Below are positions 1-64,000 of a stretch of 64,000 nucleotides of DNA, piece by piece. Positions within the stretch are counted from its first letter, which is position 1. Every line of letters begins with the position of its first letter. A program made the position numbers and the translations under genes. The notes beneath the pieces are model-generated. The model did not search any database. It was given only the letters and a program-made list of their open reading frames with translations, and was not told where the DNA came from. The DNA is from Ursus arctos (lineage: Eukaryota; Chordata; Mammalia; Carnivora; Ursidae). The stretch spans positions 23,865,772 through 23,929,771 of the forward strand of contig NW_026622874.1 in the NCBI RefSeq assembly GCF_023065955.2, written 5' to 3'.

Positions 1-988
1 ACTGAGCAACCTTTAGTTGTAGGCGAGGCTCAGAGATTAGGTGCCACAAACAAGGTTGCATAGGTAACAAGTGGGAGTAACAAGAATTCTATTATATTGG
101 TGTTTTTAAAACTGTGATCTGTAGAACACTAGCGGTCTAAGGACATTCCCAAGTACTCCGTGAGGATTTGTAAACTTTTTCATTTAAATCATAATCCCTT
201 ACCTTTGACCTAGAGCTAGACTACCCAAAGTGACCCCTCCCTTGCTAGGGACTGCAACACAGTTTCAGTTGTTGTGTTTGTGCTCATTGTAATGTTGAAG
301 AGGGTAATGTTGCTTTAGTTGGGATTGACTTTTGAGGAAAAAGCGGATTGTGAAATTTTTTTCAGCAGTGGTTGCAAGAATCTTGATTTGGAAAAAGAGT
401 TTTCCATCTTTTCTAGCTCTAAGGAAGTGTTTTAACTATAGCTGGAGGGTTTATTCTATTTCCTCTGGGGCAAGACAGACACACATGGGTGACATAAGGC
501 ATGAGGAATACGCAAAGAAGAATTATTTTACAGTATCAGGTAAATAAGAAATAGGAAGGACTCCAACTGCCAATCAGTCAATCAACAGGCAGAAAATTGG
601 AGAAATTAAAAATATTAGAGTGGAGCCAGGTCTCTTTGCACAGCTAGGTGTGTGAGGGCTGAAGATGCAGGATTACTGGGCTAGTTTCTACCTAAATCTC
701 CAGAGCCTGCAGATGTTTCTGAGTGAGTGCTGCAGGAGCTACCAGGTGGCAGGTGGATTAGTGCCCATGTGTCATGTCTGTGCTTGGGAAGGAAAGGACA
801 ATGAAAGATCCTTGAGAATTTTTAGAAGCAAGTTATGGATGAGGACAAGAGGACAGAATGCAGGTCAGAGACAATCTTCAGAAAACCTGCCCTGGTGGAT
901 TTCCTTGCAATGGAGGGAAGTGAAGTTTTCTCTAACCCCAGTCTTTCAGTGCAATGTACGCATTTTAACTGTGGGCTAGGGATAGGTT
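1..988. other. Unique sequence, no gene seen
   Basis: No repeat family, splice-flanked exon or codon-like frame is recognised. Short open frames at 332-547 and 665-979 have no recognisable domains and look like chance. Confidence 0.5.
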
Positions 989-1125
989 ACATCAGAGTTG
1001 CTTATAATGCTCGTTAAAAATACAGCTTTCTGGGGGCTGACTCAGAATCTCGGAATATCAGGGAATGGGACCGGTCAGTTCTAGCATTCCAGAAAATTCT
1101 TAAGCATGTTAGAATTTGAGATCTA
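989..1125 (+). repeat. MER5A-like hAT transposon remnant
   Basis: Degraded match to the MER5A layout: an ATCAGAG start, a CGTTAAAAATACAG stretch, then CTGACTCAGAATCTC, and a diverged second half ending in TTTGAGATC. MER5A is a non-autonomous hAT-Charlie DNA transposon common to placental mammals. Divergence is high, so the family call is tentative. Confidence 0.4.
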
Positions 1126-1254
1126 CTCTCCTGGGGACTTTCTTTATAAAGTAAGGGACAGGGTTGCTGGAGGGACTCTAAAATTTTCTTTTTGAAACCT
1201 GGCCGAACTCTTTGAAAGAAAAGGTGATCACCTATTGGAATGATAGGGCATACA

Positions 1255-2405
1255 AGTTTTAATTTTTTAATTTTTTATTATGTTATGTTAGTCACCGTAC
1301 AGTAAATCATTAGTTTTTGATGTAGTGTTCCGTGATTCATTGTTTGCGTATAACACCCAGTGCTCCATGCAATACGTGCCCTCCTTAATACCCATCACCG
1401 GCCTAGCCTTAATTCCCCACCCTCCTTCCCTCTGAAACCCTCAGTTTGTTTCCCAGAATCCATAGTCTCTTGTGGTTCATTCCCCCTTCTGATTACCCCC
1501 CCCATCATTCTTCCCTTCCTTCTCCTACCCATCTCCCTGCTATTTCTTATGTTCCACAAATGAGTGAAACCATATGATAATTGTCTTTCTCTGCTTGACT
1601 TATTTCACTTAGCATAATCTCCTCCTGACCCATCCATGTTGCTGCAAATGTTGGGTAATCGTTCTTTTTGATGGCTGAGTAATATTCCATTGTATATATG
1701 GACCACATCTTTATCCATTCATCTGTTGAAGGGCATCTCGGCTCCTTCCAGAGTTTAGCTATTGTGGACAATGCTGCTATGAACATTGGGGTACATATGG
1801 CCCTTCTCTTCACTACATCTGTATCTTTGGGGTAAATACCCAGTAGTGCAATTGCTGGATCATAAGGTAGCTCTATTTTTAACTTTTTGAGGGACCTCCA
1901 CACTGTTTTCCATAGTGGCTGTATCAGCTTGCATTCCCACCAAGAGTGTAAGAGGGTTCTCCTTTCTCCACATCCTCTCAAACATTTGTTGTTTTCGCCT
2001 TATTAACTTTTGCCATTCTCACTGGTATAAGTGGTATCTCAAGGTGGTTTTGATTTGAATTTCCCTGATGGCTAATGATTTTGAACATTTTTTCATGTGT
2101 GTGTTAGCCATTTGTATGTCTTCATTGGAAAAGTGTCTGTTCATATCTTCTGCCCATTTTTTGATTTGACTATTTGTTTCTCGTGTATTGAATTTGAGAA
2201 GTTCTTTATAGTTCTTGGATACCAGCCTTTTATCTGTAGTTTCATTTGCAAATATATTCTCCCATTCCGTGGGCTGCCTCTTAGTTTTTTTGACTGTTTC
2301 CTTGGCTGTGCAGAAGCTTTTTATCTTGATGAAGTCCCACAAGTTCATTTTTTCTTTTGTTTCCCTTGCCTTTGGAGACATGTCATGAAAGAAGTTGCTG
2401 TGGCC
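1255..2405 (-). mobile_element. LINE-1, 5'-truncated, antisense (ORF2 C-terminus plus 3' UTR)
   Basis: On the minus strand the order is ORF2 C-terminal coding (about 2405 down to 1547), 3' UTR (1545-1276, with the carnivore L1 block containing GAGCACTGGGTGTTATACGC) and an A-rich tail at 1255-1275. The translated remnant includes [55 protein letters not shown] and MEYYSAIKKNDYPTF, which are hallmarks of the region downstream of the reverse transcriptase. The frame shifts near 1980-2020, so no intact protein remains. The 5' end is truncated within ORF2. No clean target-site duplication was found. Confidence 0.95.
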
Positions 2406-2736
2406 AACTTTTAAACCTGCATAGGCTCTCAAAATGTAAGCCCCCCCAAGAGAGAGAAGGTATTAAGTCCCTACATGTTAGAATCACTAGTGTTTCTTAG
2501 GAACAGCAAGAGGGACCTGGGCTCCATTGTGAGTCAGGGTTCAAGATGTTAGAGGACAGTTCATTTTAAGAAAAAAATTAAAGGAAATGGTGGTGAAATA
2601 AAATTCAAACAAAATTCTTGGGCTTGCCCATTTGTTCCTACTTCTAAGGCCCCTTGCTTATTACCTCCACCATCTTTTCCAACCATGACCCTTATATGCT
2701 GTTGCCTTTGCTTTCAAGCTAGGGAAACTTTTCCCT
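2406..2736. other. Unique spacer
   Basis: About 330 bp between the L1 and the next SINE. Nothing recognisable. Confidence 0.5.
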
Positions 2737-2752
2737 TCATCAGCTCTTTTTT

Positions 2753-2955
2753 TTTTTTTTTTTTTTTTTTAAAGATTTTATTTATTTATGTGACAGAGAG
2801 ACAGCCAGCGAGAGAGGGAACACAAGCAGGGGGAGAGGGAGAGGAAGAAGCAGGCTCCCAACCGAGGAACCCGATGTGGGACTCGATCCCGGTACACCAG
2901 GATCACGCCCTGAGCCGAAGGCAGACGCCCAACGACTGCGCTACCCAGGCGCCCC
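2753..2955 (-). mobile_element. SINEC (Can-SINE), young subfamily, antisense
   Basis: Poly(T) is followed by the reverse complement of the A-rich tail, the CT-rich body with the AGACAGCCAGCGAGAGA signature, and the tRNA-like head ending GGCGCCCC. A 16-bp target-site duplication, TCATCAGCTCTTTTTT, lies at 2737-2752 and 2956-2971. Intact head, tail and TSD indicate recent L1-mediated insertion. A 115-codon open frame crosses it and has no protein meaning. Confidence 0.97.
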
Positions 2956-2971
2956 TCATCAGCTCTTTTTT

Positions 2972-3785
2972 GGATGTGTTTGGAATTTTGCCTAAACAAG
3001 GTCTGCCAAACCTGCTCCTGTGTTATCTTTAGTATCTCCTTTGCATACGTGCCCTGAGGAAGTGAGATCCTCCATGCATTCTTTCTTCTGATGAATATTT
3101 GATTGGCAACCTTAAAATTTTTCTTTGTGTTTAAATTATAAACTCAGTGCAAGCACAAGGCACCTTTCACAGTCTTTTAAACTACATGTCAATATGTGTT
3201 CTTGTAGAGCTATAATTACCTATTATTTCGTAGCTTTCTGAATTAAATATTCATTAAACAAAAGCTGAAATGGTATTAAATCTATATAAAATTTTTAATG
3301 TGCAAAAATTACTAATCAGTATGTTAATGCAGCTTTATCAGGATTTGACTTATGTGGCGTGGAAGGACATTACGTTTTTTACTAATGCTTTGCTTTTTTG
3401 AAGCCATTCACATTTATAAAATAAAGCACATTTTCCTAGAATAATGAATTATTATGTGAGGGAGTTTCAAAATGTAAATGAGAAATAATTTCACTGTACT
3501 GTCTTTGGGGAAAGGAAAGGATGTGATTTTTGAATGCAAATGGAGGTTTCCCACTTTTGCCAATGATCAGAATTAACACAGCAAGTAGAAAGGAGCATAG
3601 GGGATGGATGTGGGCAGAAGTACTGCTCATGGATGTGGAAGAAATCTCAGTCAGGACGTCACCAGCTCAGGCTGCTCCCTCTCACCTCAGGGTTTTCTGG
3701 GGGTGGAGAGAAAGTTGTGCAGAAGCCAACGTCTTTACCATCCAAGCAGGTATACACGTCCTAGGGAGATAATGTCTCTAATACA
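2972..3785. other. Unique AT-rich sequence
   Basis: No recognised repeat or exon. Frames at 3530-3772 and 3604-3828 overlap each other and lack any motif. Confidence 0.5.
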
Positions 3786-4050
3786 GTCAACCATTTCATT
3801 AAAAACTGTTTATTCAGGTAATACATGAATCTTGAATTCAAAAAACATCATGTAGAAAGCCTTTAAAAGGAGCAACGGTGTTTGCCTTACTCCGTTCTCA
3901 CTCGCCAGAGGCAACTATCTTCAAGTGACTTTTTTAGTGTTTTTGGTAGTTACCTTTCTGTTTCTAATTGTCTACACAATTTTTGATGGATTATTTTAAG
4001 AGATATGTATTGATTACCCCCATCAGACACGAGTATTGCACTAGTCTCCT
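3786..4050 (-). repeat. Old L1 (L1M-type) 3'-region remnant
   Basis: Resembles antisense old-L1 3' sequence in which a short A-rich stretch is followed by CCAGAGGCAACTA and a TTTTTGGTAGTTACC block. Strongly diverged; the subfamily cannot be assigned by eye. Confidence 0.4.
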
Positions 4051-5417
4051 TTTCTCCTTCTAATTTTTAATGCAGTTGGTAGTTCTGTGGGTTTCCTCTT
4101 TTCAGTCTTAAAAAAAAAATGTTTTTCAAATCTCCTTTTCTCGTTCAATCCACTTTAGTAATGAATGGCCCCGTACGTTAGGTGAAGAATTGAGCACATT
4201 TACCCTTCCTGTATTTTTTCTTCCTCTTTATTAGCTCCATTAAGTTTTGGATGTCATGGACATTATCCATATCGTTCAATGTTTATCCTTATGCCACACT
4301 TCTCTTACCTGTGCTAGCTAGAGCGGGTCTCTATTCTTCAGGATCTGAAGAGTCCATATTGAAATGATTTACGTCATGTTATTTAGGTAACTATATGTCC
4401 TGTTTTCTTATGTACTTAATGTGATCTTGAGCATTTTCCTGGTATTTTTATTTTTAAACTATCATTCTTCATGGCTGCAGGCTATTCTAAAATGTTAGAC
4501 ACATTGAAGCTTGGCCTTGGCTTTGTTATTTAGCCAGAACACGCTATTCAGCTTTGGTTTGGGCTTAATTTTGAAGCCCTGATAGATGAATATCTACTTC
4601 AATATCATTTCTGACAACTCTGAACTTGAGTGTGAGCAGCGGTTGTGTAATTGCTTATTTGCCGTCATAAAATATCAATGTAAAGTAACTGTAAGATGAA
4701 CACATCATGTTATTCGGGTTTATTGTTAATATTGGCATATTGGGATATTGGAACATTCGAGTATGGGTAAGTTTTATTTTAGATGTAATTTGAGTGAAAA
4801 ATCTCTTTATATGCTTTATTTAATAAATCTCTTAGTCAAATGAAATATGAACATGTTTATTTTTGCAAGAATAAAACTGCAATAATTAATATGATCGCGA
4901 GAACTACAATTTTAACATATAAAAATAATTACTAAGAAATTTCAGGTAAATAATAGGGAAAGAATGTTAGTTATTATGCATAATAAGAGAATACATTAGC
5001 CAGATTACTTTAGAGAAAACTATATGCTTTCTGAATCTACAAACATTTATAACATTAAATTAATTATAGTGCAAGGTAGAGAAATATAGAACAGACAATA
5101 TCAGAATTCTAATCTTTGTAGAATTATTTGGTGTTCTAAAATTCATAACATTAAACAAAGTAGCCTGTAAAAACTATATTTAGTTTTTAGTTATTTAATT
5201 TGGTTTAGGTCATGAGTCTCTGAAGAAAAGGTTCTATTTGAAAATTCTTCACATTTTATGTGAATAAGTAAAAAGCAGAATGTCAGTTTTACTTCTTGAA
5301 ATGTCATGAAGAGAAAAACTGCAAATCGTGAAAATAAAAATTCATCATAACTCTCTTCAATCCAGTCAGAGTATTAATAGCCAATACCTAAATTGTACTG
5401 TTCTGCATATTCTCTCT
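4051..5417. other. AT-rich unique sequence
   Basis: Very AT-rich, especially 4700-5400. No repeat family, RNA gene or exon recognised. No open frame of note. Confidence 0.5.
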
Positions 5418-5565
5418 GCATTCTCACTTAACGCTCCCAGTGGGCCCTTGGGTGTGGGTATTATTAACACATTCTAGAGAGGTTAAGCAATCTCTCCAAG
5501 GTCACACAGCAGGACATGAACTCAGGCAATCTGATTCAAATCTGTGCTCTTTACAAAGGTGTCAT
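5418..5565 (-). repeat. MIR SINE, antisense
   Basis: Shows the antisense MIR core in order: GAGAGGTTAAGCAATC, CCAAGGTCACACAGC, then the CAGGCAATCTGATTC stretch corresponding to the tRNA-like end. Ancient tRNA-derived SINE. Confidence 0.75.
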
Positions 5566-5589
5566 CTCTTAAGTAAGAGATACCTAAAA

Positions 5590-5670
5590 AATACTTAGAT
5601 GGGGTTCCTGGCACGAAGCAAGCATCCAAAAAAAGTTAGCTCTTATCATTAGTTGCTTGCATGGGGTGGG
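5590..5670 (+). repeat. MIR/L2 3'-end fragment
   Basis: Contains CCTGGCACGAAGCAAGCATCC followed by TTAGCTCTTATCATTAG, matching the sense 3' end shared by MIR and L2. Lies directly beside an antisense MIR. Confidence 0.5.
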
Positions 5671-5817
5671 GAGTGCTGGAGAGGGAGGGAGAAGAGCTGA
5701 TGGGTTGTTCATCTTTTACTCTCCCAGCCTCTGGGGGGGTGAGGGGTGAGGGGTGAGGCAGGTGCACATGGCCCCAGGGAGCCAAGAAGCCAGCTTCAGC
5801 CAGGAGGGTCTAAGATA

Positions 5818-6026
5818 TGGGGCACCTGGGTGGCTCAGTCGTTAAGTGTCTGCCTTTGGCTCAGGGCGTGATCCCGGCGTTCTGGGATCGAGCCCCACAT
5901 CAGGCTCCTCTGCTAGGAGCCTGCTTCTTCCTCTCCTACTCCCCCTGCTTGTGTTCCCTCTCTCACTGGCTGTCTCTCTCTCTCTCTCAAATGAATAAAC
6001 AAAATCTTAAAAAAAAAAAAAAAAAA
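5818..6026 (+). mobile_element. SINEC (Can-SINE), young subfamily, sense
   Basis: Head CACCTGGGTGGCTCAGTCG (A-box region) and B-box-like GGGATCGAGCCC, body with CACTGGCTGTCTCTCTC, then an A-rich tail with AATCTT and poly(A). A perfect 16-bp target-site duplication, AGGAGGGTCTAAGATA, sits at 5802-5817 and 6027-6042. Confidence 0.97.
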
Positions 6027-6042
6027 AGGAGGGTCTAAGATA

Positions 6043-7479
6043 ACACAAGCCTCCATCGAAAGCCTCAAGTCTGGCTTTTGGGCTCCTGAAGGGCAGGTAC
6101 CTGCTGGAGCTCACAGGCTCCTGTGGCTGGGCTCCACCACCAGCTTTCTTCTCACTTCATAAGAGTAACCATGGAAATGGCTGCAACATTACAGTTTCTT
6201 AGCATTGGGTGCATTACTTTCTAGCTCTGCTGGGGAGGATTGTGGTGGATTGGAACTTTCAGTGGAGTGGTATGTCATCACAGCACTGGGTTTGGGGGGC
6301 TTCGTAGAACTAGCTCTTCCCCTAAATGAAAAGAGGTAAGGTTACCTGGGGTTGCTTAGAGGATACTTGTAAGCATTCTACAGAGCAAGCTTAGTAAAAC
6401 CCAAAGCTGTTTTCTTTAGAACAGAGAAGGTTTGGAAACGTACGGATTTTTCTGGGATTAGCCCTACGTAGGCACAAATGAAATTCTTTCCTAAGGGCAA
6501 TCACTGCCAGTTTGCTGTAATTAACTAAGAACTGCAAACTGCAAGCCACTGAGAAGCCAGTGAGTAGGAATTGGGGCCCAGATGTTAAAGATCCAGAGGA
6601 AATTGAAGCAGTGCGAAAAGCAGTTGTGGAAGCTGAGACAGCTGTTTCCCTTGTGCCTGTGTTCATAACGTATTAACTGTCTTCTTTGCAGGGCAACCTT
6701 TAAAATGTGTGCAAATGGTACTCACGAGTTGTGAACATTCATGTTTTGTGACTTTGGTGGGGTTATCCTTTATTTTTAAAGTTCCATTAATGTGCCTTTC
6801 TTTTGCCTGTGACTGGGGAAAGTCTGGCTGATTAAGTTAGGTTACCTTAACCTCAGGCACCACTGTGTAGCTGGGTCGACCAGATGTCAAGACATAGAAT
6901 CTAGTAGAAAACACACTACTTCTAGAATACCAAGAATACCATATTTACAAAGTCAATCCTATAAAATGGTGGCACATATTACCAAGTTTCATTTGTAGGT
7001 CCTTCTCCCCCGACTCCCAGGGTTCCTAGCTACTCCAGCATTTCTGACTGCTCCTCCTTATAGGAGGTGGCTCTTGGATCCTATCCTATCACTCACCCGA
7101 ATTCCCATCGCCATGTTCCCCTTCTGTGTGTTCCCTGTCATGGCTCTGCTGCATGACCAGTTGGTCTCACTGGTTTTGAAACTGGAAAGGTTCAGATGTT
7201 CTTCTTGGTCTAAGAAGTATACAAAGAAGTGTTAAGACACATCCAATGTGGGTCACAGAGGTTAGCAGCAGTCCTGCCGGGGAGTATGGTGAACATCTCC
7301 TACATTTTTGGGTCTGTTTTAGCAATTAACTGTATGACACACTTCTATCATACTTTTACAATTTAGAATCATTAATAATTCTGAATAAAATGCAAAATTA
7401 ATCTGAAATTGAGGCACACAATGGAACAATTGTTAGAAACAGTTAAAAATTGCTGTCATGATGTACTGAGTTGCATTGT
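6043..7479. other. Unique sequence, no gene seen
   Basis: No recognised repeat. The 91-codon minus frame at 6391-6666 has no domain and no splice context that convinces. Confidence 0.5.
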
Positions 7480-7915
7480 TACTGTGGTTGGCGGCTTCCA
7501 AGATGGCCCCAAGGACACCAGGCCCCTGGTTTTCACACGTTTGTGTCATCTCCTCCCACACTGTGCCAGAGTTGGTCTGTGGGACCAATAGCATGCAGCA
7601 TAAGTAACAGTGTGTCACTTTTGACAGATTATAAAAGATTGCAGTTTCTGTCTTGGGTACTCTCTTACTCCCTTGCTCATATTTTTTCTCTCTCTATCTC
7701 TAAATCACTACTCTGGGGGTTGCCAGCTTCCATGTCATGAAGAAACTCAGGCAGCCCATGGAACCAAGCCTGCGTGCTGAGGAACTGAGGCCAAAGGACC
7801 TCCAGAGCTATGAGAGAATACATTTCTGTTGTTTTAACCCACCTAGTTTATGGCAGCCCTAGCAAACTAATACAGGGTAATTTGTGAGGCAGCAATGGAT
7901 AACAGAGACTATTTT
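7480..7915 (+). mobile_element. MLT1-type MaLR solo LTR, sense
   Basis: Matches MLT1 landmarks in order: CTTCCAAGATGGCCCC near the start, CTCCCACACTGTGCCAG, GACCAATAGCATGCAGCA, CACTCTGGG-like text, CCATGTCATGAAGA, GAGGAACTGAGGCC, then a 3' end with TTCTGTTGTTTTAACCCACC and AACTAATACAG. This is the LTR of a non-autonomous ERVL-related element. No internal retroviral region is attached. Confidence 0.85.
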
Positions 7916-8763
7916 GTAACCAAGTCATTCTTACACTATATTCATTGACTTTTCAATGAATAAGTATGTGGAGAAGACCCTCGTTTCTTTGGGCCATTTT
8001 TCTGTGGTTTTGGCAATTTTGCAAAATTTTACCTGGAACTACCTTCTTCATCAGGGCAAGAGGGGTCAGATGTGTTAAGGACATGACACACTGGGGTGCA
8101 TAAAGCACGCAACTTCAAACACAGAACCTATAGTACGGCTATGGGTTTGGGCCCTGCCACACAGCAATTCTGATACATTTGATTTTGTCTCTCTCTATCA
8201 AGGAGGGGGGGAAGATATTTTATAATTACAGGCACTGTATCAGGGAGTGCATATTTTGACTAGACAACAATAAAACCAAATTTCCTGCTTACAATTTTAC
8301 ATGTATATGATAAGAAGCGTTTCCCATAGACTTAACTGTGACTCTGCAAGCCTCAAACCTGGCTTCTCTACAACCTACGTAGTGTTGCTCACTTTCCTGT
8401 CATGATATGACCTCTGGCCCTGCATCTTTGTGTTGTAAAATAGAATGAGCTAGCACAGTGGGCGATAGGAGGCCTCCTGGAAAACCATTCCTATCCCAGG
8501 GTGGCTAGAAATGACTTGAAATATACGTGAAAGTGACAGAAAGACACAGAAAAGCTCAAGCTTAATGTATGCTCAACTTCCCCTTAGCAGATCCCCAAAA
8601 TACCCTTTCCCCAGGAAAGAAGCATCTCTTTACTTTGGCATTATTGCCTCTAAGGTGATATAAGCATAATACTGACAGTGGCCATTTCTATCTGTCTGTG
8701 AAGAAGTCCTGCCAGAGAGTGAAGCATATCCAAGAAAAGCAGAATTAAGATAAGGGTAGGGGG
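7916..8763. other. Unique sequence
   Basis: No gene or repeat recognised. Confidence 0.45.
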
Positions 8764-8822
8764 CGGGAGAGGCAGGGAGATAAAGAGACAGAGAGTGAGA
8801 GAGACATAGAGAGAGAGAGATT
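8764..8822. repeat. GA-rich simple repeat
   Basis: Imperfect purine tract dominated by GAGA units and ending in a clean run AGAGAGAGAGAG. An 80-codon minus-strand frame across it is low-complexity. Confidence 0.8.
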
Positions 8823-8959
8823 TATTTCTGATGACACCCCCAGATCCAGTTGTGATTGAAGCCAAATTTCGTTTTTCAGTTACATGAGCCAAGACATTCC
8901 AGACTCCCCTGTTTCTGCTTAATTGAACTTGAATGGTTTGTCTTTTCCTTCTGTTTTCA

Positions 8960-9040
8960 CTATTGCATCCTCAACTTCTAGAATTTGGCACATGATAGCC
9001 ACTAAATAAATATTTATTGAATGAGTGAATAAATTGGATT
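8960..9040 (+). repeat. L2 3' end, sense
   Basis: GGCACATGATAGCCACTAAATAAATATTTATTGAATGAGTG corresponds to the conserved L2 3' terminus. Only the tail is present. Confidence 0.65.
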
Positions 9041-9114
9041 TCTTTAAACCAGAGAAGGCCTTACTAAATCAGGAAGATTTTTAAAAATTATAATCGAGGT
9101 AGAATTTAAGTGCT

Positions 9115-9400
9115 ATTGACCATGTGCTAAAGGCAGGCTATTGATAAGTATACATGGTTAAACAGGGAGCATACTTGGAGCACATTATAAGCTAAGGCCT
9201 AGAGAAGGGAACACACTGGGCATGCTCAGAGCCGTGAGTGCAGTGGTCCTGTTGGGTAGTGAGTTTCTGGAGGGTGTGGGCATGATGCTGAGAAGGTAGG
9301 TAGCTCATCTCTGAGAGATTTGGATGACCAGCTGAAGAATTTGGCATTTATTTGGTAGCCAATGGGGAGTCAGTGGGTAGTTTTTGAGTTATTATCCCTT
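9115..9400 (-). repeat. L2 fragment, antisense (probable)
   Basis: Contains diverged antisense L2 3'-UTR phrases: GGCATTTATTTGGTAGCCAATGGGGAGTC followed by a TTTTTGAG stretch. Direct continuity with known L2 copies was judged by eye only. Confidence 0.45.
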
Positions 9401-11704
9401 CCATGGATAGTTTCATTTAAACAGAAAACTCAAAGCTTCTACCTAAAAGGATTTACTTTTACGTAATAGGAATTTAAGGTCATAAAGCAGGTTAGTGAAG
9501 ATTTTTGTGAAAGAACTTTCAATAGTCTCAAATTATACCATGTAGGCCACTGCTGTCTTATGACTAGTTATTTTCCTGTGATAATCTGGGGTTAAGTTCA
9601 GTCATTTCACAAAAACCTAGTTGCAACTTTTAGTACGCTGAAATAGAAGCACAAAGACCTGAAAGGAGATAAAGGAAAGAAAAATGAAAAATGAAGAAAA
9701 TGCTTTTTTCTCTTTGAGTACATTTTATCTTTTGGAAAAATTCAAAATGATGAATAAACTATTTAAGATAAGTTTTCAGCAGTGATAAAACCATCAGATG
9801 ACTTAAAAGGGAAACATCTGAAGAAGCAGAAATTGCGTGAATAGCCCAGAAACTAAGACCAATTAAGCATACTCTGATTGGAGCCTAGAGTAAGTGATAG
9901 GAATCAGACTGGAAAAAGTAGGGTGTGGTCAAATTAGGCTGGGCGCATGGAGGAAAAAAACTATTTTGTGAGCAATCCAGTTAGAGTATGTAACATATTT
10001 TATACCCTTAGCTAACAGAAGGACTGTAAATTATGTAAATCTAGTGCCTTTATTTTGATTACTCTGCAACATGTTATTCCCTTCTTCTTTTCCCAATCTA
10101 TATAAATAAAAAAAAAGCTTTTTCCTTTTGATGTAGAAGATTCAGGTATTTTATATTTGTGGTTTCAAGGTATTCTGTTATTTCTCTTGCATTTACATCA
10201 ATTTTCTTCTTCTTTTCATGATATCACTTGTGAAAATGCATTTATTATTTGTAAGTACATTATTAGAAAGAGTTTAATTTTTTACTCTCTTCTAACTTAA
10301 AATTATATTTTCTGGTTTTGGTTTCTGTGATAGAGGAAAAAATGATCTTAAGTGTTGACATTCTCTTCCTAGGGTAAGTTTACTTGGTGCTGCTCAACTT
10401 CTGGCCCTTGTGGTGATGAGCACAGTAAGCGCTAGACATGGCCAGGACAGAGGGTTGGGTATAATAGTGAGACATATGGGATTGAGGGGGTCTAAGGAGC
10501 TGTTGAGACAAGAAAGAATCTAAAGGAGTATGGGAAAATTTCAGTGACTGCCGGAGGGAATTGGGGGTGGGGAAAAACTATTTGTATAAGAAATTTTAAG
10601 GAAGTTTTGTTTGGGGATAAAAAGTGTCACACCTATTACTGAATCCCTTAAAAATTCCCATAAAAGCATTCCCTTTCCATTTGTTGCTCTTACAATTAGA
10701 TTTGTGAATATGCAAGTGTTTTTCTAATTTATCAGTGTGTTGAGATCGGATTCAAGGTGAGAGGAGAAGATGGCCCAGTTTTATTTGGGTTACTTTTTAA
10801 AAAAAATATATACCATTCTATGGTGATTAAAACTATAAAAAGAAGACTTTCTGTAAAAGAGGGTCATGACAACATCTATAAAACAGTGTTTTTCTTCTTC
10901 AGGCCCTCTCAAATTTCTCATATTGTTGTAGGGTTCCGGGTTCTGTGCTGCTTAACATGTACTCACGCACTAATCCTCTCATCTTCCATCTGGTTCCACC
11001 ACTTTTTTCTTTTCTGGTCAGCTTAGATGATGTCTTTGATATCATGGCCACCATCATGTCATAAATGTCCACTCATGTCACCATTGTTGATATCCACCAA
11101 GGCATGGCTGACTTGACAATCCTGCCAAAGTCAACTGAAGGTTTTGCCGCCACTACCTTATGAAAGGGTTGCCTCTGAAGGTACCGGAATACTGCCTGTG
11201 TTTGATATCATGCCATCTCTGGCATTTCCAGTTCCAGGTGTGGACGCTGATTGACCACTGCTCCAACTATGGAATCCATTCTGTTCCCCTGTGGTTTTTA
11301 CTTTAGTTCCCTCTCTCTACAACACAGATATGAGACCATGGTTCTAGGACATGCCAGGAAGAACCAGGCTAGCCTCAGAAATACTCCCTGGTTTGTTCTG
11401 GGATCTTTCTTATAGGTCTCAATGCTCTCTTACCTGAGGCCATGTTCTGTCCTTAGAGGTGCTTTGGCCCATCATGTGAGGCTCCTCACACCCTGGTCAT
11501 GGACTCATCTTAATCTCAGCATGGAGGTCAGGCCCTCGTGTCAGCTATGTGGATAATAGTTTTCATAGTCCTTTCATTTGTATTTGCCCCTTAGGGAAAT
11601 ATAAGTGCATATATCATTAGGACACTTGGTTTCAGTCTCATACCCAATAAAAATTCCAGTATTGAAAGGGAGATGTGCTTGTCTCTGTTATTTAAATATC
11701 CATT
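9401..11704. other. Long unique AT-rich stretch, no gene seen
   Basis: About 2.3 kb without a recognised repeat. AT-rich to about 10.9 kb, then nearer average composition. The 89-codon frame at 10757-11026 has no domain. Nothing functional is assigned. Confidence 0.5.
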
Positions 11705-11995
11705 CATGTATTTATTTATTAGTTCATTCAATACATATTTAATTAGTAACTGCTATACACCAGGGACTGTTCTGAGATTGAGGATATTCCAGTGACTAAG
11801 ACAGACAAAATTTTTCCCTTCTTGGAATTCACCTTCCCATGGGCAGACAACAAGTAAACCAACATAGTGATTTCAGATAGCAGTAAGTTCTCTGAAGAAA
11901 TACAACCAGAAAGGGAATCAGGAGTGATAGTGGGCAGAGATGAGGGGGACACTCTTTGAGATAGGGTAATCCCTCAGGGCAGGCCTCTCAGGGTC
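11705..11995 (-). repeat. L2 3' region, antisense
   Basis: Begins with TTCATTCAATACATATTTAA, continues CTGCTATACACCAGGGACTGTTCTGAG and GACTAAGACAGACAAAA, then the antisense UTR body. This is the reverse complement of the L2 3' terminus. Confidence 0.75.
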
Positions 11996-12389
11996 CTTTT
12001 AGTCCTTTTACTTGCCGGTAGTCCCTTCTGGGTGTCGTCATGAGATGAGCTGGGGAGGTGATTATATCTGTGTGCTAAGGTCAGAGGTATCATCCTCTTT
12101 CAATAATTTTAGTTCAGAGTCATTGGCAGGAAGGAGACACTGTTGGTTTCAGGAAGAAAAATGGGCCTGACTTGTTTCCATACAGAAGTTATTGATGTTT
12201 CCAGTGGCCTCATCTGCGCCCCACCTCCCAATCTCAGCATGACTTTCAGCTTCTTACACTAGGATACAGCGTGGCCCTCATTTAACTGTAACTGTAATGC
12301 AGCAGGTTATTGAAATAAACAAACGCACAAGGCATTTTCTCAAAGCTTATAGAGTCTTCCTAACTTTTGTACAGATGCGTGTCCTAGGT
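11996..12389. other. Unique spacer
   Basis: Nothing recognised. Confidence 0.45.
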
Positions 12390-12620
12390 CACAGAGCTAG
12401 TACTAGTAATGAGAGCTACTCCGAGTGACTACTTGCGATGTGCCAGGGACAGCTGAAGTATTTTTACCACGTATTCCCTGCAATTTTTCTAGGAGACAAG
12501 CATTAGTATGCTCATTACGTGTTGGAGGAAGTTGAGGTTGGAGAGATGAAAAGACTGTCAGGTCACACAAGTACTGAGCATAATTTTGTGCCTGATTCCC
12601 AAACACCATTCACTTTCCAT
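12390..12620 (-). repeat. MIR, antisense
   Basis: GATGTGCCAGGGACAGC, then GGAAGTTGAGGTTGGAGAG and CAGGTCACACAAGTACTGAG follow the antisense MIR order. Moderately diverged. Confidence 0.65.
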
Positions 12621-12724
12621 CCATCTATGATCATTCCTAAAGTGAAACCAGGCATTTGTAGGTGACCCCAGAACCTCTATGATCTGAGTCATGGAAGAGC
12701 AGCAGGTCCAGAATTCAAACTCAA

Positions 12725-12965
12725 GTCCCTAGATTGCATCGTATCTAAGAGCATAGGCCATGGTGGGGGTCACACAGATCTTGGTTTAAATCCAGGCTGC
12801 GGAACTTACCAGCAGTGTGACTGTGGGTGATTTATGGAGACTTTCTGATTCTCAGTTTTCTGATCTATAAGTGGGTGTAATAAACATCTACCTCAAAGGA
12901 TTATTTGGGAGAATTAAATAATGTGTATTCTGTTTTTAGAGCAATTTTTGGTGCATATGAAGTTA
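12725..12965 (+). repeat. MIR, sense
   Basis: Nearly full-length. Shows TAAGAGCATAGGCCATGG, TTGGTTTAAATCCAGGCTG, CTTACCAGCAGTGTGACTG, CTCAGTTTTCTGATCTATAA and CTACCTCAAAGGATTATTTG in consensus order. Confidence 0.85.
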
Positions 12966-13139
12966 CCTTTTAGCCATTATCATTTTATTTCACTGTGGCA
13001 AACCCTAATATTCCCAGTCTACAACCAACCACCCACTTCCTTGCAAAGGAGACCACAATTCTCTGTAGCTCTCAAGTAACCACAATACGCGACAGTCTTG
13101 ACCCTCTCCTCCTCCCTGGTAGGTAGATCATGATTGGTC

Positions 13140-13535
13140 TAAGTCAGAAGTTCTCAAAATGTGGTCAGGGGATAAGAAGTATCAACATCACCTGGGGACT
13201 TGTTAAAAATCACACGTTCAGGGGACGCCTGGGTGACTCAGCTGGTGAAGCATCTGCCTTTGGGTCAGGTCATGATCCCAGGGTCCTGGGATTGAGCCCC
13301 GTGGTAGGCTCCCTGCTCAGCGGGGAGTCTGTGTCTCCCTCTCCTCTGCACCTCCCCCGACTCTTTCTCTCTCAAATAAATAAATAAAATCTTAAAAAAC
13401 AAAACAAAACACGCGTGTTCAGTTTCCACCCAAAGTCTACTGAATCGAAAGCTCTGGGAGTAGAGCCCAGCAACCTGTGTTTTCACAAACCCTCTAGATG
13501 ACTCTGTTCATGTTTAAAAACCACTGATCTAAAGC
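13140..13535 (+). repeat. MER5A DNA transposon, split by a SINE
   Basis: Left part 13140-13220 (TTCTCAAAATGTGGTC, ACATCACCTGGGGACTTG) and right part 13422-13535 (CTACTGAATCGAAAGC, CAACCTGTGTTTTCACAAACC, AAAACCACTGATC) make one MER5A copy. The interruption is the SINEC at 13221-13408. Confidence 0.75.
13221..13408 (+). mobile_element. SINEC inserted into MER5A
   Basis: Head GGGGACGCCTGGGTGACTCAG, B-box-like GGGATTGAGCCCC, body CCCGACTCTTTCTCTC, tail AAATAAATAAATAAAATC. The flanking duplication is imperfect (CACACGTTCA at 13211-13220, CACGCGTGTTCA at 13410-13421), which fits an older copy. Confidence 0.92.
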
Positions 13536-13549
13536 AATCATGATAATCT

Positions 13550-13925
13550 TATTTCCCTTTCCAATAATTGGGTTAAGCATGGCCATATGACCCAGTCTTG
13601 GTCTATAGGACCTGAGAAGGAGTCAGCTGGGGAGGGGAAGTGTGCTGAAGTTTTCTTTGTGCATTTAAAGAGGTGCATTCTTCTGTGCAGGATGCTATTT
13701 GTGGTGTATGGAACACCTGGAATTATTCTGGCCACTTTGAAACTGTGAGGAAGATGTTTCTTAAGAAAGGCAAAGCAGAATGGCAGGAAGAACTGGATCT
13801 TTGTCAGTGTTGCTGAGCTGCTGAATGAGCCAACCTCTGGACTTTCCCTTACGTGCTATAATAGAATTATTGATCTGTAAGCTACTTTTAGCTGGTTTTC
13901 TTACTTGCAGTTGAAAACAAACTGT
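13550..13925 (+). repeat. Possible old MaLR LTR (MLT1-like)
   Basis: Phrases such as CATGGCCATATGACCC, TTGGTCTATAGGACCTGAG, GCTGCTGAATGAGCCAACC and a TCTGTAAGCTAC-type 3' part resemble old MaLR LTRs. Too diverged for a firm family call. Confidence 0.35.
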
Positions 13926-14585
13926 CTGATATTCCCACACAGCAGTTGTCTCTGTAAACCAGCGCTCTCTGAAATGTGCAGAGATTATGGTGCACGGAAA
14001 ATGTGGGCTTTAATCACAGTCATTATTTATTTTAGTTTTCTTTAAAATTATTTATATTTATTTAGTTTTATTGGTGGTGGAGGGGCAAAGCATTCATTTT
14101 GTTTTTTTCATTACACTCTGAATGAGCCAAGAAGATGTCAGACAGCTCGATGAAGAGACACTTAGTTGTTCCCATGTGTCTAACGATCCGGATGTTTGGC
14201 TTCTGAAAATGAAAACATCGGGAGCATGAAGCAGTGTTTTCACTTTTCAGCTAGATTTTGGTATCGTCTTGAGACCGTTATTAGGAAGAGCCGGGAATAA
14301 AGGATTTATGCAAGAAATAGGATCACCCTAGAGCATCAGTGGCCAGGTATGCTGCCCGTACAGTAATTATGTCTTTCATGTTTTCAACCATTCAAAAAAA
14401 CTGAAATCTGCTATGTTCACGGTACTGTGTTATGGGGGGGTAGTTATGACATCATATGTAAATATTATTTCATAGACAGAAAGACAGTCTTTGTCTTCCA
14501 GGAGCACATAGTTCAGCGGACAGCAGCTGGTATAATGAAATAGATTGAGGTGGTAGAGATTAGCAAGGTGTTTGTGGGGGTGTGG
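13926..14585. other. Unique sequence
   Basis: No repeat or gene recognised. An AT-rich patch lies at 14020-14075. Confidence 0.45.
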
Positions 14586-15560
14586 AGAAGGGGAGCCCTC
14601 ATTCATTTCGTTATTCAACACATACTCATTGTTGTTTAATGACAAAGATGCTGTTTTAGGCTTTGGGGGTAGAGTGATAAGCATTACCAGCTCTGGTCTC
14701 TACTCTCATGAAACTTAGAGTCTAATGGGAAAGACATGAATGTAGAAACACAAACACACACTTATAAATTCAGATAATGTGATGAAAGGAAAGTACTCTG
14801 CTATCAGAGAGAGTAATTGGGGTGATGCAGTTTGCTTTGGGTGTTCAGGAGAGGACTGTCTGAGGATGTGACATTTAAGTGAAGACCTGAAGGGTGAGTG
14901 GGAGTGAACATGATTAAGTCTGGGGGAGGCAGGGGAGGAAAGGTTAGAAGCATCTTCCTACAGGAAGTAGCACTAGAGTGGAGTCTCAGAAGTCAAACTG
15001 GTGTGGTACAAAATGCCTCTATCTGTGCACATAGGGTAGACTGTAAGGACTATACCAAAATGCTAACAGGGTTTCATCTCTGGGTAATGGGATTTGTGTC
15101 TACTTTTAATTTTCTTATTTCTGTTTTTATTTACTGTATTTTTGGTATACTTTCTTGTAATAATAGTAATAATAATAAAGTTAATTTAAAAAGTAATCCT
15201 AAAGAGAAGGAGAGAAAAAAGGGTGTTTTCAAATAGGCAGTGATGGGGGTCAAGGTTTAGGTGTACGTGTCTATGGCCAGGCAGGGGTGGGGGCAGGTGG
15301 GTCGTATTGCCAGACAACAGCTTGCAATGTTTAAATAACTGCTCATTACTTGAATGTCTTCTTAGGACTACAGCATGGCAGTGGGGATGGAGGTGAGAGA
15401 TGGAACAGGAAAGTAGGCAAGAGGTCAGGTCAGGAAGGACCTTTGTGGTCAGGAAGAGTTTCAAGTCCATATGGAGTAGGGTGATCAGATCTGTATTTTA
15501 GAGACACACCCCTGGTGATGGTGGAGAGATTATGTGGGACAATGGCAGTCAGCAGGGTGA
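14586..15560 (-). repeat. L2, antisense, interrupted
   Basis: Antisense L2 3' UTR: CATTCATTTCGTTATTCAAC at the start, ATGAAACTTAGAGTCTAATGG, then TGACATTTAAGTGAAGACCTG, and after an interruption AGGAAGGACCTTTGTGGTCAGG. Interrupted at about 15005-15190 by an unrelated L1-like 3' end. Confidence 0.7.
15005..15190 (+). repeat. L1-type 3' end inside L2
   Basis: CATCTCTGGGTAATGGGATTT, CTTTTAATTTTCTTATTTC and CTGTATTTTTGGTATAC followed by a short AAT-repeat tail resemble an old L1 3' terminus. Flanked on both sides by antisense L2 sequence. Confidence 0.45.
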
Positions 15561-15760
15561 GCAAGACAGGGCAGGGCCAGGGAATGGTTTTTTTTTTGTT
15601 TTTGTTTTGTTTTTTTAAAGTGGTACATTCAACAGAGTGACCTCAGCTGCTCTTCATGGCTTATTGGTAAATTTGGCAATTCTTATTTGTATGGACCAAC
15701 GTGGCCAAGTTGAGTGATTAAAACATTAGCTTCAAATGATTAATTTAGGACCAGTCTGAT

Positions 15761-15962
15761 GGGGTGCCTGGGTGGCTCAGGTTAAACGTCCAACTCTTGA
15801 TTTTGGCTCAGGTCATGATCTGAGGGTCGTGAGATCGAGCCCTATGTCTAGCTCCCCGCTCAGTGGGGAGTCTGCTTCTCTCCTTCTCCCTCTCCCTTTG
15901 CCCCTCTCCCTGCTCTTTCTCAAATAAATAAATAAATCTTAAAAAAAAAAAAAAAAAAAAAA
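15761..15962 (+). mobile_element. SINEC, older subfamily, sense
   Basis: Head GGGGTGCCTGGGTGGCTCAGG, internal CAACTCTTGATTTTGGCTC typical of older Can-SINEs, B-box-like GAGATCGAGCCC, tail with AATAAATAAATAAATC and poly(A). A 12-bp target-site duplication, GACCAGTCTGAT, lies at 15749-15760 and 15963-15974. Confidence 0.95.
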
Positions 15963-15974
15963 GACCAGTCTGAT

Positions 15975-16797
15975 ACCAAACAACTGGGCGGGTACATTTT
16001 TTTTTTTTTTTTAATGTCTCAGTTGCGTAGTTCCGTGTAGTACAGCCTCACTGTCTCCTTATCGTGGTCGTCACCATTTGTCCTGTGTGGGTCTTAGGAG
16101 GGTCAAGACCACCTTTCCTTTTCCTACCTTAGTGAGAGATCAGAACCAGGTTGTGTCTGTAGAATGATTGATTTCCTCACACACAAAAACCACGGAAGTA
16201 TAAACAGTCATTATTATTTTCGCTGATGCCAACTTTTTGTGCAGGTTTTAATTTTGTCTTCATTTCAACCAAATCTGAGGTCTCCATGACTACAATAGAA
16301 GAACAGAAGGGAAAAGAATACTTCTGTCTCAGAACATCCTAAATGGCATTGTTTATTGTAAAATGTGGATATTTGAAAGGACGCCCACATTTTTAAAAGG
16401 TGTTAATGCTGTTCATATGGTGTTCTAAGCCAGGGACCCATTTTTATGTTCTAGTGTGGGTGATATGTGAACACATTGGGCAGATATATCAATAAAGACT
16501 CTAGAAACAGACTAGAGGTTTCATGATAGAATTCAGATGCAGCAAGATATGTTTATTTACTTAGCTTCTAGGGCAGGGTCTGGGCTCTCTGGGACCTGGG
16601 TAATAAGGTCAAGTATGGCCATAGATTGAGGTCCAAGTGGTTGTATGAGTTTAAATTCTGAACACCTGAGAAAAAACTCCAGGAAAAACTGTCATGTTTT
16701 CATGCATCCTTCATGGGTGTATGGCTAGCCTTCCCAGCATGTTTAGAACATGACGATAAGTCAGCACCTTCTTTTCAAGAGGCAATGAGTGTGTTAG
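15975..16797. other. Unique sequence
   Basis: Starts with a T tract near 15999-16012. No repeat family or gene identified. Confidence 0.45.
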
Positions 16798-16811
16798 AGG
16801 CTTTGCAGTTA

Positions 16812-17240
16812 ATGGAAGAAATCAGAGAGGGAGACAAACCATGAGAGACTCTGGACTCCAGGAACCAAACTGAGGGTTACAGAAGGGAGGGGGCTGGGGA
16901 GCTGGGGTAACTGGGTGATGGGTATTAAGGGCACGTGTGGTGATGAGCACTGGGTGTTATACGCAACTACTGAATCATTGAACACTACACCAAAAACTAG
17001 TGATGTACTATATGCTGACTAACTGAACATAATAATAATAAAAAAGAGGTTCTTTAATTTGAATATGAAATTAATATTTTGATAGAGACTATATTTTAAA
17101 TACTGAAAGGAATCAGAAGTCTGGGGGATTTTTCTTCAAAGGACAGAGGAAGAAAGATTTGCAAGTATTGTTAGATGATGTGGTTAATGAAAAAAATAAA
17201 GAATTTTCTCATTGAGACCATTCCTGGGGGGAAAAAAAAA
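16812..17240 (+). mobile_element. LINE-1 3' end with 3' transduction, sense
   Basis: A 5'-truncated L1 3' UTR (16812-17046; ACAAACCATGAGAGACTC, GATGAGCACTGGGTGTTATACGC, AAAACTAGTGATGTACTATATG) reaches its own AATAAA at 17037-17042 but has no poly(A) there. It continues into about 185 bp of non-L1 sequence, then a second AATAAA at 17195-17200 and a poly(A) ending at 17240. The whole unit is bounded by a perfect 14-bp target-site duplication, AGGCTTTGCAGTTA, at 16798-16811 and 17241-17254, so both parts arrived in one insertion. It interrupts a MIR. Confidence 0.9.
17047..17231 (+). other. Transduced 3' flank carried by the L1
   Basis: Lies between the L1's bypassed poly(A) signal and the terminal poly(A), inside the target-site duplications. 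It is not L1 sequence that I recognise. It should be unique DNA copied from immediately downstream of the source L1 elsewhere in the genome. The hexamer at 17195-17200 is about 30 bp before the tail. Confidence 0.8.
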
Positions 17241-17445
17241 AGGCTTTGCAGTTAGATCTGATTCCTAGCTAAGCCACTTATCTGTGTGACTTGGACAAGT
17301 CCTTTGACATCTAGGCTTAGATTTCTTTACCTGTTAAATGGGAGTAACAAAGCCCACTTTCAGGATTATTGTACAGAAATAAGATAATATTTATAAAGTC
17401 CCTGGCATTTAAGAAAGTCTGTAATTGTTGCTCTTACTGTTGTTA
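17241..17445 (+). repeat. MIR, sense, interrupted by L1
   Basis: TGATTCCTAGCTAAGCCACTT, CTGTGTGACTTGGACAAGTCC and TTTACCTGTTAAATGGGAG follow MIR consensus order. Its 5' edge (about 16790-16811) lies left of the L1 insertion. Confidence 0.8.
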
Positions 17446-17494
17446 TTATGTGCACTTTTAAGCTGCAGAGAGCTATGCATGCAGCTACTCAAGA

Positions 17495-17626
17495 AATTTT
17501 TTTTTAAGTAGGCTCCATGCAAGGCTCCAAGCCCCAGCGTGGGGCTTGAACTCAGAACCCTGAGATCAAGACCTGAGCTGAGATCAAGAGTCAGATGCTT
17601 AACTGACTGAGCCACCTAGGCGCCCT
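17495..17626 (-). mobile_element. SINEC, old short subfamily, antisense
   Basis: T tract, then GTAGGCTCCATGC, CGTGGGGCTTGAACTC, CTGAGATCAAGACCTGAGC, CTGAGCCACCTAGGCGCCC. An approximate target-site duplication, GCTACTCAAGAA / GCTACTTAAGAA, occurs at 17484-17494 and 17627-17637. This is the head-only, older Can-SINE type lacking the long CT-rich body. Confidence 0.9.
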
Positions 17627-17639
17627 GCTACTTAAGAAT

Positions 17640-18789
17640 TTTTATTTCTAAACGTAACACAAGTGTGAAGCGCCAGGGTGATGGAAAGCCAAGGAGGAAA
17701 GTGGGGCCTGACATGGTGGGAAGCCGGAGTGAGGGTTTCCTGGTGCTCAAGGAGCTGAGATCCCAGGCTGTGTGCAGCATCCGAGAATTTGGGCAACTTA
17801 GGCAATCTAAGCCAGCACGTTCTGACTGTCAGTGCAGATGCCAAGTGCTTGGCAAACAGGGGCGTTAGGATGATGCCTGCCTGCGGCCACATCACTAAGT
17901 TGGGTGGTCCAAAGCTGACGGTGGGGCGAATACTGGTTGCCCCCAGTCCACTGAGTAGCTGTCTTGATATTTGTCACTGGTGTGTGTCCCCAGCCACTTC
18001 TCAGTCCTCCTTTCCTTCCTCCTGGGTCTTGTCCTAGTCAGGTGTTCTGCTTCCTGTCAGGTACCCAGTCTGTGTCCTATTTTGGTTCTCCGCTTAAAGA
18101 GAGCAAACCTTTGCAAAGGTATTTGCTGACAAGGTGGGACCTGTGTTATTTGGAAAAGAACTCTCAGAAACTGGAAGAATTACATTTTAATGGCAGAACG
18201 ATAGGCAACAGGTTGACGTTTGAGGTCTGGGGGCTCTGTCTAGCATTTGCGGTTAGAATATGTCATGATGCCGTGGCCACAATTTGGCTCAGAAGGCCAC
18301 TAGTTGCCAGAAGTAGTGTTTTTAACTCTTACCAGGAGGAGGGAAATAATCAGGGCAGGGAGGTACTGGCTCATCACTGTTCACTCGCAGCCTGATGCAT
18401 TTTGGGCTGACAGTGACTTTAATTGCAGAGCAAGGTGCTCGTGTGATGTACTCCGGGTGCCTCACCCATCTGCTCAAGTCAGGAATCCCACGCAAGGGGG
18501 TGTCATGTAAGGGGGTGTTCCCTCTGACTTCCTGATGCCTGTTGCCTGCACTGCTAGGAAGGTGCTGGGGAGACATGCCAGGGAAGGGGGCAAAAAGTAC
18601 TCTAGAAACGTAGAAAATGCTACAGTGGGAGATTCTTCTCAGGGACTGCTGATTTCTAGGACGGTGTGGAAATAATATTACTACTACCTGCCTTTTTTAG
18701 ATCACTTTCTGGTTTCAGGCTCTGTGTTGAACACTTTTCATGATGTGTCAAACACCTGTTGTTTGTGCTTTTCCTACATCCCTCCTCAT
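17640..18789. other. Unique sequence, moderate GC
   Basis: Overlapping frames at 17964-18395 (143 codons) and on the opposite strand show no domain. No repeat recognised and no convincing exon boundaries. Confidence 0.5.
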
Positions 18790-19699
18790 CTTCTGGTAAT
18801 ACCACCTGGATTTTTCTCTTGGGACTCACCCATCCCCCAGTGTATGTGATCTTTGGGGACCTGCTTTATTCACCTCCTCTTCACCCCATTGGTGATGGTT
18901 ATAGGGATGGCCAGATACATGTCACTTGACCCTGGACAGATGGGATTGACAGAAGTTTCTTAGTCATATACACTCAGTGGAGTGGAGGAGACTGATGTCA
19001 CACAGAGCCACATGCAGATTGCACTTGGGAGTAGAATAGACCAGCAGGGGCTGTGGGAGGCAGACTTCATGGTACCAAGAAGATAGGGTGGCCCTTGGTT
19101 CTCACATGAGGATGTGATTGGGTTGTTTGAATAATTCCATGAGTTGGCAGGGAACTGAGACCAACTACTCAGGGATAAACAGGAATTACATGATACAGCC
19201 TCTGTTTGATACAAAGGGTCGTTTAGCTAGGAGACCTTATTTGCAGGAATGCAGGAGGAGACTCCTGGACTGAATTTGTGGTTAGGCCACTTGAGGTCCT
19301 CACTGTTTTCTCCAGATGTCAAGGCACACGTAATATTGGATCTTAATTTTAGGCCTTATACCACATCTGTGAATCCAAGGTCTGTGCCCTCCTCTGGTAA
19401 CGAGGATGGGTATGTGACCAATTCTGGACCAATCAGGGTCTCTCTCTCGGTAATATGAAACTTGAGTTCAATGAAACAAGGTGGGAAAAATGAGTAGAGT
19501 CGATTTGTCCAGCTAGGGCTGCCCTGGGGAAATTGTTCATTTCTGGAACCAAGCATCTTGGTGTTTCCCTGGACTGTGCTTTTTCTGGGACCTGAGCATT
19601 CCAGTTTTTGCTCTTGAGTGTGGGAGTTGTGTCTTTGGTTAAGTTGTCCAGAGTTGAATTCTGTTGCTTGCAACCAAGAACTGTAGTGTTTCACATTTA
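18790..19699. other. Possibly ancient repeat, otherwise unannotated
   Basis: Two phrases of the same type, GGCCAGATACATGTCACTTG near 18910 and GGGTATGTGACCAATTC near 19408, resemble wording seen in old mammalian repeats, but I cannot name a family. The 117-codon minus frame at 19356-19709 has no domain. Confidence 0.3.
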
Positions 19700-19830
19700 T
19701 TTGACACACTAGCCCTAAAGGATAGTGGTTTTTATTATCCCTGTTTTAAAGATGAAGAAATTGAAGCAAAGAGATTGTTAGGATTTCCTGAGTTCACAAA
19801 GCAAGTAAAGGGCAGTAGTGAGATTTGAAA
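19700..19830 (-). repeat. MIR, antisense
   Basis: TTTATTATCCCTGTTTTAAA, GATGAAGAAATTGAAGCAAAG and GAGTTCACAAAGCAAGTAAAG follow the antisense MIR core. Confidence 0.7.
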
Positions 19831-21334
19831 AAAAAAGACAAATTAACTTGACAATAGTTTGCAAATTATTATGTTCTTCTTCAAGACAGAGAATAGAGAT
19901 AGCTTGTCAGAACTAAAATTCCAACCAGATAGAGGAGTGCCAATGAGATACAGTGTCATTCAGTGGCAATGCCTGGTACCCACCCCCTCGCCACCCATGG
20001 TAGGTGCCCATCCAGCCTTTGGCCCTACAGTTCACCAAGAGCTGAGGAAGCTCAGGCCCTGGGTTCTAAAGGCAATTAGGTGTGAAGCGCCATACTGATG
20101 TGGAGACCATAATCAGACCATAAAAGAGAAAAGTCATCCTTTCAAATGGCTCTGATGAGTTTGAACCAAGCATATCGTGGCCTGAGTAGGAAGACCGTGT
20201 GTGTGCACAGCTCAGAGATTCTTGTGTCTTTTCCCTCAGTAAGCACGCATGCCTGGCCTTCGGTGAGCAAAGAGAGATGGACTGAAGAGACCAACATTGG
20301 TCAGAGTGTAAATGATGAGACCCCAGGTTTTCCCACCAAGATATAAGACCCATAAAATGGAGATTTTACAAGAGAGGTGTACTATGTCCTATTAAGGATT
20401 TAAAAAACCACACACACATAACCCCACACATACATAAAAGCACATTTGCTAAAGTAGGAGGAAAATGAGGAAAAGGAAGAGCCACTAAAACCAAAGAAAG
20501 AAATTAGGCGAAGGTATGTGGAAAATGAGAAAAGGCATTTTGGTTAAGTCACTCTTTCTAGGTCAAAGGATGTTGGCTGTCCCAGCATTCCACATAGGTG
20601 ATTCTTTCCTTCCCCTGTCCTCTGCCTGTGGAGAGCTGCTGAGGGGAGCTGTGTGTCAGTGAGCACATGTTGGGGCAGCAGTGTCTCCTTGGCTATTCAT
20701 TCAGAGGTCACCACCTGAGGCCTGTGGTCAGACAGGAAGTGGTTTCCTGCTGACACACGGCTCGAGAGCTTGTGGTGGCCCTGAGCCCTGCTCTGCACTG
20801 AGGCCCAAACTTACTCCCCAGACTTTGCAGTCAGTGGTTCTCAGCAGGGTCCAGGAGCCTCAGTGCAGAAGGACACAATCAGCCTCTGTCTGGAGCCAGC
20901 CTGGTGGCAGGAGAGATGGAGCCGTGTTAAGACACGCAGAGCTAAAATTATCCTGCCCTTATTTCTGCAGCTGAAAGACACATGCTGTGAAAGTCATGGG
21001 TATTATGCTGTCAGTCCATTGATGACTTCAAAACCCCTTGTCTGAGCCATGATTTCATCTCAGGGGTGGGGAGCCCAGGCACGCCTCCGTAGAGAGGGCT
21101 GCTTTTCAGCACAGGGCTGACAGTGGCTGTGAGCCAGGTCCTGTCTCTCCTTCATGCATCTCCTTGAAGGACATATAGGGCCCAAGCCAGGCTTTCCTCT
21201 CCTCTACAACCTGGGAGGTACTATGAGCAAAAATTCTTTTGCCAGGTCACATTGTGAAGGGATGAGGTCACTGAGTGGAAGACACACAGAAGGAAGGAGA
21301 TTTCCTGGTTGACTCTTCACTAACCAGCACTTCT
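19831..21334. other. Unique sequence, no gene seen
   Basis: Includes a CA-rich patch at 20407-20440. Frames at 20066-20353 and 20681-20974 lack domains. Nothing assigned. Confidence 0.5.
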
Positions 21335-21560
21335 TCCCAAGAGTTGCTGCTGCCTTGGTTCACTTCCAGCTGCACAACTTACAAGCTATGTGACCTTGGC
21401 TTAGCCTCTCTCAGCCTCATTGTTATCATTGTGCAATGATAAACTTACCTCACACATTGTTGTGATGATCATAAGGAATGATCCACATAAAAAAATGTAG
21501 CACCCTGCTGGCGTAGAGCAAGTATCTAACACCTGCTACGTATTGATGGTGATGACCAGA
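21335..21560 (+). repeat. MIR, sense
   Basis: CAACTTACAAGCTATGTGACC, CTTAGCCTCTCTCAGCCTC, CTTACCTCACACATTGTTG and a 3' part with AGAGCAAGTATCTAACACC. Confidence 0.8.
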
Positions 21561-23640
21561 TGTCTTAGGTGCCTCTGCCCCTTGAACTTTCTCTGGCCAC
21601 AGCATGGAGCTCATCTGGTCCCAAGTTAGGGGGTTATTGGAATGATTATCCTGATGGCAAGTGGAGGTATTTCAAATACTGAAATCAAATTCTTGATGCT
21701 TCTGGGCACACCCTACCCTGCTTCATACTTGGATTTGGACTTCTAGGTTCAAATTTCTTACATTCTTAGAAAGCTGGACTTCTAGATTCAAAGCCAGGCT
21801 CAAATGGCCAATGTTCACAGTTGCTCCAGTGTTCTTAGTGGGCAGGAGGCCATGTTCCTCAGCTGGACTGGTTCCGAGCAAAGCAAAGTAGAAAGACTGT
21901 CTTTGCCTCTCCAGCCACCTTCCTCAAGGCCCCGTTTACGATAGTGGTATCTTCCAAGGCATGTGGGGTCTTCTTGATCTTGTCTAGTTCCTATCAATAC
22001 CTTATTTTAGAAAACGATCTGAAACAAATTCACACTGAGATGTAAGTGACTGAATTGTTACTTCTCCGGGGAATTTGGGTTTTCATATAAAATAATATCC
22101 TCCTTGGATATTTCAAGAGTAGGGAAGGCATTCTGGGGACATCAGGTCTTCCTACTTCGGTGGTTAATTACCTGCTTTATCTCCGTCTTCAGATCTCTCC
22201 TGTGTGGCTCAGCTTTTGTAGGTGGCATGGTTAGCACTGGTTGAATGGGAGAGCCAAATTATTATCCTGATCTATAGGATCTATTTCCAGAAAGTTTCCT
22301 GGAGATTCTGAGGCACTGAATTTCACCCTCTCACTCCCTGACTTGTTCCTAAAACTCTTCAGTTACAGGAGAAGCTATTAAAATCAATGGCTGCTTTTTC
22401 CTTGCTGAGTCAGGGGAATGAGAGGCATTTCTGGGAATTTGAATGTCTTCCAAGAACTGGAAATTGCTGACAGTTCTCCTATACACAGCCTTGTTTCAAG
22501 AGGAACCTCACCCTCCACATCCCTTGTCCTTTTATTTATGTTGTCGTTTGCTTGTACTTATACAAGTATTTACTCTTACTGTAGCATTGATTCAGTGAAT
22601 ATTATGGGATCATTTCTAAGGCTTTCTGCTTCATGCTCACCTATATTAATGCCGTATATTGTAGATAGAGTAGCGGTGATACAGAAGTAAGGATATCCGT
22701 AATGTATCTGTCATTTCATATAACAATAGTTACCTTCACTGTGTGTAAAAAACATTGTTAGACCTCTGAAATGGGATTTCATAGGTCCCTTGCAGTCAGG
22801 AGGCCAGGACTCATGTTGGCACCTGGCTTGCACGAACATCAATGGCCATGTGTATTGTGAACAATGATGCTAGAAATGTTGGCCCTTGGTAATCCTGGCT
22901 GGAGGTGCCTTTTGTGAATTCTTCATTCATTCCTTGCATGAGGACACTTTCTCTCGTCTCAGTCTACCAAGGTTATCTTGAGTCTGAGATTGGCTCCTGG
23001 AAATGGGGGCAGGAAGAGTGGATCTAGGATTCATACCTAACAAGAGACACGCACATAATCCACGTCACCAATTCCCTTTGGTGTAGTGGAAATAACAGAG
23101 AGGGAGTGGAAAGGAACCAGTTTTAGTGGGGAGAACCAGGGTGAAGGTTTAGTGCATGGTGCTGTATGTTTGTCCCACTTTCCATGTGGGTCCAAGACAG
23201 CCCTGCCCCCCTTACTTGCTTTTCCCAAATTGGCATGTTTTGCTTCTGTGGATGACTGAATTGGGGAGGGCTTCTGCCCTTTGAGGGAGTGTAACAGATT
23301 CCAGGCACACGGATATAAACCAGAGGGAAAGCTGTGGTGGGGCTTGCCAGGAAATTGTTAAACCAAGGACAATGTGAGACATCAAGTATTTGCTTCCTTA
23401 GTGATTAACTTGTCAGTAAATTCAGATGTGGAGTCTCAAGGGGAAACCTCTCTCAACCCATTATCGTGAACGCTCGTGTACTTTGGGAAGTGATTCCTGT
23501 GCTATTTCACATAAGCTGAGAAACTTGCATTTTATACAATCAGAGAAACATAGAAATCTGCAGTGTGGTTGCTAGAGGAATCACTATTTATCTGAGTCCC
23601 ACTAGACAAAGCCACCTGGGCCCTGTGGATATTTGGGTTG
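21561..23640. other. Long unique stretch, no gene seen
   Basis: About 2.1 kb without a recognised repeat. The 90-codon frame at 22418-22690 has hydrophobic runs but no known fold, start context or splice support. Nothing assigned. Confidence 0.5.
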
Positions 23641-23656
23641 AAAACAGTGCTTTTTA

Positions 23657-23839
23657 TGGGCACAGGAGTGACTTAGTCGGTTAAGCATCTGCCTTCAGCT
23701 CAGGTCAAGATCTCAGGCTCCTGGGATCCAGCCCCACCCCGGTGTCAGGCTCTCTTCTCAGCAGGGAGCCTGCTTCTCCCTCTGCCCCTCCCCCCATCTC
23801 TCTCTCTCTCTCAAATAAAGAAATAAAATCTTAAAAAAA
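23657..23839 (+). mobile_element. SINEC, sense
   Basis: Head GACTTAGTCGGTTAAGC, internal CTGCCTTCAGCTCAGG, CT-rich body, tail CAAATAAAGAAATAAAATC. A 16-bp target-site duplication with one mismatch, AAAACAGTGCTTTTTA, lies at 23641-23656 and 23840-23855. The extreme 5' head is diverged. Confidence 0.93.
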
Positions 23840-23939
23840 AAAACAGTGCTATTTAGGCTTATGTTTAAAGCTATAGTGAAATCTCAATTGTATAAATGTA
23901 AAGTCTTTATGTACTATTTTTAAGAAGGTGGCAAACTTG

Positions 23940-24055
23940 TTTAGGGCAGAGACTGTATCTCATCCCGACTGTGTATTTCCTGCAAAACCAAGTGCCATGC
24001 TATCCCATTTGTTGCTGTTCAATAAATATTTGTTAAGTGAATGATGCAACTTGGA
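23940..24055 (+). repeat. L2 3' end, sense
   Basis: GGGCAGAGACTGTATCTC, then a TGTATTTCCTGC part and TTCAATAAATATTTGTTAAGTG match the L2 3' terminal region. Confidence 0.7.
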
Positions 24056-24750
24056 GGTTTCACTCCTACAAATTTTTATCTCAAACCAGCTTTTCTCAAC
24101 ACTCAGCCCACTCCACAGCCCCCTCCCTGACTTCTCAGTCAATGCATGTTGAGGGAACGCCAACAAAACCTAATTAGGAAGGTAAATCTACTTTGAAATG
24201 CACACATATAAACAAATGTGGGCCAAAGGCAAATTGAAATGATTCTTCAGAATTGTCTGTGGTTATTATCCATGACCCTGTGCTGGCCCAATTTTTACAG
24301 ATAATCAGGTTATAGTTGATATTGGTTCTGCATTTCCACTTTAGAACAGAGGGAAAAGATGGGAGGATGCTAGAGCATGGATTAGGAGAAAATAAACTTA
24401 TAGAAACCCTGGAGTTGTGGTGAGTTGGAGACACAAGACAAAAGGGTAGTATTTTTCTTAGCTGAAGTCTATACGGATTTACCATTAGGCCACCACTGGA
24501 TGATTTCTATTTGCTATCTCTCTAGGTTGTTCCGGGTGGGGGGTGGGGTGAAGGTGGTAGGTAGGATCCATGAGACCAGAGCAGTTTCTCATTCAGACTA
24601 GATGCCACAACTTTCCCAGCCGCCAGAGAACAGTTCTGGTTTATAGCTTCTCCTACCAAACAAGCCTCTCTCCCAGAAATTTGGGTAGCAGTTTAAAGTG
24701 GTCCTTCCCCTTCAGAGGGAAGGAGCTGAGAGTTTGGAGAGGTTGAAGCC
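24056..24750. other. Unique sequence
   Basis: A 103-codon minus frame at 24174-24485 shows no domain. No repeat recognised. Confidence 0.45.
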
Positions 24751-24762
24751 TAGAGGTAGGGA

Positions 24763-24939
24763 TTTTTTTTTTTTTTTTAAGAGAGAGGGAGAGCACAAGG
24801 GGAGCAGCAGGCAGAGGGAGAGGGAGAAGCAGACCCCCTGCTGAGCAGAGAGCCTGACATGGGCTCCAGTCCCAGGGCCCTGAGATCATGACCTGAGCCG
24901 AAGGCAGATGCTTAACTGACTGAGCCGTCCAGGCACCCC
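24763..24939 (-). mobile_element. SINEC, antisense
   Basis: T tract, AG-rich body (GCAGCAGGCAGAGGGAGAGG), CTGAGATCATGACCTGAGCC, head ending GGCACCCC. Target-site duplication TAGAGGTAGGGA / TAAAGGTAGGGA flanks it (24751-24762 and 24940-24951). Confidence 0.94.
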
Positions 24940-24952
24940 TAAAGGTAGGGAT

Positions 24953-26220
24953 CTCTGCAAAATTTATGTCAAGGCTCTGACTTGGAATCATGTACTGAGT
25001 CTGGACCATTCTGGACGACTCTATCTTGTCCAGCATTGCAGAGTGCAGGGCACATAACAGGTTCTCTGATGAATGAGTTGAGGAGTGCATGAATGAACCT
25101 ACTGGAAACAATCAAAATGCTTCTGCCCTTTCGTCATTTGCCTACATATCCCAGTGACCCACTGCATTCCCATTTAGAGGAGGTGACTTACTGGGCCATG
25201 TGCTTGCAATTAGACAACTGTGGTTTAAATATGCTAGGTATCATGAGACAAAAGTTTTTATCTCTGGAAATATTGGGTCATCCCCTGGTGACCCATGCCT
25301 TTGACCTGGCCTAAAATTCCCATCATTATTATCACTTAGGGGTTAGATAACAAAGTTAAAGAATTGAATTTCTTTAGGAAGTCACAGAAAAATGGGATAT
25401 GTGCTTATTTAGGACATCACAGATAATGGAAATATTTTACTTAGGATTGGACCTTTACCCCTTTCCCAGGTTAGCTGGTTGATTCCTTTGTTAACGAGTG
25501 TATGAGATACAAGGCAAGTGCTTTAAAAGCAGAGAAGCTATCAGTGATGGAGGAAAGATTAGAGGACAGGTGCCACCTCAAGGATTTCAGCTCAAAGACT
25601 GACTGGACTTCTGTCTCTGCCTACTTAGATAGGAGAACCTGCTTCCCAGTTTCGTCCAGGCTCTGCCCCATCACCAGCTGGAAATCAAGATCCTTTGTTA
25701 GTAGCATTCAGTTTTTCAGGCTGCTGGATGTGACAGATGGCTCTAAAGACTATCTTGAGGTCAACCCTGAAATCTTAGCTCATCCCAGGAGCAGCTGCAG
25801 GAACCTCATTCATGGTACGCTTTGAGGGGCAAAAAGTTGCATTTGTCCCAAAGGAAGATGGGGCATGAATATGGCCCAAGAGAAGTGATAACTCTGATTT
25901 GCCTTGCTTCAGAGTCTAGTATCTTGCTGCCAGTTTCCTAAAGTACTGCTGTTACGAGGTCACAGCTCTGCTCCAGGACATCCAGTGGCCGGCTGTTGTC
26001 CATCAGCTCAAACTCCCACTCTTCTACCCTCTGCCACTGATTGCACTTCTTTGCCTCATTTGAGATAGAGCTGCAGGTAGAGGACGAAGGGGCCTAAGTG
26101 TCATGTGGGTGCCATTTAACAGGTTTGCAAGAAAACGTGACACCCATTTGGGTAAATTTATATGACAGTTTTTAAAATAATGATTCATGATCTATGTAAT
26201 TTATTGATTAAAATTGGGAA
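24953..26220. other. Unique sequence, no gene seen
   Basis: The 107-codon frame at 25502-25825 is motif-free. No repeat family recognised. Confidence 0.5.
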
Positions 26221-26440
26221 GCTTGGAGAGGATATTCAGCTGGGATTGGGAAAACTCGAATATGAATCCCAGTTCTGCTATATTACTACAATAAATCCTT
26301 AGATAATTTAGTTTTCTTCTGGTGTCTCAATTTCCTCAAAGACACTTGGCCCACTGGTTTGTGGTGGTGATCAAATTAGTTGATTGCAAAAGAGTCCTTT
26401 CAAATATTAAATTTTAAATTCAAAGCACTTTCAGATATAA
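26221..26440 (+). repeat. MIR, sense, degraded
   Basis: ATATGAATCCCAGTTCTGCTA, TTAGATAATTTAGTTTTC and GTGTCTCAATTTCCTCAAAG follow MIR order with many changes. Confidence 0.55.
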
Positions 26441-28063
26441 AATTCCATCAGTTAAAAATTAGAGAGTGCATTGATTCTTAAGTAAAGTGTTGTTTCAGGG
26501 TTGGGTCTTTTTTTTTTCTTTCTTTCTTTGTACTTAACAAAATGAGAATCTAATAAAAAGTATTTGGTCTTCCTGAGAAACCTATGACTTCCAGCCTCTC
26601 TGCTATGAAGGCTATGGAAATTAATCATTGGGAGAGCAATCCTACATCTTCTGCAGCCAGAGTCAGCCTGAGGAGAACCTGGGGTCTCATCCAGGATGTC
26701 ACCCTGGGCTGGCACTTCCTTTCTCTTGAAAGAGAGGTCAAGAACAGTGTTGCCCTTTGTTTCATTTTAGGGAAGGGATGCTAAGGGGTCAGAAATTGGT
26801 GCACTCATTAAAATGTACAGGGACAAAGTAACCCAATCAGTAGAGTGTATGTGGGGTGGGGGGTGTATTTTGGGGGGGTCAGGTTAGGGTGAGTGGCTAC
26901 ACCTGCTTCCATCCATTTTCTAGGGCATATGGCTTCAGCTGCTGCCCAGCGACAAGCCAGTTCATCAAAGCCTTTGATAGTGGCTTTCAAAATGTGTCAG
27001 CCAATAGCCAGACAGGACCAGCCTAACAGCTGAAGGACACCCCCTCCCCTTCGCTGGAGCAGAGAATGGGGAAGGAGCAGATGGAGGCCCTTCTCCCCTT
27101 GGCTGGCTCTCAGGGCACACTGTTATACATTCAGGACTCAGAAGCTGAGACCGAGGCGTACTCTTCCCACACTTCTGCCCTTGGCCCAGAGCTCCAGAAG
27201 GAGTCTCACAAACCCCTCTGCAGTCCTCTTCATGGGGTGTGAGGTGTCAGATTTTATCCAGTGCAGGCACCCTGAAAGGGTTTGCTCTCCTATTAAATTT
27301 GCCTTTTCATGTGGCATTAATCAAACAGCTGAACCATGCCGGCGCTGCTGGAGCACAGCATTCATTATAGGCCCCGAGGGATCCCTTTCTCCAGATTTCA
27401 GAGCTTTGGCTCCTGGAATAGAGATATCCGTCCAGCCAGGAAGGCCCCAAGCATGCTGCAGCCCGCTCAAGAGACTTTCCTTCCCTGCATCCTCACTGCA
27501 GTCCCCATGGTGCTGTGAGTCCCCTCGGATTCCTAAAGTCCCCGCAGCAATGAAGCCGACTTTGGGGAGCCACCGCACAGGGAGAAGAGCCTCCAACAGG
27601 GATGTGCATGAGTCTTCTGAGGACACAGCCATATGGCGTGTGTTGAGTCTCTCCCATAAAATCCTTTCCATGCTCCCTGTGGCAAACGCCCATCCCCAGA
27701 GGCTGGAGTTGAGAAGGTTCTCAGGCCTGCTTCCCTTGTCCTCCTGCTCCTGACACTTGGGTCTCCAAGCTAGTCTTTGCTCCCTGGGAGGTGTCTGGAG
27801 CAGTTGTGGGTCTGCAGAAGCCTGCCTCCTCCCTGTACCCCACTACCTGCGCGCACGTACACGTACATGCAACAATCTTCTCTGTTTCCGAACACCGGGC
27901 TTTGCCAGTAGAAACTCCCACTGAGCCATAGCTCCCCTCTCAATATCTTTAATGTCAGATGGAATAAATGAGCGCTGTTTCTATCATGATGTGGAAAACC
28001 CTCTGGCCCAGGGATGGAGGAGCTCAGGGTGATGAAAGTTCAGCAGGAGGAAACACTGCCGGT
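26441..28063. other. Unique sequence with a possible conserved patch
   Basis: Contains a TC-rich tract at 26511-26529. At about 27260-27560 the text mixes CATGTGGCATTAATCAAACAGC with GC-richer sequence holding several CpGs, which looks more constrained than its surroundings. The longest stop-free frame of the window (27181-27753) crosses this but begins at TTG and has no domain. Confidence 0.4.
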
Positions 28064-28479
28064 CTTTTTTTTTTTTTTTTTTGAGATTTTATTAATTTTT
28101 TTTTTAGATTTTATTTATTTATTTGACAGAGAAAGACAGCCAGTGAGAGAGGGAACACAAGTAGGGGGAGTGGGAGAGGAAGAAGCAGGCTCCCAGCGGA
28201 GGAGCCTGATGTGGGGCTCTATCCCAGAACGCCGGGATCACGCCCTGAGCCGAAGGCAGACACTTAATGACTGAGCCACCCAGGCGCCCCTGAGATTTTA
28301 TTAATTTATTTGAGATAGAGTGAGAGCACCAGTGTGGGGGGAGAGGGAGAAGCAGGCTCCCTGCTGAGTAGGGAGCCTGACCCCGGGGTGGGGTGGCTGG
28401 CTGGATCCCAGGACCCTGGGATCCATCACGACCTGAGCCGAAGGCAGATGCTTAACCAACTGAGCCACTCTGGTGCCCC
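28064..28479 (-). mobile_element. SINEC (outer, older), antisense, split
   Basis: Poly(T) with TGAGATTTTATTAATTT at 28064-28098, resuming at 28308 and ending with GCCACTCTGGTGCCCC at 28479. The A-rich tail region of this older copy was the target of a second SINE. Confidence 0.9.
28099..28290 (-). mobile_element. SINEC (inner, young), nested in another SINEC
   Basis: Complete young-subfamily copy (AGACAGCCAGTGAGAGA, GGATCACGCCCTGAGCC, CACCCAGGCGCCCC). A perfect 17-bp target-site duplication, TGAGATTTTATTAATTT, at 28082-28098 and 28291-28307 proves insertion into the tail of the outer copy in the same orientation. Confidence 0.96.
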
Positions 28480-28487
28480 TGAATTCC

Positions 28488-29410
28488 AGTGTAGTTAACA
28501 TATAGCATTCTATTAGTTTCAGGGGTACAGTGTAGTGATTCAACACTTCCATACATTAGTCAGTGCTCATCATGACAAGTGCACTCCTAATCCCTCTCAC
28601 CTATTTCCCCCATCTCCCCGCCCTCGTCCCCTCTGGTAACTACCCGTGTGTTCTCTGTAATTATGAGTCTGTTTCTTGGTTTGTGTCTTTTTATTTCCCT
28701 TTGTTCATTTATTTTGTTTCTTAAATTCCACATATGAGTGAAATCATATGGTATTTGTCTTTCTCTGACTTACTTCACTTAGCATTATACCCTCTAGCTC
28801 CACCCATGTTGTTGCAAATGGTAAGATTTCATTTTTTATAACTGAATAATAATCCATTATTAATATATATACATCTCACATCTTCTTTACCCAATTCATC
28901 TGTCACCGGACACTTGGACTGTTTCCATAATTTGGCTATTGAAAGTAATGCTGCAGTAGCATAGGGGTGTTTTTGTATTCTTTGTGTAAATACCCAGCAG
29001 TGTGATTACTGGATCATAGGGTAGCTCTATTTTTAACTTTTTGAGGAACCTCCATACTGCCTGCCACAGTGGCTGCCCCAGCTTGCCTTCCCACCAGCAG
29101 TGCACAAGGGTTCTTTTTCTCCACAACCTTGACGGTCCTTGTTGTTTCTTGTGTTTTTTATTTTAGCCATTCTCACAGGTGTGAGGTGATATCTCGTTAT
29201 AGTTTTGATTTGCTTTTCCCTGATGATGAGTGATAGTGAGCACCTTTTCATGTGTCTGTTGGCCATCTGGATGTCTTCTTTGGAGAAATGTATGTTCATG
29301 TCTTGTGCCCATTTTTAATTGGGTTATTTGTTTCTGAGGTGTTGAGTGGTATAATTCCTTTATATATTTTGGATACTCTTTCTCAGATATGTCATTTGCA
29401 AAAATGGAGA
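28488..29410 (-). mobile_element. LINE-1, 5'-truncated, antisense
   Basis: Minus-strand order: ORF2 C-terminal remnant (about 29410-28896; [41 protein letters not shown]), then 3' UTR to about 28488 (AGTTAACATATAGC, TTTCAGGGGTACAGTG in antisense). Reading frame is broken several times. Older than the 1.3-kb copy by divergence. The outer SINE abuts its 3' end. Confidence 0.92.
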
Positions 29411-30044
29411 GGCTGCTTTTAATATGGAAGAGTGAATCAGAATGCATGAGTCCTAGCTCTGTTTATGCATAACATCTTCGGCTTAACCTTTTGCAGGATT
29501 ATTAAAAAAAAACAAAAACAATATAATTTCATCCAAATAAATAGTTTATGTTTCTCTGGGTGCTTTTTTTCTGCAGACATGCAGTAAGTCTTTGAACACT
29601 TACATACACATGCTGACTATATGGAACCACACATTCGAGACGGAGATGTGTGCACACAGTTGCTAATGGGTCCTGCACCAATTTCCTTGGTAAATTCTGT
29701 GCTTATGAAGTAAGACTTACTTCAGGGTTAAACAAAATAATGATAAGCATCTGACTCCAGCTGGGACTACCTTGCCCTTTTCTTATTCAGGACTGGTGAA
29801 ATTTTGAACACTGAAAAAAGATTTTGCCCGGTAGCAAATTCGCTCTCACCTAGATAATATTGCTGTTTTTTTCCACCCACACAAAGGAAAAGTCCTGGGG
29901 AAAGGTATTTGTGACTTTAATCTTAGAGGGGAAATAATCATGCATCAGGGAAGGATGTAAGTTTTTTTCTAGGACTTTATGGAATTCTTTTTTGGCTTTC
30001 CAGAGAGAAGGGATTATTTTTTCTTCAAGGAAATTTCAAGGAGA
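29411..30044. other. Unique sequence
   Basis: No repeat or gene recognised. Confidence 0.45.
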
Positions 30045-30260
30045 AAGTAATAATAAATGACCTTATTGAGTGTTCTACGTGGCAGACATTTCTGTAAGTG
30101 TAAAGGTATCGACTCACTTATGATCCCTGTTTTACAGATAGGAAAATTGAGGCACAGCTGGGTTGAATCACTTGCCTAAAGTCACACAGCTCTTAAGTGG
30201 TGGAGCTGGGATTCAAATGAAGACAGTGTGGTTCCAGAACCTGCCCTCTTAGTCCTCAGG
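30045..30260 (-). repeat. MIR, antisense
   Basis: Clear antisense MIR: CCTGTTTTACAGATAGGAAAA, TTGAGGCACAGC, AAGTCACACAGCTCTTAAG, GGAGCTGGGATTCAAATG. Confidence 0.88.
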
Positions 30261-31524
30261 ATGGATACAATAAAACAAAATCTAAATAAAGAAACAAACC
30301 TTACAATGACCCAGATGGTGTCAGCTCCTTATTCAAAGTCTGTCAACTAGTTTATAGAATCTGCATGGCTTTGGCTTCTTCCTTCTCCCTGATTTTATAT
30401 AGTTCTTCATTCTATTATCCAGCAGCTACCCCAGAGGGTAGCAGCGGAAGGGAGAGATAGGGGAACTCAAATCCATTCACGTTCAATGATCATCAGCCAT
30501 TCTAGAAATTGTCAAATGGGGAAAATGATCATTTGTGTCATCGTTCCCAGTATTACCTCTGGTTTCCCTGAATTAGAGACATTATTAATGCATTAAAGAT
30601 TTTGGAAACTCTACCCTTTCTCATGGCCTTTCTTTTCTCCTACTTCAATTTGAATCATTTTAATAAGCACTCACTTGGCCTTTGGCAGTGAAGAGTCGTG
30701 GCCCACTACATTTTCTCAGTTATAAGATTCCATCAATTGAGAGATGAGTTATGTTTTTAATACAGCTTTATTTTTTGAGGGGCACTGATGGATGGGGGTC
30801 ACCAACCTTACCACATTATATGCGTATGCTGATTAGCAAACATCTTGCTACAGAAATGTCAAAATGTGAGGAAAAAATGTGTTTTAGAATTGAGAAAATG
30901 TATTTTACTTCAACAAGCAATAAGCCTTAAGGTAGTATTTTGTGAGGGTTCCTCTTACGTGGTCTGCCCTCTCTGGGTATCAGAATTTTGATTACAGTAG
31001 TCAGCTGGAGTTCAGCCTCGTTCAGACATCTATTTTTAACAATAGCTGAAGGGTTGCTCTTTTTCAAGACAAGAGAAAGATTATTTAAGATTATTAAGAG
31101 TAAGGGAACTGACTCATGGAATGGGTCAGAACTTCTTTCTTGTTAGGAAGGGGCTGGCTTCAGTGGTTTCCCCCTAATGGGCTGGAAATTGAGTGGAGAT
31201 ACCTACCTAAGGCAGAAGGATTGGAAAGGTCAAGGGAGGTGGGCCGGGTTTGAGATCACCAGGGCAAGTAGAGAGATTGAAACTCTAGAAATAAATTCAG
31301 ACCTAAGGGTTTGGAATAAGAGATTAGGTTTGGAGCAACTGCAATTGAAAAAACAAAACATGGGCTTATTAGGTCATCATTGAGAAAGGCCTTGGGATGT
31401 CTATGAGTTATCTTCAGGACTACCTGGTGGATTCTTAAATTAGATGGGTTTTTAAAAAAGGGATGAAGGCAGAGCAGGGAAAATGAAAACTAGAGAGGAA
31501 GCCAAGATTGTTTTGTTCATGGGA
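30261..31524. other. Unique sequence
   Basis: No repeat recognised. No gene assigned; the 68-codon frame at 31177-31383 has no motif. Confidence 0.5.
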
Positions 31525-31612
31525 GTATTCCTAGCAATGGCATCCTTAGCACAATGCCTGGCCCATAGGAGGCGCTAAATAAACATATGTTGATTAAATT
31601 ATAAGTAAATCG
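31525..31612 (+). repeat. L2/MIR 3' end, sense
   Basis: TGCCTGGCCCATAGGAGGCGC followed by TAAATAAACATATGTTG is the shared L2/MIR 3' terminus. Confidence 0.65.
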
Positions 31613-32470
31613 CCTCTTGTAGAGGTTCATTTGTTCATTCATTCACCCTTTCGACAAATTTTATATTGAGTATATATGGATATAGACGCTCGTAAGTGAG
31701 TAGATGCAGGTGTGGGATTCTGTGGAAGTTTTGAAATTCCACATCTACCAGACACAGGATGCATACAAGCAGTTTACTAAACATGTATCTTAAGCATGTG
31801 CACAACATGTGCATTGAACTATAGTGTGTTCTGCTATTTATGTCCAATGTCTCATATCTAAGGACAGGGTGCCGACTGGGAAATGTCTCTTCTTTCAGGT
31901 CGTAACTCTCTTATTTTTTCATTTGCTCCTACATTGTCTAGTGACCACTTCTGTGTCCTGGGCCATTCATGTTAGATATTAGGCTCGGAGGGAAAGCTTT
32001 TTTAAATGCCTATTTAAGAGTGATTGTAAGCAGCGTTGCAGTTTCTCAAAATTCAGACTTGGTCCACAGAGTCTCCTCCGTAGGATTCCTGAGCTCCATT
32101 AGCTGCACCATTCTGAGTGTGCTAGAATGCAAGAAGATTATTTTCCCTAACCTGTTCTGGGAAAATGTGAGTTGGCAGCTGTTTGTTACAGCACGTCCAT
32201 TTTTGTGGTGCTGCAAATTTATCTCTCTCGTATCTGCTGCAGTGGTGGGAGGGGTCAGAACCTGCTCTAGTGTAGGCTTCCAAGTCAGTCTGGAAAAAGA
32301 CTAACCCCTTTAGCAGAAGTTATGAATGCTAAGATGTCCTCTAAGTGTTGGACCATGTAATTGTTCTGTATATGCAGTGTTGTAGGCTAGCGGATCCCAA
32401 ATCAAGTCCATCCATAGGTGCCAAAGATAAATCACTGGTCACAGAAAAATGAAAGAAAAAAATACCACAG
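31613..32470. other. Unique sequence
   Basis: The 111-codon frame at 31969-32304 is motif-free. A TTCATTCATTC patch at 31627-31642 may be a further L2 edge. Confidence 0.45.
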
Positions 32471-32472
32471 TG

Positions 32473-32474
<2 letters not shown>

Positions 32475-32508
<34 letters not shown>
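32475..32508. repeat. (GT)17 microsatellite
   Basis: Uninterrupted 34-bp GT run, followed by TTTGCATGCATGAATG and further purine-pyrimidine alternation. Confidence 0.98.
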
Positions 32509-32509
<1 letters not shown>

Positions 32510-32512
<3 letters not shown>

Positions 32513-33214
32513 ATGCATGAATGTACATGGGCATATGCGTGTGCATGTGTTTAAATATTTCTTTATATTAACATTTATGTACATAAATGTGGGTGCAGGG
32601 TTGCCAACTGTACTTTCGTAGGAAGAATTATCCTTCATTCTAAGATTATGTCCTTTGTATGTTTTTGGCATCAAAATTATCTTTATTTTATAAAATGATG
32701 GCAATGGTAGATAATTTTTTAGTGTTCTTATTTGGAAAAATAAAAGTTTGACGATCTTGTGGTTGCCATTTGGGAATTTTATAAACTGTGGCTGGGCTAT
32801 GATTTACAGGCCTGGAAATCACCGAAATCCTACACTAGGAACTGTGATGGGCAAAGAAGGATGACTGCTTGCTCTCCAACAGTAAGCAATTCCTGTGGAA
32901 AAATTAGACGCTTCAGCAAAATCGCCTGCACAATGTTAACTTCCAAAGCTGTGCTTGATAAAAGGACTATGCCTTGAAAGGTGAGTAAATTAATATACCT
33001 ATTATATAATCACCCAGAGGCAAAGAAAGATTGTCCAAGGTTTCAGAAGAAACAAGCACAAATTGACTTTCTCATAAAGCCTGGATGTCATTTAGTTGCT
33101 TATGTTAGTTTTTGCTCTTTAATGTTAGAAATGAAGTTGGGGGGATACATTAAAATGACTAATGTTCAGGGAATGGAGCTAGGAGTACCCAGAATGGGCT
33201 TTGCAATCTGGGCT
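32510..33214. other. Unique sequence containing one candidate exon
   Basis: No repeat recognised. Holds the splice-flanked segment at 32810-32980. Confidence 0.45.
32810..32980 (+). other. Candidate exon (hypothetical, possibly lncRNA)
   Basis: 171 bp bounded by an acceptor-like GGGCTATGATTTACAG and a strong donor-like AAAG|GTGAGTAAA. One frame is open for 56 codons and stops at TGA two codons before... the donor (32975-32977), so if transcribed it would be a terminal-coding or non-coding exon. The polypyrimidine tract is weak. No protein family is recognised in the translation. Could equally be chance. Confidence 0.2.
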
Positions 33215-33740
33215 ACTATACAATATATCAGTGAGCTTTTGCTGTGTAAAAAAACATCCTAAAGCTTCTTGGCTTAAAACAACAACCTTTACTGAGGTCA
33301 TAAACATGTAGGTCATTTGGGCGATCTTGGTTGGGCTGGCTTAGCTATTCTTCTTCATGGTCCCCAGTCAGCTGGTGGATTGGCTGGTGGCTGGATTATC
33401 TAGTATGACCTCACATGTCTGGCAGTTGACTGGCTGTTGGTTGGTATGATAGTGGTGACTAGGTCATATATTTCTATTCATCCAGTAAGCTAGTGCGGAT
33501 TTCTTCACCTGGAGGCTGCAGGACTCCAAGAGTAGCAAGAGACCGAAAACCCCACTTCACAAGTGCTTCCCAAACCTTTGCTTGTATCCTATTTGCTCTT
33601 GTCTGATTGCTTAAAGCAAGTTACATAGCCACACCTAGAATCAGTGCAGGAGAGAGTATCTAAGGGCCTGGGTACAGAGAGCTGTGAACAAACTGAGGGC
33701 CATCACGTCCACAGTCTACACTCCTGGTGATAGATAATAC
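33215..33740. repeat. Ancient interspersed repeat, family unresolved
   Basis: GAGCTTTTGCTGTGTAA, GGCTTAAAACAACAACC, TCACATGTCTGGCAGTTG and GCAAGTTACATAGCC recur in the consensus order of an old eutherian repeat that I know by text but cannot name with confidence (LTR-like or DNA transposon). Confidence 0.5.
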
Positions 33741-33834
33741 CTGAGTAATGGTCTTATCAAATTACTAAGCTTTCTTTGTCCACAGTCTTCCAAGGATTTA
33801 TTCCAGATGAGCAGGAGAAATATAGTACAGAATT

Positions 33835-33960
33835 GTAGAATTATGGAAATGGAAGAAAATGAATAGATAACCTAGCTTAGCCCTGTCATTCAATAGAAGA
33901 GGAAATGGAGACTCAAAAAAAGTTGGCTGGCTTGCCCAAAGAGCTAGTACTGATAAATAT
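33835..33960 (-). repeat. MIR-like, antisense
   Basis: GAAGAGGAAATGGAGACTC followed by GGCTTGCCCAAAGAGCTAG matches the antisense MIR core only. Confidence 0.5.
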
Positions 33961-34044
33961 TTTAGACTTCTATGCCTATACTCTGGGAATTTAATCTTGG
34001 TTAAGAAAGAAAACTCCATTTCATCTTTGACTTTTTGAACACAT

Positions 34045-34224
34045 GGGATGAGGTGAGAAAAGCAAAGTGAAACAAGATATAGTTTCTGCTTTCAAGGAGT
34101 TTATAGTCTAATGGGAGTATGCAGACAAGAAACCAGATAATTAAAAAAAATACAGACATACACACACGGTTAAGTATAGGATGTAATGAGGAATTAAAGG
34201 GGGCATGAATCCTGAGGGAGCAGA
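34045..34224 (-). repeat. L2 fragment, antisense
   Basis: TCAAGGAGTTTATAGTCTAAT, GCAGACAAGAAACCAG and GAGGAATTAAAG parallel the antisense L2 3' UTR. Confidence 0.55.
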
Positions 34225-34450
34225 TGGGATATCCGTTAGTAGTCTAAGCTGCTTACATATAAACTCATTAATTTTCATAACATCCCTATGAGGCAGGTGC
34301 TATGAGTATCCCTGTTTTACAGGAAAAGAAATTGTGGCACAGAGAGGTTAATGATGTGCTCAAGGTCACAAAATTGGTACGTGGCGGAACTCTGTTTGTA
34401 TATAGAGTACCCGTTCTTCATGAACCACAATCCATGTTCTTTGTCATTTC
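34225..34450 (-). repeat. MIR, antisense
   Basis: CATAACATCCCTATGAGGCAG, TATCCCTGTTTTACAGG, GGCACAGAGAGGTTAATG, CTCAAGGTCACAAAATTGG. Confidence 0.85.
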
Positions 34451-35126
34451 CATCTGCTGCCTGTGGAAATGGAGATAGGGGAGAAGTGGGTATAGTTGAA
34501 GGATCATTCAGACCTCCTACAGAATGATCTGGTTGAGAACAGAATTCCTGGATAGATATAAATTCTATTCTCTATAAATAAACTTCAGATATGTGCACGT
34601 TTCAAACTGTTTGATGCCCATGTGTGTTTGCACGTGAACACATACAGGCCTGTGCCCTACACACCCAAGTATAGGGGGGTTACCCTCTAACAGACCTTTG
34701 TATAATAAATTGGTCCATAGGGTGAGGTTCAGCAGCTCTCTTTGCTCCTTTGATTAACTGTTATCTATCCATTCTTCTGTTCTAGTTCCTTTCTATTCAG
34801 AATCTACTTCTTCTACCCGGGGATGGGGTTATTTTGATTTTGTTTCTGTGTTTGTTTACTTTCTTTTTTCAGGTTGGCAGTCTCTGCTTTCTTACTGCCA
34901 GAGGCTCTCTTCTGCTAAAGGAGGTGGCCCCCTCTCTACATTTCTTCTCTTAAGCCTTAGGCATTAACCGTGTTTCATTTGACAGGTGATACTATATGGG
35001 AGAGCAAAGAAAGCCTTCCTCCACAATGGCTAATCAATCAGAGAGATACAGCCACTTTTGCTGGAAGGGGAGGGAGCCTAACAAATCATTTAAGACTGAG
35101 CTCAGACATTTACTTGTGGGGTGAGC
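34451..35126. other. Unique sequence
   Basis: Nothing recognised. Confidence 0.45.
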
Positions 35127-35152
35127 GTGTGTGTGTGTGTGTGTGTGTGTGT
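35127..35152. repeat. (GT)13 microsatellite
   Basis: Clean GT run followed by TACACATGTATGTGTGTGCG, a purine-pyrimidine alternating extension to about 35180. Confidence 0.97.
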
Positions 35153-35354
35153 ACACATGTATGTGTGTGCGCACACGTGAGCTTGCATTTATGCATGTGT
35201 GTGAGAATGACATACTCTAAGGGAGATAATTTAGACCTTACACTTCACTGAAATGAGGAGGTTATCTAATTTCTGATGTTGGCTCTTCAATGGTTTCCAT
35301 ATGTGTATATTATGCAAGACATGTCCTAGCTACGACCAAGGACAGCTCCTCTGT

Positions 35355-35750
35355 GTTATTTTCCACTGCTGCCGTGACAAATGATCACATTCCAATGGTT
35401 CTGTAGGCTGGAAGTCTGACTTGGGTCTCACTGGGATAAAAGCAAGGTGTCCACAGGGCTCTGTTCCTTTCTGGAGGCTCTAGGGAAGGACCTGTTTCCT
35501 TGCTCACTCAGGTTCTTTAGAAACCAGTTCCTTGCAGGTCAGGACTCCCCTAGCCTTCGAAGCCTGTTTTCAAATGAGAGATTGTAGGGTCATTCTCAAC
35601 TCCTTCCCACCCGTCCCTGTTCTGGACTCCCCGCCCATCCCTCACATCAGATCAAGTCCGGCTGACCCAGCCATCCCAGGTCTCTGTACTTTGTTCTTTC
35701 CTCTCAGGTACGCTGTTTTAGGTTAGGGCTCGTCCTCTTGCCTGGGGGTT
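35355..35750 (-). repeat. Old MaLR-like LTR, antisense
   Basis: CACTGCTGCCGTGACAAATG, TTCTGTAGGCTGGAAGTCTG, AGCAAGGTGTCCACAGGGC and CCTTTCTGGAGGCTCTAGG occur in the order seen in antisense MLT/MST-type LTRs. Family not resolved. Confidence 0.5.
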
Positions 35751-35754
35751 TACA

Positions 35755-36340
35755 ACATAACCTTGATTGGATTCTCTCTCCTCCAGTCCTTCACCATTCA
35801 GTGTCTTCTCAAAGCACAGGTCTGATCATGAAAATGACTTGACCAACATTCTTTTATTTCAAGTTTTTTACCTCTGGTTACAATGTGCCCCTTAAATCAC
35901 ATCTTCCACAGTAGCCTCCTCCTATCCCGCTTCACTTTCTGCTCCAGCCTCCCTAGAAAGCACACTCACTATTCTGCAAACATACCAGGCACCTCAAACT
36001 CTGTGCCTTTGCCCAGGCTGTTCCTCTGTCTGGAGTTTCCCCCTGTTAAACTCAAGCTTGTCAAAATCCTCAGGTGACCTTCAGAGTGCAAGTCAGATGA
36101 GACCTCCTCTGGGAGGACATATGTGGTGGCTCCGGTGGCTGTCTCCCCCTTCCCTCCTCCCCTGCCCATGTTGCTGTGGCACTGTGTCTTCAGCTTACTT
36201 ATCCATGCCTTAGAGTCACTTAATTAAATCTCTGTCTCCTCTGGATCACGTGAGACATAAGTCGGTTGTCTTAATTGCCTTTGAATCCCCCCAACACACA
36301 GTAGGCTCCAACGATGGCTCCTGAATTGACCTGATTTTGT
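35755..36340 (+). repeat. L2 3' region, sense
   Basis: Good run of L2 3'-UTR text: CTCCAGCCTCCCTAG, CATACCAGGCACCTC, TGTGCCTTTGCCCAGGCTG, GTTCCTCTGTCTGGAGTTT and, near the end, CACAGTAGGCTCCAACGATGG. Confidence 0.8.
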
Positions 36341-37599
36341 TGAACTGCTGTGATGTTTAATGCATCAGTGAGATGCTGATCGTGACTGTCTGCAGAGGCA
36401 AGGTGGTGTGCCGACCATTCGCCATCCCCCAGGGGTCATCTGGGGCCGCACTGGTCAGGACTCTGGAGACAGGCCTGAGGAAGAGCACTAGCTTGCCCCA
36501 GCGATGGAGAGCTCCCTAGAAATTCACAGCACACCAGTTCTCCACTCCCTCTGCCTCCCGTCCCCTCCCTCCAGAGAAGGCCCTTCCTTGAGATCTCTCT
36601 CCCCCTCATTAGCTGAGCTTGGTGCGTGTTCCCCAGCTGCAGCTTCCTTTGGTCTTCTCCGGCTTCCACTGTTTGTTTATTTTCTTCCCTGTCAGCCTCT
36701 TCCTCTGCTGTGGTTGTAAATAGAGCCAGTGACTGTCAGCTCTGGGGCCTGTGCAGTGAACCCGCCACGTGTCAGTGGCAGGTCAAGTAGACTCTAGCAT
36801 CAGATGCCATGGGGTATCCCTCAGGCTCAGAAGCTTCCCCAGACACTGGCCCAAGCTGCCCAGCAGATTTTGCTCCTGACCATCCAAATGGAACTTTACA
36901 GACAGAAGCACACATGACACACTCCATCCCCTCCCGGTGGGTGCTCCCTCTTGCTTCTGTTCTTGCTGCCACAAGCCCCTGGTCAGAGGTTGGGCAAATG
37001 ACAGAGGGGGCACTCAGACTGCCTGCAGGATAGAGTGACATATGACACCAAATATTTCATGCATTATACTATATCATGCCAATTCTTTTTTCTTGTCTTT
37101 GAGAAAGTTGGAGCTGTGCTTGATCTAAAGTGTGTAGCCAATTCCAAATTCCTAAGACAGAGTGGCCTTGCTAGTTGATTATAGAAAGGGATAGAGACAA
37201 CCTTAAAGGCAGGCCAGGCATATGGTGCTTCAGTCTTTCTCCCACACCACCTCATAAAGTGATGCTTCCAACCTGGTCTGTTTTTGAGCCAGAGCAGGTC
37301 ATCCTCTCTCCCCCATGCCAGTTACCCCACTTCACCTCCTTTCCCTCTGTGCAATCAGGGGATCTCCTCCCTCCCCGCCTCCCAGCTCTGCCACCCCCTC
37401 TGCTCTCTGCCTCTCCCTGAATTCTCCAGCGCAGCTGGCCCCTCCGTGATGAGCTGTCAGCAGGAGAGCCACACAGGCAGTGCCATCCTGCTCAAGTCTT
37501 CGAGTCTTTGGTCCTCCCCCGACTCTGCGTGGCAGTGTGCATCATCTGTCAGAGTGCCCCTCTCCCTCCCTCCGCTTCCCCACCCCCTTCCCTTGCTGC
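36341..37599. other. GC-richer unique sequence
   Basis: Several overlapping open frames on both strands (for example 36772-37041 and 37284-37718) reflect high GC, not coding: no domains, and long frames on opposite strands coexist. No repeat family recognised. Confidence 0.45.
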
Positions 37600-37715
37600 T
37601 AGCTCTTTCCCTGCTCATGAGATGCAAAGCCCCGGCGAGCAGAGCCAGCGGGAGCCGGGAGCCGGGAGCCGGGAGCCAGCGGCATGTTGCAGCAGCTCTG
37701 CTAGGGGCGCTGAGG
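37600..37715 (+). promoter_or_regulatory. Small CpG-rich patch, candidate promoter or 5' exon
   Basis: The local density of CpG is far above the surrounding DNA, with CCCCGGCGAGCAG, the GGGAGCC tandem and AGCGGCATGTTGC. Ends with GGCGCTGAG|GTGAGG, a donor-like site. An ATG here opens only six codons (MLQQLC) before a stop. Strand is inferred from that donor. No transcript evidence. Confidence 0.25.
37650..37677. repeat. GGGAGCC tandem repeat, four copies
   Basis: Four perfect 7-bp units in a CpG-rich context. The unit length is not a multiple of three, so length changes here would be tolerated only in non-coding DNA. Confidence 0.97.
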
Positions 37716-37755
37716 TGAGGTGGGCCATCCTCCGCCACCTTCTTCCATGTACCAG

Positions 37756-37855
37756 GAGGTGGCTGACTCTGTCACTCAGGGCCTCACCGAGCCATGCCCA
37801 GCTGGGGCCCGGGGCCAGCCACACCTTCCCAGCTGTACTGCCCACTGCCAGACAG
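37756..37855 (+). other. Candidate exon (hypothetical)
   Basis: Exactly 100 bp between CACCTTCTTCCATGTACCAG (acceptor-like) and GACAG|GTAAGAG, a near-consensus donor. A frame from the ATG at 37748 runs through it (start MYQEVADSV), but no protein family is recognised. Alternatively the donor belongs to a longer first exon starting in the CpG patch upstream. Confidence 0.25.
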
Positions 37856-38464
37856 GTAAGAGAGAGCAGCTCCTTCCAGCTCAGCCTGGATGGGTCCCTG
37901 GACTGGCCATCCCCAGCCACAAGTCTTGTGAGAAGGGCAGGGCATCTCAGGGCAGAAAAGGCACTGTCCTCCTGTCGGTCCCTGTTCATTCTCTAACAGA
38001 GCTCTGGAGAGGGGGGCAAGCCTGTCACCCCTGCCAGGAGCATGAGTGCAGGACTATGCCCATTCTTCCCACTTAGTGGGAGCTAAGCTGCAAAGGTTCC
38101 TTTTTTTGTTCTCCTTTCTCCTCAGTCCTAACTCCTCACGTCCCCTGAAGCCCGTTTTCTGGCCCCTGAGAGATGCGGTTTCTTCGCTCACATCCCTGCG
38201 GGGCTCTGAAAATATTGTAGGTTTGCTATCTGGACTGTGACACTGTCTCTTTTCGTTCCATTCATTTCTTTTCTGCTGCTGTTTTAAGCGGGTCGCCTGC
38301 ACAGCGGTCTGGCTGCCCACAGCATCTGTTTTGTTTTGTCAGCGTGCAGGTTTCCAGCGTTGCTGGTGACTAACACTGGTGACACATTCCGATGCAGAAG
38401 GACTCACAATCCCAATGAGTTGGATGGAGATTAAAATACATTGGAGATCGCCAGGTTCTTCTGT
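37856..38464. other. Unique sequence
   Basis: No repeat or gene assigned. Confidence 0.45.
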
Positions 38465-38625
38465 GTCCCCCCCAGCTTTAGGGAGGTATAATTGACAAAT
38501 AAAATTGTGGTATGTTTAAAGTGTACAAATTGATGATCTGATACACAGATACATTGTGAAAGGCTCCCCCACCTCACGTTAACGAACATCCATTGGCACC
38601 TCACGGATTTTTTTTTTCCAATTAA
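38465..38625 (-). repeat. L1M-type 3'-UTR fragment, antisense (copy 1)
   Basis: GAGGTATAATTGACAAATAAA, GTTTAAAGTGTACAAATTG, then a CACGTTAACGAACATCCATT end. Typical antisense old L1 3' UTR. Confidence 0.75.
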
Positions 38626-38749
38626 AAATATATTTTTTATTATTATATACAACCCTGAAATAACATCATAGTTAAATTTTGATCACATTCTGGATTGTTT
38701 TCTTAGACATATTCTTAAAACAAGACTTGCTGGGGCAAGGGTGTTTTTG

Positions 38750-38895
38750 TTTTTGTTTTTGTTTTAACTGAGATGTTATTGACATGTAACATTGTATTGG
38801 TTTCAGGCGTACAACATAATGATTTGATACATGTACGTATTGCAAAGTGATCACCACAATAAATGTAAACATCCATTACCACACGTAGCTACTGA
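38750..38895 (-). repeat. L1M-type 3'-UTR fragment, antisense (copy 2)
   Basis: GAGATGTTATTGACATGTAAC, TTTCAGGCGTACAACATAATG, GATCACCACAATAAATG, ACATCCATTACCACACG. Same segment of L1 as the copy 130 bp to the left, but from a different subfamily or insertion. Confidence 0.8.
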
Positions 38896-39895
38896 TTTTT
38901 TTTTTAGCAGGTCACCAATTGCTAAGCAGTGAGTTGAGGGCACCGCTGCCACTTAAAGGAGGTGATGAGTCCCTGGCATCAGCTAAATGGGTCCTTCTGA
39001 GTGCTGTCTCGGTAGTGACTTGTGGGAGGCATGGAGGAGGAGAGTGGCTTTTCTCTTTCTGTATTAGAGCCACTCATTCTCAATCCATTGTTTCACACGC
39101 ATACTGAAAATCTGGCTTTCATGTCCTTGTAAGTCCTGATCTTGGGGTGCTTTCAACCCAGTGAAATAAGGAAAGCCTACCACAGCCTGCAACTTGGGTT
39201 AGTTTTGGATTATTTGTTCCTACAGATTTGAAAAACTTCAGGGTTTTCTTAGAAGATGGAGGGGGTGCTGGAAAGTGGGGAAGCGAGATAGCTGTTATCA
39301 TGAGAGCCTATACGTGTTTGGGGAAATCACAAAGCTGTAAATGTGCAATGTGGTATTTATTATGCTATTGATGGCTGTTATTATTCTGGGAATGATAACC
39401 TCATGAGCACTCAATCAACCCAGTAAACTAGTTTTTATTAATCATTTGCTCAATCCTCAGAGTAGGTTTCCTGGAGAAGGTCGATAGGACTGGGGTGGGC
39501 AGGGATTGGAGTCCCCACCATGGCCAGGCATCAGTAAGCTCCCCCTAGGGACCTGGTCCGGCAGGCCCTTTTTTTCTTTAATTTCACCCAGTGCCTAACA
39601 CACAAAGAATCTGAAAACTTTCTCCTAATTGTTGTCTAGTTGAACTAAATCTGCTACTGAGGCCAAGGTGTTTCTTTCATGGGTGAGTTAACTCTGACCT
39701 GTAGATCACGGTTCCTTAGCTAATGATAGCCATTTCACAAATGCCAGCTACTCCCAGGGGATTGAGTGAGAGTGGGTGGATGGCTGGCGAAGCCCATCAT
39801 ATTTCCATTAAAAAAAAACAAAAACCCTCCAAATGTGGATCTCAGTGATGGGTACAGAGCAGCAACTGAATCTGCCGAATGTGTGTAGAGTAGGG
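38896..39895. other. Unique sequence
   Basis: No gene or repeat recognised. Confidence 0.45.
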
Positions 39896-40050
39896 AAAAG
39901 CCTGGGGGTCCTGGGTTCAAGTCTCCCTAGGGCCATTAGTGGAATTACTCTGGGCCCTTCACTCAGGGCTACTGAACAGCTTTGCTTTTGTACTCTGTAA
40001 AATGGGCCCAGGAGCAAGCACCAAGCTTACCTCCAGACGTGTTTGTGAGC
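39896..40050 (+). repeat. MIR, sense
   Basis: GGTCCTGGGTTCAAGTCTCC, TACTCTGTAAAATGGGCCCAG in MIR order. Confidence 0.65.
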
Positions 40051-40064
40051 TAAACTAAAGGAAT

Positions 40065-40205
40065 GATGGTAGCTCCCAGTGATCACAGTGTGCCGGACAG
40101 CTTGGCTAGGTATTTTCCCTACATTATGCTGTTTCATCTTCTCAACTTCCCAGAACAAACTGAGGCTCATGGAAGCTAAGAAACTTGATCAAATTCAGCC
40201 AGAGA
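40065..40205 (-). repeat. MIR, antisense
   Basis: CAGTGATCACAGTGTGCCGG, then ACAAACTGAGGCTCATGGAAG and ACTTGATCAAATTCAGCCAG. A head-to-tail pair with the sense MIR just upstream. Confidence 0.6.
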
Positions 40206-41315
40206 AGTGAAAGCAGTTTGTAGGTTGTGACTGTGCTGTATAAAGGTGAGTTTTGTGATGTGTAATGACTTCATGGCTTATCATTTTTGTGCTGCCTATC
40301 CGATCCCAGGCTCTCTGTTTTGTGCTTTTTAATTTCCTCTTTGTCCAAACACCTACATCTCCAGACATGCTAGAAATGCTCCTTGCTCCCATCTGTGCCT
40401 CAGGGATCAGGATATTTTTCACTGTCCAGGCCGTGTCAGCCTTCTCATTAGGGCCTTTATTATTTGTGCTGTGTATGGAATTTCCAAAAGCCTTTTGAAT
40501 TTTTCAACAAAAGGTCATAGAAGGAAGAAGGCCTCAGAAAAACTGAATGACTTAAGGTAGATTCCGACCAGGCCTTGCCTCACAAGGAAAAGTGTCAGAA
40601 TTTGCTCAGCATCTTTGTGCATTAGAGCGCACCCACACAGCCCCGGCCCCTCCCCCTGCCCCCAGTGCAGACATTAATGTGCACCCCGCACAGGCACAAA
40701 AGCGAGTCACCTCCTTTCCCTGAGGGCTCTGTGCAGAGAGGAGCAGATCCCAGTGGGAGAGCTGTCCCTGGAGGTACCCCGGGCTCCACTCCACTATTTC
40801 CCACCACAATCCCTGCACCCGAGCCAGAGCCCATCCCCGGTCTGACGGCTATGGAGTTTCCTTTTTGCGTGACTCTTAAGTGGCTGGCCAGAATGGAGCT
40901 GGGAGGACATAAAAGCCATTGGCTGAAGTCATTGAAAATGGAGGATTAGCAAGAGCTTGTTTTATATTCAGAGGAGGGGAGAGGGCCGAAGCTGCTTTCT
41001 GCCCACAGCTGTAGACCCTGATGGCAAGTGGTAAAGCTTTTGTCACTGCCTAAGGAGGGGAAGAGATTGATAACCAGTGCCCTGGCACTGTGAGATAGGA
41101 GGAGAGAGCCACATTGCAATTGTAGCGGCCCCTCGAGCTGATATCACAGCCCCAGGGCTTTGAAAACTAGGTCCTGCTGCTCCTGTCTGTCTGGCCTGCT
41201 GCCCCTTCCTCGGCAGCCTACAACCCCGCCCCCCAGTTGGTGTTGGGCCCCTGCTTTCTGTGACTCCGATGCTGTCAGTGTGACTTTGTGTTTTCATGAG
41301 ACCAAATAATGTACA
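40206..41315. other. Unique sequence, GC-rich in the middle
   Basis: 40620-40860 is GC-rich (CAGCCCCGGCCCCTCCCCC). Overlapping frames on both strands there have no domains. No promoter claim. Confidence 0.45.
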
Positions 41316-41495
41316 ATCCATGTTTGCTTATATATCTCACTGAATTCTTACAATAAAACAGGAGGTTGACATGGCCTTAGGAATTCTGATTTCAGGTAAA
41401 AAAGCAAGGCCTTCAGCTGAGGTGATCCAACCATGAATGGGCAGAGCTGGAACTTGAACCCTTGTCACCAGACACTGGAGCCTGTGCTATTTCTA
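41316..41495 (-). repeat. MIR, antisense
   Basis: GGGCAGAGCTGGAACTTGAAC and the CTGGAGCCTGTGCTATT end correspond to the tRNA-like part of antisense MIR; the core is diverged. Confidence 0.65.
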
Positions 41496-41544
41496 GGACT
41501 TTAAGCTGCCTCTCCGTGCCAGCATCCTGCTCTAAACATGGTCT

Positions 41545-42960
41545 CACTCACCTGTTCAGTTATGGAGCATCTTCTGGTGTCAGGCACTGTGCTAGATGTT
41601 GGAGATGTAGAGATGAAAAACATAGCTTTCACGTATGCAATGTGCATAGGTAATGTACTATGCCCGTACATTGCTTGGCACATAGGAGATACCTAAATGT
41701 TAGTTGCATAAATGGATGAATGAATGAATGAATGAATGAATACACTTTCCTGCCCTTGAGGGACTTCAGAGTCCAGTTAGGAGAAGAGAGTTGCAGGCAC
41801 CTAATCACACCATGTTCTGATGTAGAAAAGCATGTCTGGATCAGAGAGACCAAAGACGGTGAGGACAAGAACCAGGGACCATGAAGAAGGACATGAAACA
41901 GAGCAGTACTAGTAAGGACGGAGAGGAGGGGACAGATGTGAAACCTGCGAGGGAGATTTAATCAGTATGATTTGGTAATTGGCTGGCTATAGGAGATAAG
42001 AAAAAAGGAGTCCTGTCTATTTACTTCCCTATTCCCGACTTGAGTTACTCAGTTGATGGTGGTGTCAGAAACTGAGACCAGGAATTCCACAGGAAGAAGA
42101 TTTGTATGTGTGTGGGAGGTGACATGGGGGATGGGGGTGGGGGATAAAATGGGTCAGGAAAAGAAGGGACTATGTTGTGCTCAATTTTTAGATGTGTTTG
42201 TACTTGTGCCTGTGGGATACTTGAGGGGTGTGTTTGGCAATCCATGGGCCATAAGAATCTATATAATTGGAAGAGGGACCAGAATTAGAGGAAAATATTC
42301 AGAAATGGTCAGTATACCCAATGTAGTTGGGACTATGGGCAAGGATGAGATTGCCCAAGGAGCATTTAAGGAGAAAAGCACAGGAAACCAAGGTTAGAGG
42401 GCAGGAGAATGTCAGCATTATGGGGTGGGCAGAGGAGGAGCCAGCAAAGGAGACCAAGGGGAAGGCCAGTTAGGAGATGTAAGGCTAAGGAGGTCAAGGG
42501 CGTGGAGGTGCCTGAACTGAGTGGTCGCCATGGCAATGCAGCTAAGAGGTCCACAAGGACAAGGACCATTGGACCACGGAGCCTCACAATATAGAGGTCG
42601 CTCTTTCAGCGAAATGGTAGGGATGGAAGCCAAATTGTAAAGGTCTGATGAAGGGATAGGAAGTAGGGAAACAGGAAATGTTTTCAGGTGGCTTTGCTGA
42701 CAAAAGGAGGAAACTGCCGCCCCCCGCCCCCCAGGAGAATTTTTTTTTTAATGGAACCATTTTTATTTGTAAGCATAGAATAACATGGGAGAAGGACAGA
42801 ATAAAGATAGAGGGTTGATAAAGCAGGGCAGGTGGGAAGGAGGGGCTCAAGGCCAGAGGAGGAAGGGTTTACCTTGAGTAGACACATCTGTCAGTGGTGG
42901 ATAGGAAGTAAGCGTGTGTGTAAATGTGGATAGACTTGGAGGCGAGGAGACAGGGAAAGA
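41545..42960 (-). repeat. Long L2, antisense, with internal interruption
   Basis: GTCAGGCACTGTGCTAGATG near the start, CTTGAGGGACTTCAGAGTCC, then GATGAGATTGCCCAAGGAG, GGTGGGCAGAGGAGGAGCC, GCGAAATGGTAGGGATGGAAG. These are successive antisense L2 3'-region phrases over about 1.4 kb, making it one of the longest L2 copies here. A sense-oriented L2/MIR 3' end interrupts it at about 41640-41742. Confidence 0.7.
41711..41741. repeat. (GAAT)n tetranucleotide repeat
   Basis: About seven units of ATGA following GCTTGGCACATAGGAG-type text: the expanded tail of an L2/MIR 3' end. Confidence 0.9.
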
Positions 42961-43307
42961 GGTTGAAATATTTCAGACCTGAGGGCTCGATTATCTTGGT
43001 GAAACAGGAGCTCGGGCTGGGGGTGTGTGAAGAATTGTGCTTGTTGCCCTCTCTCCCTATATTGTGGCTTCCGGTCCTTCGGCTGCTGGCCACTAGAAAG
43101 CTAGTTTGTAAAAACCAAGTGTACTGTTTAAGGCTCTGGTTACAATAGGAATGGAGAAGGTTTGGGGAGGAAGCTGGCAGATTATCATTTGTATCCTCAT
43201 CTAAGGTTGACTTATCGCCCTAGATTCTGGATGTGTGGGTGGGCAGCTCAGCAGTGGGAAGAAAGGAGCTCCCCTGGAGCTCTGGCTTGGAGTTCTGGCC
43301 ATGACTT
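42961..43307. other. Unique spacer
   Basis: Nothing recognised. Confidence 0.4.
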
Positions 43308-43325
43308 AAGAAATGTGACCTTGGG

Positions 43326-43553
43326 GGGCGCCTGGGTGGCTCAGTCAGGTAGGCGTCTGCCTTCGGCTCAGGTCGTGATCCTAGGGTTCTGGGATCGAGC
43401 CCTGTGTCAGGCACCCTGCTCATTGGGGAGCCTGCTTCTCCCCCTCCTCCCTGCTCATGCTCTCTCTTGCTATCTCTGTCTCTCTCTCAAAGAAATAAGT
43501 AAAATCTTAAAAAAGAAAAAAAGAAAAGAAAGAAAAAGAAAGAAAAAGAAAAA
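43326..43553 (+). mobile_element. SINEC with expanded A/G tail, sense
   Basis: Head GGCGCCTGGGTGGCTCAGTC, B-box-like GGGATCGAGCCC, body CTCATGCTCTCTCTTGC, tail with AAATAAGTAAAATC running into a GAAA-rich microsatellite. A perfect 18-bp target-site duplication, AAGAAATGTGACCTTGGG, at 43308-43325 and 43554-43571. Confidence 0.97.
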
Positions 43554-43815
43554 AAGAAATGTGACCTTGGGCAAATTCTTTACAATTTAATTTCTGTAGG
43601 TGATATCTAAGAGTCATACCCATTCTAAATCTCTGTGAATTTTGGCACCTGCTCCCTAGAAGTCAAATAAAAGGCTTTTCTGAAAACGGATTTATTCATG
43701 GGGAGGAAAACTTACAATACAGGAAATCAATTCCCATTCTAATTGCCTCTTTCTATATTTCAGTTTCCCTGCACTAAAAGGTTACACTTTGTAGGCTCAT
43801 TTTACTGAAGCACGT

Positions 43816-44345
43816 ATTGTCAGTGGTCACACTATTTATAACATTTTTACACACAATTTCAAATATACACAAGTCAAGAGAAAAGAACAGTGGGCACCCA
43901 TGTACTACCTCCCGCTTCCTGCCCTAGATGATTTTGAAGCAATTTCCAGATAGCATATCATTTCAACTCTAAATATTTCAGAATGTATTTCTAACTAATA
44001 AGTTGCTTAAAAAAACAACCTCAACATCAATATCACAGTAATATCAATATCTAATAGGTGTGCAAATTTCCCTAAATTGTCTCATGACATTTTTTTATGG
44101 TTTTAAATTTGAATCAGGATCCAAAATATATTCCACATATTGCATTTGGTTGATGTGTTTCTTTAAATACATAGATGTCTAACGCTGGTGACCACTGTCG
44201 GAGGGACAGTCCTGTAATTCCTATAATCCTATAATGTCTCTTGATTTTGTGTCATTTTGCCCTGTGTTGGTGTACCTTTTAATTTTAGGAGACCTAAGGA
44301 ACAATTTCAGTTTAGACTCCAAAGTCTCTGAAGTTTAATTTTAAA
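43816..44345 (-). repeat. L1M-type 3' region, antisense
   Basis: CAATTTCCAGATAGCATATC, CTCTAAATATTTCAGAATG, GCAAATTTCCCTAAATTGTC, TTGAATCAGGATCCAAAATA and TTGCATTTGGTTGATGTG follow the known antisense old-L1 3' order. Confidence 0.7.
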
Positions 44346-44619
44346 ATTCCTTCTAGACGCACTTAAAAGGAGAAGTATAAAGATAGTAAAGAGAGAAAAG
44401 AGGTAGAAAAAAAGGCTGCAATGAGTGGCAAGGAGACAAATGAAGGCTTGAGAGGAACAAAAGAGAAATAAAAACGTAACAGAAACACATGTCACCCCCT
44501 CTCCACCTAGACACTTGAAAATCCTCACAAACGTGTTTCATTTTTGTGTCACCTCTGTTAGCAGGTAGTAAACATGAATCTTTAAATAACAACATTGTAT
44601 TTATTTAATGCGTTTTCTG

Positions 44620-44965
44620 AAGCAGTTTATCAAATAGCTGAGCAGATGTCTTCCAAGTAATCCTCCGTGTGAAGTAGGGAAGGAGAGGAATTCTAATTCC
44701 CATTTTACAGATGATGAAGCAGATGAGACAGCTAATATTAGTGGCTCACACTGCACAGTCATTTGCCATTTGCCAAGCATTGCGTGAAAGCCTCAGTAAA
44801 TCCGTATAACAATCCTTTAACAAGCCTACGGCATTGGTCCTGTGATCTTCATTTTACCTGCGATGACAATGACTCAAGGAGAGTAATGTGCCCATAGTTA
44901 CAGATCTGCAAGATTACAGAGTGGGGATGAAAACTCAGGCCTGTCCAACCCGCTCTTCTTTTTTC
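44620..44965 (-). repeat. Two MIR copies, antisense
   Basis: First (44620-44745): TCCCATTTTACAGATGATG. Second (44750-44965): TTTGCCAAGCATTGCG, ATAACAATCCTTTAACAAGC, CATTTTACCTGCGATGAC. Both are in the antisense MIR order. Confidence 0.7.
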
Positions 44966-45087
44966 CAGGTCAGTTTACTTCCTACTAAATCAGCAATCTA
45001 TCTTTTTTTTTTTTTTTAACTTTTTGCATATACTTGCTTGTTGGCAAAATTCCATTTAAAGGGAAGCTCAGAGCATCACCAAGCATA

Positions 45088-45627
45088 ATACAGATTTTCC
45101 TCGACTTAGGATGGGGTTATGTCCCAATGAACTCATTAGAAGTTGAAAATACAATCGTAAGTTGAAAATGCATTGAATACACCTACCCTACCAAACATCA
45201 TAGCTCAGCCTAGGCTACCTGAAACACGCTCAGAACACTTACATTAGCTATCGTTGGGTAAAATCATCTAACACAAAAGCCTATTTTAAAATAAAGTGTT
45301 GCATATCTCATGTAGTTTATTGAGTACTGCACTGAAAGTGGAAAATAGCATGGTTGTAAGTGTACAGGGTAGTTGTAAAGGTGTATCAGTTGCTGACTCT
45401 CGCGATCAGTGGCGAACTGGGAGCCGCGGCTCGCTGCCACGAAGCAGTACCACGAAAGAGCATCCCGATATCGCCACATATCACCAGTTGGGAAAAAGAG
45501 CAAAATGCAGAATTCAAAGTGTGGTTTCCACTTAATGCGTCTCACTTTCTCACCACGGTAAAGTCAGACAATCACAAGGGGAACCATCGTAGGTGGAACC
45601 ATCGTAAGTCGGGGACCGCCACTGGTA
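45088..45627. mobile_element. Tigger/pogo-like non-autonomous DNA transposon
   Basis: Terminal inverted repeats are visible: CCTCGACTTAGGATGG near the left end and its counterpart CCATCGTAAGTCGGGG near the right end, both with outer CAG/CTG. TA lies outside each end, as expected of Tc1/mariner-type insertion. Interior text such as CATCATAGCTCAGCCTAGGC and AATAAAGTGTTGCATATCTC is that of a known eutherian repeat. No transposase frame is present. Confidence 0.85.
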
Positions 45628-45639
45628 GGGTGTACAGTG

Positions 45640-45875
45640 GACTAGAACTTGCAAGGCATTCTCCTTCCCACAGACTTTTTCATTTCTTTCTTATAATCAC
45701 TCTGAAAAATAGACAGGGCAGGTAATTTGGGTTTTACAGAAGAGGAAATTGAAATTCAAAGCTCTTCATTATGTTAGTGATCACATAGCTAGCTAGTTAA
45801 GGTAGTTAGTGTCACAGGGCTAGTTATCGGCAGAGTTAGCACCAGCGGCCCTTTCTTCCCATTCCAGATCGTGTA
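45640..45875 (-). repeat. MIR, antisense
   Basis: TTTTACAGAAGAGGAAATTG, GTGATCACATAGCTAGC and the CAGAGTTAGCACCAG end. Confidence 0.65.
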
Positions 45876-46189
45876 CTTGTTCGGTTCTCTTTGCAAACCT
45901 CATGGGCCGACACCTTTGACTACTGACTTCTTTCCACGACCCCTCCAATGTTCCTTGTGAGAAGTTGAGCAGGGTTATTACAAATTAAATATCCGGATGC
46001 TTGAACTGATGAGCAGGAAATGAGGCTGTTAATACTCAGAGGAATGAAATCGAGACGTATTTTTTTTTTTTTTTAAGAATTTTGGGCCGAGTGGCCTCTT
46101 TCTGTCCTTCCCTTCCCTGTGTCCTTCCAATCTCCATGGAAACCCCAAATCAATGCAGCATATGTTGATTCATGTTTCTGCTGTTACTA
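45876..46189. other. Unique spacer with a T tract
   Basis: T16 tract at about 46058-46073. Nothing else recognised. Confidence 0.4.
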
Positions 46190-46640
46190 GGAAGCTACAA
46201 AGTGGAAATTGCTTTTAAAAGATTTGTGGAAGAGCTTTAGCATGCTGACCAGAATTCAAATCTAATATCTGAATGACTGTTTTATTAAAAGCTTTTAATA
46301 TGGTACTGTCCTAGGTGGCATGTTGATTAAATAAACACACAGGGGGCGTTTGGCAATAAACCTCCACCTCTACTAACATGGCTTTTAAAAATATTATATT
46401 GCAGACATTAATTCCCTTTATCTTCAATTTAATTACATTTTTGTGGCCTGTGTGACAATGCCAGGTGCTCCTTTTGCTCTTGATTAATTCCACTCTGCCC
46501 TGACCGGGTTGTGGGGAACAATAGTTTGCAAATGCCTTCGGTGCCCATGCTGCTGCCCCTGAGAGTCATTAGCATTAGACCGATTTCAGTCTTGACCCGG
46601 AGACTGCAGAAGTCTAAAGTGTTTCCGCCATAAGGAATCC
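46190..46640. promoter_or_regulatory. Candidate conserved non-coding element
   Basis: Repeat-free, AT-rich stretch dense in homeodomain-type TAAT/ATTA cores: TTTATTAAAAGC, TGTTGATTAAATAAAC, GACATTAATTCCC, TTTAATTACATT, TTGATTAATTCC and CATTAGCATTAG. It also carries TTTGGCAATAAACC. Such clustering in otherwise repeat-littered DNA is typical of developmental enhancers, but conservation cannot be tested here. Confidence 0.3.
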
Positions 46641-46659
46641 TTGGTGATTTTTCAGATTT

Positions 46660-47360
46660 TTTTCATGAACTCAGAATCAAATGCAGCTGCCATTTATTAA
46701 ATACCTGCTTCCTATGAGGCAATGGGAATTGATAGCAAGGTAAGTCCTAGAGTCTGTCTTTGTGGAACATGTAGTCATTTGGGAGGATCAGAAAACATAA
46801 ATCATAAGGATCAACTACAGATCATGTTACGGGCTGTCAGAGAGTCACACAGCAATGTGGTGGTGTTAGGATGGAGGGATTCCTTCTGACCTGAGGCCGT
46901 GCTGAAAAGCTTTGGAAAGGAGAATTTTTATCTTGGAGGTATTAGGTTTAGAGAAGGAGCTGGGAGTTAAGAGGCAGATCCGGGGGCGGGGAGAACATTC
47001 TGGACAGAGGGGCAGTGGAGGAATCAGGCGTGTGTGTGCATGCGTGTATGCACGATGGGATATAAGACTGGAGAGGTAAATGGGATCGAATTGTTAGAAT
47101 GTCAGGCAGGACAAATTGCTATCCCATCAAAAATTCCTATCAAGACCATTTATGGTACCTGTTCAATGGGTAGCTCTGGTGGTAGTGTAGTGTGCCAGGA
47201 GCTTTACAGGGAATAGGGGAGGCAATGACATGGAGGCAGGAGGGTCAGTTACTTAGGACGGAGTGGGTACCCAATAATCTCTGAATGGCAGTGTCAATGG
47301 ATGGGAGGGGATAAAGTTGAGAAATATTTCAGAAATATAACGAGAAGTTTTAAAAATCAA
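46660..47360 (-). repeat. L2, antisense
   Basis: CCATTTATTAAATACCTGC, GTTTAGAGAAGGAGCTGG, ACATTCTGGACAGAGGGGC, GGCAATGACATGGAGGC parallel antisense L2 text with heavy divergence. Confidence 0.5.
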
Positions 47361-48519
47361 TTCAACAGGGCAATAGAGAAAAAGAAGCCAGAAGTACCTG
47401 TATTTATTACCCCGAGGGGCTAGGACCGAGTCATGTCATGAGCAAGCATAGGGAGCCCAGCAGGAAGGGAAGATTTGGAGGGAAAGGTGGTTGTTTCTGA
47501 CACAGTTGCGTCTGAGAGTCTGAGAGGGATGGCGTTGTCTAGCTGTCCCCTGGAAAAGCCGGTCTGGAGCTAATGAGAGGCAAGACTGAGCACCAAAGCC
47601 TGAGAGATGCAACGGCCCAGGCCTGGGAAGGTTGGATTTCCCAGGAGGAGCAAACAGAGAGTGGGAAGAGCTGAGAGGTGCAGGGCAGCCTGAGAAGCCA
47701 GAGCAGGGCTTGTAATGCCTGTTTTCCTGGAAAAAACCATGTGTCGCCACCAGTGGAGACATCCTGTGCCCAGTTTCCAGCCAGAAACTCAGGAGCAGTA
47801 ACCAGAAAAGAATCCAAATCTCTGGATCCTGGGCCAGGGCTATAAGCACAGGCACAGAGTCCAAACAGGTGAGTGCCTTTCTCACTAGCATTCCGGCCTG
47901 CTTGCCTTTGCCTAGCTGTCTCCTTCAGGAAAGGAGACCATGACGAATGCTTACCCCCTGGGCTCTGCTAAATTCCCACCAACCCCTCACCAGCCTCTGG
48001 AATTCTTTATGCACCTGCCTCTATAGAAAGGAAGATTTAACTTAGAGGCCTCCCCTGAGAGGGGGCCTGTACTAGGTCTGTGCTTCTCAAACGAGGGTGC
48101 TGTGTGGTTACGCTTTGGTGTTCGGGAATGTTTTGGTTAAAAAAAAGTTATAATTTCTTCTTTTGACTCATGCTAGATGCATATCCTCATACTCTTGTCC
48201 CTCTGCTCTTTATATTCCTGCTCTTTCTTAAAAGTTTATTGATGATTATATCTTTCCTTAAACATACGGGCTGGCTTATTGACTTCCTATGATTATATTA
48301 TTTCTCCAAAGGCTAATTGAAGATTCTGATGCCCAGTTAATATTAGTCAGCCCCCACCTGAGACTTGGGCCCCTCTTCAGCCCTGCCCTATCTCCTCAGT
48401 GCCTTTAAATCCTGGATGCCAGATGGGGCAGCATGAGACTCGGAGGGGGGCCTTTTTCTTACTATTTTAGCACTGGACAAGGAGTGCCTTTGAACCACCT
48501 TTGTGTTAAAGCAAGGGGC
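47361..48519. other. Unique sequence
   Basis: Overlapping minus-strand frames at 47436-47891 (151 codons) and 47539-47817 have no domain. A short hAT-like phrase, GTGCTTCTCAAACGAGG, occurs at 48081. Confidence 0.45.
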
Positions 48520-48710
48520 AGAGCAAGGGTTGGGAACAGGAAGCTTGGTATCAGGCACCAGCTCTGCCACTTGTAATTGATTTGTCTGTTTCTCCATCTG
48601 TAAAATGGGGATGATAAAGATGTCAGCCTTGTAAGTTTGTTGCAAGAGTTAACAGCAGTACAATGTTTAGCCCAGCGTCTAGCACATTCTGAGGGCTTGT
48701 TGGACAATGG
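48520..48710 (+). repeat. MIR, sense
   Basis: CACCAGCTCTGCCACTTG, CTCCATCTGTAAAATGGGG, GATGATAAAGATGTCAGCC and a CAGCGTCTAGCACATTC 3' end. Confidence 0.85.
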
Positions 48711-49185
48711 CTGTGTGCATGGAATCGGGGAGGCTCCACCTTACCGTATAACCTAATCTTGGATTAGGGAAGTGCTTATCAATGGGCTTTTATCCCGGTT
48801 TACATGTGAACCTGTTTCGTATGGTGCAGTGTATCAAGAAAAAGTCCAGAAGCAAAGGATTCTCTTTATGCTTCAATTCTAAACCCTGGCTAGCGTCGGC
48901 GTTCAAGGCAGGGGTTCTGAGAAATGGGAAACATTTCTTTTGCATCTCATTTCATAACACTGAGTTCCCTTTACCTAACAGAGACACGCTGTGGACATTT
49001 TGCGAGAGAGACAATGAGTCACTGTGGAGGCAGCATCAGACTTTTTATTTCATCCTATCGTCAGGCAACGTGGGGTTGCGGCAGACTCATGTCACTGCGA
49101 GAATGCAGGTTATGCCACCAATAGATCTGCCCATAATTCTGGGTCCTGGCATGACATGGTGGGGAGAGCTCTGCTGTAAGAGTTC
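48711..49185. other. Unique sequence with a 150-codon frame
   Basis: Frame 48782-49234 is open from an ATG for 150 codons but runs into a MIR, has no domain and no consistent composition; taken as chance. Confidence 0.45.
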
Positions 49186-49350
49186 TAAGAAAACAAGTCT
49201 GATCCTTGAGTTGCCTCAATTTTCTCATCTGTAACTCGGGGACAAGAATATTCTCTCTGGCTATGGAATAGGGTTGTTGGGTAACAATACATGAACATGC
49301 TGTCTATGTTATAAAAGGTTAAACAAATGCAATCTAATATTCTTAGTATC
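49186..49350 (+). repeat. MIR, sense
   Basis: CTTGAGTTGCCTCAATTTTC, CTCATCTGTAACTCGGGGAC, TAGGGTTGTTGGGTAAC. Confidence 0.7.
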
Positions 49351-49494
49351 AAGCCATCACTTTCATAGAGATTTCTGCTGCCGCCAGCAAATGCCACCTT
49401 CCGGGTGTCCAAAATGACTTGCAGTAAAGGTTAGGTGCATTTGGAGCTAGTTCCTGAGTGGGAGCAGGAGACTGGAGTGGAATGGGGAGAAGGG

Positions 49495-49675
49495 AAGCTT
49501 TGTGGTTTGCACGCTTTAGCATGCATCAGAATCACCTGGGAGGCTAGGATTCCTCCCCTGAGTTTCTGATTCTATAGGTCTGGGGGTGGGGCCTGAGAAT
49601 TTGCATTTCTAACACATTCCCAGGTGATGCTGACGCTGTTGGTCCAGGGACCATACTCAGAGAACTACTGTACTA
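49495..49675 (+). repeat. MER5A hAT transposon, well preserved
   Basis: TTAGCATGCATCAGAATCACC, GAGTTTCTGATTCTATAGG, GGGGCCTGAGAATTTGCATT, TTCCCAGGTGATGCTGACG, GGTCCAGGGACC and AGAGAACTACTG: essentially the whole MER5A. Confidence 0.93.
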
Positions 49676-49729
49676 GGGCAAGCAGGAAGAGACAGGCACT
49701 GGAACTGAAACAGGCAGTGTGAAGATCTA

Positions 49730-50140
49730 TGTGGGTAAGATGGTTTGGAAGAAAAAAATTGCAGAAGACAGAAAAATTAGGGATAATGTGCAGATTGGGC
49801 AGAACAAAGGGAAAAGTCTCACTCCATAACAAATGCAAGCAGGGGGAAGTTGCTAGGTGATGGAGGAGGGAGAGAGGTGAATTTCCACTGTAGGAGAAAC
49901 CAGGAGCACAGAGTTGGAAATATACATGTTTTGAGGAAGCAGAGGAGGTGGAAATTTCTCATTAAGAAGTGAGGAGTGGTGTGTTTGGTGCTGGGGGGTG
50001 GGAGTAGAGACAGACTGGGGGAGAAATGCCTCTGTCGAGTAAGGGGGACAGCTGAGATGTGGCAGAGGGGGTAATTTCAGGGCTGTGTGGTTTGGCTTGG
50101 TAGTGAAGCACAATAGAAATTGGGAGAAAGGGGGTGGAAT
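49730..50140 (-). repeat. Possible L2, antisense
   Basis: Purine-rich text with AAGTTGCTAGGTGATGGAGG and GGAGAAACCAGGAGCACAG resembles the distal antisense L2 region. Weak. Confidence 0.35.
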
Positions 50141-50169
50141 TTAGATGTGTGACCTGCCCCGTAGCTTTC

Positions 50170-50508
50170 TTGCTCTCTGCATTTATCACATCACATCACA
50201 CCCAGCAAGACAGCCCCCCTCCTCCTGGCTCATTAGGAGATTTGATTCGGCTTGGCTCCTGCTGTCAGCAGCTGTCTGGGGCAAGATCTTTATGCTCCCT
50301 GCTCCCTGAGCAGCAACGAGCCTTCAGCCAGCAGCAGAGCTCATTAGAAGAGGGCCCCCTGGACACTTTATTTTCAGCTTATTGGTGGCCGGAAAGAGTT
50401 AATACCTACGGCTTTGCTGCCCCCTGCACAGCCTCTGGGTGCAGAGGGAGGCAGCTTTGGGCTGTGGGGACTTCTCCCTGAGCTGCAGCCAGAGGAGCAA
50501 GGAAGCAG
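50170..50508 (+). promoter_or_regulatory. Candidate promoter/5' exon region
   Basis: Repeat-free, GC-moderate block with CAGCAGCTGTCTGGGGC (an E-box), TTTATTTTCAGC, GGTGGCCGGAAAGAG (ETS-like GGAA) and a donor-like AAGCAG|GTTAGTG at 50509. It contrasts with flanking repeat debris. Direction inferred only from the donor. Confidence 0.2.
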
Positions 50509-50720
50509 GTTAGTGAAGAGGAAGGTATGGGAGGAGTGCCAGGCGAGCTCTGCTCAGGGGCACCTCCTGCATCCTGCCAATGAGGATGGGCGTGCAGACC
50601 GTGCCCGGGAGCTGAGCCGCCGCCTGCTGGGTGTAGGCTGCTTCAGTATTTACTGGATGTGACAAGCAGAGAGAAGAGCTTTCAACGGGGCTGCTTGCTG
50701 CCCGGCTCAAGTGGTGGGAG

Positions 50721-50790
50721 GTGTGTTGTGCATGCATGCGTGTGTATATGTGTGTGTGCACGCACGAGTGTGCCTGTGCATTCATGCACA
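50721..50790. repeat. Alternating purine-pyrimidine tract
   Basis: GTGTGTTGTGCATGCATGCG, TGTATATGTGTGTGTGCACG, then CATTCATGCACATATG. Degenerate TG/CA microsatellite. Confidence 0.9.
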
Positions 50791-50848
50791 TATGTTCTTC
50801 ACCCATCAAGGATCTGACTGCTAAAAGAAAGATCTACTCTTTCCCCAG

Positions 50849-50922
50849 AACTCCTTAACCCGCAGCCTCTCTGACCACCCAGTTGGCAAAGACCCGCAGG
50901 CCATGAGGACTGGTCAAAGACA
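50849..50922 (+). other. Candidate exon (hypothetical)
   Basis: 74 bp between CTACTCTTTCCCCAG, a good acceptor, and AAAGACA|GTGAGTATT, a good donor. An ATG at 50903 in a favourable context (GGCCATGAGG) would start MRTGQR and continue into the next exon. It could be an alternative coding or 5'-UTR exon. I do not recognise a protein. Confidence 0.25.
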
Positions 50923-52472
50923 GTGAGTATTGCTTTTGCTTTTCTCTTTCCTCTTCAAGGTGCCCATGTGGGCTGATTGCATTATCCATATTTAATTAAC
51001 CTGCCTCTCCATGCATATTGATTGCTTTCTCTCCGCTGAGACTCTTAGTTTCTCTTCCCCTCTTTAAAAGGGAGCTTTTTGCTCTTTGCTTTTAACCTTT
51101 GTTTTTTTCCTTGAGTACCCTCTTTCCATTATTTCCCATCCTGTCTGCCCCAGAGTCACCTGTCATTTGATGTCCACCTAACAGGGCACATTGCCATGGT
51201 CCTTCCTGGGGCTCTAGGGACCCCAAACTTCATCCCCCAGAAGTCAAGGACCAGATGGAATTAGAGCCCCAAGGTGCTGGGATGAATGAGGAAGCTAGGG
51301 CCAGAGTCTCCTGCAGATTCTGATCGTATCGAAGTCAAGGCTGAACTAGGTGAAGGGATGGTGAAAGGTCTGGGGGGCAGTGGTGGGCAGTGCTGGATTT
51401 GGGAGGGAGAGAGGCAGGCATGGAAGCAGTCCCGGCAAGCCAGGGTGAGCCAGCAGTGGGAACGGGAAGAGCGACAAGGCAGTGACTGCGGGCCTGGTGA
51501 TACCTGCCCCGAATGACCTTGCCTGCTGTGTCTGTGGGGACACATCCCTGGTTCTGTTCAGCACCAGGGTCGCGAAGGCCCCTGGCACAGCCTTCCCCTC
51601 CTCCGGGTCACAGACCATCAGCAAGAGAAAATGAGGCATAGGTACCCCAAACTGTGATTTCTCGCAGCTGGAAGAGAACCTTAACCCTGGCAAGGGCTTC
51701 GGTTTCCTTACTCCTGGGCAGGCAGGTGGATGCACCATTAGGACAAAGATTAAGGAAATGTCCCTACTGTTAGGGAACAGAGCGTAAGCTCAGTCTCCTG
51801 GAGGATGAGCTTTGACACAAAGTCTAACTATTTTTTTTTTTTTAGTTTTAACAAAGCAATCTTTTAATTTTATTAAATTTGGTATTACTAGAGAAGGTAT
51901 TTTTAAAAAAAGTATTTGTGAAATGTTCTGTATAATACAAAAATAATTTAAATGGAGTAGATCGAGTAGGGGCCTTATCTATCTAAATTAGGTTTCTTTT
52001 AAAATGGATTCTATGTTTGGTGTCAGGGTTCCCCAGGGGAGCCCTTTACGGATAGGCTGCTCTCTTCACGTGTTTCTTCCTATCATTTCTGTGGGAACAA
52101 AGGGTTTGAAGCACTGAGAAGGGGACCCTCAGGAAAGAGAGATGATCAGTCAACAAGCCCTCAACCTCAGTATCCCCTTTCCTGACGTCCTCCCCGCTTC
52201 GGGTCAGGAAGGGGCCAGTCCCCAGGCTGAGAAAGGTCGGGTGGCCTCCATCTGGGCAAGAGAGAGTAGCGTGCATATTCATTGCTTCAGCTTGTGCCTG
52301 TGATCCTGCAAAGGAGCAGGCCTGTGCAGTGATGGGGGCCTGACAGGTCTCCCTGGGAGTTACTCCACCCTTCCCCCTGCTCACACCCTCCCCACGCTCC
52401 AGGACAGGTTCCCCGAGAGGGAGGCGAGGATCAGAAGAGCAGCCAATCAAGTAATTCTGGAACAAGTGCTGA
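50923..52472. other. Unique sequence
   Basis: An AT-rich patch at 50975-51040 (TTGCATTATCCATATTTAATT) looks enhancer-like. Frames at 51261-51545 and 51346-51738 lie on GC-rich DNA and lack domains. A T13 tract at 51831. Confidence 0.4.
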
Positions 52473-52486
52473 CCCCCCCCCCCCCC
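52473..52486. repeat. Poly(C) tract, 14 bp
   Basis: Uninterrupted run of 14 C. The length may be unreliable in sequencing. Confidence 0.95.
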
Positions 52487-53282
52487 ATCCCTGGCTGCTG
52501 GTCACTTAGGCCCCGCTGGAATAAGACAAAGAGAGCAGTAATTTTTGGCTTGCCAGGCCCGTGCCTTCCTCCCCTGGGGCACATGCCCCACTTCCCCGTC
52601 AATGGCCAGTGTTTGGGGAAATAGGAGCTCCTGACCACCCAGCAGTTTGTCCCGGTTCATCCTTAGCTGGTCGCCCTTCGTCAGCACAAGCAGGCATTGG
52701 TGGGCAAGGGGCTGCGTGGGGGGAGGCGTTCTGTCAGCGGAAAGCCATCCGAGAGGATTTGTAGCACAGTCAGATAAGAGAGGGCTGCCCCCCTCTTACA
52801 GCAGATTCTTTGATTTTAGGTGAGAGGACGTGAAAGGGTAAATCCCTGTGCCCCGCAGTCCTATCTCCCGCCCTGACGTCCCTGCACACCGGCCAGAGGG
52901 TTAACCGTAAGCGCGTGCCTGTATGGCCGCTTTACTGATGCCACGCAGGTAATGATGCTCACCTGTCTCCCTGCCCCTGCCCTTCCCCCTCTCTGCCCCT
53001 TCCCACCCCCCTGCTGTGTGAGCCTGCCCCAGCCTTCGACTCCCACGGGTGGTCCGTCCCCTCAGGCCATTGTTGCGGATGGTGATCTCCTTCCTGGGGC
53101 GCTTCTTGCAAAGTTGTGGCCTTGCAAGCAGGACCTACCTCAGTGCCAAACCCTCCTATTGACTGGTGGGGCTCATGGGGTGGGACCGTGCATGAGCTTG
53201 CACTGAACCATGTAGAGACCTCTATACGGTCGTGAAACAGGGAAGAAGATGAGGGCAAGCTTACTTCTTTTTGCTTTTGCTT
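52487..53282. other. GC-rich unique sequence
   Basis: No repeat recognised. Includes CCGTAAGCGCGTGCCTG and GATGCCACGCAG|GTAATG, a donor-like site near 52950. Overlapping frames on both strands are not convincing. Confidence 0.4.
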
Positions 53283-53311
53283 TTCCTTCCTTCGTTCCTT
53301 CCTTCCTTCGT
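53283..53311. repeat. (TTCC)n tract
   Basis: TTCCTTCCTTCGTTCCTTCC with two CG interruptions. Confidence 0.9.
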
Positions 53312-54344
53312 TTTTAAGTAACCTTAACCTTTGACTCTCACTTCTGCTCCCATTATTTCAAACCTAACTAACAAGGTTATAATTCAGGTCTCATCTAGAC
53401 AAGATGGAAAATCAAAACCGTTGGGCCCCAAAGAATATTTTGTGAAAGATTTTTGCAAACTATTTGGGAGAACCACCGTTGTCTTGGTAACGAGTATACC
53501 CTTTACACTGGCCCCTGCTAAACGTCGCTCGATGGCTCGTGTGGATTTGCCATTTGTTTTGAAATCCTCTTAATTGCTCTTGGGGGCTTCGACCTGACTA
53601 TTTTGTGATTGATGACCCTGGGGCACCGAGGAGTGAACTGACTCACTCAAGTTGGGTTTTGGCCTTGGTGCAGCCTGAGTAAGACTTTTACTTGAATTCA
53701 CAGAATGTGGTGACTTAAGGGCTCTTAATCAGTTGCTTGCATGGCCTGGTGGTAGAGCACCCCATAATTTATAAGAGTGAGTGGACATAAGAGGCTCACC
53801 ATCGCAGGAGAGAGAACGGCTATCGCCAATGTTTTGAAACGCCACAAAATCAATGGCTGCGTCACGTGCCTGGCTGAGATAAGAGGTGGGAGCACAGGAC
53901 GTGCAGCCCAGTTTTCTGCAGGAGAGGGGCTATTTCAGGGAACTGGGATGTTCCAGCTTTAAAAGGCTCTTGGAGATGGGCTGTGGAATACAAATGTTGT
54001 CCATCCTTGCCAAATATAATACCATCCCAGTAGACGTTTGTTGGATAAGATTTCTGTAAATAACCAGCTTGGGTCAGGGACGAAAACCCATTTGGAACAA
54101 CAGGAAGAGATTGAATTGGATGGCCTCTAGCGTCTCTGGGGCCCAGGATTCACGAATCAGGGGAAGGGAAAGCCAGGCAGGAAGGACTTCCTTTCCACAG
54201 ACAGAATAACATCTCTGGGACTATTTCTGTGGCACATGGTTACCAGCATGCACGTGGCAGTGCCCTTTTATAAGTCACTCTTCAGTCCTGATTTGATTAC
54301 ACCAAACCCTTCCCACTTACCTTTGCTCTCCATGCGAGGAGCTG
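53312..54344. other. Unique sequence
   Basis: A stop-free frame 53331-53573 (80 codons) covers a CpG-bearing segment (AAACGTCGCTCGATGGCTCG). Not recognisable as protein; could be non-coding constraint or chance. Confidence 0.4.
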
Positions 54345-54540
54345 CCACGGTTAAAGATCAGGGGCGAGAGAGTAAATATTTTGAGTTCTATGGGCCATAC
54401 AGCCTGTGTTGCAACCACCCAACTCTGCCCTCGTGCTCAAAAGCAGCTTTAGACAATATGTAAATAAATGGGTGTTGTTGTGTTCCAATAAACCTTTATT
54501 TACACAAATGGGCATCTTGCAGGGCCATAGTTTAAAAGGT
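54345..54540 (+). repeat. hAT-type non-autonomous DNA transposon (MER class)
   Basis: GAGAGTAAATATTTTGAG, TGGGCCATACAGCCTGTG, CAACCACCCAACTCTGCCC, GACAATATGTAAATAAATGG, TTCCAATAAACCTTTATTTAC and a GCAGGGCCATAGTTT end match a common eutherian Charlie-type element. Confidence 0.8.
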
Positions 54541-54766
54541 AAAAGGGGGCTAATGTTGGAAGTCGGAAAGAGACATTAGTGTAATTGCTCATCGGACCTT
54601 CCATAACACATAACATGTAAATGTCTGGTCCTTAGGAAAATAAAAAATGTGAGAATTTTAAACATACATGTTAACGTTTTGGACAGGTTGACTGAGAGAA
54701 GCCAAAATATAAATAGGAATATGAGAGCTTAGTTAGGTAAATTAAAGAACGGAGAGAGGGACCCTT

Positions 54767-54967
54767 TTTTTTTTTTTTAAAGATTTTATTTATTTATTCG
54801 ACAGAGATAGAGACAGCCAGCGAGAGAGGGAACACAAGCAGGGGGAGTGGGAGAGGAAGAAGCAGGCTCATAGCGGAAGAGCCCGATGTGGGGCTCGATC
54901 CCATAACGCCGGGTTCACGCCCTGAGCCGAAGGCAGACGCTTAACCGCTGTGCCACCCAGGCGCCCC
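54767..54967 (-). mobile_element. SINEC, young subfamily, antisense
   Basis: Complete copy: AAAGATTTTATTTATTTATT, GACAGCCAGCGAGAGAGGG, GCTTAACCGCTGTGCCACC, GGCGCCCC. A perfect 16-bp target-site duplication, GGAGAGAGGGACCCTT, at 54751-54766 and 54968-54983. Confidence 0.97.
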
Positions 54968-54983
54968 GGAGAGAGGGACCCTT

Positions 54984-56109
54984 GTTCTTAACTGCTGATT
55001 GTGCCAGCTGCTCTGGCTGTCACCTACAGGTGTTGGTCCTTGCTGGTTTGTAGCCGTTCATACATCTATATCCCCAGGTTTGGGGGATGAGTGGGGAGCA
55101 CCTGAGTCAGCATTAATTTGCCTTAAAGCTTCATTTGTGCTCAGAGGTTCTGTGATACGCACCCCTGTATTATGCAAGCAAGCTTCTACTTTCCGTGCGG
55201 GTACCACTTCTGGGGCTCTGCAATTAGGAGCTGCTGCTGCTGCTACTTGGCCCTCCTGATGGGAGAGCAAAATGTGGATTGTTATTTTGTCTTCACTGTA
55301 TTTCCTTTCCCTACAGAGAATCCTAATTTAGAAATTCTTCCAAGCTAATGACCTTCATTGACTTACTATCAACTTGAATGTTAGCTTTGAAAAAGCATTA
55401 AGCCTCTAGGGGTAGGGTACCTATTACTATTCCAGGAGTCAAGCTAGGGAGTGAGTATATATCCCTTGATCTTCTAGGTATTTCTCCTCTTGTTCATGAA
55501 ATCTTCAGGGACCGCCTGGGGAAGGATGGGGGATCAGGGGAGGCAGCTCAGGCTCCTGCAGGAGCCGTTCCCGGGGCCCTTTATAGAGCTGACAGCTACG
55601 ATCATGACAGTTCCCCGTCCTTCTGCCCCTGTGCCTGTTGCAGGAACAAAGGGATGAGGACCCGCCTGGGATGCCTGTCTCACAAGTCAGACTCGTGTAG
55701 TGATTTCACAGCTATTCTTCCCGACAAACCCAACCGTGCTCTAAAGTGAGTAGTTTGGCCACGTGGCATTCCCAGGGTGCTCACCGTGGGGCGCCCACTG
55801 CTGGGCTGTAGGACCTGTTCTTCTCTAGTGAGTGGTTGACCAGATGAGCCTAGGAACAATAAAGCCCTGCCACTTGGCGGCTCCTTTTATATCCCTGAAC
55901 GTGATGCATGGATGTGAATTTTCCTTTCCAGAATGTGTGACCTAACTCAGAATAGGGACCCTCTTTTTGTTTTTAAGAAAACTGTGTTATCCACCACTCT
56001 TATAAAGATGTGCTGAAGGATGTTTCTTGGTTCTACTTAGTCGTCAGTCTGAGCTCTCAGTTTGGAAACAAACACTCACATATATTCTAAAGCTCTGCTT
56101 ATGTTCAGA
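54984..56109. other. Unique sequence
   Basis: No repeat family or gene recognised. Confidence 0.45.
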
Positions 56110-56320
56110 TAATCTGGACTCAGTGCCTATACTGGGCAAGTACTGGGTTCAATGGTGTCATAGATGCACCTCATTTAACCCTCACGGGGTTCGGGGATGT
56201 GGGCACCGTGATCCCCATTGCAGAGGTGAAGAGATTAAGGTCACACTAAAATATGGAGTTAGGAGCTCAGACTACCTTTTCTGACGCTAAGGCCAGTTTC
56301 TTTCCATTGTTATCTTAACA
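56110..56320 (-). repeat. MIR, antisense
   Basis: CATTTAACCCTCACGGGG, GATCCCCATTGCAGAGGTG, AAGAGATTAAGGTCACAC. Confidence 0.75.
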
Positions 56321-57474
56321 TCTTTATATCCTGCGCTTTTTTAGCTTGGTTTTTTAGACTAAAAGCCAATATACAAATACACTGAATTCCAGTACTGAGG
56401 TTTGCCAGAGTTACTTAAGAATGTCCACATTTACAGCGACAGAATTGCAGGAATCCCGTGGTTTTCTTTTGTGCCCTGCCCCCTGCCCGCCATTGTTCCA
56501 ATTTGGTCTCCAGAACAAATCTTGGTGGTTGCTGATGGAGAGGGGGAGTCATTTCAGAAATATTCAAGAGAGTTGTTTTTTCTTTCCTAGGAGACTATCC
56601 ACAGAAGAAGCCACGAGGTGGGCAGATTCCTTTGACGTGCTTCTGTCCCATAAGTGTAAGTAGAATTCAGGTTTCCTCGTGTTGCAGCAAATCGTCCATT
56701 TAGCAAAAGAGGCACCAAATGCCCACCATGATCCAGGTACCATGCTGGGTGCCCCAGACAGCCCCCAGTCCCTGCGCTCATGGAGCCTCCTGCTTAGGGG
56801 AGTATATAGATAACAAGATGCAATTTAAATGTAGTGGGAAGAGGGCCTTCTTTTCTGTGTTCTGGGTTGAAAGGATGGTCCCAAGAAGCCTTCGTGTTTT
56901 CAGCAGTTTTATCAAAAAGAAAGAATTTAGTTTAGGAAGTTGGAGTGATGGGCTCAGTGGGAATGACAGTCTAGTGTCCATCCTAGATCTTGCTTATAAA
57001 ATTAAATGACCTCCCCCCAAGTCCCCGGAGAGCCTTGGTTTACTCATCCGTCAGATGAATATTCTGTGCATTTCGTTAGTCACTCGAGTTGGCGTAGTTT
57101 TGTGTTTTCTTGTTGCTTTTTATTTTGGGGGTTTACTACCCCAGCTGTATCACACTCTTCAGTTTCTGGCTGGGTAAGAGTTTTACTAGAATGTATTTCT
57201 GCTGTCCCTCCTCTTCTGTTTTCCCATACCTCCCCGTACCCCCCAAAAAATTGCAGAAATAATCATGCATATTTCCCCTGGGAAGGGCACTTTGAGGCTG
57301 GCCAAACTTTTCAGCTCTTGCTTTTTTCTCATCACAACCAAGTCCAAATTCATCGGGTTTTAAAATCGTAGTGACATGAAGGACATGTGAGTAGGAGAGC
57401 AGGGGTGAGGAAGAAAGAAGGATCTTTTGCAGAAAAAAGAAGGTTTCATGCAGACTTTCAGTACTCCTTTTAAA
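56321..57474. other. Unique sequence with a short L2 piece
   Basis: 56690-56815 resembles antisense L2 3' text (GATCCAGGTACCATGCTGGG, GCGCTCATGGAGCCTCC). The 121-codon frame at 57006-57371 has no domain. Confidence 0.4.
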
Positions 57475-57700
57475 TTCTTCCTGTCAATATTAGAAATCCT
57501 GATTGATCTGGGAGCAGAAGGGTTGCTTTTAGCATGGAGTCTTGTTTCCACTTAATTGAGGAACATGGTTTTGTACAACGAGGTTAAGGGCATGGGCTGG
57601 TAGTCAGACCTGTGTTCTTGGTCTTGACCCAGCTCAGCTTCTAGATAATTGAGCGGCCTTGATGGAGTCGCCCAATCTTCAGATGTCTTTAGAAGTGATT
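57475..57700 (+). repeat. Local duplicate, copy A
   Basis: About 215 bp homologous to 59517-59775: shared TTTCCACTTAATTG, GGTAGTCAGACCTG versus GGTTGTCAGACCTG, and GCCTTGATGGA. The right half looks MIR-like; the left half is not a repeat I know. Confidence 0.7.
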
Positions 57701-59284
57701 TTGCTTTCAGCTGGATGAGCACTTCCCTCTGACTAGGCCCCTGATCCTAATAAACTGGTTACCAAATGCTATAAATTTTGCATACATTAAATGCTATAGA
57801 TTTTAAAATGAAATGCGAGATCTAAGAATAAGCATATATTTGTAGCATGTAGTTTTGTGAGACAGTCATTTTAGCGTTCTATGGATTACACTTAGGAAGG
57901 AAAACAAGGCAACAGAGAGATACATTGCGGGTGACATATGGCTTATGTCACAGACAGCAAGCTTATGCAGTGAATTTGCCAAGGTAATGGCATCCATACA
58001 ATAATAGTTAGGATTTGACAGTAAGGCTTGTTCTTTATGAGGCTATTCTGACTTGTTTTCTGGAGTCCCAGTAGGCTAAACAAGTGTCACTATTAACTTA
58101 CACCTTCTCTTCTGGCTCCTCTGCTGCAAGGTCATCTTGAAGTTTGGTTTCTATTTCAGCCTCATGACTGACTCACTTAGTTCAAGTCCCTGAGGCTATT
58201 TCCTCATTCCGAAATGGTGATAGAAATACCTGTGTGCTACCTGTCACCTGGGTAAGGGAATCTTCATGAGAGGACACCTTTAGGTGATTTGGGATTCTCT
58301 ACTTAAAGGTGTTTTGTAAGAATACGGTGGTATTTTTTTAAATTATGCTTTTATTTCTCAAATGCAAAATAAACGTGGCTTGAGAATAAGTTTGCAAACT
58401 TTGCCGCCAATTATTAATGCTGAGCCATTATAGACAGAGTTTATGGTGGTTCAATTAGCGGAGGCAGTCTTTGGGTATCTTTGGATTGGTGCTGTGGCAA
58501 GACCTGGAGATTTAAGAGTTTCCATGTTATTTGATTCAGTGACTTTTAGACCTGAAGACGCTTGCTTCTGCTTCTGTCAGGGATGGCTTCGGTTTCCAGA
58601 AAGCAGGAACACTTTTCTGAGATGGGGATTCCACTAAGGGGTTACAGGCTGACAGCACATTGCTTCTTTGTTAGACCACTGCAGAAATAGGTTTTTTGAA
58701 CTGTGAAGTTCTGTGATCCTGCTTGGAGTCTGATGTTCTGTTTTCATTTCTGTTTAGTACGGAAATAAAATGCCAATGGTGTGAATGTCTTTGAGAAGAA
58801 AGAGGCCTGTATTCATCATGGGTCACTGGCAGAATTTCAAGGTTTGAGAGCTTGACCGCTCTCTCCCTGTGAAGGCTAGGAGGAGTCGGAGCCAGGTTAC
58901 CTTCAAGGGTGTTGACAACTTTCTTAAAGTCTAATTAATTTGGGCTAATATTGTGACTCAATTAGGGATGATTAAGCTTTTCCAAAGGGATTGCATGTGT
59001 GCTGGTCCCTTAGGAGGGACAGCAGTTGATCGGAGGTATGCAGGGTTTTCAATTAAGATAGCAAAATGTCCTAAAAAGTAAAGAAAGGAGAATCACTGAA
59101 TGAGCTTCCAGAAAAAAAAATGTGCATTAGTCTAGAAACCACCCCCCTGGCAATCCTTTCTACCTAGGCAACTGTCCTCCCTGAGTTTTCTATTTCAGAT
59201 AATTCAGATAATTATTTTTGTTCCCATTCTCAATTTATAGAGCATCTTTACCCTCCCTGCTCAGCCTGGCTGTTTTGGGCACTC
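57701..59284. other. Unique sequence with enhancer-like patches
   Basis: 58330-58440 (TTTGCCGCCAATTATTAATGC) and 58925-58985 (GTCTAATTAATTTGGGC, CAATTAGGGATGATTAAGC) carry clustered homeodomain-type cores. No repeat or gene recognised. Confidence 0.4.
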
Positions 59285-59475
59285 ATTTATTTAAAGAAAG
59301 GTGTACTAAGTGTTCATTATGTTTGAAGTCTGTGCTAAGCAGCTGGTCGGGGGCAGGGGCACCAAGATGAACAGGACAGTACCTCCCAGGTGGAGAATGC
59401 ACACTTCGGAGACATGGACATGCATACAAATAACATAAGAAATAATCCAGTGTGCTGCCTACAGACGAGGGAATG
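59285..59475 (-). repeat. L2 3' region, antisense
   Basis: ACTCATTTATTTAAAGAAAGG, GTTCATTATGTTTGAAGTCTG and ATGAACAGGACAGTACCTCCC correspond to a diverged antisense L2 3' end. Confidence 0.6.
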
Positions 59476-59516
59476 TCAAGATTCAGATAGAATCCTAACA
59501 TTTGGTCTTCCCCTTC

Positions 59517-59775
59517 AATTCCATTCTGTCAGTATTAGAAGTCTTCACTGACCTGACAGCAGCAGGTCTGCTTTGAGTTTAGAGCATGGTTTCCACTTAA
59601 TTGGAGAACATGCTTCTGCACAATTAAGTTACGAACGTTAGCTGGTTGTCAGACCTGCGTACGAACGATTTTAACCCGCTTCTGCTTCCAAATAGCTGGG
59701 TAGCCTTGATGGAATCCCTCAATCTCTGGGAAAATCTGGTTCTTCATCTGTGCAACGAAGGATCTGGAAGAGGAT
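59517..59775 (+). repeat. Local duplicate, copy B
   Basis: Partner of 57475-57700, same orientation, roughly 2 kb apart, alignable with small indels by eye. Ends in MIR-like CAATCTCTGGGAAAATCTGG and TTCATCTGTGCAACG text. Confidence 0.7.
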
Positions 59776-60230
59776 ACCTCAGAGACTGGATCCAGTCCTA
59801 CCCCCTCATTCTAGGATGCTGAGACTGGGCCATTAGCAAACACGTAGGCAGGCGCTTTGAGTCCACCACGCTGCCTGCAGGGTTATGTAAAATCACTTCA
59901 AAGCCGAAATGGTTCAAGCAACCAAATGAGGGGCTAACGCACCTGTGTTATGAGGCTTTCTCTTCCTTGACAGGGTCCCGCTGTGTGGGGAGCACTTCTC
60001 AGGTTCAAGCCTCAGGAAAAGAAGAAAGCAACTTTATTTTTTAAACTTGAGAGAGAAAAAAAATCTGGAAAGCAAATATTTGGAGCAGTTTGATTTCCAA
60101 TCACAATTGCTTACAAGGATAAAGCTGAAGAAGCATGCATGGAGGTCTGGGGGCTATAGCCACCTGCTGAGGGCTTTTTTTTTTTTTTTAACTAAGAAAT
60201 GAAAAATGAAATTGCTGATGACTTTATTAG
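59776..60230. other. Unique sequence
   Basis: T tract at 60176-60189. Nothing assigned. Confidence 0.4.
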
Positions 60231-60244
60231 TTAGTGAAGGATTT

Positions 60245-60443
60245 CTTTTTTTTTTTTTAAGATTATTTATTTATTTGATAGAGAGAGAGAGAACACAAGC
60301 AGGTGGAGCAGCAGGCAGAGGGAGAGGGAGAAGCAGGCTCCCTGCCTGAGCAGAGAGCCTGACATGGGGCTCCATCCCAGGACCCTGGGATCATGACCTG
60401 AGCCCAAGGCAGATGCTTAACCAACTGAGCCACCCAGGCACCC
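60245..60443 (-). mobile_element. SINEC, antisense
   Basis: T tract, GCAGCAGGCAGAGGGAGAGG, GGATCATGACCTGAGCC, CCACCCAGGCACCC. A perfect 14-bp target-site duplication, TTAGTGAAGGATTT, at 60231-60244 and 60444-60457. Confidence 0.97.
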
Positions 60444-60457
60444 TTAGTGAAGGATTT

Positions 60458-61387
60458 TTAATGTGGGTTAATTTGGCATCTTTTTCCTGCTCACCCAGGG
60501 ACAGTTAGACTTGGTGTCTGTGAGCTGTGTACCTAGGCTGCCCCTGAGGGTGTGTGTGTGTGTGTGTGCATGTGTGTGTGTGCACACACCCAGAAGCTTT
60601 CCTGTCTCTGTAGCTCATACCCAGGAGAATGAAGGCTCCCAGCTTGCAGGGGATTTTTTTCTGATGGGTTGCTGGAGAGCGGGCACGAAATTATATGTCT
60701 TCGTGATTTGATTTCCTCATGAGTTCAGGCATATGCTTGTTATTGGTCCAACTTTTAGTGGGACATTCAGTCCTGAACTCTGAATCAGTTCAAACTCTGA
60801 ATCTCTCTCCCTCCGTCCCTCCTTCCTTTGTGGGATTTTTTTTTATATATATAAAAGATGGATTCATTCCAGCTTTAAGGGGAAGGTGTAGACAGGGTTC
60901 CTTCCCCTTCCGTTCCCTTTCTTCAGCCTGATCCCACACCTGGATGACAGAGCACCTCACCCTGGGCATCCATTTGGTCCCTGGCTTTGTTCCACTGTTT
61001 GCACGGAGTGTGGAGGCCCTGTGCTGACCTGTCCCTGCCAGGCCCGGGGAGTGCCAGGTTAGTGGACTAGTACAATTAAATGCTCTTTTGCATTTGCAGA
61101 GTTAGTATCCATCTCTGCGAAAAGGAGACCAATAAAGAAGCTTTTACTTTTTTAAAATTAGCCCTTTTGGGGTAATGATTGAGATATGGAAAAATACAAT
61201 GACTTGATCTGGTCACACAGCAACCAAGCAGAAAACCCAAAACAAGCAAAAACATGAAAGTTACGAACTAACGAAATTCCTTAATTATTCATCCAAATGG
61301 TCATTAGCTCTAGAATGTACAGTTTAACTATTGGGTGTCCATTTATTGCATAGCCCTCCACACATCCTTCAAGCCAAAAAATCCTAG
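60458..61387. other. Unique sequence with a GT microsatellite
   Basis: The (GT)n at 60550-60588 is interrupted once (GTGCATGTG) and followed by GCACACACC. No repeat family or gene otherwise. Confidence 0.5.
60550..60588. repeat. (GT)n microsatellite, interrupted
   Basis: TGTGTGTGTGTGTGTGTGCA followed by a second GT run and CACACA. Confidence 0.96.
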
Positions 61388-61585
61388 AATAGTGTTACTC
61401 AAAGTGTGATCCAAAGAAAGCAGCACCAGCAGCTGCTGGGCACTTCTAAGAGGTGACAATTCTGGAGTTCTGTCTCAGACCTACTGGGCCAGCATCTCTG
61501 GGGGGTGCGGGCGTGGTAATCTTTCCTGAAGCCCTCCACTAATATTTATGCCCACCCAAGCTTGAGAAGCACTGCTCTAAGACAC
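61388..61585 (+). repeat. MER5-type hAT remnant
   Basis: GTTACTCAAAGTGTGATCC, CAGACCTACTGGGCCAGC, then GAGAAGCACTGCTC at the end; the layout matches MER5/Charlie-type elements, with a diverged middle. Confidence 0.65.
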
Positions 61586-62014
61586 AAGGAAGTCAAGCGA
61601 TGAATTTGGAGCATCTTGGTGAGGCAGGAGGCCTGTGCTTTCCAAGAAACCCACTGAACACTAGCTTACAGCCTTCCAAAGTTCTGAGGCGGCACGTCCC
61701 TTTGATGATACGTCACCCATGTATCACAGATGGCCCATCCGTAGCAGGTATGATGAATGGTGTTCGCAGTAAATAAACAAATACAGCAAGTGTGTTTTCT
61801 GGATAAGTTGAGGCTAAGGGTTAGAAAGAGATATGGGAGGTAGACACAGATTGAAAAGAAGCTTCTCTTTCTCCTTGCCAACCTGTCTGCATGGCTGTAA
61901 TTTTTACTTGCACCCAGGAATGTGGATGTGTTTAGCCTTTCTAGAAGGAGTGCCTGGAATAGATAAGACAGCTATTCCAAGCCCGCAGCAAAACATTTGA
62001 ATGAAAAGCAATTG
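61586..62014. other. Unique sequence
   Basis: Nothing recognised. Confidence 0.4.
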
Positions 62015-62225
62015 AATGGGCCTCCAACACCCACTCCGTGGCTTACCAGCTACGTGACCTCCAGCCAATTACATAACCTCTCTAAACCTCGCTTTCCTCA
62101 TCTGTAAAAGGGGAATGACAAGACAGTTGTTTTGAGAATTAAATGTGACTGTGGTTGCAAAATGCTAAGCATGATAACGTGACATAGAGGGAGCTCCATA
62201 AAGGAGAGTGATTTTAATTATTTTT
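62015..62225 (+). repeat. MIR, sense
   Basis: CTTACCAGCTACGTGACCTCC, AATTACATAACCTCTC, CTCATCTGTAAAAGGGGAATG, TTGAGAATTAAATGTGAC and AAAATGCTAAGC. Confidence 0.88.
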
Positions 62226-62531
62226 GTTATGCTACAACATTAAATTCACTGAGAAAACTGGGACTTCACACTTCCTGTATGCTAGAAGTGGCATCAGCTT
62301 CCTTCCATAGGCAGCTGAAAGTTAAACACAAGGGTTGAGTGGGGACTATAATAGAATTGCAAGGAGGCTTATTCAAATCCCTAATACCTCACCCTCCTTT
62401 GTCTCACGAGCTTTTGGCATCCCTCCCTCATCCCTTCCCAGTTTCCCCTCGGTGTATTTCGAGAGACTCCGTCTGGGGATTTGGTTTTCAAAAAGCCCTG
62501 CAGGGGAATCTGATATGTTCCCTCTTTGAGC
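62226..62531. other. Unique spacer
   Basis: Nothing recognised. Confidence 0.4.
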
Positions 62532-62548
62532 CTCCCTACAGTGTTCTT

Positions 62549-62755
62549 TTTTTTTTTTTTTTTTTTAAGATTTTTTATTTATTTATTTGACAGAGATAGA
62601 GACAGCCAGCGAGAGAGGGAACACAAGCAGGGGAAGTGGGAGAGGAAGAAGCAGGCTCATAGCAGAGGAGCCTGATGTGGGGCTCGATCCCACAACGCTG
62701 GGATCACGCCCTGAGCTGAAGGCAGGCGCTCAACCGCTGTGCCACCCAGGCGCCC
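62549..62755 (-). mobile_element. SINEC, young subfamily, antisense
   Basis: Very close to the copy at 54767-54967: GACAGCCAGCGAGAGAGGG, GAAGCAGGCTCATAGC, AACCGCTGTGCCACCC. A perfect 17-bp target-site duplication, CTCCCTACAGTGTTCTT, at 62532-62548 and 62756-62772. Confidence 0.97.
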
Positions 62756-62772
62756 CTCCCTACAGTGTTCTT

Positions 62773-64000
62773 ATATCAGGCTAATTAAACGAATATTCTT
62801 GGACATTTACTTCTTAGAATCTTTTAGGTGATGGACTGGTGCACCTGGAGTTTTATAATACTTCTCTTGTATTAAAGGAATCATTTGTGAATGCTTTTAC
62901 CCTACTAGGGACCCTTCTCTTTTGTCTCCCCTTTAATAGAAAACTCCTTGCTAATTTCTCACCATAGTTGCAGATTCAGGCTGTACCTTGGTTTTTTGTG
63001 GTTGCTGTGACTCGACCCAGCTTCTGCTTGATAAAATAGAAAAGAACATTGGACCAGGAGTTGTAAGACCCAGGCTGTCCTTAGTCTGCTGCTACCGTGT
63101 CCTGCAAATAAGAAGCCACCCAACCTTACAGCCTCACCATTCCCTGCTCCAGTGTAGGGCTTGACCCTAAGATCGCTCACGTCCCCTCTGGCTCAAAGAG
63201 TCTACCAACTGTCAAGTCCTACTACTATTATAACATACCATCTTGCTGTATGTACACTAACAAAGTGAAGATCATTGAAGAAAATTATGTTAATCACAAG
63301 ACTGAAGTATAATTAGCATGGCAGTTGCTTCCAATAAATGTCAGTAACTGGAAATAGTTTATTCTCTAAATAATCTCCTTACCTAAACCTTGCTAAGCCT
63401 GAGCCATTTGTTGAAAAACCTGTATTTTATAGATAACACACACAAAAAGACTTTGATCCTAATGCTGTTCTTATCACAAATTTCAAAGTGGTGAACTCAG
63501 TTCTGAATGAAAGAGATTTTTGACTTCACCATTGGTATATGTATCCTGGATTTTATAAATATATTTTCTTTTCCTATCCTCTGTCTGACCTTGAACCCAT
63601 TAACCAGTTTTTGTTTTTGTTTTTTTCTATCGATCAAGGATGCAAGAGGACTCTGGTCTTTGGAACAGCACTAAACAGAGAGGTTCCCCCCCACCCAAAA
63701 AAAATCTTTCTTGTGATCTTGTATTTTTCCAAGCCTGGGAAGTGAACGAGGCTCAAGCCCACCCCCATGCCAGCTGAATCAGGGCTCCTGGACCTTGAAC
63801 TGTTACCTAAGCCACCCTCCCTGCTGCACCAGCTGCACTGCTCATTCATAGTGACCCAGTTTCTTTTCTTATGTAAGCACCCTGCATCACAGAGCGAAGA
63901 GGGAGAATGCCAGCGGCAGGCAGCATGTGTGGCCACGGGGATGTTCTTGGAGATTCTGTGCATGCTCGGGGATGCCAGGATTCTGCCGAGTGTTCCAGGA
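62773..64000. other. Unique sequence with a weak MIR-like piece
   Basis: 63035-63115 (TTGGACCAGGAGTTGTAAGA, then CCCAGGCTGTCC) may be a sense MIR remnant. No gene recognised. The 109-codon minus frame at 63634-63963 lacks domains. Confidence 0.4.

Follow-up and report, generated by a model that had tools for sequence, protein, structure and literature searches.

The locus at positions 16798-17254 raises a simple question: how did an L1 3' end come to be joined to a downstream stretch that is not L1-like, and what could this stretch tell about the origin of the copy? In the window, i.e., the whole 64-kb stretch of Ursus arctos DNA that was analysed, the L1 3' end sits upstream of this tail on the same strand. 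An earlier note had proposed an L1 insertion with a 3' transduction. We come to the same general reading and consider it probable, at roughly three in four, that the insertion is an ordinary 5'-truncated L1 3' transduction. The transduced tail would then be a tag for the parent L1 and, compared with the host genome, could name it.

Anatomy of the insertion

An insert of 429 bp lies between the two copies of a 14-bp direct repeat. It consists, in this order, of an L1-like part (16812-17045), a part that is not L1-like (17046-17231), and an A run starting at 17232. The individual features are:

16798..16811, + strand: target-site duplication, 5' copy, AGGCTTTGCAGTTA; 14/14 against 17241-17254
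16812..17045, + strand: 5'-truncated L1 3' end (3' UTR) as judged by similarity, terminal AATAATAATAAAAAA; 77% to 1265-1494 (-), 68% to 28492-28687 (-)
17037..17042, + strand: first poly(A) signal AATAAA, at the L1 end; pattern scan
17046..17231, + strand: non-L1 tail, probable 3'-transduced segment, 186 nt, 31% GC; matches only itself in the window
17195..17200, + strand: second poly(A) signal AATAAA, in the tail; pattern scan
17232..17240, + strand: poly(A) tail of the insertion; A run 17232-17241, the tenth A (17241) being common to the duplication
17241..17254, + strand: target-site duplication, 3' copy, also the start of detectable MIR; 14/14 repeat and MIR match
17240..17407, + strand: MIR SINE on the right-hand side of the target site; nhmmer with a working version of the MIR core, E 3.2e-12

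Two direct-repeat families were reported between 16600 and 17500. The 14-mer AGGCTTTGCAGTTA, at 16798-16811 and 17241-17254, is the longer one; the other is a 10-mer at 16676 and 16855. When pairs of random 40-nt stretches with the dinucleotide make-up of the region were simulated, 1 of 20,000 shared a 14-mer. With 14/14 identical positions and this low chance expectation, the perfect 14-bp target-site duplication that had been claimed around the whole unit is upheld.

A pattern scan of 16812-17254 for AATAAA or ATTAAA returned two signals, both AATAAA (17037-17042 and 17195-17200). Runs of at least five A are located at 16992-16996, 17040-17045, 17190-17196, and 17232-17241. The second AATAAA, followed by the last of these runs, terminates the unit as the earlier note had stated. 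Two details of that note required revision. The tail had been placed from 17047 on, with a length of about 185 bp; it extends from 17046 to 17231, i.e., 186 nt. Further, the L1 part was said to run past its own signal with no poly(A). This is overstated, because the A6 run at 17040-17045 overlaps the first signal. The order of L1 end, non-L1 tail, AATAAA, poly(A), and repeat is the one expected of a 3' transduction and supports this reading.

The L1 part and the tail

The L1 assignment of the upstream part was examined by comparisons within the window. By blastn, 16820-17045 is 77% identical to 1265-1494 (-) over 230 columns, and 16831-17021 is 68% identical to 28492-28687 (-) over 196 columns. 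A second aligner gave 180 identities, 46 mismatches, and 6 gaps against the closer comparator (16820-17045) and 137 identities, 58 mismatches, and 6 gaps against the other one (16831-17025). The closer comparator is also an L1 3' UTR by position, because it lies just downstream of an open frame at 1550-1999 (-) which matches residues 1127-1274 of human LINE-1 ORF2p (PDB) with an E of 2.8e-55. Pfam searches of 8 of the 25 listed reading frames, this ORF2 frame included, reported no family at E up to 0.01. Taken as a whole, 1265-1999 (-) is an L1 copy that comprises the C-terminal part of ORF2 along with its own 3' UTR. The matches to two L1-like 3' ends, one of them adjoining an ORF2p-like frame, confirm at the level of sequence similarity that 16812-17045 is a 5'-truncated L1 3' end, in line with what had been claimed. 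Positions 16812-16819 are outside the alignment, and we infer that they also belong to L1.

With the second aligner the match to the closer comparator ends at 17045. Beyond this point the comparator continues as an A-rich tail and then as unrelated sequence. That the alignment stops where the A-rich tail of the comparator starts supports a transduction. The focal L1 end carries AATAATAATAAAAAA and hence a short A run, which fits a parent with a short tail and supports the same reading.

When the tail was used alone as a query, neither blastn at E up to 0.01 nor nhmmer at E up to 10 found a full second copy in the 64-kb window; both matched the tail only to itself. When the whole 457-bp unit was the query, blastn returned a 39-nt match of 17032-17070 to 38609-38646 (79%, E 0.009). 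It comprises the A-rich end of the L1 part together with 25 nt from the start of the tail and is taken for a chance match in A-rich sequence. Since each of the six frames has at least two stops, the tail is not recognisably coding. From the end of its AATAAA (17195-17200) it is 31 nt to the final base other than A, which is close to the usual spacing. The possibility that the tail begins with a decayed third copy of the target sequence was rejected: 38.6% of 2000 shuffles reached the alignment score of 9.0.

The window contains further retroelements. At 28082-28307 (-) a tRNA-derived SINE is situated inside the A-rich tail of another one, bracketed by a 17-bp duplication, AAATTAATAAAATCTCA, at 28082-28098 and 28291-28307. 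A second 17-bp repeat in this neighbourhood is sequence common to both SINE bodies. An older L1 (28492-28687) has its 3' end directly against the outer SINE. One tRNA-derived SINE family, presumably of the carnivore type, has 13 matches (E up to 1e-5), a number that counts the query copy; examples are 5819-5991 and 54795-54967. Rfam, applied to the whole window at the gathering threshold, gave a single match: the tRNA called at 62669-62751 overlaps one of these SINE copies. Nothing was reported within the insertion.

Searches in other sequence collections were uninformative with respect to a mammalian parent. A blastn search of 16812-17240 against plasmids and phages gave no match. Exact patterns for the L1 3'-UTR, a 24-mer of the tail, and the presumed carnivore SINE each had 0 matches in viral contigs, and an exact L1 pattern had 0 in prokaryotic genome contigs.

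The target site

The earlier note had pictured the empty site as a continuous MIR. The right side bears this out: nhmmer detects MIR at 17240-17407 (E 3.2e-12), with a match that starts at the right-hand repeat copy. The left flank does not, as it adds 0 or 0.6 to the score, and MIR is thus clear on the right side only. With a first consensus version the joined flanks scored 66.2 versus 66.2 for the right flank alone. With a second version the scores were 50.6 versus 50.0, and 457 of 1000 shuffled left flanks reached 50.6. With the MIR core, the joined score was reached by 189 of 500 shuffles in which the left flank was shuffled together with the repeat. The core and both longer consensus sequences were working versions. 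The joined flanks also have a weak match across the join to 61891-62125 (nhmmer, E 0.0014, 12.8 bits). That region holds a MIR, and its 5' neighbourhood weakly resembles the focal left flank, a similarity which MIR alone does not explain.

A TTTT/AA-like nick site is expected of target-primed L1 insertion, as a preference and not as an absolute requirement. The first-strand nick site at this locus reads AAGCCT/CTAACA and does not conform. Either this is a mild argument against a canonical insertion, or the site has mutated since. A study in dogs quotes the L1 endonuclease site as 5'TTTTT/AA (PMC12458276).

Origin of the insertion and related systems

A single repeat pair surrounds the L1 end, the tail, and the poly(A). 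The simplest reading is one insertion event with read-through to the second poly(A) signal. Transcription of an L1 elsewhere in the genome would have run through the element's weak poly(A) signal into the adjoining DNA, with polyadenylation at the following signal. This read-through RNA may then have been copied at the present site by the L1 machinery through target-primed reverse transcription, primed from the poly(A) tail. An early stop of reverse transcription would explain why the product holds no more than 234 nt of L1 besides the 186-nt flank; it is bracketed by the 14-bp target-site duplication. We infer the order of events and that the tail lay directly 3' of the parent L1.

Four other origins deserve consideration. 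The parts may have arrived separately, i.e., a plain L1 insertion may have received a polyadenylated RNA fragment in its A-tail, in the same orientation and with an all-A, hence invisible, duplication. The SINE within a SINE tail at 28082-28307 illustrates that A-tails serve as targets in this very window, and a single tail could have been split into the internal A6 and the final A10; AAAAAAG is present at 17040-17046 and 17236-17242. That precedent left a clear 17-bp duplication, however, whereas a search for direct repeats of 5-14 nt at the two edges of the tail retrieved only A-runs (AAAAAAG at most). Further, this route takes two insertions and an RNA fragment of unusually short length. 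One event is favoured because the long repeat encloses everything and the edges of the tail share only A-runs; we rate two events as unlikely. Retroposition of a host mRNA or lncRNA with an old L1 fragment at its 3' end would leave the same structure from an RNA that was not an L1 transcript. The 5' truncation inside the L1 part conceals whatever lay upstream, and the L1 sequence amounts to only 234 nt. Such retrocopies are, in our judgement, to be expected more rarely than L1 read-through, and we hold this origin to be quite improbable.

Alternatively, the reverse transcriptase might have begun by copying an unrelated polyadenylated RNA and then switched to the 3' end of an L1 RNA as template, or the two RNAs might have been ligated. 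One report documents L1 sequences joined to other RNAs and also mentions Alu elements that integrate next to LINE-1 3' ends (PMC13174262). The U6 and mRNA cases described there place the foreign RNA 5' of L1, whereas in the unit at hand it is located 3', which leaves a chimera of this kind very improbable. Lastly, the tail might belong to the 3' UTR of an L1 subfamily. Since only two comparators were used, both from within the window and neither closely similar to the focal copy (68-77% alike), a more closely related subfamily could have a longer 3' UTR. Yet the first poly(A) signal and the A6 run coincide with the start of the A-rich tail of the closer comparator, and the whole tail is single-copy in 64 kb. 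To this explanation we give the least credence of all.

Returning to the preferred reading, an L1 3' transduction, its anatomy is that of human L1 3' transductions. Singly, the insertion is a routine event. A more far-reaching proposal is that the tail tags a source L1 which made a family of transduction-bearing copies in this carnivore lineage. If true, these copies could serve to date the activity of a single source element and to rank it; we regard the proposal as quite improbable. A source element active in this lineage, as raised in the earlier note, is a conjecture.

Reports that dogs carry many such insertions support the preferred reading. Mapped 3' transductions are described for 322 loci, with one and the same transduced sequence at ten of these (PMC13103737). 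Another study counts, as a per-sample average, 35.6 L1s with a 3' transduction out of 1,913 dimorphic ones, about 1.8% (PMC12458276). In one comparison from the latter study an L1 was within 50 bp of the source in only 3 of 27 cases. Since such parentless cases are reported in dogs, a single source place that lacks an L1 would also agree with a transduction. The same study gives one AAUAAA at the L1 end for human L1HS and two for dog L1_Cf (PMC12458276). A single AATAAA is present at the end of the focal L1.

In the 3' transductions of dogs and wolves an L1 3' end is followed by a non-L1 tail which comes from elsewhere and tags the parent (PMC12458276; PMC13103737), as is probably the case in the focal unit. 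Unlike the focal unit, they were aligned to a genomic source and stem from sets of variable L1 loci. The nearest alternative among known kinds is the LINE-1 chimera with other RNAs (PMC13174262). There, too, non-L1 sequence is fused to L1 inside one duplication, with the foreign RNA 5' of L1 in the U6 and mRNA cases. With 3' transductions catalogued by the hundreds in dogs (PMC13103737), the insertion described here would be one more case of a known kind.
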